Assembly: GCF_008831285.2 (NCBI RefSeq)
Contig: NC_045146.1
Span: forward strand, 5,964,972-6,028,971
DNA: 64,000 bases
Direction: 5' to 3'
Source of the DNA: Nymphaea colorata
Lineage: Eukaryota; Streptophyta; Magnoliopsida; Nymphaeales; Nymphaeaceae
Shown piece by piece: positions 1 to 64,000 of this stretch (its first letter is position 1; each line of letters opens with the position of its first letter). Below the pieces are notes generated by a model. That model saw only the letters and a program-made list of their open reading frames with translations. It did not search any database and was not told the origin of the DNA. The position numbers were made by a program, and so were the translations under genes.

Positions 1-10302
<10,302 letters not shown>

Positions 10303-10650
10303 GTCATCGGAAACCCCAGAAGACGAACAAGAGCCCTAGCTTTCCCCTAATCGTAGCAAAGAGGAAAGAGGAGAAAGGAGCAATGAGAGAGAGAGAGGCG
10401 GGGGGGACTAGAGGAGGCACGTGCGAGAAGGAAACATACGTGTGGGGATGGGAAGGAGGCGGTGGGGAGGAGGGACGAGGCACGCGCAGGGTCCAAAAGA
10501 GGAAAGCGTGTGGATCGCACGTGCGAGTCATCGTTCTCGCGTTTGGGCTTTAGCCTTCGAGCCTGCGTTGGTGCCATATTCTGAAGGCCACGGCCACGGC
10601 CACCAGCGGGAGAGGCGGCACGGAGACTTTCTGCGGGGTTGTGCTTAGCA
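10303..10650 (-). promoter_or_regulatory. INO80 5' leader and proximal promoter with two G-boxes
   Basis: The 350 bases upstream of the INO80 start are GC-richer than the introns. They hold two CACGTG G-box cores at 10418-10423 and 10518-10523, each within GCACGTGCGAG and exactly 100 bases apart. G-boxes bind bZIP and bHLH factors in plants. I see no convincing TATA box, which fits a housekeeping gene. The transcription start cannot be placed. Open frames here on either strand look like compositional shadows. Confidence 0.4.
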
Positions 10651-10659
10651 ACTCAAAAG

Positions 10660-11990
10660 TAACCAACACCATGTTCCGACTCGAGAAGTAGGGTTTGCCA
10701 TTGAAGGAGATTGTGAGGGCAGAACCCATTAATTAAACCGTTTTCACTACAATTAACTTGTACTCCAAACCTTGCAGTTGTAATCAAATCATTTTTATGA
10801 ACGAAGGTTGGTAGCCACCAGACCATTATACGCCAAATTGGATGGGTCATCGATTTTAAGGAGATTGAAGGTTGGAGACGAAGCTGAAAAAAAAATAGAA
10901 ACCACCCAGGAGATAGAAATGCCACTCAAAAAACGGCAAGGCAACTTGATTGAAGAAACTGATTTGTTTCTTTCTGTGAGGGGTATTACCATTCCCTAAA
11001 AATACAGCTTGCTTTTAAATTAATCTCCACCATCCAAATTCTTTAAAATCAATGGTCAGTACGATTTTCATCCAGTCTAGCATGTAAATGTCTACTAGCT
11101 ACTAGTCTTTGTGTCTATATATATATACAGGATCAAATCCCGCTAGATGCTAAATGCTGACTAAAACTTAAAAATTTATATTTAAAAAAGATCACTAAAT
11201 TGGCATTAATGACAGTTTATGAGGAGGCAACAGGTCATGATGGTTTTCAACAAATTTTTAGATTTTATCCATCATGCAACTATTCGGCATCCAGCAGCAT
11301 TGACTTTTCTTAATAGTTATATTTATATTTATATTTATATTGTAGTCCAATGAATGAGAAACAACACATGAACCAGCCCTCCTTGAAGCAAACCATGAAT
11401 TGCTCTTCTTCTTTTCCTCATCTTATTCGTGCGTTCCTCTATTGCTTTTGTTGTTGTACCCTTCTTAGTTCTTCGTTAGTGTCCTCACAGCAAGGTTCAA
11501 GCATTATTAAAAACAAGGCAGTGTCAACATCACATCGACCTCAAAGATATAGCAGAAACAAAATGAATAAGGTAGATGTGTCCTTTTGAGCCTTTTAAGG
11601 CAGACAAACTGAATGATGCTTATTTTCATGTTTATAAGAATACATGTTTTCTTGAATTGGCCCTACAGGAATTAAAACCTGCCCCAACTATAGAGTAAGT
11701 TCCCCAAAAAAGCAAAACAACTGTCATTACAAGTTTTGAATAGATGATTTTATGGCTGGACCATTCATGGTAGTTTATATGAATAATGATTTCATTGGAA
11801 AACTACACAATTAAAGCCATCACATTTAAGCATGATACAATACTTAAGGCTCGCATTTAATTTCTTTTTGAGCAATATAACTATTATAAGATGAAAAAGC
11901 AATAGTTAATGTTAACAACATTCTGTTGATAGATAGAAACATAGCAATAGCTTCAAGTGTGACACCTATAAGATGGAAACATCAACTGTC
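10660..11990. other. Intergenic stretch with no gene recognised
   Basis: AT-rich DNA between the INO80 promoter and the first Copia remains. It contains short TA runs and a TTATAT-type repeat near 11310-11340. Open frames at 10808-10999 and 11350-11589 carry no family signature I recognise and are probably chance. Confidence 0.4.
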
Positions 11991-11999
11991 TTAGACAAT

Positions 12000-13850
12000 G
12001 TGGCAATGGTATGAATGATGGTATTGACACCATAGCTCTTATACTAAAACCCCAAAAATAGGACATTGAATCAGCCATCAAATAAAACCATGTAAGGAAA
12101 GACAAACAATCTAAGCTCCATAAAGCAAATGACCAGCCTAAATACCAATAGGATAATTCATTTCAAGTCTTAGTAGTTTCAGAGGTGACCCAACCATAAT
12201 TATGGCAAATTTAGTAAGGAAATGGTCCAATACATCAGAAGCCACATGACAATTATCCTTCAGTGCAATGTTACAAGTGTAAAAGAACTGGACATGTTCA
12301 AAAGAACGTTAGATTTTGTGGCATTCAAAATTGCTACAACAATGACAAGCATTATTAAAAAACAAGGCTTGATGAGCAAATGAGGAAAAATTGTGGACTT
12401 TGTGATTTCTAAATGCCTCTTTGTCAATCAAGAATCAGCTTGATGCTAAGGTGGATTCCAGAGTTATTAGGCATATAGCAAAGACTACAAATATAGTTAT
12501 TGACATAAAAAAATATTGGCTTGGAGAACATAAGGTTTATATAAGGTTTATGTGGGAAATAACTCATATTATGATATATAAATATCAGGTCTTATGGACT
12601 CAATGTTGCATGTGTTAATGTTCTCTTTTACTGATGTCATGTATATGAAACCATGAAGACAAACTTTGACGTTCACATGTTTTAATTGACATATTCTGAA
12701 GTCAAGTTTCTCCTAGAAAAGGATATTGCAAAAAAACTCAATATTGACTATGTTAGAGAAGTTTGACAAGGATTTTGACTTGTTTAACCTTACCAAAAAA
12801 GTGAATAAATTTTCATCAGTTTCTACCTATATAGATTGTTAATTAAATGTGAATGTGAATGTTTTGCATGATAGGTTGGGACATAGTTTATATAAAATGA
12901 AAAAGTTAGTTACTCAATAAATAATTCCTAATTTTGATGAAACACTTGTTAAAAAAGGTATTACTGATATAGTAAAAGCTATTGGAAATTATTTATGTCC
13001 ATATATGCAGACCATTTAGAATTAAAAAATGTAGTACCATGATTTACTTTTCTAATGTTTATAGATGATTTTTTAAGGTTTAGATATATATATATATTTG
13101 ATATTTTTTAGGTATGAGGTATTTGAGAAACTTCATAGAACGTACTTCAACAAATTTTATGGTAATTCAAAATAAGCAAAAAAAAACTGTATCTCAAACA
13201 CTAAAATATATACGAGAGTGTATTCGAACTCTCTCAAGCACAATAAGATTTCATGCTCTCAATTGTTGCTTTTACCCAAAAAAATTTAGGGATAAACATT
13301 TCCACTATTATGTATATTTTAAATCAAGTTCCTTATTAAGTAATTTTCAGTACTCCATATGAGAGGTTGATTGATTCTACAACAAAATTTTGTGTTTATA
13401 AGAATTATTTTACCCATAGCAACTTTGAAATCTATATATATGGCAGATAGATGCTAAAACTACTTTTTTAATAGTAAATATAAGAAACAATTTTTGTGGC
13501 GAACAATCAAAAGAGTACACTGACATAGAACAAGAAAATAAACCTATAAAATTACATGGACTAAAAAAAAAATCATCACATCCATGGTGTTTGTCATTCT
13601 ATAAACAATTTCAAAGTATGAGTTGATAGCTATTGAACTAGACTTTTATGTTAATATATAGAAGAATAGGAGCATGTTCAATATTTTGTCTTATTATGTA
13701 GATGATATGCTACTAACTAGAATCAACAATGAAATGATTGCCAAAACCAAACTCTAGTTAATTATAAACTTTGAAATCAAGATTGTGGAAAAGTATATTT
13801 GGCACTTGAAATAAAAACAACAATAAATCTAAGGTATTAAGTCTGGTGAC
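12000..13850 (+). pseudogene. Degraded Copia retrotransposon (gag to reverse transcriptase)
   Basis: Read on the plus strand with many stops and frameshifts, this contains Copia landmarks in the right order. A zinc knuckle reads CYKCKRTGHVQKN near 12260-12310. A GAG pre-integrase-like stretch, RLGHSLYKMKKLV, lies near 12870-12920. The reverse transcriptase active-site motif YVDDMLL lies at about 13694-13715, followed by an FEIK block. The polyprotein would normally drive reverse transcription and integration; this copy cannot be functional. The core of the integrase is barely recognisable and the LTRs were not identified. The left boundary is a guess. Confidence 0.6.
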
Positions 13851-14170
13851 CTACCGCTATAGTTGCATCCCATTCTTTAAAGCCTACTACTGATTGCAAT
13901 TTATGTATTCCGAAAGACAGCTGTTTCTCTAGAGCTTTCCCTCGCTTTGATAAGCTTTGGTACCATTGTTGGGGCAATGCCTTCTTCGCACAACAACATT
14001 GACCTTTACCTGCAACCACAAAGAGAACGATGATAAAAAAAAGTAAGTATTGAGAAGAAAAGTGCAGTACATAGGTGAAGAAAGATGGCATAGTAGTTGC
14101 AAAGACCATAGGGTTGAGATTACAGGACAAATGTTGCAAGTATAAAAAGTGCACCTGGTGTTTTCTCATT
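13850..14170 (-). mobile_element. Copia-type LTR end plus primer binding site (fragment)
   Basis: On the minus strand, bases 13965-13954 read TGGTACCAAAGC. This resembles the TGGTATCAGAGC primer binding site, complementary to initiator methionine tRNA, found just inside many Copia elements. It is preceded within two bases by CCCCAACA, a plausible LTR end in CA. Bases 14169-13966 would then be part of a 5' LTR, and 13953-13850 the start of an internal region. The fragment lies head-to-head with the neighbouring Copia remains. An open frame across it is not convincing as a host gene. Confidence 0.4.
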
Positions 14171-14669
14171 CACACACACTCTCTCTCTCATTTTATATTT
14201 CTAGAATTTTGTTTTGATTGACCTGAACTTTGTTCTTTTTGTGTAATTGAAAATGAAAAGTTTTTTTTATTTTTATTTGGTTTTGCCTATTTGTATAAGA
14301 TGAAAGTAATCCCTCTTTTTTCATCTAAAAGATTATTATTGTGATAATCCGTGTTTAGATAAGTTTTTCATGTCTAATCGGGACATAAGAATGACCATTT
14401 TGGTGCAGCATCGTAGTGCTACTTGTAAAACATTCTCTATGATGTTTTTTTCATGTGAATCTGACTGGAAAAAGAATTTCTTTGGTGATATAAACATTGG
14501 CAAGAATACATTTTTTCTTATAAAATAAAAAATTGTTCAGGTGGATAGAATTGATGGGATAAAAAATAGCCATCTTCCGTGTATGTGGAAGATGAATAAC
14601 AAGAACTAGAAAGCTTGCAGCAAGTTGAAAAATTAAGGGATCACTACAACAAATCGAGGGTTCACCGAT

Positions 14670-14875
14670 GGCTGAAAAACATCGGTAAAAGTTTTACTGA
14701 CATTGTAGGTGGTCGACGGTGAAGAAAATGTTGGTGAAAACTATTACCTACATTACAGCCCATGCGTCGGTGTAGAATTTTGCACCGATGCATCATGTGC
14801 ATAGGTAAATAAAATGATTACCAACGTCCGAGGACATCGGTAATAATACTTGTACCGGCACATGATAGCCATTGA
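14670..14875. repeat. CACTA left subterminal repeats
   Basis: Several copies of the word CATCGGTAA, its complement TTACCGATG or close variants fall here, for example near 14663, 14680, 14798 and 14833. They alternate in orientation, as expected for subterminal repeats of CACTA elements. Confidence 0.75.
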
Positions 14876-15167
14876 TAAAACTTTTTATCGACATACAGAT
14901 GGACGTTGGTATATATTAATCGACACAATTTCATGCATCAATGAAGATTTGATATTTTTTTTTGTAATTAACGAACGACATAATTAGTTCAGAAAATCAG
15001 TGAAGATCTATAGTGATGTTATCTATTGACATGAAGAAACATTAGTTACAAACAAAAAAAAGTATTGCACTCAATCTACCAAATAAAAACTGGTACTAAA
15101 AAACAGGAATTTCATGTAACCATGCGGACCAAAAGAAATTATTGACTTGCCTGATAGAAGTGCCAAA

Positions 15168-15806
15168 CCTTGTGCCGAATCTACCATCAATATATGCTAC
15201 AGAGTAGATGATCAGTCCCTCCTTGTGTGTAAAACCAATTCAAAAATTCCATTGTACAAGATCAAGTCAGAAATAGATTAGAACATAAAGAAAAGAAAAA
15301 ATGAACTTTCATGAAATGGACCAAATTAACATCTTCAAAAAAGGCAACCTTTTGCCACTCTGCAAAGTACCCATTAACATGAAAGCTAGGACCTTTTGGT
15401 TGAATAATTTGCAATGGTTTTACATCACTTTGGTCAACAGCTCCTCTGGTTTTTCCCTAGGGATACAATTTCTTAAAGGATCAGCTGGAGGCAAAGGAAC
15501 AAGTTTGCAGTCACCAAACTCAATAACCTCCATATTTGCCATGTCAACAAGTGCGTGCATGCCTTCAACTAGGCATACATTTCCATTCTCCATTGGGCAG
15601 TCACTCTTAGTTCTGAAGAAAATAAGTGGTTTGCAAGCCGGCGGCTAGGACATCTGCTTCACTATGGTAACCAGCATACTTGCAAAAGATTGTCACAAAT
15701 ACAAATAAGATAAAATCCACAAGAGAAAATGACTTGGTCAAAGCAAAGTAAGCAAGTATCTAGGATCATACCATGGGTCCACCATAACAAGATCCATGTC
15801 ATGCAT
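15168..15806 (-). pseudogene. Captured copper amine oxidase gene fragment
   Basis: Three blocks on the minus strand match plant copper amine oxidase in collinear order. The first is at 15806-15772 (DMDLVMVDPW). The second is at 15678-15349 (AGYHSEAD, then [34 protein letters not shown], and [10 protein letters not shown]). The third is at 15251-15168 (WNF, a stop, IGFTHKEGLIIYSVAY). Intron-like gaps with donor-like GT separate the blocks, so the copy came from genomic DNA and not mRNA. It has frameshifts near 15630 and 15460 and an Arg-to-TGA stop after WNF. Intact enzymes oxidise polyamines, producing hydrogen peroxide. The copy lacks the region expected to hold the topaquinone tyrosine and copper ligands, so it cannot be active. 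Confidence 0.85.
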
Positions 15807-16139
15807 ATGATAAATTGTGTAAGCTTAAAATAGAGCAAGCATCGTTTACAAAACCAAACCAACCTACAAACTGGAATGCAAAAGTCCAAAAATGGCAATG
15901 AAATTTTGAAGCAAAGGACCTAAAATCATTACCCTACAACAATATCATAACCTAAAATCATTCACAAATAGAACAAAACTTAACACTAAGTTCAAGCAAC
16001 CTACTTGTTTATCATTTCAACATCAAATATTGATAAAAAAGACCTTAAATCAACCAAAAACTTCGGTAAACACCAGTATGAAGAAGATGGATGAGAAAGG
16101 AAAAGAGAGAAGAAGAAGAAGAATGGAGAAGAAGGGCTC

Positions 16140-16710
16140 AAGCAGAGTTATACACTCAGGGAAGCCTTTACCAATGCATGGGAGGCGTCGGTAATGGCCA
16201 TATTTAAAAACATCAGTAAAATTTGTGTGGTAACTTTTACCAACGTTCGATGTGTGTCCATAAAAATGACTTCAGTGACACACTTACAAACGTCTGTAAT
16301 TCTTTGTCAGAAAGCGACTACATTGATGCGAGCATGACCACGTGTTTGTAAAACTAACTTCTTTTTTATCGCCGCCTGCAAAACAAATGTCAGTAAAAGG
16401 GTTTTTACCGATGTTCACTTATGAAAATCAGTAAAAGTAATATGTATAGCGATGTTTGGAGCTGGACATCGGTAAAAGCTCAACTTTAATAACATCGGAC
16501 AATGCTACTTTTCACTAATGTCTTGTTCTCGATGTCGTTAAAGGAACATGTTTGGCGGGCAGGTTGGACGTGGGTAAAAGGCCAACTTTAATGACATTCT
16601 AAAAGCACGTGTCGAGAAAGACTACTTTTACAAGTAATAATTAATCTACAATGGCATTTAAAGTCGGATGTCGGTAAAAACAGCCTTTCACTGATGTCCT
16701 TTTTCCCCAT
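16140..16710. repeat. CACTA right subterminal repeats
   Basis: Copies of the same word family as at the left end occur near 16170-16190 (GGCGTCGGTAATGG), 16410 (TTTTTACCGATGTTC), 16465 (GGACATCGGTAAAAG) and 16667 (GATGTCGGTAAAAAC), with several mutated copies between. Sharing with the left end supports one element. Confidence 0.75.
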
Positions 16711-16776
16711 GGGTCAGTGAATCTGTCTTTTTTCATAGTGGATAGTCAGCTCTACCCTATCTGTATACAATACAAA

Positions 16777-16778
<2 letters not shown>

Positions 16779-16860
<82 letters not shown>
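16779..16860. repeat. (TA)n(GA)n compound microsatellite
   Basis: A TA run passes directly into a GA run just outside the right end of the CACTA element. Confidence 0.95.
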
Positions 16861-16864
<4 letters not shown>

Positions 16865-17150
16865 CATGTTATGGATGTCTTAAGTCCAAATTCCTTGAAG
16901 TGGATTGTGCCTTCAAAACTGAGAGTAACTAAAGTGCTTTAATATGATGTAGTTGTTCAATTTAGGTGTTGGAATAGACTGTAGAACTTGATCTCATCTA
17001 ATGAAATAAATTTTACGGACTCTATATTGAATATGTGTTTATCCAGTTGATTGAGCATGTTATGCATGTGTTAAGCCCAAGTTCGTTGCAGTCGGTTGTG
17101 CCTCCAAAACTGAGAGTAGCTAAAAGTGTTTTAATGCGATGTAATCTTAA
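16861..17150. repeat. Two diverged direct copies of a ~95-bp unit
   Basis: Bases about 16864-16957 and 17053-17148 share GCATGTTATG, TTAAG(T/C)CCAA, TTGTGCC and CAAAACTGAGAGTA in the same order, followed by GTTTTAAT or GCTTTAAT and GATGTA. The period is about 190 bases. This is an old local duplication of unknown origin. Confidence 0.7.
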
Positions 17151-20100
17151 TATATAATGCCCTTTATCAGAAAACCTTATTGCTGAGTTAACTTATTTGG
17201 ACTTGCTTTTGGTGAATGGCCCTTATGGTCCTTGTTAAATTTAACTGCTTTTGAATGTTTTTTTTTGTTATGTTTTGTGGGTTAGGTTAAACTGATACAA
17301 GGGCTAAAAATAGCAATGACAATTTGTAGAGGAGAGAACGTGTCTTCAAGTAAGTTTTTTATTTAACTGTTTTATTTCTTATATATGGAAAAGATTTCTA
17401 TTTCTTATAAACATCATATTGTTATATGTATTTTTTGATATGTCTACTTGATATAGTTGCTAATTTTTTTGTGCATGCTATAGAATAGTCGATTTGGAAG
17501 CTCCACAAGGACAATGCTTCCAGTTTCAATGCAGTGAAGACATCAATTAGACTGATCCATTCATTAGCTTCTCCCTTAGAACCTTTCAGGGCTTCTTTCC
17601 TTCCCTTGAAGATCAAGCTAGAAGTTGCTTAGGCTTTTTGGCGTGCATTTGATTACAGATTTCAACAGGCTATTTTAGAACTACAAATATGACAATGTGC
17701 TTGGTATGTCGACTGTTTTACGTGATTTTGTTTTGCAAGAGAACGGAGCCTATGGCGGTGAAAACTGTCACTGACATAAACTCTTACCGTCACCCCCTTT
17801 TAGTTTTACTCCAACATTTTGGCATGCAGTTTGCGTCAGTAACAGCTTGGTTTCTGACACTAAACTAGCGCCAGAGACAGTACCTCTCTGGTGCTCGCAC
17901 ACTCCGCTGGACAAGTAGTGAGTGGCTGCAAGACCTCTCACACATAGATAGTGCGAACGAAGAATTCCACTGGCGCCAGTTTTGTATCGGAGCAATCAAG
18001 TTCTGTCATACTGCATGTTCCCTTGCTGATGGGCACAAATAATGCTAGCTCCATGAAGACACAAAAAAAAAAAGACCCAGAAAAATTGGGAGATGATTTT
18101 TATTGTTTTTAATTTTTTGATTTCCTAAGTTCTTGGCAACTTACTAACAATTAAACTTTTCTGGGTAAGATAGCCTAGTGCAATAACACTAAAAATTAGC
18201 TATTTAGCTTTTTTTTTTTCATTTTTTCTAATTTATGTTTACTCAGTTTTTGACGAACCACCAACTGAAATAGGGCGATCCGTCACATAATATAGTTAGA
18301 CCTTGGCTGATAGACTTTATGATTAGTAGGTGGCGTAGCCGGAAAATGTTTTAATTTTCAGCTAGAAAGTGGCCGGAGAATGCATGTATGGGTTCACTAA
18401 AAAATAAGTTCATGACAATTGGGGTTACAGATGAAATGCAAATTTTTTATTCGGAACAATGATTGGATGACTACTTGCTAATTAATTTATATCTTTATTA
18501 ACAATTGCCAAATATGGTCCTACCTTAACCATTGCTTCTTTAGATATTACTAGCACATTTTAAGTTCGAAGTTAGAATAGTGCCTTTTTTTTTTTTTTTT
18601 TGCTTTTTTGTTAATTTTCACATAGCACATCTGTTCTATGTGGAATTTTTTCAGGTCATCCTCTGGCTTCTAAATGGTTGGACACATCCTTGAAACGATA
18701 TTAAGGCAGCGAAAGGCAAAATGTTGACTATTTTTTGTTAAATATAAAGTAAAAGCACAGTTTATAAGCACACAATAGCACATAAAATGATAATTCCTTT
18801 ATATCTATGAGTGTTTTCTTTCAAAGTAACCATATGGATGCAATTTTCATTTTCCAAGAGTTAGAAAATAATATAAAGTGTTTTCTTAGATGAATGGAAG
18901 TTTATAAGCTACTAAGTTTGAACAATTATTTTTTCAATATTTACAAAATATAGTTTCAATGAGAAAAATGAGCACTAGTCTGGTAGTTTCATAAAGACAA
19001 TGAAGCTTTTTAGTTTCCCGTCTTAATAAAATTTCCTTCACGCGTCAAGGTGAAGAGGGAGAGTGGACGTAGGCATTTTCTTTGCCGAACAACTATACAT
19101 CGAGTGTCTTTCTTTTTTTTCTCTCTCTAGTTTTTTATGCTTCCTGTCAAACAGTTCATAACCTCTTAAGGTTCTTAAAGAAAATTAAGACTAAAAATTT
19201 GATGAGATGTTGAAGACAAAAAGTTTAACTAGCTGGAGTATAGTTAATAAAGTGAAGATGATTATGAGTTCTTTTCTAATCTTATGGGAAGAACCATTTA
19301 GATCCAAACAAATCATGCAGGAATGGACATGAAAAATATCTATATAACAAAGAGTGCTTATTTCAATAAAGCTATATCCTAGCTGATAAATTCATGAATT
19401 CTGCGAACATTTCATGAACTTGTCATTGCTCTTAACTTCGGAAGAACATGACAGATATGCATTTCCCAAACACATATTTATAGTACTACATGGACACATA
19501 TTTAATTAAGATCCCATCCAACCCAACTAACAATCGCATAGAATCTTAAATTCAAATTCGAGTTAGTGGATTGAGTAACTTAAATTATTACTATTTAAGT
19601 AAATTTTAAAGATAGTATCAAAATTTTACTTTCCACTGAATATAATTTAAATGATGTTTATCCACAATCATGCAAACCCTAGAGCTAAACCCTAGGTTGT
19701 CCTCCACATGGAACCCTGATTTCAATATCCAAGATGACCGGATATTGAAACTTTCAATCAATAAAAAGCGAGTTTTTAACTAATCCAAACTATAGAAGAC
19801 CCAAAAGCTTTTAAACTTAACATTTTATCTTTTGAATCTGGATCATGTTTGGATCTCGATAATGCTATAATTATATTGGAACCTAGAATGTGGGTCATGT
19901 TTGGATCTCAATGACATTGAATGCCATAAACCTGGACCTTGATTGTATCTTAGTAATACCAGATCTTGGTTTGTGATTAGATCATGATGATTTTGGGTCT
20001 TACAGAATCCAAATTAAACCGATGTGGATCTCATAGGATTTAGATCAGTAAAACCCAAAATGAAATTTGGAATATGATATTTAATCTCCACTTGAACTCA

Positions 20101-20277
20101 ATTTGTACTGTGGAATTATGATATTGGATTCTATGTTGAGCTTTGGATCCATGGATATGAATAGTGCCATGTCGCAAACCTTTAAACATCGTAGGAATTT
20201 TAATTCTAGACGACAACTTTAGAAGCCAATTCTTGATCATGAGTGCTCCTAGGTGCATGCATCATATAGGCTGCATT
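17150..20277. other. Intergenic stretch, no gene recognised
   Basis: AT-rich DNA with poly-A and poly-T runs. Around 19840-19990 several near-copies of a phrase like TTTGGATCTCGATAATG alternate, suggesting a decayed short-period repeat. No coding signature is seen on either strand. Confidence 0.4.
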
Positions 20278-20455
20278 CAGGGGTGGAGCCAGGGTAGGAC
20301 CCGCATGGGGCCCTAGCACCACCTTAATTTTTTTGTAAAAATTATATGTAAATTTTATAAAATTTTATTTGTTCTATACCAAAATTTTGAAAAAAAAAAA
20401 AAGATATTTCGGCCCTAATCAAAATTTAGAAACTTTAATTTGCCACCCCCTCTTC
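20278..20455 (+). repeat. Dispersed repeat with a CAGGGGTGGAGCCAG end
   Basis: This starts with CAGGGGTGGAGCCAGG, followed by a GGGGCCC tract. An AT-rich body contains TATTTGTTCTATA and CTAATCAAAATTTAGAAAC. Related pieces lie near 25165-25290, 25683-25842, 26605-26780, 28225-28396, 29460-29522, 38320-38360, 46434-46575 and 51725-51850. The CAGGGGCGGA-like end resembles hAT transposon termini. I assign it only as a hAT-like or unclassified short dispersed repeat. Confidence 0.5.
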
Positions 20456-20949
20456 CCACTCATACAACATTTCTCTATCTCTGAACTCTCTTGTTCACAA
20501 CCTTGATCCTTGAAGGTTCAAGCAGATTTTCAGCGGATCTTTTCCAAAATCTAGGGCACGTTTGATTTCACTACATTTAAAATCAAGATGACATTCAATC
20601 TTTTAGATAATATAAAGTCTAATATAGTCTTTACTCAAATTACCCTTGGTCAAGGTGCCATGAATACTTATACCTCATCCCGACAGGGTGAGTCTCGTCT
20701 CTTTAGATCATGCATAATCTAACACAAGCAAATATCAATTTTTTCCATATCCACCTTCTACATGTGAAACCCAAAATTTTGCATGCAAATACTCATCTAT
20801 TTAATTGTAATTTGTCCTAACATATCTTATGCAATGAATGTGATTAGCATATATACATGCAACATCCTATGGAGTCACTGAAAGCAACAGATTGTTTTAT
20901 GGAGTCACACATGACACATTAGGAGTAGCCAGGACTGAGACTTTTGGTA

Positions 20950-21260
20950 CAAGAGGAATGAGACATTGACACTGGAAGAGCAAAAAATAAACAGTTCTAA
21001 CTCGTTCTGGCATTGAGACTGAATATCATATATGGACTAAGAGCTTGTTTGAAGAACTTGGTCTCAAGGTCTCAAAGCCCATGGATCATGTTCTATAACA
21101 ACAAGGCAGCGATTTATATTTCTGCAAATCTTGTTTTTCATGAAAGAACCAAACACATTGAAATGGTTACCACTAAGCAAGAAAGTCATTTTGATATGAG
21201 CTCCTTATATAAAAGGGACAGAACAAATTGCCTAAGCTCCAGTGACAATTAGCAAGTGGG
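20950..21260 (+). pseudogene. Copia RNase H C-terminal fragment
   Basis: With frameshifts, the plus strand reads WKSKK, then TEYHIWTKSLFEELGL, then YNNKAAIYISANLVFHERTKHIE. This matches the C-terminal RNase H region of Copia polyproteins. The rest of the element is missing upstream. It sits directly before a polypurine tract and an LTR start, the correct order for a 3' end. Confidence 0.75.
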
Positions 21261-21294
21261 GTTGTTTTAACATCTGTAGCCCACTTGAAGGGAG

Positions 21295-21604
21295 TGTTAG
21301 AATTACTCTATCCTAAAGGTTCAGTTGCTTTACAAACTGCTGATATACTGAAGAGATATCTTGATAGATTTTATGAACATTGCTGTTGTCTTAGAACATT
21401 ACTCAAGTTTTGGCAACCCGACCTGCATAATCTTGCCTATTGCAATTTTGTATCTCTTGTATAAAGGCAATATCATATTAGCTTTAGTGAAAAATAAGGA
21501 AACTAGGTTACCTCCTCCAGTAGACAGGCTACCGTAGCTGAACCATCTTAAGCTCTACATTTTATTCTTCTCTTGCTCCCTTCTCTTGATTCTTCAAGCT
21601 ACAC
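21295..21604 (+). mobile_element. Copia 3' LTR (probable)
   Basis: A purine-rich tract ending TTGAAGGGAG runs directly into TGTTAGAATTAC, the typical polypurine tract and LTR start. The LTR probably extends about 310 bases to a CTACA near 21604, just before an ATT trinucleotide repeat. The right boundary is uncertain because no second LTR is present for comparison. Confidence 0.55.
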
Positions 21605-21613
21605 TAGCACCAA

Positions 21614-21647
<34 letters not shown>

Positions 21648-21662
21648 TATATTATATTATAT
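21614..21662. repeat. (ATT)n/(ATATT)n microsatellite
   Basis: A run of ATT triplets passes into ATATT repeats, immediately downstream of the probable Copia LTR. Confidence 0.9.
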
Positions 21663-23239
21663 GTAAGAAATTGAAATTGGTAGGTACATTACTCTTAGGT
21701 TTAAAATCCATAAGAACTCATCTTGGCTGTAGATCTTTCTGACTTGGAAAGATCAGAGAAAAATAAAGGAGACAAAGTAGATAAAATATTTTGGTAATGT
21801 AGCATTAGTTAACAACTTTTTATTCTTGATTTTTTTCTTAGTTTTCCATCATATATATATATATACATTTATATTAATGGTAAATTGTCATGTTTCGATT
21901 ATTGACTTACTATATAGCAGGACTAGCTGGAAAATCTCATAGAGACCAGTCTATTGTGTTTTGAGTGCAGAAGGTGAGTTCATTAACTGCCATTGGGTGA
22001 AGAAAAGCATGGCATTTTATAATGCTAGAGTTGTAGTAGAAGAACTTTTGCCTCGCATGCATGGCCATATCGAACTAAGTTTGTTTTTTTTTTTTTTCTA
22101 ATACAACTGGAGAATTCCGAGCAAGACAATTAAGTTGACTTCCTTCCTCTTTTCATACACAGAAAACTTTGTCCAACTTATTTGTATGTTGTATGCTCTT
22201 TTCTTCTTTTTCTTTTTTGTTCACATGGCAGAACAATGCAATGCAAAACTCGATATCAATATAAGAGATCAAACAAAGTTTTGTAACAGAGAGAGTTTGA
22301 ACTTCTGCAAGTTGTTTTAACCCATGGGCAGATTTATTTCCTGTTGAATTTTAAATGTACTTTCAGTAATTCCGTATAAAAAATGTTTCCGCTTTTGGTT
22401 GAAGTGAAATAGCTAATGCCTCAGAATGTTTAACAGAGCCTGTAAGTTACCAACAAGTAGATAGACATTTGAAAGAAAATATATTTTCAAGACGCTTAAA
22501 TGAATCGCTTCTTTTAAACTACTTTTGTTATTGACAATGGCCCTTCTATTATTATGTGCATTACATTAGACCTTTTCTTTTCTTTATGACTCATAATCAC
22601 TCCATTTTTGGCGTTAATATATTATTCTTCTTGTGTCGAAATAGACAAGCATCTTCATGATTAAATGCTTACTTATGTTGTCTTTTGTAGTAAAAAATGG
22701 ATATGAAAGTCCTTATAAACCTTGAGGAACATATGAAATGGTTTTTATTTGCTTTTGCTTAATTTTCCTTTTAACACTTCATAAATGATTCCTGCCTTTT
22801 TAGAGCTGCTTGACAAGCCTTCATTGAGAAATCTGCATATGGGAATTAATTGCAGGATTCATTAAAAAAGTATTCGGTGTAGCATTGTGGAAAATCTGAA
22901 TCCCGTATACCGGTGAAGCGGTTCACCACATAGATTGGCGACAGCTTCCCTTTTCTTACTAACTTTCCAGCAACAAATCATGTGATCGCTAGGAAGTAAA
23001 CCCTTGCCAATTTTTTCATTTTGTTTTTTGGGCAACGGCCCCTTGGCTCTTGGCCTAGGCAGCGGCCGTGGCCAATAATGATATTTGTTATCCTGAGCCT
23101 CAGTAGCCAAGTTTGTTGGTTTTCTAATGCATCACTATTTGCCAGGGTAACTGGTCTCTAGGCTAGACATCTAATAGGTTCCTGCAAATGAGGTGGGCCT
23201 TTTATAGCCAAAAGCCCATCAAAACTAGTCAACTAGACC
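21662..23239. other. Intergenic stretch, no gene recognised
   Basis: AT-rich DNA. A minus-strand open frame at 23110-22862 (82 codons, MATEAQDNKYHYW start, proline- and arginine-rich) matches no family I know and is weakly supported. No transposon ends were seen. Confidence 0.35.
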
Positions 23240-23347
23240 CAAACTCACCCTATGAAGTATTGTTGCCCTTCTTGGTTTACCTTTGGTCTGGTACAAACTC
23301 ACCGTTTAAAGTATTTCTTTCCCTTATTCGTTTACCTTTGGTCTGGT
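23240..23347. repeat. Two tandem 54-bp units
   Basis: Bases 23240-23293 and 23294-23347 both begin CAAACTCACC and end TTTACCTTTGGTCTGGTA, with scattered differences between. Overlapping open frames across them are by-products of the repeat. Confidence 0.85.
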
Positions 23348-24043
23348 ACCTTTCAAATAAAGGGCTGGGTTGAGGGCCGAAGCCCTCACTCAAATTGTTC
23401 TTGTGTCCATCCTATGATGAGCGCCCAACATCCAACGTTTGTGTCGATAATGTGCAAAACGGAACAGCCTGTTCCGTTTCACGGTATTCAAGTACATTCA
23501 AATTAACTCTTAAGGTACATGGCCTATTTTTGGTACTTGGGATGTTGTTCTATTCGTGTTTCAACTTGTACGTCGGTGGCACTCATTTATAGTATAGAGT
23601 TGATGCCGTTAAAGATTCGAAATGGAGGCCAGCTGCCTACCAACCTCCACTCAGTCCATTGCACCAACCCTCTCGAGAACTCATAACGAGCATCACTTAA
23701 TTTGTAGTTGTTTCCTCAAGATAATTAAAATATTAAACATGGTCATTCCAATCTAAAAGTACCAATTAATTTGTGCATGCCCAAGCATTTGATCTACAGT
23801 TTGGAGTAGAATAGGTGCATACCAAAAGGAGTTTCTATTGCTCTCGAGAAAGTAGAGGCCTATGTTCTTCCACAAAATTTGTCAAGAAATTAAAAAATAA
23901 AAGGGACAAAGTCATTGGTTTTATGAGGTAGTCTGTTATATATGATTCTTGTGGAAAGCTTTGCTCCTGCATTTTCTCCAAAAATGACCTACACAATATA
24001 GAATTCCAACATTTGTTTTAGACTAGCAACATGTGGAGTAACT

Positions 24044-24119
<76 letters not shown>

Positions 24120-25164
24120 AAAACAAAAAGTTTTAGGAGATTTGGCCAAACAAAATAGGACCCACTCAATAAAAGTACTTGCCAGAGGAACCTCTCACAA
24201 ACTTCTAGGTCGAAGTATGGGTTCAAATTAATTAAGTTTTGAATTAGTCAATGTACCAAAAGGAGTGGGATGCCCATAAAGCTGTAGATGTTAGTAGAGG
24301 GAGGGATGTCTGAGGAAGCCGAAGCCCTTCTCCTTTTCCTCATGTCCTCAAGGTATAGGGCTGCTTCAAAAGTTGAGCGGGAAGCATGATACTCATCAAC
24401 TAGAGTATCACGCACTATTCACCATTTGCATTCTAAATGATTATGAGGATCAAAGTGACGACCGAACTCTTACCAACTATTGTGCGCTTCTCGAGACAAT
24501 AGATGCTAATAGAGATTTTAGACATTTTCATTAATATTCATGAAATTAGGTCGATCGATCTTGTTTCATGGCAGCTCTAATGAGATTTCTCTTTCTTATT
24601 TTTCAAGGAAATTTTCTAAAAGTATTAGTCACTCAATGTTTCCTTTTACTCATTTGCTCCTCGACATCATCAACCCCAATCTTTTTTTTTTTTGGTTCTA
24701 TAGATATTGATCCTCCTTATAGGGATTGGATCCGTATAAATCTCATTTGTTGATATGACATGAGTTCCCACGAGTCACGACTGAACAAGTCAACTTAGTT
24801 ATTGAACCATACTATATTTATTTTACTTTTTTTCAGCTTTATTAGAATAACTTTTAAGTGAAAAATAGTTTTGATACTAAAGATAAAAAATTATTTCTAT
24901 TTATTGGAGCGTTTGCGTATCCGTGTCTACTTTACATTAAGTGAGTTGACTCCAAATCAATGCATTGATTCTTGAATAAGTTTTGGATGTTGTTACATTT
25001 TTTACATTTGCTCATCATTAAGTTGCGGGTGGAAGATTCCTGGCAAGCGGCAATCCCATGGGGTTTCTATTAGGCATTGTCCTACAAAATCCATTCTTTG
25101 AAACTTTAATTCAGTGTTAAAACTTAGGTGAACTTGAATTAAATGAGTTTCATGAGATTCGAGA
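23348..25164. other. Intergenic stretch, no gene recognised
   Basis: No coding signature. It contains the long TA microsatellite at 24050-24117 and several poly-T runs. Confidence 0.4.
24050..24117. repeat. (TA)n microsatellite
   Basis: About 34 uninterrupted TA units. The repetitive tyrosine-isoleucine open frame across it is not a gene. Confidence 0.97.
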
Positions 25165-25290
25165 ATGGGGGTTAATTTACATGTAAATTATAGAAAATTT
25201 CACTTGTTTTATATAACAATTCTGAAAAACGATATTTTGGCTCTAGTCAAAATTTAGAAACTTCAATTCGGTCTCCTTCATAAAAAATTT
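25165..25290 (+). repeat. Partial copy of the CAGGGG-end dispersed repeat
   Basis: It shares the body words TTGTTTTATATAACA and CTAGTCAAAATTTAGAAAC with the copy at 20278-20455 but lacks the CAGGGG terminus. Confidence 0.5.
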
Positions 25291-25682
25291 CTTCGTCGCT
25301 GGTATAGTGCTTGGTCAGATTTGACGAAGTCAGAATGAAACCGTACAAAAGATCTGAGCTACAAAACCACGTAATTTCACACCTTGCACGCAGAGTTGAA
25401 GGCGAAGGTGGCCAACGGAAAGCTCACGCCAACCATAAACAATGTCGTTATTAATATAATATCATAGTTGAAGTAGTGTTTCTGAAAGAAACGCTACAGC
25501 GGAAGTAAGTATTGTTGGCCGTTTCAATGGTGGACGAAAAGGTCATGCAACGCTTGCGTCTCATAGCCGAAAGGAGGCTGCCTGGTGGTCTTCTTCTGGA
25601 GGACGGTAAATCTAAACGGGGAGTGTACAGTCGAGAGTAGAGAAATATTTTTAAAAGTAGACTAGGTAGTAAAAGGGGGTTG

Positions 25683-25842
25683 GCAGGGGCCTCAAGTTTT
25701 TAAAATTTAAAGTTTAGGAACTGATTTTTTTGAAAATTTTAGTTTGACTCCTGTAAAACTTTGGAACAAATAATGTCCAAAATTTGCAGAAGTTTTACTT
25801 AATTTGCCCCCCTGCAAAGATGAAATTCTGGCTCCGCCTCCA
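25683..25842 (-). repeat. Inverted copy of the CAGGGG-end dispersed repeat
   Basis: Read on the minus strand it starts GTGGAGGCGGAGCCAGAATTTC. The opposite end carries GGTTGGCAGGGGCC, also found near 28234. The AT-rich body between is of the same character as the other copies. Confidence 0.5.
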
Positions 25843-26604
25843 CATATTTGACTACCAGGTAATTGGATAACCTTCTCGTCTAACCCAATTTTATGAAAAC
25901 CTAGTTTTATGAAAACCAAGTTTTTAAATTAATTTGAAGAACCTTTTTTTTGGGTGGCGTACTTAGAACTTTATTTTTGAATACCCTAAGGGCTAAATCT
26001 TGTCAAAGCTTGAAATACGTTGAAAACTTTGAGTGTCATACAAAACCCTCTAATATATTATAAAATTATTGAGAGGCACGAAGACATAATCAAGTTATTG
26101 AGAGGCACTAACCAAATAAATGTGGGGGTGCCAATGAACAAATGGATGAAGACAATCAAGTGAGCAACTGCGACACAAGCGCATATGCAGCTCGGGAAAT
26201 TTTAGTTGCTGATTCACGTCAATTTCCGCCAAATATATCAGTCACCATGGGGCTCTGCCACATGTAATCCCTAGGTTTAAAAAAAGATAATCATGATCCT
26301 CCTTTTCACTTTCTCACGTCTCATTGACTTGGAAGATCCTAATCATCTTTCAATATACAAAAATAAACCAAAAAACTAATATGGAATACTTAGGGGGCAG
26401 AATGAAAACTATAATTCATTTTCTGGAATGGAATCAAAATTCCAAGTTTTAGTTTTTAAATTTTGGAAATAGAATACCATGTTTGTTTAATAATTCTAAT
26501 TTCTTAAAAAATGAGCATTTTTATTCTAGAATTTCATGATTATGGGGAGACCAAAGGACCCTTTAATTAACGCATAAATATATGCACACCCGGATGATGA
26601 AGGG

Positions 26605-26780
26605 GCAAAGCGAAGAGGCTGGCAGAGGCCATGAGTCCAACCTCTTCCCTTTCAAAAAGGTTAGCTTGACCACCGTAAAATTTCTGAAAAATAGGAGTCA
26701 GCCCTTGTGAAAAAAAATTAAAAGTTTTTTATTTAGTGTCACACGACTGTTTAAAATCTTGGCTCTGCCGCTGCCCAGGT
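26605..26780 (-). repeat. Inverted, diverged copy of the CAGGGG-end dispersed repeat
   Basis: It is bounded by GAGGCTGGCAGAGGCC on the left and, on the minus strand, GGGCAGCGGCAGAGCCAAG on the right. These match the other copies' ends approximately. Confidence 0.4.
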
Positions 26781-27329
26781 GTAGTAAAGGTTGTGTGCAC
26801 CGTCATGCATGTGCAGCTTACGTGCACAGTAAAAGAACGGGAGTGTTTTTGTAATTTAAAAAAAAACCATATCCTTCGTAGTCATTCCAATTTTTTTAAT
26901 TTTTATTTTTATCACCAAAAAAGACTGTCTTTTTTGTAGAGGTACTTTTGTCTTTAACCATACTCAAAATTTAGTGCATGAGCTTGACACATATAACCAG
27001 CTTTGGCCTAGTTGCCCCTATATCAGTGATGTTATATTAATTTTTAATTAAATGCCCAACTAACGTGTAGCCCACTCTGCATCAGGAGTTGTGCCATTTG
27101 AGTACTAATCCTTTTTCTTATTGTGCAATTTTTTTTTTGTAAAAATAACCTGTTTTTTTCCTTGGATGAACTTCAGTTAATGCAAAAGCTTACGCACAAA
27201 CACTCTTAGAATCTAAATATTTCAAGTTACAATTGAATTATCCATATTGTACGTTCCGTATATCTCCTTGATCCTTCTAAAATATGTTTGTCATGGAAAT
27301 GATAAGTTCAGGGCATTAATTAAAGTTTG

Positions 27330-27640
27330 GGCATCGGGCCGACCCAACCCAGCTAGATAAGGAGTTGGGCTCGGGCCAAAATGAGACCCGAAACTCGAGC
27401 TCAAGCTCGGGCTGACCATTAAAACCCGAGTCCAAGCCCGACCCGATTAAATTAAAGAATATATATATTTAATATAAAATAATATATAAATATAATTAAT
27501 ACTAATAAAATATTATATATATATATATTAATAAAATAAATATTAAAAAATTACCAAGCCCACTTGGAGATGCCCTTTTATTTGGGCCCAAGTCAAGCTG
27601 GGTACCAGATAACCGTTTACAGCCCGGCCCAATGCCCAGC
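27330..27640. repeat. GGGCC/CCCGA-rich dispersed repeat
   Basis: GC-rich ends with words such as GGGCTCGGGC, AAGCCCGACCCG and CAGCCCGGCCC flank an AT-rich core. A related GC-rich block lies near 38700-38920. Such repeats are common in plant DNA; I cannot place this one in a superfamily. Confidence 0.4.
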
Positions 27641-28224
27641 CTTAACATTAATTACATTACATTAATCTAAACCACCAAAATAGCGGCATGCATGTCGAGT
27701 TTTGATTTAAGGCTTGAACCATATAAATTCTTTCAATTAAAGGTTATATAAACTCAGTCACTTTCAATTATCGCAAGTGTGAACCCTCAAGCCTATGCAG
27801 GCATAGCTCCTCAAGGCAAAGGTAAGATCCTGGTTATCGTAATCTCAATTGAATATATTGGTGTATATATATATATAATATCAATGACTTGATGACACAA
27901 ATCCATTCTTTCTCTCGTCAGCTCCTCCCTTGGATGCCGGCGATGCAGGAAGATGAGCCGGTGATGCTCCTCCCTTCCTCTACCCTTTCTACCCACTATA
28001 GGTAGAGGCAGCTGGGCGGCTCCCTCTTGCTGTCGTTGAACGTTCTGTCTATCATGTCTCAATAAACAGCAATCAAACGACCTTTAAGGAGAGCTGCTCG
28101 TCAGCTCCCTCCTTGTAAGAAGAGAGAGAAAGAAGGGAGGGATGAAAAATTTGGGTCGTCTGGTTTTAGTTCGGATGACCCAAATTTGATGTCTTTGAGT
28201 GTATACAAATCACGAGAATGGAGG

Positions 28225-28396
28225 CTAAGGGGTTGGCAGGAGCCATGGCTGCTCCTAAAGAGTTTAAAAAAATTATATTTTAAGAAATTGTAAATTGACC
28301 TTTGTAAAATGTAGTTGATCCTTAGAAAAAATTTTCAGAAGTTTAATTTGTCATGTTTGGCCCTTATAAGTAAAAAAAATCCTGGTTTTGCCCCTG
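28225..28396 (-). repeat. Copy of the CAGGGG-end dispersed repeat
   Basis: On the minus strand it starts CAGGGGCAAAACCAGGA at 28396. On the far side it ends beside GGGGTTGGCAGGAGCC, as in the copy at 25683. Confidence 0.45.
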
Positions 28397-28399
28397 TTC

Positions 28400-30300
28400 A
28401 GAATCACCTCGCCACATTTAACATGTGAGATGCCCCAAAGAAATTGACTTATGCTTGGTTGCCTTAAGTCATTGCCTCGAGATTAGTGCTAATACTGTGG
28501 ATTAAGAGAGTCGGTTTGTCTTACTAGTGCATAATCTGCCAACTTGACATTAAGAAATACAATTTTTTACTTTTAATTATCAAAGCAAGGTCATTATCAT
28601 TTCCTATTAATATCAGCTTCCCTACAGATTAATTGATGTATATAAGTCAATATGAATGTATATATGTATATATCCATATAGGAAAATTTGTAACTATTTT
28701 CTGATGAGAAATAAATTGTATGAGCTAACGATTTTAAAAATATCAAATGGCGGAGATTAAGTTGAAAACCAGACTGCCAAGGAAAATCGTGATCCATAGT
28801 TTGACTTAGCCAAGGATTTATTTCTAAGCATTTGTCGTTTCTAGATCTTATTGGCATTAATAAAATCCAATCCACCATTTTATTTAAATGGTCAAAACTA
28901 ATCCCCATAAATTTGCCACTGTTTAAACCTTTTCCTCTTGTTGAGATGGACAAAAAACTTTTTGAAAAAAATAAAAGAATAAGCTAATGAATGACATAGA
29001 AGTAACTTCTCGAAAGACATCAAACTAAAGTGCATGACATAACTACTGCAACCAGCTGGCCGTAATTAATGCAAACAAAAAGGATGCCCTTTATCTTCAT
29101 AAGGCCAAACGTCAAGAACTAATCAGTTTATTGCAATGAAGCAGGGATCTATGGGGCATTTACAGAATATTCTGGATTAAACTTGCAAAAGACGACTTTC
29201 GTTAGATCCAAAGGCAAAGCGTTATTTATCTTCCCACCAACTTGTCTTTGAAAAGATTTTTGGCTCATTTCCACGGATCCAACAATTCTAAAGTCACACG
29301 TCTTGCCATGAGGACCGCTAGACCCGGACCCGAAAGTCAAATAATGTTAGGGAATTGAAAAAAACAAAATTACATTGAATTTTTTTTTTTTTTTGTTGAG
29401 TTGATGTATTGTTTAGATTTGGGTTCAGTTTGACCCTACTCGGATGACGGATCTAACCCACAAAACCCATCCCCTACCATTTGGCCTGCCTTTGAAAAAA
29501 AATTTCGGCTCTACCCCTGCTCTCACTCACATGAAAACTAAGGTATCCAACCTAGATTGGACTGGATCCATCAAGGGATTATAAACATTTTGGATTTGGA
29601 TCTGATGTAGTTCCTGTCTGTCACATCTAAATGACTGCCCAAATATGGACTGAAACTTTTATTTGGGATTAGGATGAACTCTACCGATTCAAATATTGAC
29701 ATCTAACTGGATTCAGGTGTCAATGGGGTTCAATGAGGAAATTATATAGGCAATTCGATCGAATTCAATTATTAGTTTGGTTCGCATTTTCTTATTAAGT
29801 CTGGTTAATACATTCAAATTGGTCGCAAGTAACAACCCTAAACCTCTCATTATGAGATTCTAATCTTGAGATAAAAAGACAATTTTCTTAATAATGATTG
29901 AGTTGTGTCTTAGATTTCGAGCGCTTGAAGCTAATGTTAATCCACTTGAACTGTAAATACGTTTTATAAGCATGGAGTGCAGTCAAGTAATAACTTTGGT
30001 CTTATTTGCGTATCTAAGCAAAAAAAAAGGGTTCACGAGTTAGTTTCGCAGAATCATTTTCATAACATGATCATACAAAATTCACGTGAATCTGGTAAAA
30101 ATACGACTGTTTTCAAGAGGCTCAATTCCTGCTTCATAAACAGGGGGAATCCAACTGAGCTCGATTCATATAATCGGGATTGATATACTCGGCCACATTG
30201 AAATGATTAGAAGGCAAACGTTGCATCAGGCTGGCAGCGGATCGAGCTTTGCAATGAAATTGGGATCCACAATTCATTTCGAAACTCTGGGATTTGAATT
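28400..30300. other. Intergenic stretch upstream of the calcium-binding protein gene
   Basis: No gene recognised. An open frame at 28953-28597 (minus, 118 codons) runs into low-complexity TA sequence and matches no family I know. A fragment of the CAGGGG-end repeat lies near 29460-29522. Confidence 0.4.
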
Positions 30301-30499
30301 TAAGATTCCGTGATCCAATGGTTAACTGGGTTGGACGGCAGACGCGGATCAGCCGGACCCTCCGCGGTTTCTAGGGCCGCCTCCACCGCAACTTCCAACT
30401 CCTCGTCAACTCTGCGTATGGAGTGGCTACCCTGTAATTTTATTTCATACAAGGACCGATTGAGTAATAGTGTCCCTCTTCCATTCTCTCCCTGTCTGG

Positions 30500-30599
30500 C
30501 TCTTTTATATAGGTATCAAATTCCTCTTATTCACTCTGTTATAGGTTCCAGTTGCCCATCGTCTGAGGAGGAGAAGAAGAAGATCGTCTAAAGAAGAAG
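30500..30599 (+). promoter_or_regulatory. TATA-like element and 5' leader of the calcium-binding protein gene
   Basis: A TTTTATATA motif at about 30504-30512 lies roughly 90 bases before the start codon. This would give a leader of about 50-60 bases, ending in the purine-rich AAGAAGAAG directly before ATG. The transcription start is inferred only from spacing. Confidence 0.45.
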
Positions 30600-33500
30600 A
30601 TGGCAGGGTACCCACCGGGAGGAGGCTACGGTTACGGCTACCCGGGACAGCCGCCCCAGCCGTACGGTTACGCGCCAACGGCACCTCCTTACCAGACAGA
30701 AGGCGCTCCTCCGGGAGGAAAGCCCGGCAAACCCCCCAAGGATTCGACGGGTAGCAGCGGCGGCTATCCCGGGGCACCGCCCACGGCAGTTCCCTATCAG
30801 GGAGGGTACCAACCGGGGTACCCTCCGCCGCCAGGGGCGCCCTACTCGAGCCCCTTTGCGGCGCTGATGCCGTCGGCGTTCCCGCCGGGAACGGACCCGA
30901 ACGTGGTGGCGTGCTTCCAGGCGGCAGACCAGGACGGGAGCGGCTTCATAGACGACAAGGAGCTGCAGAGGGCGCTCTCCTCCTACAACCAGGCATTCAG
31001 CCTCCGCACTGTCCACCTCCTCATGTACCTCTTCACCAATTCCAACGCCCGAAAGATCGGTCAGTACCCGGGACTCAACCCCTCCTCTCTTTAATTTGAT
31101 GGTCGATCGTCATCCTCTTCGTCATCGAGCTCAGAATCGCCCCTCATCATCGTCGTCGTCGCCTTCTTCCTCCTCTCTCACCTTTCTCCTTCTGAATTTT
31201 CGAATCCATTTACGTACAACGCCCTCTCCTTCTATCTTGCTTCCTTTGATCCAGCAGCAGACGTTTGACGGGGAGAACCTCCTTGTTCTGATCTGATCGG
31301 CACACACACACACACACAGTTGTTTTGGTCTATATTTTATGAGACGTGACATTCTGAGAATGGAGCGCTGTCGATTTTCCTCTGCCGCTGAACCGCGTGG
31401 CTTCGTTTGGGACTTTTTGTCTTTTTAGAAAGGAAGAACGGATGACTATGAATCTGAAAATATCTTACGGACATTTTAACTTCTGCCCTCTGTTTGGTAA
31501 AGCTGGCCGTTGATCCCTTCATCGTTCGGAGAGATCAGGCGAAACCGAATCGCTGAATTTCTCCCTCTCCTTCTCTCTGATCTCTACTGTAAAAAACTCT
31601 TTCGTTCTTTTAGGAAGCCAGATCGTTTTCGGAATTGTGTTGCAGGCAATTTCCCCATTGTTTTCTCGAATCGGATGACGTCCTTTTCAATTCGCTTCGT
31701 GGTCCCTCGCGCCTCTGTCATCCTGACTTGATTGAGTCTCGGTCACCCTAACGTGGCATCTTCGTGGGCCGATGCTTCCCTCCCAAAACATATTATATGC
31801 ACCATAATATCATCCTCCAGTATTTGGTAAAATAAAAATGAAAATAAAAAAATGAAATGGATACAAAAGGACATGGCCTTTTTTTTTTCCAACTTAGTGC
31901 ACGTAAGGCTACTTCCCTCCGACGATAGACGACCATTAATGCCGGTTCTGTTAGAAGCGGCGTCATTCCGATCAGCTTGCAGGGAACCTGACGCTTATTG
32001 GGTCGTCGTGAAGGCCGGCTTGACAGTGACAGACGTCAGGGTTGAAAAAAATGACGGAACGGAGCAGATCCCTGTCCTTCCTTCTTCTTATTTTGGTGGA
32101 TTCGGATTTCGAAACTGGCCTCTGACCCCAGCCTCAAACTTTGGGCTCCAACCCACAATGGACTTTTTACTGAGTTTCGGAAAATCAGTTTTTGTGTTGG
32201 GTTAATTAATATAACCCAAAGACATTTTTTTGTGTGAATTACATAACTTCTGCCAAAACGGGTTTTGGCAAAATTTTTTTTTAGGAAATTTCAATACGTC
32301 TAAAATAACATTTTGGTAGCAAAGCCATCTTTTGCTTTCAAAAATTAGCTTTTACGTGTTATCCAAAAGTATTTTCGTTTTGGACAACTGGACTGTTTTT
32401 TCTCGTTTAACCTTTAGTTATCATTCCCCATGCGTTGCTGTTCATCAATCCATCAGCTATTTATTCAGAATATATTCTTAATATTTTTGAAATTGCTTGT
32501 CTCTCAAAATCGTACGTACCAGCATGTGACATGAGATAAATGGTATTTAAATACTAGAGTGTGTTCAAAATTGTGGAATTGGGTAAGTTTCTTTTCAAAA
32601 CAAGTGGACGGCTGGTAAGAAGAGAATGTGAAAAGGTGCGATCAATTTCTTGTCCTTGTAGAGCATTTTGTAAATATATGTCAAGAAAGTCAAATCCCAC
32701 TGAGGCCTTATCTATAGAAAACAGATTTTGGGAGGGAAATAAATTCAGCATTGAGGAGAAAGGAGGAATGTGAAGCCTTTCTGTTGGACGTGGCAAATAA
32801 TGGCTGACAGTACTTGTTTTATAAATTACTCCTTTATATTGTTCATTTGGTAACTATATTATTTCTCAATAATTGCAGACTTTTCTTTTCCGGCCTTGAC
32901 AGTCCAGACTTTCAGTTTTGTCGCCATTGTCAATGTCGATTCCTGGACACCACTGGTATGACAGAAAGGGCCAGGATTCTCATCCCACTGCTTCACTGGA
33001 AACAGTTAACCCTGTGGTCAAGAATGAAGATGCGACAAACAATCATATTCCATCTTTTAGCTGATTTTTTTTTTCTCCAGATTTTATCCAACACGGCTTA
33101 TTATAATTTTGTTAGGGTTTTGGTGAAAAGGTTTTCTGATATCCTGTATGGGGGCCTTTTTTGAATTTCAGCAAAATGAGGGGCTTGACTAAAAACTTCT
33201 TCGTTTTTACTCCTCTCCTCTGCGTATCGCCTGGCCAAGTTGAGAAAATAGCTTTCTTTTCATGCTTTCACCATTCATCCGATATTTAATAGCACTGAAC
33301 TGCCAACTCTACTGACTTTAAGGGCCGTTTGATTGATTATACTTGCGCATTGTGTGGCGTACAAATCTCGAAACTTAGAGAACTGGTCGGTCAAAATAAC
33401 AAATCGAGTAGTTTACGGATCAGCTGCACAACCTTTTACCTCGATATGAAAAGCTGCGTAATTTTCCTTTTTGGGTTCTGTGACAAGCTAAGTCACATGG

Positions 33501-34193
33501 GTAAGTTTTCTGATAGGTGTGCCAAAGCCGCTATGGGTAGGAGAACGATTTTAAGAATTTTGATTACATACATTATACATATAACAAGCTACAAGAATTA
33601 TCAAAATTCAAAAAATGAGAGAAATATATAGAATCTTGATGGAAGAGAAATAAAAAAGAAAGAAAAAATCAAAATAAAAAAATAAGGTTAAAAATATAAA
33701 ATTCAAAAATTTAAAACTCCCCGATAAGCTAAGTCACACGGACGCTGCAATTTGACCGCCGCACTCGTGCCGACACGACTCGGGTGTGGGGGCGGCTTGG
33801 ATTTGCACTCGACTCTGGTCAACAAGAGTTGGGTGCAGCTGACCGTATCCGATCATTTTTGCCGATTTACACGCACTCGACTCCCGTTTGACTCAAGTTG
33901 GGTGCGGTCAAACCTCGTTAAGGTTATTTTTGTTTTTTTTTTATATTTTTTATTTTAAAAATTTTTAACTATCATTTTTTTTTATTCCTGTGTTTTGTCT
34001 TGGTTTTGTTGTTTTTTGTTTACTTGTTTAATGTTTTTATTTTGTAAGCATGCGAATGCTTAATATGTTACATTCATATACACAATACATTATAGCTTAA
34101 TATATAATATTCATATATAATTTAGCCATAAAGTGTGTAGTGTAGACGGTAGAGTGTATAGACTATAGTGTATACTCTAAATTTCTTAATTTG

Positions 34194-34251
<58 letters not shown>

Positions 34252-37136
34252 AATAGTAAATTAATAATAACAAATAAATATTCTTGCCACACTGCCGCAC
34301 CTAAATTTTTGGGGATGTGCAGCACCCGCACCCGGACCTATGTGACATAGGCGAAAGGGTATGTGGGCAGATCAAAATGTACCATGGTACTTAGGCCACA
34401 GGTAAAAAGCTGCACTTTTACAACAGTTTCAAAAGGAATGGATTCACATTTGTACTCTGTAAGTGCATTGTTCTTGAACTGAGCTTGGGTTTATAGATTC
34501 TCTCTACAGTATGTTTTAACTTGCGGCATTTGATGTTTGAGAATTAGCAGTTGGATCTTCCTTATTCAAGGGAAATGTCCCAACTATTTGCTATTGATCA
34601 TTGAAGTGCTGTTGAGTGAGAAGTACATATATATTTTTTACACTGAGATGAATGGGGATGTCCAGGAAATACATAAGCATGAAAATGACGCTTACGTTAT
34701 GGTCGATGTGTTCCTACTTGGTTTATGTAATTGTTCCGTTTCCCTTTTTAGTGCCTTTCGGGATGAGATGTCAGGAAGTGGTCATCCAGATTATCTGGGA
34801 TGGTTTTCCTTATTATGCCGCTTATTTTCCTATACTCTCATTGTGCTGAGAAGCGCATAATTTATTAAAGCCTTCAAAACGGTGCTGTGTTTTTTGTTGT
34901 TCAGTTTTATAGTTTTTCTTTTATTCTTTGATGGAATATTTTAAAACTCAAAATTTACTATAGTTCATCATGTAAGGGTAGTGGACTATGAAAATTTCGT
35001 TGTTTCTTTTATTATTGTTTTTTTGTTGTTAAGTTACTACTACTACTTTGCTGCTGCTGCTGCTACTACTATTAAGGAGTGGTTCTACTAATATTAATTC
35101 AATCAAGCACCCACTTACTTAGTCCATGAATTGTTGTCTAGAGAAAGAATTGCACTATGCATTATATCTTAACACTTTTGCAATATTCCATAATCTTGAA
35201 GTTCAGCTTTTATTACTTCTGCCATTTGTTTTGCTGCGCTAGAGCCCATTGCTCCCTGTATGTCTATATACCCGTTGGTGAATGCTGAATACGAGGAAAA
35301 AAAATGCTAATATGTTTTCTTTTTTCTCTTAAACAGGACCTAAGGAGTTCACCTCTCTCTTTTACAGTCTTCAGAATTGGAGGGTAAGTGGCAAAAATCC
35401 TTGATCATCTCTTTCTTCAAAATTGGTATATTTACTTGAATGTGCCAACAATAGCAGTCTCTCTTTGCCTGATCTTTGGTTGAACTTTCATGCCCCACTG
35501 GTTATTCCTGCTTTGTGATCATCAAAACTTAGCCTGCATTGGCAGATAGCAATTTCAATTCTGAGTTTGGTCATACCTAACATTATCAGATTGGTACCAA
35601 CTTAATATGCTTACGAAGTCCAAGTATTGGCAAATTAGTCTTATATTTTCAATTTGTTCACTAGCTGTTAGCTCTAATTTTTCCTTATATTTTCTCCTTT
35701 TGTCAATGTATTGTGGAAATTCAGGCAATCTTTGAACGATTTGATAGAGATCGCAGTGGGAAGATTGATGCCAATGAGCTCCGTGATGCTCTTCTCAGCC
35801 TTGGCTTTTCAGTATCACCCGTTGTTCTAGATTTGCTTATTTCAAAGTATGACCCAACAGGCAAAACTAGGGCTATCAATTATGACAACTTCATAGAGTA
35901 AGTATTCCTAGCTTCTTTCTCATCTTGTGTTTGGAATCAGTAAGGGGCGCAAGTCTGTGAACTAAAAAGTTTCTTGTGATAACCTTGGGAAATGGGGGCT
36001 CAAGAACATGGCCGTGCATTCATGCTTCATATAAAGCCTAAATGCGCATTATTTATTTATTTATAATTTTCTAGTCTCTGACTATGTCCTGTTTTGTTCC
36101 TTGATGCAGGTGCAGTCTGGTTGTGAAGGTAAATTATCATCTTAGAACTGCTTCATGGTTTTGCAGTTACATGTCTAAGTCATTTGAATTTCTGAGCCTT
36201 AGACTTCAATGTTAGCTGAAACTGAATTGCTGATATCATGAAACGATTAAATTTTTCATAAGCTAATAGGAAAGCATGACCTTCCTGATTAACTGAAAAT
36301 ACTGTATTTCTAAATCACTGCAGAAATATTTCAAAAATATTAAACATTAACAAATTGTTCCACATTCTTTTTCTTTTAATGTTCTTTGATTCTTCCTTGC
36401 CCCTTTCCTGCGTACCCTTTTGTTGTAAGTTGTAACTCAACAAATTCTCCTTCTTTTGCTTTTTGCTTTTTCAAAATTATCAACTTAAATTTGTTTTCAT
36501 CTCACCAAGATATTTGCTGAGACTGGCATTGGTGGTCGCTTAGAGAAAGCCTCAGAGCCAGGCAGATCCTTCTATGGAATAATTACAAAGCTTAAGCTTG
36601 AGACTTTGCAACTTGCCCTTGAATCAGTGTCTCTTTCCAAAATTTGGGAATAATTAATACTTTTTTCTTCCAGGTAAATGGCGGAAAAAATTTGCACAAA
36701 CATAAATTAAAAATGTATTGAAAAATCTTAAAGGAAATATACATATTCAAACCATTTTGTTTTCTAGAGCCCAGTTAACGCATGAGGATGAAGATCCAGT
36801 ACATCTTAAGATATTCATATGTTGACAATGTCATATCTTTTCTAGAAATCTTTTGATCTTCGATTCCCTTGTACATTTATTCTGAAATTAAGCTGAAACT
36901 GCGTAAATTTCACTTCTACCAGTTCATATCTTGTGCTTCAGTTCTGCATGGACAAGATGATTCCTTTCTGGTCAATTCCTTTGTGAAACTTGAAAAGCTA
37001 TTGACGGTGCCTTTTGGGGAAAAATTTGCAGGGCCTGACAGAGAAGTTCAAGGAGAAAGATACATCATACATGGGCAATGCTACCTTTAACTATGAGAGC
37101 TTCATGCTCACCGTTCTGCCTTTCCTTATTGCCTAG
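30600..37136 (+). CDS. CML49/50: Penta-EF-hand calcium-binding protein, CML49/CML50 type
   Basis: A calcium sensor of the plant PDCD6/ALG-2-like group; relatives undergo calcium-dependent conformational change and bind partner proteins or membranes. Exons: 30600-31059, 35337-35383, 35725-35897, 36110-36128, 37032-37136, totalling 804 nt for 267 residues plus TAG. All splice sites are GT-AG and the phases agree. The first 100 residues are rich in glycine, tyrosine and proline, as usual in this family. EF loop 1, DQDGSGFIDDKE, is at 110-121 and loop 2, DRDRSGKIDANE, at 176-187. A degenerate third lies near 212-223 and the C-terminus reads TFNYESFMLTVLPFLIA. Intron 1 is 4.3 kb. Exon 4 is only 19 nt and easily missed by gene finders. 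Which paralogue it is (CML49 or CML50) cannot be told from this. Confidence 0.93.
33727..34350. mobile_element. Short non-autonomous element with GTCACA-type inverted ends
   Basis: The left end reads AAGTCACACGGACGC. The right end, reverse-complemented, reads TGTCACATAGGTCCGGGTGC. The element at 57820-58288 has the same style of ends, and a further similar word, AAGTCACATGGGTAAG, sits at 33492. The internal TA microsatellite and AT-rich body encode nothing. The superfamily is not determined. Confidence 0.45.
34198..34246. repeat. (TA)n microsatellite
   Basis: Long uninterrupted TA run inside intron 1 of the calcium-binding protein gene. Confidence 0.95.
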
Positions 37137-37253
37137 ATAAAATATCCTGTGTTTTTTTGTGTGGATTGTATGAGTCTATGACCAATTGATTTAGTGGTGG
37201 GTTTGTCATGAAAAGATTTGGGCTTTGCCTTGCATGTGCGCCTTCTATCAGAA

Positions 37254-37254
<1 letters not shown>

Positions 37255-37298
<44 letters not shown>
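37255..37298. repeat. (CT)n(CA)n microsatellite
   Basis: A CT run passes into a CA run in the probable 3' untranslated or flanking region of the calcium-binding protein gene. Confidence 0.95.
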
Positions 37299-37753
37299 AC
37301 ACGCACTGCATCGTCGGTGTTGTAGGAATGGGGAATGACATTGTGTATTTCTTTTTCTTGAGCAGAAATCTTGATTTCGAGGAATTGGAATTTTTGTCAC
37401 TCTGCTCTAAAATGTCTCTCACAGACACCATGAAGCCACACAGAGCATGTTTCGGTTCCTAGGAATGACATTCTTTCTTCCTGAAGTAGAAATTGTGATT
37501 TTTTAATTGCATGCAACTTTTTTTAGGGACAGAAAATTTATGTCCGAATGATTCACTAGTAAGATACTTCGTCCATGACAAACTGTAAGAGAGGCGCCAC
37601 CGAAAGAGGAGGGTACGCTAACTGAGGATCTTTGAAATGTGATTGTGTTTCGAGCATCTCGAGTAACTCACCAAAGGGTAAAAATCTAAGTTCTCCACAA
37701 GAATCTCCGGCGCTTACTACCACCTCTTATCTGCTCTGCATAGGTTCGTTGGT

Positions 37754-37786
<33 letters not shown>

Positions 37787-38319
37787 AGATGAAATGAACT
37801 TCAAACGTTGCACATTCAAAGAGAGATGGATGCTGAAATAACACCCAAAAAGGTTACAAAGAGTAGCGATCAATGAAATGGGAAATGTACTCAGGTTGCC
37901 AAATGCCTGATGTTGTGCAGAAAGAGCTGGAAATCAAAACGTTGCCCTCTAAAAAAATAAACGTTGCCAACAGAAAATGCACAACCATGTTTTTCTATGA
38001 CAAAGAAACGACTGTTTCTTAAATCGCCTTATGGCTGGAGCACAAAGAAGAATATCACGCGCAAACAAATCCTTAGGGATGGCACCATGAATCATGATAT
38101 AGCCTTTGAACATCGTTGCATGCCCAAAATAAATGGTAGAAACTTTCTTCATTTTGTTTGCAACAGAGACTAACCAAATGTAATCCCCGTTCACAGTTTT
38201 ACTTCTAAAATTTGCTTTCTCCGTAATAAGAATGGCAGTAGCACTGCCAAGATGATGATCTTTGAAACTACTGAAAGCAAAGTTCCGTGTAGGCAATATT
38301 AGAAGTTACTTGACTCACA

Positions 38320-38930
38320 GCCAGGGGTTGGTGGCCGGCCTGCACCGTGGCCCCACCCCAGAGAATTGAAAAAAAAAAAAATTAAAAAAATTGAAATTTT
38401 TTTATGTGAGTATTTGGAACCGGGTTTAGTTTGGCCCCTATAGATCTGAACCTGGATCCAACCCGCCCCTATAGATCTGAACCTGGATCCAACCCACAAA
38501 CCCAGCCCGCAGCCCCTTTCTTCTCTGTCTTGCCCTATTTGTAAAACTGAAGGGAAAAAACGCAGCCCACGGTCTGCCAGCGGCCTGAGTACCTGACTGC
38601 TACCCACCGGCCACCACCAAGGCGCCATGGTACCCACAGAAGTTAAGAAAGAACAAGGAAAAGAGTGAGGGATAAACGAGAGACAAAGAGAGGGAGATAG
38701 AGAATGAAAGAGTGGCATGTGGCCAGCCGGGCCGGCCCCAAAAAAATGCCCAAATACAAGCCCGAAAAAGCTGTCGGGCCAGCTTGAGACCCGGCTCATT
38801 CCTAACCAGGCCGGGCTTTCATATTACCGGGCCTCGGGCTTTATTGTATGCCCGAGACCCGACCCGACCCGATTATGGCTGGGTTGGGTCCGGTCTTGTC
38901 GGGCCGGGCTTTTTCAGGCATACACTATAA
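38320..38930. repeat. Mosaic of dispersed repeats, including a ~32-bp tandem pair
   Basis: Starts with an AGCCAGGGGTTGG end like the CAGGGG family. At about 38437-38500 the unit CCCCTATAGATCTGAACC plus GGATCCAACCC occurs twice in tandem. Bases 38700-38920 are GC-rich, with GGGCCGGGCTTT-type words shared with 27330-27640. Overlapping open frames here are unlikely to be genes. Confidence 0.5.
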
Positions 38931-38959
38931 AGTATACAGAGAAACATATTTCAGAAGAT

Positions 38960-41420
38960 GATGGCTGATTAGGTAGGTAGAGCAAACGATCAGCAAGACA
39001 CGGAAAAACTTTGCAGCATTGCTGCATTTAAGACGCCTCCTACAGCCAAATTCACAAAGAGAAAATGAACTAAAATCAATCCAGGTAAACAAGTAGAGAC
39101 ACAAACTATTAAAGAGCTAAATGTTCAACCCCAATTGATTATGACATTCATGCATCCATGAAATCTATTGTCTATCCACCTTTCAGGAAAGGAGAGCTAA
39201 CATCACCAAATTAGCTGAACACACTCATCCGTGTTCCTTTTTCTAGTTTCACAAAACAGAGAATCAAAATAAAAAAGCATACACCCCTGTGCACTTATAC
39301 CTGCACACAATTTCTAGCTTTCTTTTATCCGGAACACAAGACAGCACGACCAGTCATCTCAATATGCATTCATGGTAAAAATTAGAATCAACAATAAGTA
39401 TGTAGACTAAATACAACCACAAAACTAGAGCTTAATAGTAAAAAAAATGTTAACACACCAATTTTTTTCACATCAAAATTGAAGCAATGTCAAAGTTTTA
39501 CAAAAGATTTGTGAAAAATTACAATTTCAAAACCAATTTCGAATCTAAAGAACAATTTAGATTTAAATCATGAATTTGAGTCGTGACACGAATCCCAAAC
39601 CTAGATTACGAGTCCAAGCTAGATCCAAATTAGGATTTGGAATCCAAATCCAATTGTAAATGCCATTTGGAATCCAAATCCATTTACAAATGCCATTTAA
39701 AATCTATATCCAATTGCAAAATTCAAATTTGATTTAAATGCAAGAATTGGATCTAGTTCAGTGTAGAATGCTATGTGGGACCCACGTGTGGGCCCCACCT
39801 AGCTCGAATGGTCAGAAGCCCACCCAAGGGGTCACACACCCTCCTTTTCCAAAAATATCTTCCCTCAATTAAAAAAAAATCATTTTCAAAAGAAAATGAA
39901 TAAGGGTTCATAGAAAAAGAGAGACATTAATCTCTCTCTCACTTTCCCTTAGTTAAAGAAAAATCAAATTCCAAAGAAGCAATAAGTGTTAGAATTAAAC
40001 TCACTTAACCTACTTAATCCAACTAGGCTTGATCTGGGTGCACCCAAATGTGACACCAATTTCAGCTAGGCTCGGTCACCATGAGCTCAGCTCAATCAAA
40101 AGGGTAGATTTGTCCCATGACCAAATTAGTGGACAAAAATAGACCTTGACCGGATCGAATCCACTTTGAGTAAACTCAGTCAAAGTATAGTTTAGCTCAA
40201 TTAAGAGCTTTCTTAGCTCAAATTCATTGAATTACCTTAAGCAAAGTCAAACTACTTGCAAATGAACATTGACTTTGGTCAATTGGTCAAATTTGACCAA
40301 TCAAAATGAGATTACAGAACTTAAATTGAGATTTTATGAAAGATAAATATACATTTTGATTTGTCAAATGCATAAATCAAATAGCAAATTGAAATTTAAT
40401 ATTTCAAACCAAAGTTTGATTCAACTGAAGTCTATTTTCAATCAAGTTATAAACGAAAATACCATTTTTGAACCAAATTTGATAGAATTTCTAAATTTTA
40501 TTCAAATTTTAATTGAATTTCCATAATTCAATAATATTTAGAGTTTAATGACTAGTTTTAACCTAACAAGCTCAATTTCAAACAAAAAAAAGGCAAAACC
40601 TTGTACAAGGGCATTTTTGTCTAAAATTTTGATCAAAGTTGGGCAGCTATGTCTAAAATAAAGTTGACCACACCTAGCTCAGCCCACCCCACCCCACCCC
40701 ACCCAAATCATGTAAATGAGATGGGTGTGGTTAATTAGAGCCATTAAACCCTATTTAACTCATTTTACAAGTTTCCAAAGTCTTAAGTGAGTTCCCAAGA
40801 TAAGGTGAGTTAAGAATGTGGTTGAACTCATTTTACAAGTTTCCAAGGTGAATGAGTTAAGAAGGACACAGTAGCAGTGGGTAAAATTGTTTGAGATTTT
40901 CAATTTTCTCTTGTAGTCTTTTTTTTTTGATTAATGGTTTGGACGATTAGCTTGCCATTGGAATTAAGGGATTCGAGCTTTTAATAATTCATAGCATAAG
41001 TTTTATGTTGTAGTGTCTTTTCTTTGTTTAGGTTGCTTCATGGGCACTTATGTGAGGTAATTTTTGGGGGTTTCCATAAATTTTGATATGAATTTGATTG
41101 GATAGAGAAATTGAGTGAACAGAGTGTGGAGGAGTCAATTTTCAACATGTTTTAGAATGATTTTAGGAGGGGCATTTTCTTGGATTCACAAGAGAGCTGT
41201 GGTGCATTATGTTCCCTCTAGTGGTGATATGACTAAGATATGTTGTTTAAGAACTATGTTCTAATATCAAGAATTAAGACCCAACGAACTGCTTATTAGA
41301 TAGGTGCTTGTGTTGTTTTTTAGTGTAGTTCGATGGTCATGCCAACCTTAGTCATCCTTTCTTAAGGATTTGGAGGGTAATGAATATTGTTCTCTGCAAG
41401 AAGCAGATCTCCCAAACCAT
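38960..41420. other. Intergenic stretch of decayed repeats
   Basis: Contains internal near-duplicates: a phrase AATCCAAATCCA plus ATGCCATTT at 39610-39710, and CTCATTTTACAAGTTTCC at about 40758 and 40828. A (CCCCA)n run lies at 40685-40706. The structure suggests old LTR-type DNA but no diagnostic coding motif or LTR edge was found. Confidence 0.4.
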
Positions 41421-41429
41421 TAGACATTC

Positions 41430-43425
41430 TCTGTTTTTTCTACTTTATAGCATGCCCTCACATATTTTATTGGAGCTAGGAAGCAGCACACAGTTAAGTA
41501 TTGAATTTTGTAGTATGAAAGTGCAAACATTTAATGACTTAAGTCGTCAAAGCAAATACGTAGATAAAGTGGTTGAAAAGCAAAATTAAGAGCTTGTTCA
41601 TAACAACTGCTTGAGATTGAAGCTATGTGTAGATGCAGTTCTTTGGTTAGCATTTCAAACTTGTGCTTTTAGAGGCCATGATGAAAGTTCAGGTTCACTG
41701 AATCAAGGTAACTTTATTGAGTTCATTAAACCTTTAGCAAGTTATAATAACAGAGTTGCACAAGTTGTTTTGGATAATGCTTTAAAGAATGCTAAATATA
41801 CATTACTAACAATTTAAAATTTTTTTTCACACATTTTTGCAAGTAAAGTGAGAGCTAAAATTGAAGAAGATATTGGTTATACTAAATATTGTATTATTAT
41901 TGATGAAGCTTGAGATGAGTCTAAGAGAAAACAAATGACTGTTGTTCTTATATTTGTGAATAAGGAAGGTCAAGTTTAAAAGTGATTTTTAGATGTTTAC
42001 ATCAATTACTTTGAACAATGCAATTTCTACTTTGTTGTCTCAACATAATTTTAGTATTCAAGATATACGAGGTCAAAGATATGATGATGCTAATAATATG
42101 CGAGGTAAATAGAATGGATTACAAACATTAATTTTGAATGAATGTTCTTATGCATATTTTGTTCATTGTTTTGCTCATAGATTACATTTGCACTTGTTGC
42201 AGCTTCAAAAGAAGTTGTCGATGTTCATAACTTTTTTAAACAGTTAACATATGTAATTAATGTTGTTAATGCAAACAGTAAACATAATGATAAATTGCAT
42301 AAAACTTAAGCAAATGAAATTGCATTTAGAATTGCTATAGATGAACTTGAACCAGGAAGATGACTTAATCAAATTGGATCACTACAACGGCCTGATGATA
42401 TTAGACATGGATTTCATTTTTTATCTGTATGCAATTTGATAAAAATATTCGATGCAACATGTGTAGTATTAGAAAATTTAAGAGACAATGAATCAACATA
42501 TCAAATACGGGTTGAAGGTAATTCAACTTATAACATGATTACATCATTTGACTTTCTATTTATTTTGCACTTGACATAAGAAGTTTTGGGACAGATGATA
42601 TTCTTTGTCTGACATTGCAAAGGCAAAAACAGAATATTTTAAATGTAAGGTTTTATATTTCAAAAAGGTTCCTACAAGAACTTAGAGAGACTAGTTGAGA
42701 TTCATTTATAAATACTGTGAGAGCATTTTGTACGACACATAATATCCATATTTTAGATATGGATGCTCAACATTTTGTCAGAAGATCACGTTCTTGTCGT
42801 GAATAAAATTTTATTACAACGATACGTCATTATCATATTGATATTTTTATTGCTGTTATCGATTTTTAGTTAGTAAAGTTGAACAATAAATTTAATGATA
42901 ATTTTATGGAAATACTTCATTTGATGTCGAAATTCTACCCTACAAATCAATATGAGTTGTTTAATGCATGAGATGCATATACTCTTATACAAAAGTTTTA
43001 TCCTAAAGATTTTCTAGACTAAGATTTTATGTGCTTAAATTATCAGTTGAGACATTATAAAAATGATATTTGTCATTATCCAAGTTTTCAAAATTTGAGT
43101 ATACTATCATATGTATGTCAAGCATTGATACGTAGCAGAAAAAATGAAGGATATCCTTACATATACAGGTTGCTTAGTCTCATTCTAACGCTTCTTGTCT
43201 CCACTGCAATCACAGAAAGGGCATTGTCTACTATGAAACTTATTAAAACAAGGTTGCGTAACAAAATGAAGGATGAATTATTTGCAGATTGTCTACTTTT
43301 GTATATTGAGAAAGCAATTGCTTAAATATTTAATTTGAATGATATTATTGATGACTTTTACAAGATGAAGAGTCGTAGAGCACAACTGCAATATGTAAAG
43401 TATTTTGTTGTATCCTTTTTAAGTT
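41430..43425 (+). pseudogene. Broken hAT transposase, TTF-zinc-finger/ZMYM1-like
   Basis: The plus strand reads, with interruptions, a transposase of the TTF-type zinc finger plus hAT-dimerisation family. Segments include NNCLRLKLCVDAVLWLAFQ and CAFRGHDESSGSLNQGNFIE (about 41600-41720), KVRAKIEEDIGYTKYCIIID (about 41846-41905) and FVHCFAHR (about 42160-42180). The C-terminal dimerisation block ends VSTAITERALSTMKLIKTRL, then RNKMKDE (about 43198-43280), followed by ADCLLLYIEKAIA. In-frame stops and frameshifts occur throughout, for instance the stop after CIIIDEA. The intact protein would cut and paste hAT elements. The terminal inverted repeats were not located. Open frames at 41380-41589, 41611-41817 and 43029-43325 are pieces of this one relic. 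Confidence 0.85.
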
Positions 43426-43799
43426 AATGTTTATTTGAGTCATTATTTAGTTTCAATAATAAATGATGTAGTTTTTATTTACATTTTATTGTGCAGGTGA
43501 ATGAATGAGGATATGTAACTATTTTTATGAATGGAAATGAGAATTTGACCGAAATAAATCAATTTTTTATGTAAATCGATGCACAACTTCAGTTCATAAG
43601 TTATAGACTTGAGGAATCAAGAGCTATCAATAGAAGGAGATGTTTTGTCTACATCAGATGGTGACCTAGAGATATGTGGGCTTCTGTCAACTCTATCTGT
43701 ATGTTTGGGCTAAAGCACTCATGGAATCGATCAGCAGCCATGAGCATGAGAGAAGACCCATCTGTCTAAAGATTGAGAGATTAGAGATGTAAATCATTC

Positions 43800-43893
43800 A
43801 AAAAGGGAGAGAGAATGAGGGATCAATGACAGAGAGAATTGGTCAAAGAGGGAGAGAGAATGAGGGATCAATGACAGAGAGAATTGATCAAAA
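43800..43893. repeat. Two tandem ~43-bp purine-rich units
   Basis: GGGAGAGAGAATGAGGGATCA plus ATGACAGAGAGAATTG occurs twice in direct order, then decays into further GAGGGAGAGA-like copies to about 44040. The repetitive reading frame is a by-product. Confidence 0.8.
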
Positions 43894-44339
43894 GGGAGAG
43901 AAGGATGAGGGTTTTGAGAGAGAGGTAGAGATAGGGTTGATCAAAGAAGGAAATATAGGGGAGGGTAGATTGAACGAGGGAGAGAAGAAGGAGGGTTTTA
44001 AGATAGTCAATCAAAGAGGGAGAGAAGAACGAGACTTTTGAGAAAGAGGCAAAGAACAAGTTGCTTGAAGAGGAAAATCAAAGAGGGCAGCAATAACCAT
44101 GCGATTGCATCATGGGCACAGAGTGGACAAAAGTCTTATTGCAAACTTAGAAACAGTTCCAAATCAGTCCAAGGGACTCAGTCCTATAACATATAATTGT
44201 GGTCGTGTGTACCATTGAATGCGCCTGTATTTCTGTTACTTGGAAAATAAATTATCACACATCATAAATAATTTCTACTAAACATCACACTATTTATCAC
44301 ACACATATCATGGTATCAAATCCAGCATCATATAAGCCA

Positions 44340-45300
44340 CGAGTCTAACTATCGTACCTCGAAGTAACCAAACAAAACAATCATACCTCGATGAGGCATA
44401 GGTTCATTGGCCTGCTTCGATGTATAGCATGACCACCTTCTTTTCTTGTAGAAAGGCATATATCCTGGTGCTAGCTCTTGTCTTCTCCTTCCTCGAGTCT
44501 TGTTGTTGCTGCCGCTTCCTCCAACCTCCATAGACAGTTGTTTCCATTGTTTGATGGCCGAGTGTCAGCTTCTTCACCCACCTCTCCATCCTTTGCATCC
44601 TCCTCCTCCTCCAATACATGGAGAGGGGCTCCCTTCTCCACCTCTTCTTCTTCTTTCTCATGTACCTCTTCCTCCGTGATATCTTCCTTTTTCTGAACCT
44701 TTTTTTTTCTCTCTTGTATTTTGTTGTTCTCCTCACCTGAGTAGGTGCAATCTGCCTCTCTTCCCCTCTTATTTTCAACAACATATTTTTCAAACTGACA
44801 AGATCTCTTAGATCTGTTTGTGTAAATCCCTATCACCTTCGCCTTCTTCCCTCATTGCTTGCACTCTCCATCCCTTGGCTTTGACTACTTCATTTCCTTT
44901 TTCATCATCTTCAATCATTCGTTCTTTAGTACTAGATTCTTATCTACGAATTCTATTTCCTCTGCCACCTACTCACGGTTGGTAGTAGGATATCGGTCTA
45001 GTAACTCTTTTTGTCATTGCTTCTCAACTAAGATGAACCCCAAATCCTACAACAACAGTGTGTCCTTGTTCTCTGCAACAACATCTTCTTCATCCAATAA
45101 ATTTTGGGATCGAGTTAACTCTCAGTACTTTCCTACACGCAGCCCAAATATGCTTCATCCTGGCTTAGAACACAAGTGTGTATATTCCTTTGAGTTGGAA
45201 GAGCTGGTGCGAGCCATTTTCGAACTGAAACAGAAAAAAACATATTTTATCATACCAAATACTATGCATGATTCTAAATGTGACATCTAGTGCGATATTG
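44340..45300 (-). other. Low-complexity Glu/Lys/Arg-coding stretch of unknown nature
   Basis: The minus strand from about 44836 to 44471 reads one open frame rich in E, K and D, overlapped by a K/R-rich frame. Continuing upstream to about 45250 the same strand gives EED and EKQ patches with stops. It could be a decayed coiled-coil gene or transposon-encoded protein, or plain purine-rich DNA. I recognise no family and do not call a gene. Confidence 0.25.
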
Positions 45301-46433
45301 TGCATCATGGGCGATAGTAGTTATGTAATTCATGAAATCGCATAAAACTCCATTGAAAACCCTTATGTCAACAATGGTCCAATGAACTATAATATATATA
45401 TATATATATATACACACTCACACAGTTTAGATAATATTTGCAAACCACAGTATAATAAAAGTGAACATATGTTGTATATAATCGCCCACGTCATGAACGT
45501 GAAGCATGACTTGTCCTACGATACATTTAATAATTGCTTGTGTTATTAACACAAAGCACAATATGTCCTTAGCAGATAAGGTGCTCTATTTATATTACAG
45601 TGACGTAAGTGTGAGCAATGAACATAAGGTAGACATACAAATATCACAACTCAAAATATAGCAAACAAATACACCTATAAACTCTAAAACCAAAAAAATA
45701 AATGTTACTTACATAAAATAAACAGTTTTATATTCTTTCTATGTAGCATAATTGAATATTTTTCATCATCTTCTCAATAAGCTAAACGAAAAACCTGAAA
45801 TTTAAAATAGACAATAAGATTTAAACATATTGAAGTAATCAAACTCAAAACATATTAAAAACTAAAAGGACCAGAGTCCTATATGTTCAGCAGATCAGAT
45901 CTAGAGGATGCAAGATTGCATTCTACAGTAACAGCAGGGGATCTGAATCTATCAGTAATTTTCTTCAATACCAATAGACTATCAACTATGTCGGAGTTCC
46001 TTCTCTTGGATCATATGAATTAAAGCTTTAGAAGTGTGCCAAAACAAGGTTGATGTGGAATTAGGTTTATTAACTATAACATATACTTTTTTTCCAAAAT
46101 CAAAGCCGGGTTACGGCCCCTTCCAGCCCTCTTTTATTCAGCCTCCGGATAACACCTAAACAACTTAATTAGTTTTATGAAATAGTAAAAATAACTTTTG
46201 CCTAAAAAAGTGTGGGAGGCAGATTATTAAGGTTCTTTATGAAAATCAGGTGTTCTCAAAACTGAGTTTTAGTATACCCAGTTTTAATGTTATTTAAATG
46301 CACATAAAATGACTCTTTGAAGGCAAAACTAGGTTTTGCTTCCAAAACCTGGATTTAAACTATTGTCAAAAGTCATTCAAGTGCTATAACAATTAAGAAC
46401 CCATCTGCCTTGCTATAAGAATTTAGAGGGCAG
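45301..46433. other. Intergenic stretch, no gene recognised
   Basis: AT-rich DNA with a short TA run at about 45391-45412. No coding signature on either strand. Confidence 0.4.
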
Positions 46434-46575
46434 GGCGAGACGAGAGGGAGAGGGTAGGGCCAGAGAAAGAGGGCGAGAGAGGGTAGGGCCAAACTAACAT
46501 TTTTTGATTTTTTAAATGTAATTTTTTTTTTTCAGTGGGCTGGGGTAGGGCCATGGCCCAGGTGAGCCGCCCCTG
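46434..46575 (-). repeat. Copy of the CAGGGG-end dispersed repeat
   Basis: Read on the minus strand it begins CAGGGGCGGCTCACCTGGGC at 46575. On the far side it shows repeated GAGGGTAGGGCCA words. The CAGGGGCGG terminus is the best match in this window to a hAT-like end. Confidence 0.45.
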
Positions 46576-47230
46576 ATACATATGTTGCTTGGAATGGCTT
46601 TGAATCATGGGACAGGACAATACTCCATGTGTGAATAGCACCCAAATGCACTCATCTTCTAAATATCGTAGGGTTTGGGCAACTAAGTGAAATAGAGAAT
46701 TGAGATTTAGGCAAGGAAACCATCTGCTCATTGTGCTGATAAACTTTGAGATGAGGACGACAACGACGATGAACAAACAGATCTTTAGGGCTTCAGAAGG
46801 TGTATGCACTCTTCACATGCTAGTGTTCAATGCATCTCTTCTTTCTCGTTTAAAAAAAAAAGTCTGCTTGAGCGGTACGGAAGGAGACGACTCTTGGGCA
46901 ATCATGCCATGCTGATGGAGGAGTGTTTCAGAATTTTCCTAATGCACGACATTCTCTATCATTTTTTTGTAGGCAGTTTTGTCTTTTATGTTTTAAGATG
47001 ATTTTGTGGCTAATTTGAATAGTTTCCAGCATACTAAAGGCTATATGGGCAATAAGGTTTTTTAAGATATACAAAAGGTATAGGCCAATTCATTGGCTGC
47101 CAACCTGGATTCTATTTTAGAATCCAAAAACCTCCGGTCGCCACCACGTGGCAGCATCATAGGCCTATTCGTGTGAACATGCCTGTGCATATTACCACCT
47201 TCATCTAAAACCTATCTCTTAAAGCCAAAC

Positions 47231-47860
47231 CTATTCAAAAGAGAACATTTTCATGGGTATTAAACTTTGTCCCCATCTAAGTAGCAGCATCTCATGATCC
47301 AAAATATGACGAGGTACAACATGCACGAGGGTGTCAGGATGCATATACAAGAAAGATAGATGGTGAGACGAGCACTCTATCAAGGATACAGAGGCACGGT
47401 GAATGTCAGTTACTAGACCATGCAAAGGACTGCGCTGACAATGGCAATAGACAGAACCAATGGCACTTAATGAAGTTGGCAAAAAGTCCGATGTGGATAG
47501 ATTGGGAAGGACAGGCCAATTGTAGACTTGGAGTTGGAAAAGAAAATTAAAATCCTTTGCAAGTACATGACGCAGATTAAAGAGCTCCAAATTCCCTAAA
47601 GATCACACCAAATCTCCAATCAACAGGTAGGAGTTGCGGGGCTATAGATGAATGTAATAATGATTGGTTAGCCACTTGTAGTGAGATAAAGAACATCCCA
47701 GTCTCAAAAAGCTTAACCTGCTAATTGAGTGTCCAGAAAACCAGAATACCTCCAGTGAGGCCAACACAATGTTCAGCCGACTGAACACAGAATATTGCAC
47801 CTCTTCAAATAGATTGTAGTAGTTGTATGTAAAGTAATCTACATTTTGGTTTGACATAAA
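47231..47860 (-). other. Possible decayed leucine-rich open frames, unidentified
   Basis: Two minus-strand frames (47857-47642 and 47590-47231) lie end to end in different frames. They are rich in leucine with words such as LELFNLRHVL, LPNLSTSDFLPTSL and RLSFLRLGCSLS. They could be remnants of an LRR-containing gene, but no NB-ARC, F-box or kinase motif is nearby. I cannot exclude chance. Confidence 0.2.
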
Positions 47861-48540
47861 TCAGCAATTGCAGGCGTTCGAAATTTCCTCTTCTTGAGAA
47901 AAGATGTCTGGTCGGCCAAGAAATGCACCAATGGATTGAAGGAAAGCGAAAGAAAAACATATCCATATAAGGATAAAAAATGGGTAGTAGGCGAGGGGGA
48001 AGAGGAGGGAGGGAGACAGAGAGAGTGACAGGCGGTGAGGAGGGGAGCGGCACGTGTTTATGTGAAGGTTAGGGCGGGAAGATTCAAGTGGCCGTAACAC
48101 AACATCGGCATTGAGAGAGAGATACGGCAGCCTTTATGCATGTATTGAGCAAGCAACGAGAGCCATTGAAAAGTTTTCATCATCAGGTAATACTTTGGGA
48201 GAGTTTGGTAATAGGAACACTAACACAATGTTATATTAATTTATCCCAACGATTGATGCATATTTATGAAAGGTTAAAATGCAGGTCTAAGAATTTGCCC
48301 CTATCTTTGAAACAAACATTCATATTCTTCTTATCATATGCCCTTAAAACATCTGATCACCCTCACACGCACCTGTTTCATTCTGTTAAATCTGTAAATA
48401 TATTTTTAATTTTAGTAAATTCTCAAACATGACAATAGAAATTAACATTCTCTTAAGTGTCACAAGACTTGCAAGGTATCCCATGAGAAGCTTTCGTACT
48501 TGCGAGTGGAACCCACATCACATGTCCTCCGTTCTTCTTA

Positions 48541-48546
48541 TATATA

Positions 48547-48589
<43 letters not shown>
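48541..48589. repeat. (TA)n microsatellite
   Basis: TA run located about 150 bases downstream of the carbonic anhydrase stop codon. Confidence 0.93.
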
Positions 48590-48593
<4 letters not shown>

Positions 48594-48733
48594 AACTGAG
48601 GGAAAGTCGTACATACAAAATGCTTGGCTTCATAATTAGGCAGAGAGAGAAAGCACGATGCATTTTGTTCGATAGTCATAGATCACATTATTTAAGATGC
48701 ATAAAGTGGACAAGTAGATCGATCCAGTGACTG

Positions 48734-51700
48734 CTAAATTGAAGTGGGAAGAGGGAGCGCTGCAGCATCCTGAATCATCTGAAGGTGATGGTCGTGCTGC
48801 CTGTAAAGCCAAATGGGTCTGCCATATGTGCCCTGGATTGGCCTTGCATTGAACGGATATGGCTGCCAAATTAATTCAGAACCCAGCCCATCAAATTAAT
48901 TAAGACCGAACACTTGCATGTATGTATATATATATATAATCAAACGCAAAACCGACATAGTATGAAACGCCTGCAAGTGCATCGTAAGCAAGAAAATTGG
49001 AGTTAATTCCAGAAGTTTTGTGTCTCAAACACTTAAAAGTGTCTGGAGTTGGCAATGGGAAAAATAATATCGAGTGGGAACCCCACAGAGGTGGAGAACA
49101 GCTAGAAGAAGCAGTATATCCTTTTCTTTGATTCGTTTAGGTAGATTGCCTACAGTGTGTGTGATGAGGTCATTGCGACAAAAATCCACAACTGAGATGG
49201 GCTCGCCCTCTACCTAATTTAACTTGGTCCGCAACATGGACCGCACACTCACGTTCTCCACAGCCTTGTCCGTGCAGATTTAGAGGTGTGCATGCAAAAA
49301 ATATGCACTAAATGGGGATGGAGGCATTTTTATCTTTTTTTTAATAAAGAAAGTGGACATTTCAGGTATTTTTTAATTTTAAAAATCCCTTTTTACCATT
49401 TTAAAAAGTTTTTTTATTATTTTAATAAGGATATTTTGGTCACTGTCACCCATGCAAACTTTTTTCGTGCAGACGCCTGTGCAGGAAACTAGCTTCATTT
49501 TCAATGTACCAATCATAGGGTGCACTCACATGCATGCAAATAAACTTGTTTCTTGTAAGTTATATGATTTGCTTTGGGTGGTTTAGGCTCTACCACACCA
49601 CATTTTGACTTGCATGTAGTCTTTTTTGCATCACTAAGGATTATTAGCATAAGAATTCAAAATGAAAACTGACCACCTATCCGCCCTGCCTAGACTCTTG
49701 CATCAACCCTTTCAAAAACTTACTGACCACCTATCCGCCTGCCCAGACTGTTGCATAAAACTGATAGTTGAAGTAAATCTACAAAAGAGTAGTCACCTTA
49801 TGGAGGGCATTTCTTAAGGCATCCACTTGACTCCGAGTCACGGTCTTGACCTGCCGACAATTAAAAAGAAAAGAATTTGTCGTCATGTGTTTGTGTTTTT
49901 GTAGGAAAATATGTAAGAGTACAGCACGTGGAACATTATTTCGGCAAAAAAAACTAATTGGGCACAACATGCAGCCAAAGGAAAGGAAGTTTGTGCAAGC
50001 AGCACCATTTCCCACCAAATTGATTATGTAAGCCAGGGATTAGATTTGGATTGGATATATTCTTTAATTATATTCAATTTTTTGAATATTCACATATTTA
50101 GATTCAAATACAAAGAAAGAAAAGTCATATTTGAATTCGAATTTGAAATCCAAATGTACAATCCGAATCCGAATTTTGAACGAAATTTTACCAATTTTCA
50201 AAATGCAACAGCATTAAATACATGATATTTGTCTAAAAGTGAATCCTATCAGAATCTGAATCAGATCAAATGCATATATTAAATCTGAACCCGATCCGAT
50301 TTCTTAATCGGATATTAATTTTTTTTTCCATATCCGAATTTTTTGGATCGGTTCGGCCGAACATCTATTCAAATCAGATATGTTGACATCCCTAAATATT
50401 ATGTGAGTTTTTCAAATGAATCAGTATCAAATATTGAGCTAGATTCATGAAACAGGTTCATCAATATACCTTAATATTTAGGATAGATTCATACAAAACT
50501 CACATAATATTTCTCATAACAATGGACCCCTACATGGATCTTGCTAGTTTTATAGAACAAGTGTAGATCCCGTACAAAGAAAGCAGCACTAGTGGTTGCA
50601 ATATATATTAATTTGCCAATCTGGTCTGATTAACTGGATTCCCCTACAGTCTAAGACTTCAATTTGGTGCCTATTTTTCCTCAAAATCCAAGTGAAAACT
50701 CCACAAAAAAAAAAAAAATCCCGTGTCAAATACATGCAAGATTTGTATCCCAACCTGGTTCTAGAATATTAATCAATTTTGCAAGTGAACCCTCACATAG
50801 GTCTGCATATGTAATTTAGCCATAATAATGCACTGTCAAACTCATAGTTACCAGTCCATCAATTTCCTTTCTATACATGTTTTTCATCTTTCCTGAACCT
50901 TTCATATTTTTGAAGAGTGTTTGATAGGAATAACCAATCTTTTTTTCTTTTGAAAGACATGCTCCTACATCATATCACTCAAGAACATGTATCATGTTCT
51001 TTCAAATCAAGATTCCCTCTGATGTGATATTGCTTTCTCACCTCCATTTCAAGCTTTGTTTCCTATATATTCTTGTGTTTTAATTAATAACTATAGGAGA
51101 ACTTGCTTCGTATTTGGTGGGCCAGAATACAAGGCCACGCCATGTTCTACTGCTATTCCCTCTCAGAGCGGCCCAGGTCTGCCTGTGAATCTCACACAAA
51201 AGGTGATGTTTCGGTTTCGATCTCTTGTTTGTATTGGAGGTTTGTTCTTGTCCAATATATAATATATGTTGTCATCATTTTGGAATAATTAGAGGAGGCA
51301 TTTGGGTACATATCCACAAATGAGAGAATTAGCATAAATTTGAGGTACCTCTTCCATAACCGTCCAGATTACACCTTCGTCGCAGGCAGGGGTGGTAAGG
51401 GAACCATTGTACCTGTAGTAGTCCCCGTGTCCAATCTCCACATCCCGAGGGTTAACGACTCCCACGTCCACCCATTTCTCTTCTACATTTTTCAAAAGGT
51501 GTTTGATTCCATCCATTATCTGCAATCCATTGAACACGAAACAAACAAATGAAAAAGGAGAGCCTATTGTTGATAGAGTAGAAAGGTTCCTGTTGGGCTG
51601 TTTGGTGACAATAATACTATGTTCCTATTTTATGTATTTACCCAATTAAGGTTGGAACAGATTCACGAGACACTTGCAATCCTATCCTAATATTTGGGAC

Positions 51701-53937
51701 AAATAAATAAGACAATAACTTTAAGGCCGGGGCCGAGTTAAAACTTCTAAATTTTGATATGGGTTCAAATATCATTTTTTTTATATAGAACAAGTAAAAT
51801 TTTCTAAAATTTGGATGTAAACTTTAATTTAATTTAATTTTTTTTTCAAGAGAGTTTGGGCCCCTTCGGCCACTGGGTAACCTATTGCTAAACGACTCCA
51901 TTGGGACTTCAACTCCAGACAAAGAAGATGTTCGTATCTATGAGCTTGGGGTTAGGGTGGAACCCTTTTCGGCAAATCGAATCCGGCTTTCCAAAATAAG
52001 GAAATTATCAATTACCTTTTAAAAAAAAGAAAATTACTGTCAAACAAATTAACCTTGCTAAGAAAGTAGTCAGGACGGTGGCCAATTTGGTAGAGAATTC
52101 CAATCACCGCTACCTTCCCTTCTTCACTCACGTGGACCAAGTGCAGCTCTAAGTCATAGCTACAAAAGAAGAAGAAGAAGAGTCGTAAATTTTAACTGAG
52201 AAAAATAGTAAACCAAGATGAATATTTTTATGAAGCGGCTTACATATCTTACTGAAAGAACAATAACCTGCTGATTGCTCAAGTTTCAAATTAAAATCCA
52301 CTCTTAAGTCTAAAGCTGCTTACTGGGTGAGATATATATTCCTAAATTTAAGCAGCTTCTTATCAAACATCAAGTATATTGGAATCAAAATCAGAATTCA
52401 TTCTTTACTGCATGTTCAATTGGATTTTTTTTTTTTTTGTGTGCAGGATGTTAGTATTGCTAAATTCCCCCTTTGTGTGTTAAACTAGAAGAACATATCC
52501 AAAATTTTATTTGTATTATTATCATTTTTTAATTGTATTTGAATGAATATTTTACAAACATCTGAGCTTCTCAGACTGCTTTATAGGGAGAAAAAGAGAG
52601 AGAGCCCACAAAATGAAAATTCATTGATGAAAATAAAGTTCAGGTGGCAATCTGTCACCAAGGAAAATCAAGTTCGGGTGGCAAGCTCTTACCAAGAAAC
52701 AAAAGCAACATAGAGAGAGAGAGAGAGAGGGAGGGAGAGAGAGGGAGCAGACCGATTGCCATTAATGTGGTGCTCGGAATGGGAGTGCCAGTGACACTGT
52801 ACCAAGGTATAGAAAATGCCCCCAACGTAGAAGCCACCAGCATCCTGATTTGTCCACTGTACCTGTAGCATATATAAGCTGATCCAGTTCAGATTATATA
52901 TATATATATATATATGGAGAGAGAGAGAGAGAGATGCAAACTCCAAAGGAGGTTATAAGATGCAAAAAACCAAAGGCACTTAAAGCATACATGAGAGACA
53001 CATCGGAAGCAACATCTGAGTCTCTTAGCATTCGAAAGCGGTCCACATGTGACATGACATTGTTTATAGAGAAATGAGCATCCAAGCTACACTATCGTCT
53101 TTTTGGGTAAGCAAATGTTAACAACCCATCACCCAAAAAATACCCAAAAGTCCCCTATTCCCCCCCCTTGTCTCTAAGTTCAGGGGAGTAGCACCTACAT
53201 AAATGGAACATGTAATGCACCTTTTATGCACTCTTCTGCACAAACAAACATGTAATGCACCTTTTATGCACTCTTCTACACAAACAGCTACTAAGCCCCT
53301 TGAGGAACTTCTATTCTCTTTTTAATTTGATACAGGTTTGACCTTTGATCCCATAAGAGAATGACAGTTGAAAATTGGGACTGCTAACACTAAGCCCACA
53401 TATAATTCGATCATAGTTAAGAAGTTTTGGGCTACTTTGTGGAACACATATTTGGCCATGGCAAGATGGAAAGGAGAGGAATTATATATAGGAATCGAGT
53501 AGATTTTGTGAGTCCCCACCGCAATATCATGGCCTCTGTTTCTGAGAATGGCGTGGGCTGGACGGTGGGTTAGATCCAGTGGACGTACGCTGCCAGGATG
53601 AGGCGGGCGGTTGAGGTCAATAGGAGATTGCCTTTGCCCATTACCGCAGATCTCCCAAAGCCCATTGGGTTCAAGCCTCCACCAGTTTTCTGGCCCCCTG
53701 GGGCTCCCTTCTATATAGTCGAACTCCGTCTCCTCATCTGCACATGCATATAAATATATATATCATGCAAACAACACAAAATTAATAGGGAAACCAGATA
53801 CCAAAGGAGAGGGATAAAGAGAGAGAGAGAGAGTCACCATCAGCCTTGACACAGGGAAGAAGGAACAAGGAGGTTAGAGTGATGATGAGGAGCAGAAGAG
53901 AGACTGCGCAGTGACGACCACTAATATCGTTACCCAT
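48734..53937 (-). CDS. Secreted alpha carbonic anhydrase
   Basis: Zinc enzyme interconverting CO2 and bicarbonate, predicted to enter the secretory pathway. Seven exons, 5' to 3': 53937-53838, 53737-53520, 52862-52753, 52159-52054, 51519-51349, 49850-49797, 48862-48734, totalling 888 nt for 295 residues plus TAG. All splice sites are GT-AG and in phase. A hydrophobic signal peptide covers about residues 12-30, with likely cleavage after VKA. Zinc ligands are H130 and H132 (QCHWH) and H149 (ELHLVH). The proton-shuttle histidine aligns with H103. The catalytic threonine lies in GSLTTPAC (220-221), and C64 and C224 form the expected disulphide pair. The C-terminus has NARPIQ and GRPIWLYR. All catalytic residues are present, so it is likely active. 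The paralogue number is not assignable. Confidence 0.93.
50034..50394. mobile_element. hAT-type MITE (older copy) in carbonic anhydrase intron 5
   Basis: The right end reads TTGACATCCCTA at 50383-50394, the complement of TAGGGATGTCAA. The left end is worn (CAGGGATTAGATTTGG). The body shares with the copy at 54505-54957 the words AAAGAAAAGTCATATTTGAA, TTTTCAAAAT, ATATTTGTCTAAAA and TTAATCGGATATTAATTTTT. Target duplications are not recognisable. It lies between exons at 51349 and 49850. Confidence 0.7.
51725..51850 (-). repeat. Copy of the CAGGGG-family repeat body
   Basis: In inverted orientation it shares CTTCTAAATTTTGA and TATATAGAACAAGTAAAAT with the copies at 20278 and 25165. It sits in a carbonic anhydrase intron between exons 52054 and 51519. 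Confidence 0.45.
53207..53286. repeat. Two tandem 40-bp units
   Basis: AACATGTAATGCACCTTTTA plus TGCACTCTTCTGCACAAAC occurs twice with one visible base change (G to A). It lies in carbonic anhydrase intron 2. Confidence 0.9.
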
Positions 53938-53990
53938 TTCGTGTTAGAGATGCAACTGAAGGAAGCAATTTCTCAAATTTTTATAGACAA
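53938..53990 (-). promoter_or_regulatory. TATA box and short 5' leader of the carbonic anhydrase gene
   Basis: TATAAAAA on the minus strand, at about 53985-53978, lies just under 50 bases upstream of the start codon. This predicts a very short leader of about 15-20 bases. The position is inferred from spacing only. Confidence 0.5.
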
Positions 53991-54504
53991 ACATGGTCAT
54001 GGGGCCCAAACTAGGATGCTTAGCCAGAAGAGCAGAAATTTGTAACACTTACTTTTTTTTAGGCCGTGGCAAAGAAAAATGAGTTGGAAAGAGCAAAGGG
54101 GAATCCAACAATACTTGAGTTACTGGGAAGATGGAGGTCGGATGCACGTTTAAATCAACTCGGAACTCCTGAAACCATGTGCAGATAAAGTGGTTTGGCA
54201 GGAGTCACTGAAGATGACCTTTTAAATGCACATAATGAACTTCAGGACAAAAACGTGGGGATAGCCCGTAGCAGTCTCCCAATGCAATAATTGAACAATT
54301 ATCGAGTAGTCCAATTTGAGTGCTTCCTCACATGCAGCTGTGTCGGTGGGCCTCAACTCAGGAATCTCACAGCTATTATAAACTACAGTCTACACATCTT
54401 GCACAATTTTATTCAAACAAGGTAAGAACTTTTAAAACTATGCAGTCGTGAACATGTGACTCTACTTATAATAATATATTATAATGTTTACCGGATGTTT
54501 GGAG

Positions 54505-54957
54505 TAGGGATGTCAATGGATCTGATTCGGTTCAGATATATTCTTAATCATATCCGTTTTTTCGGATATTCATATATTCGAATTCGAATTCGAATAAAGA
54601 AAAGTCATATTTGAATCCGAATTCGAAATCTAATTTTACAATCTAAATCTGATCCGAATCCAATTTTTATATTTATATCTAAATCCGAATCCAAATTTTG
54701 AACCACCAGTTTTCAAAATTTAATAGCATTAAAGATAGGATATTTGTCTAAAAATGAATTCAATCTGAATTTGTATCCGAATCCGATTGGATGTTTATGT
54801 ATATTTAAATCCAGATCTGAATCTGATCGAATGCCATTTATTAAATTTGAATCCGGTCCAATTTTTTAATCAGATATTAATTTTTTTTTCAATATCCGAT
54901 TTTTTCGAATATGTTCAATTGGATATCCGATTTTAAATTGGATATATTGACATCCTA
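54505..54957. mobile_element. hAT-type MITE with 8-bp target duplication
   Basis: The element begins TAGGGATGTCAATGG and ends TTGACATCCTA, forming terminal inverted repeats. Both sides carry the same octamer, GTTTGGAG (54497-54504 and 54958-54965), the 8-bp target duplication typical of hAT transposons. The 453-bp body is AT-rich, made of GAATCCGAAT-type words, and codes for nothing. It sits about 570 bases upstream of the carbonic anhydrase start codon and could affect its promoter. Confidence 0.88.
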
Positions 54958-54965
54958 GTTTGGAG

Positions 54966-56280
54966 TTTGGAGTATAGTGCTACAACGATTGATTCGGGCT
55001 ACATATAAGAGGTTATTTCAAGTTAAAAAGAAATGCTGATGAGCCAACTAATAAAACATTTCTGGTTCAAGATTTCATTTGGAATGTAATTTCCTTCACC
55101 CCATCCTTCGAAGGGTGACTAGTACGAACAAGAATGCCTTCAAGGGAAAAATATAACAGGACTTCTCTGCTTATTCATAGGTTGGTAAATTCCGTGGCTC
55201 TCGCAAGGGCAGCTCTTCTTTAACAATGGCAAATATAGTCAAAACATATGAATGGGATATTTGGAATATATCAACTTGTGTGCATGTATTAAAGGAATTG
55301 TAAGCTACTTTATCAAGCTGGTGATATGGAATGAATCTAACAAAGGCCAATCAACACTAAGAAAACGGCTTAAACTGATGTGCTAGTCCGTCCACGAACA
55401 ATTTATTTCTTGCTAAATACAAAACTATGATAGTGGTCATGACCGCTCGGAAGACTCGTTCTATAATGTCTCACCGCATTCACCAGTGAATCAAGTCACC
55501 CGTACAGCTCCCTCTTAAACCTCCCCCCTCTCCCTGCAAGAAGATCAGCGGCATTTCCAACTGATATGCTGAGTTCAAAAGGAGATTCTAAAGGAGGAAA
55601 GAACCAACTACTACACTACAACTCATGAACAGAAACGTACGATACTATTTCATTTCTCCCTGCTTTTCATATCACAAATATATAGCATCATTATAGGTTA
55701 AGAAAGCTCTTCATCTGCCTGTAAGTTACACAGCCCATTTATGCCTATTTATTCATGAAACTGCTTCACACAATTACTCATAATTTCATAAGCTTTCACT
55801 ATAAAATTGCCAAATTAACTCCCCATAAATCAAGAGTACATTCTCCACCAACTCACGCCATAACCCATATTAAAACATATTGAATATAGTCACAAATAAT
55901 GTCACAGAGTTTTAAACGGTGAGGTTTTTCTCGGGTATAATACGGCGAGCTTGAAAAAAACAAAAAAATACAGTAAATTTTAAAAAAGTTTAAGAAACTA
56001 AAAATAAGAGAAAATAAAATAAGTGAGAAACTAATAACACAAACATCAAAAGATAAGTAGATTTGCAACAAATAAAAATAGAAAATGAAAAAATGTTAAT
56101 AAAAGTGAAAAACACGAAAAATTTATCTTTTTTTTTTTAAAAGTGATTTTTAAAGTTTTGAGCAGACATTTAATTTATTGCGTTTTTTTAGAAGAAAAAC
56201 ACATTTTCTGTGACTATGTATTGAACATATGTAGCATTGACAACATTGCTCCCCCTTAATTAGACAACCCAAACGCTCCT
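54966..56280. other. Intergenic stretch, no gene recognised
   Basis: AT-rich DNA between the MITE and the Copia relic. No coding or transposon signature seen, although the right part could include the untraced 3' end of that Copia. Confidence 0.4.
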
Positions 56281-56960
56281 AAACTTTCTCTGAACTTGAC
56301 AAATTTGACAAAGGCAATCATTTAGTAAAGGCATTTGCAACCTGCTCTTAGATGCAAATTTTTTCACAATAACAAGTCCTCTTGACATGCATTTTTAATG
56401 GAATGATATTCAACCTCCACATGCTTTGTTCTTCTATGAAAAATATGATTTTTTGTCATAGAAATTGCTGAATTATTATCACAAAAAATCTGTGGGTCAA
56501 TCAAATGACTTGACATTCTTATAAGTCAAGGAGTTTTGTTCTTTTCTATCAATAAAATTTCTTCTTTTATTGATTTTACCCATTCAATACTTTTTCATGC
56601 TTTGTCACAACTTGATGGTTCAAATACAAAAATAGGGAAGGAGCATTTTTTGCATATGGCCTTGAGAGACATTACCTCCCCTAGAGGTGAGTCTGAATCA
56701 AGTGTACTCACAAAAGTTTTCTATGATGGACTGCCAGTGGACGACACATCATGTGATGCTTCTCCATCCAATCGATCAAATGTCACATGTTTGACTTCAT
56801 CGTTCTTCAATGTCCAGCTCTTTTCTTCATAAAAAATCACCTCTCTCCTAATAAGTAGCTTGTTTGTTAGTAGATTATAGAGTCTATATCCATTGGCTCC
56901 AGGGCTATAACCAATAATTATACACTTTTTGCTCTTCTTTTCTAATTAGGAATGTCCTGA
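56280..56960 (-). pseudogene. Internally deleted Copia polyprotein fragment
   Basis: Read on the minus strand from about 56960, it starts with the C-terminal integrase extension (CIIIGYSPGANGYRLYN, then KLLIRREVIFYEEKSW). It continues through the hinge before reverse transcriptase (SPLGEVMSLKAIYAKNAPS). Near 56510 it jumps to the RNase H end (PQIFCDNNSAISMTKNHIFH, then RRTKHVEVEYHSIK). The whole reverse transcriptase domain is therefore missing. Stops are present, so it is dead. The plus-strand open frame at 56536-56832 is its antisense shadow. Confidence 0.82.
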
Positions 56961-57820
56961 AGCATCAATTAATTATGATGGTTGAGTGGTGTGGGCAAGC
57001 TGGAATGGTAAGGAAGAATACCATTTTCTGGCATTAGGCATAGATTTGCCACTCCAGAAGACATTTGAAATGTTTGGAGAGGGGGCAGCACGTTGTTTAA
57101 GCACTAGCACACTTTAAATGCCATTGAACACATGAAGGGCATCCATTTAATGCCCTTGAAGAACATGAATTAGGGCATCAATTTAATGCAATTAAGTAAG
57201 GAGCTTGGGCACACTTTGAATGCCATTGAAGAAGGGGAAAAGTTTCCCGCTACACTCCCCCTTCTTGGGTTTAATCTGTTTGCTAATGAAGACGTTCCAC
57301 TTCCTCTTTCTCACTCGAACTTCTGCCCGTGGAGTTTTGATTTCCTCACAAGAGGGATTCTTTCCTTCGACTTCTTCCCTTCGACTTCTTCTAGCTCTCA
57401 ATCTTCTATGGAGTTCTCAATCTTTGCTTCATCTCTTAGCTTCCATAGTCGCAGTTGTCCGTAGAGGTTGCACGAGAAGAACATGTCAGTCTTCGTTCTT
57501 AAACTTTTTTTCTTTCTGAAAAGCATGCATGCAACATGATGTAGATGTGAAATGTTTGAAATGAACCGTCGGCCAAAATGCTACTGATTCTCAAGTTCTT
57601 TGATTGTTGTTCAAGATTGTATTGGGTCAGCTTTAGATTTCATTGGTCGGTGAGTTTTGACAAGTGATTTCATGTTGTAATCAATGAGAACAATGTCTTC
57701 TTGTCCAATTCTAAGTCCATTATGAACAATAAAATTTAGCCAAACTAACTTTTAATTACAAAAATGGTACAAATTGGCAAGCCTAAAGTGACTTGAAAAT
57801 GTTTACAATTACTTATTCCC
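56960..57820. other. Stretch without a recognised gene
   Basis: Contains near-repeats of TTTGAATGCCATTGAAGA and TTTAATGCCCTTGAAGAACA at about 57115-57235. A CTTCGACTTCTTC pyrimidine-rich stretch follows at 57365-57395. Overlapping open frames on both strands at 57190-57520 have no family signature. Confidence 0.35.
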
Positions 57821-57888
57821 TATGTCACATAGGTACGGGTACGGGTACTAGTTCTGACTATTTTAAAAAAACTTAGGTACGAGAGTAC

Positions 57889-57958
<70 letters not shown>

Positions 57959-58288
57959 TCAAACAAAATAGCGCATTCGTGATTCAAAATTTATAGTTTC
58001 TAAAGAAGAAACTATTGAAAAAAATATGAAAACACAACTTTATATGTGTTTCCTTAGTGTAAATGATGTAAAGAACAAAACTGAAATCATAAATTTTGGA
58101 TAAGAAAGGACTTGGTCAACTTTGATCATGTTTTAAATTGGATGGATAGAGTCCTGGGTACGTTGACCATATCCGGTACTATTTGACCAGTACTCAAGAG
58201 GTACCCAGGACAGTACCAGTACCAGCACCAGTGTCGTACCTGGCCGGTACGGGTACGCTGCCTTTACAGCAGTACCCATGTGACAAAG
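57820..58288. mobile_element. Short non-autonomous element with TGTCACAT inverted ends
   Basis: The left end reads TATGTCACATAGGTACGGG. The right end, reverse-complemented, begins TTTGTCACATGGGTAC and has a GTACCCGTACC tract further in. A long TA microsatellite (57894-57954) sits inside. It shares its end style with 33727-34350. It has no coding capacity; the superfamily is undetermined. Confidence 0.55.
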
Positions 58289-58289
58289 C

Positions 58290-59629
58290 TTATTCCTGGC
58301 TAAGGCCAGGTGGGTTCACGAGCTTGTTATTGTTTCTGCTCCATCCAAGATGCCACCTTAACTGTGAAGTGGCAGCTAAGCCACGTATGAGGAAGAGGCA
58401 TCACATAATGATGAATGGGAAAACTCGTGGTTTGTCTTCAAGCAAATGCCATCTTCCTGCAGTGGCTGAAAAGCTAGCTGGTGCTAGATGCTAACATTTG
58501 TTGGTAATACAAGTTCTCTAGGCTAATAGCCATGGCCTCGTTTTCGCCTCCATACTGATATGTTCCCATGGATGCACCACACAAGAACTCTTCTCCTTTA
58601 GGAGGTGAAGCGTATAGCAGATTGCCTGGCCATTTTTAATCAAACAGAAGATAAGCGGCCATGTCCTATAGACACTAAGAAACTAAAACAACAAAAAACT
58701 TAAAGAGTTTTACTATATTCACTCTTTAGCTTTTTGGGGATTCAATATAATGCCCTCCGCATCACCTTTGACACAGTCTCAATTGACTGAAAAGCAAAAT
58801 TAGTTAGAAAGAAACATCAATAGACAAATAAAAAGACAGTTCAATGTATATTGACATTGCCAGTGTGTCTTGCTAAAAGTTTAACAACAGTGTCTCGATT
58901 GGTTGACCTGAAAAACATTGTGGATCATTAACAAGTTTGAAATCAATATAGCTGCTTAGAAGTCAAAGCTTATCTTGTGCAGGAAACCCATGCATAAGAA
59001 ATTGACAACAATGAAAATCTCTAACATAAGAAATAAAAATGTCTATAAAGAGATATAAGTTTAAGATACACACCCCGTGTTGGTGAACTATCAAGAAGGT
59101 AAGGAAGCCCCAAAAGTTGCAGGAAGGCTTCAGTTTGTGGATTCTGAACATGTCATAAAAAAGCATCCAGATTTTTATGCTTCCGGGTCATTTAAAAGGG
59201 AGATAACAGAGAGGGATAAGGAATAGAGAAACCAACAAAGAAACTTGCAAACTAAAGCATCAGTTTCTTATGTTTATGGGGATTGAACAAGAGTTCATGA
59301 TATGCATTACAATGATCTGGTTTAGTTACTAGAAAATATAATCCAAAGATAAAAAAAAATGGCTTGAAGGATTAACATCTTGGCAAATAAAGGCATCATA
59401 TAAAATAACAAATTTAGCAACAAACGAGGCACAACCACAACAAGAAAGAAATACTCTGGCGGCAAAAGCAGATTGTATTAAACAACAAAAGGAGCTATAC
59501 ATGAGGGTGATCTTAGTGGTTAAAGTGTGACTAGGTGCTTGCCCAGGCAAGCTTATGCCCTGGGCAGCCACCTTTCTCACTAGGCTTCAGTATGCAGGCA
59601 GGCACAGACACACACACACACGTATATCT

Positions 59630-59660
<31 letters not shown>

Positions 59661-60339
59661 TATATACATGTCCTTTCTTACACTGTTATTATTATATGTA
59701 TTGTTATACTGTTATGCAATATATACATCTGTAGCATGCAAGTTACTATTTATACACCTGTCTTATGTTTTGAGTCTTTTGACACTTGAATGTTAATTGT
59801 TGCGCATCATAAATGTCTAATTTTATTTTGACATTCTAATCTCATTTTCCTAAAACTAGTTCTTAACCTTTTTCACCAACTGGGCCTCACCAAGTCCTTT
59901 TTGAAGGTCAACTGACATTTGACTACATTGGGAACAATCAAAGAGACTTAATCTTGGATATGTACATAGACTTTCAGTCCATACCTAAAACTCTAGAGGC
60001 AGTACAAATGGCAGCAGCTGTTTAGGCACGAGCATATCTGTAGCAGCACTTGGGCCATCAAACCCACACAAGACCTCCAGTTGGCCTTATATTGAGAAAG
60101 AGATAGCAGTTGGTGTGGAGGAGCAGCAAAAGGGACTAACAAAAGAAAAGGCTGAAGACATCAAACGTCCCTGGTAACTACAAACACGAAAGAATCATAA
60201 AAAAAATGAGGATGCCTACTTCAATATTTTATACAAAAACTTTGAAGAAACAAACCTAAATAGTGTTGGTTGACTAGTCAAAGGGAACATGGAATTGCAC
60301 TTTCTTGTTATAGCAAGCCACTTTTCATCATATAGAAGC
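58290..60339. other. Intergenic stretch, no gene recognised
   Basis: Contains a CA run followed by a compound (TATATC)n/(TA)n microsatellite at about 59605-59667. Just before it is a tRNA-like short stretch, TAGTGGTTAAAGTGTGACT (near 59513-59531), that might be a SINE remnant. No coding signature. Confidence 0.35.
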
Positions 60340-60386
60340 TTACATGGTCTACATTCTGACTCAAATGTCGAATGTAGACCATGTAA
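60340..60386. repeat. Perfect 17-bp inverted repeat (hairpin)
   Basis: TTACATGGTCTACATTC at 60340-60356 is the exact reverse complement of 60370-60386, with a 13-base loop. It would form a stable hairpin in RNA or single-stranded DNA. It may be the core of a tiny foldback element or a chance structure in an intron-like region. Confidence 0.85.
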
Positions 60387-60389
60387 CCT

Positions 60390-61509
60390 AGAGTTAAATC
60401 CAGATGACCAAGAAACAAAATCAACTGACAAAAAAAAGTTGAGAAGGGTCTTATCATGTTCCGAAAAAAAAATATTAAACACTAAAAATACACTCAACAT
60501 AAACAAGATATACCTATAAAAATTTGTGGCCAGGAAGACACTTGTCCAAACCAAGAAATTTTGTGGTAGGTCCTCCTTCATGTTGAATAATAGTAGAAAA
60601 CTTACAATGAAGATGACAAAAAAACCAATGATGACTCAATTTATCCAATAGTTCTATGGCAGCCTTACTACCCAACATTCCCTTGGTAACGTATACCAAC
60701 AACAACTGACTCTGTCAGATTCCAAAAATTGCTAATCATGTAACAATTTTTTCCAAGAAAAGAATTGTCATGCTAGTACATATGATATTAGGAAGCACAT
60801 CTAGCAAAGGGTGAAGGCATCAATGAGGAATGCATCTTTACATTATAATTAAAGTAGAAAATTATTACATTATAAATTTATAATCAAAGTAGAAAATTAT
60901 GCAGCACAGACCCTTTAAGGATATGTTGTTGCACCAGCATCACATCCAAAACAGGGGCTAGTGTCAAACCCAATTATCAGCCATGGGAATTGCAGTTAAG
61001 TACATATCAAATGAATACTTCTAAATACAATTATTAAAAAGAAAACTTCCAAAAGAAGATTCAAAACTGGACATCTTATATCTTTATGTCAATTCACCTT
61101 CAAATCATCCTCCACAGGCACAGGCTCCTCTTAATTGTCTGGCTGAAAAGAAATGGAGAAAGACCTATTAATTAAACATCACAAAAGGGACTCACTTTGA
61201 ACACTAGGAAAGTATGAAAAACTCATAAAGAACAATTACAGATCATAAATAATAGAGAGGGAAAAAGTTGAAAGCAGAGGGAGGAGGCTGGGCTGTCAGT
61301 TGGCTTTTACATATCAAAAAATGAAATGAAATGAAATGTATATCTACAAACATATTTACAAACTACAATTAACATGTAAAGTTCAAATTAGTAACACCAA
61401 ACATTTTTTTTCACAAAAAAAAACATCTCATTGCCGAGGTGCACATGATGTTAGCACTAACAAATCATAGAAATTAAAAAATGATCATATTTCATCGAAT
61501 ATTTACCAA
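60390..61509. other. Stretch without a recognised gene
   Basis: AT-rich DNA. A duplicated phrase, ACATTATAA plus TAAAGTAGAAAATTATTAC, lies around 60840-60900. No coding signature recognised. Confidence 0.35.
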
Positions 61510-61887
61510 TTAGTTTTCTTTTTTCAACATTGTCATCAACATTTTGACTTGGGCTTGTAACTCATATATTTGTTCTACATGTCTGCCTTCCAACTCATGT
61601 ATTTTTTCAGCTTGCCTAGCTTCCAAGTTGTGCATTTGGTCAGCATGGTTGGTTTCTACTTTATGCACCTTATTGCGTAAAGTTTCCAATTGTTCATGCA
61701 ATATCACATTTTGTGTCATTAGTTCACTTCTATTAGGAGCTGCATCAAAAAACTCTGATGGTTTTACTCTCATTCCATAAGTACACACTCTTCCGAACTT
61801 GTTTGGCCCCAACACATGCGACAACATCAGTTGGAGATGGGTCATCTCTAACTCCTTCAAGTAATCGAGACATTGCTTCAGTTGAGC
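61510..61887 (-). pseudogene. Plant Ptta/En/Spm-type transposase (Transposase_24-like) terminal exon
   Basis: A minus-strand exon starts after an acceptor (TATAG, exon from 61887). It runs 125 codons to a stop: AQLKQCLDYLKELE, then VLGPNKFGRVCTYGMRVKPS, then a heptad-like coiled coil rich in H, E and Q (HNLEARQAEKIHELEGRHVE). The GRV-x-YG-x-G-like core followed by a coiled coil is characteristic of the plant Ptta/En/Spm transposase-associated family. This exon is intact, but upstream exons were not convincingly found. It is more likely a transposon remnant than a host gene. Confidence 0.55.
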
Positions 61888-62376
61888 CTATAAATTAGTA
61901 GAATAGAATGTAGTTAATATTTTCCAATTACAATTACAATCACATTTTGTGATAGGTTCTGCATGCAACAGAATAAGCAAGCACATGAACAATGCAATCT
62001 TGCTAACATTTGATTATATAAGATAATAGAACAATGGCACTTAATCAATAACTACCCTTTCATACGTGAAGCAGATGGACCAAGATAAGCCAGCAAAAGG
62101 AACGTTAAATGTATGACCTAGAAGCTCAGCTAAAAGGGTGAAATGATTGTATTTCTTCCCATGAAAACAATCTTCAAACAAAGTTACAGAATGAATGGCT
62201 CAAAGTTAACTTGCAGTAGCTTCTTACACCAGACCTTTCCTTTTTTAATGCAGATGAAAATTCAGACACTGGATCCAGTGATCTCCTGTCTGGTGACAGC
62301 AATGCATAAACACCTGTTGTTAAACTGGTCTCAAGTTAGTAGCTAATGAACCTGTTTAACAAGTATGAAAGTATTA

Positions 62377-62411
<35 letters not shown>

Positions 62412-63454
62412 CTAGGATCAGTTCCAATTCTTTGTCTTTTCCTTTGGTCTCTGGCTTTGCCATACCATAGATAATTTCTTGGTAAATTTGACAGAAACAA
62501 ATCAACCAAAACAGGTTTATGTTCATCAAGCACAATGATATATCTAAGTTATCAAATTCTTTTTTGCATAACTTGGTCCAACCTACTACTCTAGACATCT
62601 GGTCAGGTGGTCCAGTTTAGGGATTTGAGAGATATTCTATTAAGCACAAGTGCTTGTCCAGCATTCTAGTGCATAACCTGATAACAGTGTCATGATGACA
62701 ATAACTGACCCAAATGTTGAGATTTTCTGGATTTACATGGAGGTAACAGTGTCATGATGACAATACAACAAACAGATCACATCATACAAAAAGAGCACTA
62801 TGATCCTCCAGAACCACAACCACCTCTCCATAAGGAAAGTTATGATTTCTTTCTACATGAAAACACAAAAGAAGAGGGAAACAATTTATACTACTTTTCA
62901 TGAACACCAAAATCATGCATCAAGTCTAATCTTTTGAAAATCACCAAGACATCATCCTACTCCAACTAAGAATCTCATCTTTTGTAATGAAAGGGTTCTT
63001 TCTGCTCATGTCCATGACAACATACTGAGACATTTTTAATGCAGTTACCCTCTCTATAGATGTACCCTTTCCTCTTTTCTATATTTTGACATCTCTATGT
63101 TCTTTTCTTAATGAAAGCTTTCGTATATATATTAGCTATGACTTTCTTAATGACATCTCTTTGTTGTGACTAAGTGAGTGCATCTATGGAACCCCTTTCT
63201 GTATTCTATATGTTCAATCAGCAGAATTTATTTGTATATTATAATTTGACTTTGTTAACATATGGCAACTACGTGAAAAGGACATCCATTATGCTAATGT
63301 TAATTAACTAAGAAACAGAAATATATATATATATATATATCCTCACAGTCAGTAGCATTTACTTAAAAAAAACCTGAACATTTGAGAGCTAGAACAACAG
63401 AATTTCGTGGAAATAATCTTGGCTGTTCATGACCGTGAAGAGTATATCTAACCT
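61888..63454. other. Stretch without a recognised gene
   Basis: Holds a GA run at about 62381-62409 and a TA run at 63322-63340. An 18-bp direct repeat, AACAGTGTCATGATGACA, occurs at 62684-62701 and 62746-62763. No further helicase exon and no transposon ends were found. Confidence 0.35.
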
Positions 63455-63737
63455 CATATCCCCGATAATCGATATCAAGTCCTCTAGCAACAACGTTAGT
63501 GGTAATTAGTATTGGAGATCTGCCAGTGCGAAACTCATGCAGCACCCACTCTCTCTCACCTTGAGACTTGTTTCCATGAATGGCAGCTGCACGGAAGTTC
63601 TGTCTAATGATACGAACAAGCTGATTGCATAACCTCTTCGTTGTACCGAAGACAATAACCTTGGATCCCTGTTCTTTAGATCAAAGAATCTGCTCCAGTC
63701 GTTGCTGCTTGTCTGGTTGGCAAACTACCTCAACTAA
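63455..63737 (-). pseudogene. DEAD-box RNA helicase exon with premature stop
   Basis: A 283-nt minus-strand exon with an acceptor (TTTGTAG) and donor (GAG|GTTAGA). It encodes the start of the second RecA domain of a DEAD-box ATP-dependent RNA helicase resembling the plant DRH1/RH14/RH46 group: QPDKQQRLEQIL, then a stop, [35 protein letters not shown], and [20 protein letters not shown]. The TGA replaces the arginine expected after QIL (CGA to TGA). Motif V reads [10 protein letters not shown] where intact relatives have ATDVAARGLD. The HRIGRTGR exon was not found to the left. Other exons may lie beyond the right edge. Either a decayed paralogue or a gene fragment. Confidence 0.75.
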
Positions 63738-63779
63738 CTACAAATGGTGGGAACATAAGAAGGAACAACCTTAAAGCAG

Positions 63780-63970
63780 TGTTGTACGTATTATACGATA
63801 CGAGCCCGTATCGTACGATACGTATCGTACCGTTTTGAAAATACGGTACACTACACCTCCCACATCGTAAATAGGGGGTGTATCGTTCCTGTATCGCATG
63901 TATCATGCGATACATGGCCCATATCGTACGATACGGGATGATACACCCATATCGTACGATACAGGCTGAT
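63780..63970. repeat. Cluster of CGTATCGTACGATACG-type palindromes
   Basis: The perfect palindrome CGTATCGTACGATACG and partial copies (ATATCGTACGATACGGG, ATATCGTACGATACAGG) recur, with TGTATCGCATG and CATGCGATACA between them. Similar ATCGTACGAT-rich repeats occur elsewhere in plant genomes. The end of the element lies near or past the window edge. Confidence 0.7.
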
Positions 63971-64000
63971 TTCGCAGAAACCCGCCTGAGACCTACTGAT

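Follow-up and report, generated by a model that had tools for sequence, protein, structure and literature searches.

A probable Pack-CACTA element with a decayed copper amine oxidase gene segment, and its relatives, in the water lily Nymphaea colorata

Members of the Tpn1 family of Japanese morning glory are reportedly En/Spm-related elements that capture host genes, as the title of a 2004 report by Kawasaki and Nitasaka has it, and on the strength of that title they resemble the element described here in both respects. Captured gene fragments with their introns are already known in CACTA elements (PMC1947982, PMC8903248, PMC8978399), in agreement with what a sequence-only reading of the present locus had said of gene-carrying CACTA elements. 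Tgm-Express1 of soybean (Zabala and Vodkin 2007, PMC1947982) is a 5.7-kb CACTA element that holds fragments of five genes, introns included, resides in intron 2 of a gene and is spliced into the transcripts of that gene. The Pack-CACTA elements treated among the Pack-TYPE elements of rice and maize (Gisby and Catoni 2022, PMC8903248) are characterized in that paper as non-autonomous elements that enclose host coding DNA and combine conserved ends with a variable interior; gene uptake is described there, and in a 2026 review (PMC13317346), as a fusion of neighbouring insertions. Animal Pack-TIRs arise via gap filling according to PMC8277862, which reports template switching and breakpoint microhomology of 1-36 bp (median 2 bp), present at one breakpoint or more in 190 Pack-TIRs (67.6%).

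In a 64-kb stretch of Nymphaea colorata DNA (C9:5964972-6028971, referred to as the window), a 2,099-bp CACTA-type element was found with a degraded piece of a copper amine oxidase (CuAO) gene in minus-strand orientation (Table 1). It is best explained as a Pack-CACTA, i.e. a non-autonomous CACTA element of the En/Spm superfamily holding some 0.66 kb of a host CuAO gene, and we put the probability of this reading at roughly 0.92. The characters listed above for Pack-TYPE elements are found here as well; in contrast to the neighbour fusions of rice and maize, the right junction falls on a 12-nt identity between donor and backbone, and a single gene occurs in two arrangements. Compared with Tgm-Express1, whose captured introns it parallels, the element is shorter (2.1 kb), carries one identified gene, lies outside any recognised gene and has both donor splice acceptors changed. 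Microhomology at the capture breakpoint is a likeness to the animal Pack-TIRs, although here it occurs in a plant element and is 12-13 nt long beside the 2-bp median. The phenomenon is thus known in plants, and the N. colorata element is a clear new example of it. It belongs to a CACTA family that carries host genes in a flowering plant of an early-diverging lineage, where donor, gene-free sister copies and product can all be compared within one genome. The capture itself may, as the sequence-only reading proposed, be specific to this lineage. A literature search for amine oxidase together with CACTA gene capture returned no paper, which does not establish that the case is unpublished.

Table 1. 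Features of the element (window positions) and places of further CuAO-bearing copies. Donor positions such as 4769 or 6031 follow the numbering of the 10-kb C3 donor stretch (L190).
Feature	Position	Strand	Basis or remark
Target-site duplication GAT, left copy	14639..14641	.	sequence
Whole CACTA element, 2,099 bp	14642..16740	.	termini, motif counts, flanked search
Left terminal and subterminal arm, common to many genomic copies	14642..14963	+	genome searches
Left interior, minority type	14964..15120 (end approximate)	+	as far as 15090-15096 also in copies C6:5.125M, C6:5.137M and C12:9.09M
CuAO donor scrap	15137..15167	-	97% to C3:956568-956598 (donor 4769-4799)
CuAO exon block WNF*IGFTHKEGLIIYSVAYIDG...	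15151..15251	-	TGA stop at 15242-15240 against donor CGA; donor alignment halts at 15181
Main captured CuAO segment	15181..15800	-	88% to C3:957073-957694 (donor 5274-5895), exons and introns
Captured intron	15252..15348	-	donor acceptor AG is AA here
CuAO exon block YAGYHSEAD...GYFAEWQK	15349..15678	-	2-bp insertion 15450-15451; 1-bp deletions beside 15629 and 15647
Captured intron	15679..15771	-	donor acceptor AG is AA here; an AG persists one base further
CuAO exon block HDMDLVMVDP (exon end)	15772..15803	-	donor alignment finishes at 15800
Right capture junction, 12-nt identity CAAGATCCATGT	15788..15799	.	window, donor and two non-CuAO copies (C6:13.05M, C3:5.65M) identical
Right interior	15801..15905	+	common to non-CuAO copies C3:5.648M, C6:13.056M, C9:22.98M and C10:15.97M
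Core common to many family copies	15906..16175	+	genome searches
Right subterminal arm with TAGTG end; 12-bp motif present 8 times	16151..16740	+	genome search, motif count
Target-site duplication GAT, right copy	16741..16743	.	sequence
CuAO copy A	C2:27.777M
CuAO copy B	C2:10.30M
CuAO copy C	C9:17.34M
CuAO copy D	C14:4.947M
CuAO copy E	C2:18.997M
CuAO copy F	C7:20.833M		CuAO sequence, no recognised arms

The element started with CACTACAACAAATC at 14642 and ended with ...TTTTTTCATAGTG at 16740, the terminal inverted repeat being short and imperfect outside CACTA. In the 64-kb window, pairs of CACTAC and ATAGTG with a 3-bp repeat were seen once against 0.485 expected, and CACTA and TAGTG pairs 16 times against 8.87 expected. 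By themselves, the termini and the 3-bp repeat are near chance; the borders were fixed by searching the genome (407.8 Mb, 783 contigs) with the element plus 300-bp flanks, because alignments queried with the element alone cannot reveal borders. This query matched 44 regions, the window's own excluded and the CuAO donor counted if matched. Eight matches in other family regions began at 14640-14648 and none before 14640. On the right, 17 of the 19 matches extending beyond 16725 finished at 16733-16744; of the two exceptions, one extended to 16823 and one lay entirely within 16781-16823, a TA repeat. The motif ACATCGGTAAAA, with up to two mismatches, occurred twice in the left arm, eight times in the right arm, once in the 1,200-bp interior and five times in the remaining 61.9 kb, so that both arms together (899 nt) held 10 copies where 0.16 were expected. 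CACTA/TAGTG termini, a 3-bp duplication and repeated subterminal motifs in both arms are accordingly all present, as in CACTA (En/Spm) elements. The sequence-only reading had delimited the element in the same way, with matching ends, GAT on both sides and subterminal repeats at both ends; all of this was recovered, and family homology stops at the borders that it had drawn. No transposase was detected in the element by a Pfam scan of seven minus-strand and three plus-strand ORFs, and the longest stop-to-stop ORF entirely within it measured 119 aa, which fits non-autonomous status. When terminal patterns were searched in public collections, an 18-mer led to one bacterial contig and a 14-mer to at least 120 viral stretches; both results were taken as chance.

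Translated singly, the CuAO ORFs gave weak scores against Pfam (0.12 and 0.014), and a single CuAO ORF returned nothing relevant among solved structures. Once the blocks were joined by X at the frame breaks, PF01179 (2e-11) and PF02728 (2.4e-7) were both matched above the Pfam cut-offs, phenylethylamine oxidase structures were matched at 1.5e-15, and the NCBIfam primary-amine oxidase model was matched at 1e-30 (106.8 bits, short of the 651 that the model sets for full length). The exons contain two 1-bp deletions, one 2-bp insertion and one TGA stop. These frameshifts and the stop, the changed splice acceptors and a match to the enzyme domain at positions 1-46 of 407 only all speak against a functional CuAO. 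The fragment very probably yields no enzyme, and the element very probably has no function today; a decayed passenger without function is the simplest reading.

PF01179 was matched 12 times in the genome, on C3, C7 and C13, and the donor was identified as the C3 gene. The 88% match of the main segment runs across two introns, with 39 differences among 428 exon sites and 27 among 189 intron sites; the donor itself reads open through the captured exons, and both of its introns are bordered by GT-AG. Because the match spans introns, capture took place at the DNA level. The scrap at 15137-15167 corresponds to donor sequence some 475 bp past the main segment, and the intervening stretch is therefore absent from the window copy. 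DNA-level capture with introns had been proposed from the sequence, and a donor with matching exons and introns in the same genome had been named beforehand as its test; the C3 gene is that donor. The similarity to copper amine oxidases likewise held once the blocks were joined as above. The three collinear blocks on which the proposal was built are present, but the count was incomplete, the scrap being a fourth piece of donor sequence.

Genome searches returned at least 59 matches to the right arm, at least 48 to the left arm and at least 45 to the interior, the window included and the donor among the interior matches. After merging, 45 regions were obtained, namely the donor, the window and 43 others. 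The element is one of several dozen related genomic places. The closest left-arm relative was 78% identical (C9:14525952-14526282). Both ends with a matched 3-bp repeat were present in 2 of 44 family regions, and others keep one good end; many of the regions tested are degraded, and several loci, including the window's own, were cut before an end. This low number and the imperfect terminal repeat weigh somewhat against the Pack-CACTA reading. Several sister copies start with CACTACAAAA and several finish with GTAGTG. Searching with the donor segment revealed six CuAO-bearing places besides donor and window (copies A-F). Related copies thus exist with and without the insert, and a lack of other copies sharing the termini had been named as a refutation of the capture. 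A host-gene interior with a genomic source, together with kin that have the same ends and different interiors, agrees with a Pack-CACTA.

Copies A-E have left-arm and right-side family sequence, the right match reaching only 16385 in D and 16631 in E. Their donor sequence begins at 4856-4861, and that of all copies A-F finishes at 6030-6031. A, B and C have in common an internal jump from donor position ~5140 to ~5590. The window holds donor 4769-4799 and 5274-5895, whereas A and B hold 4860-5140 and 5591-6031, neither arrangement being nested in the other. To the right of donor 6031, copies A, B, D, E and F have an additional common stretch that the donor lacks there and that is doubled in B. 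Other host genes are represented in the family as well. The interior of the C12:9.09M copy (L181) encodes a peptide of the Ndr family (PF03096, 4.3e-6), and that of the C7:3.29M copy (L174) the ARM part of F-box protein At5g52880 (PF24104, 8.6e-7), both above the Pfam cut-offs; two further peptides matched nothing. By eye, L165 and L171 partly resemble the C7:3.29M copy. One gene is carried in two arrangements and pieces of other host genes lie in sister copies, both of which go beyond the sequence-only reading.

At the right capture junction, the C6:13.05M and C3:5.65M copies continue after the 12-nt identity with the same backbone that the window has from 15801 onwards. When 1.8 kb of either sister backbone was compared with 1.4 kb of the donor, this stretch was the only run of 12 nt in common. 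With each backbone the run is in fact 13 nt long, a length that random pairings reached in 1 and in 2 cases out of 400,000. As the only shared stretch of this length falls exactly at the junction, it points to a join guided by microhomology. Diverged forms of the identity occur in two further non-CuAO copies. Between the identity and the resumed backbone the window has about nine extra bases (15800-15808), perhaps filler or a later insertion. On the left the transition is less sharp: similarity to the backbone fades past 15096 and similarity to the donor begins at 15137. The minority left interior was found in three other regions and the right interior type in eight others, four of which matched most of the probe. 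The two interiors occur together nowhere in the 44 regions except in the window, the right sides of the two C6 minority-left copies lying outside this comparison.

Two histories can be proposed for the CuAO-bearing copies, and from the sequences compared they would be near even. A single capture, with an even chance of being correct, would have brought at least donor 4769-6031 (about 1.26 kb) into an ancestral element, and the window and copies A-E would represent different internal deletions of it. It is consistent with the derivation of all CuAO-bearing copies from one gene segment and with the internal gaps relative to the donor, which are plain in both arrangements. A left-arm tree of 21 sequences, from which the two C6 copies having the window's left-interior type were left out, placed the window in a group with copies D and B, both CuAO-bearing (ultrafast bootstrap 84), and by eye the left interior of A-D opens with a short signature resembling the window type. 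Against a single capture stand the lack of nesting between the two donor arrangements and the little sign of a pseudogene history shared after capture. The latter was judged from 301 sites compared among donor, window, A and B, with 10 sites showing conflicting or multiple changes set aside and with D, E and F excluded, D being too short. Of the changes that set the donor apart from these three copies, 6 were intronic and 1 exonic; those confined to a single copy numbered 16 and 46, respectively (Fisher p = 0.0034). This intron-biased donor branch therefore resembles the evolution of a constrained gene.

The same bias favours the second history, in which elements of the family would have acquired overlapping portions of one CuAO gene on two occasions, around the same time; we regard it as just short of an even chance. 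Donor limits and backbone junctions differ between the two arrangements. A tree built from the donor, the window and copies A-C was nearly a star: branch lengths were similar (0.081 for the window, 0.104 for A, 0.098 for both B and C), and the A+B+C stem was near zero at 0.005 (bootstrap 68). Such star-like divergence, over the 301 sites compared, would equally fit one capture followed by immediate radiation, and the left-arm tree favours one origin. The right-arm trees were star-like and did not place the window. In its fullest form, namely that one CACTA family took the same host segment twice, nearly simultaneously, by microhomology-guided template switching, the idea is put forward tentatively, the odds being somewhat against it. 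If this double uptake were true, the CuAO locus would be a capture hot spot and would offer a natural replicate, with the mechanism readable from the junctions.

As to the route of uptake, a broken or excised element may have been repaired by copying from the CuAO locus, with template switching at short identical stretches. Alternatively, two neighbouring elements may have been joined across CuAO DNA via a microhomology deletion. The product would then have been moved in trans by the transposase of a relative to its present site, where it would have decayed. The window copy is a mosaic of two interior types, as might result if two neighbouring elements had fused. The 12-nt identity at the junction would agree with template switching and also with a microhomology deletion that followed fusion. 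A fusion might have left a remnant match in the donor stretch, and none besides CuAO was seen at E 1e-3 when the 10-kb stretch was compared with five aligned copies. Template switching and neighbour fusion both fit, and we choose neither.

Concerning the source of transposase, PF02992 (Transposase_21-type) was matched 154 times in the genome. Four of 71 family places lay within 10 kb of such a match against 0.51 expected (p = 0.0035); 127 of the 150 matches listed were entered, 23 second pieces being omitted and four matches unlisted, and C4, C10 and C13 were each taken as 22 Mb long. The four transposase-adjacent loci, C2:22.606M, C5:9.556M, C7:11.782M and C11:2.819M, are candidate autonomous or once-autonomous relatives. 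The geometry is the same in all four pairs: the transposase is situated inward of the right arm, on the strand equivalent to the minus strand of the window, which is the CuAO strand. RNA driven from the right end of the element would therefore be sense for CuAO.

This orientation bears on the proposal that the element is a functional regulator that targets the CuAO gene with small RNAs, antisense or hairpin-derived. In some plants, gene-carrying elements can make such small RNAs, and 88% identity to the donor over 620 bp would permit some small-RNA matches. An antisense relationship had been suggested from the sequence; the CuAO piece is indeed on the minus strand, yet the neighbouring transposase shares its strand in four of four pairs, which weakens the suggestion, and we consider such a regulator highly improbable. 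That the CuAO piece is an ordinary pseudogene merely lying between two unrelated CACTA-like ends draws on the chance frequency of such ends with a 3-bp repeat, but it is scarcely credible and already contradicted by the flanked search, in which family homology halts at the element ends, by sister copies with the same arms and other interiors, and by five further copies that bear the same gene.

The Pack-CACTA lies about 4.4 kb upstream of the likely start (~10,257) of a gene on the minus strand of the window (605-~10260), whose exons encode an SNF2-type remodelling ATPase (SNF2-rel_dom 2.4e-17, Helicase_C 2.3e-13). We tentatively take this gene to be INO80, and the start motif at ~10,257 is likewise presumed; the domains confirmed in it are SNF2 and Helicase_C. 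Of four INO80-like ORFs, two gave these domain matches; the remaining pair matched nothing in Pfam, and one of that pair nothing among solved structures. Pieces of a carbonic anhydrase gene were observed further along the minus strand of the window at 51289-53762, with PF00194 matched at 2.1e-11 (51292-51624) and, below the cut-off, at 8.5e-4 (53325-53762).
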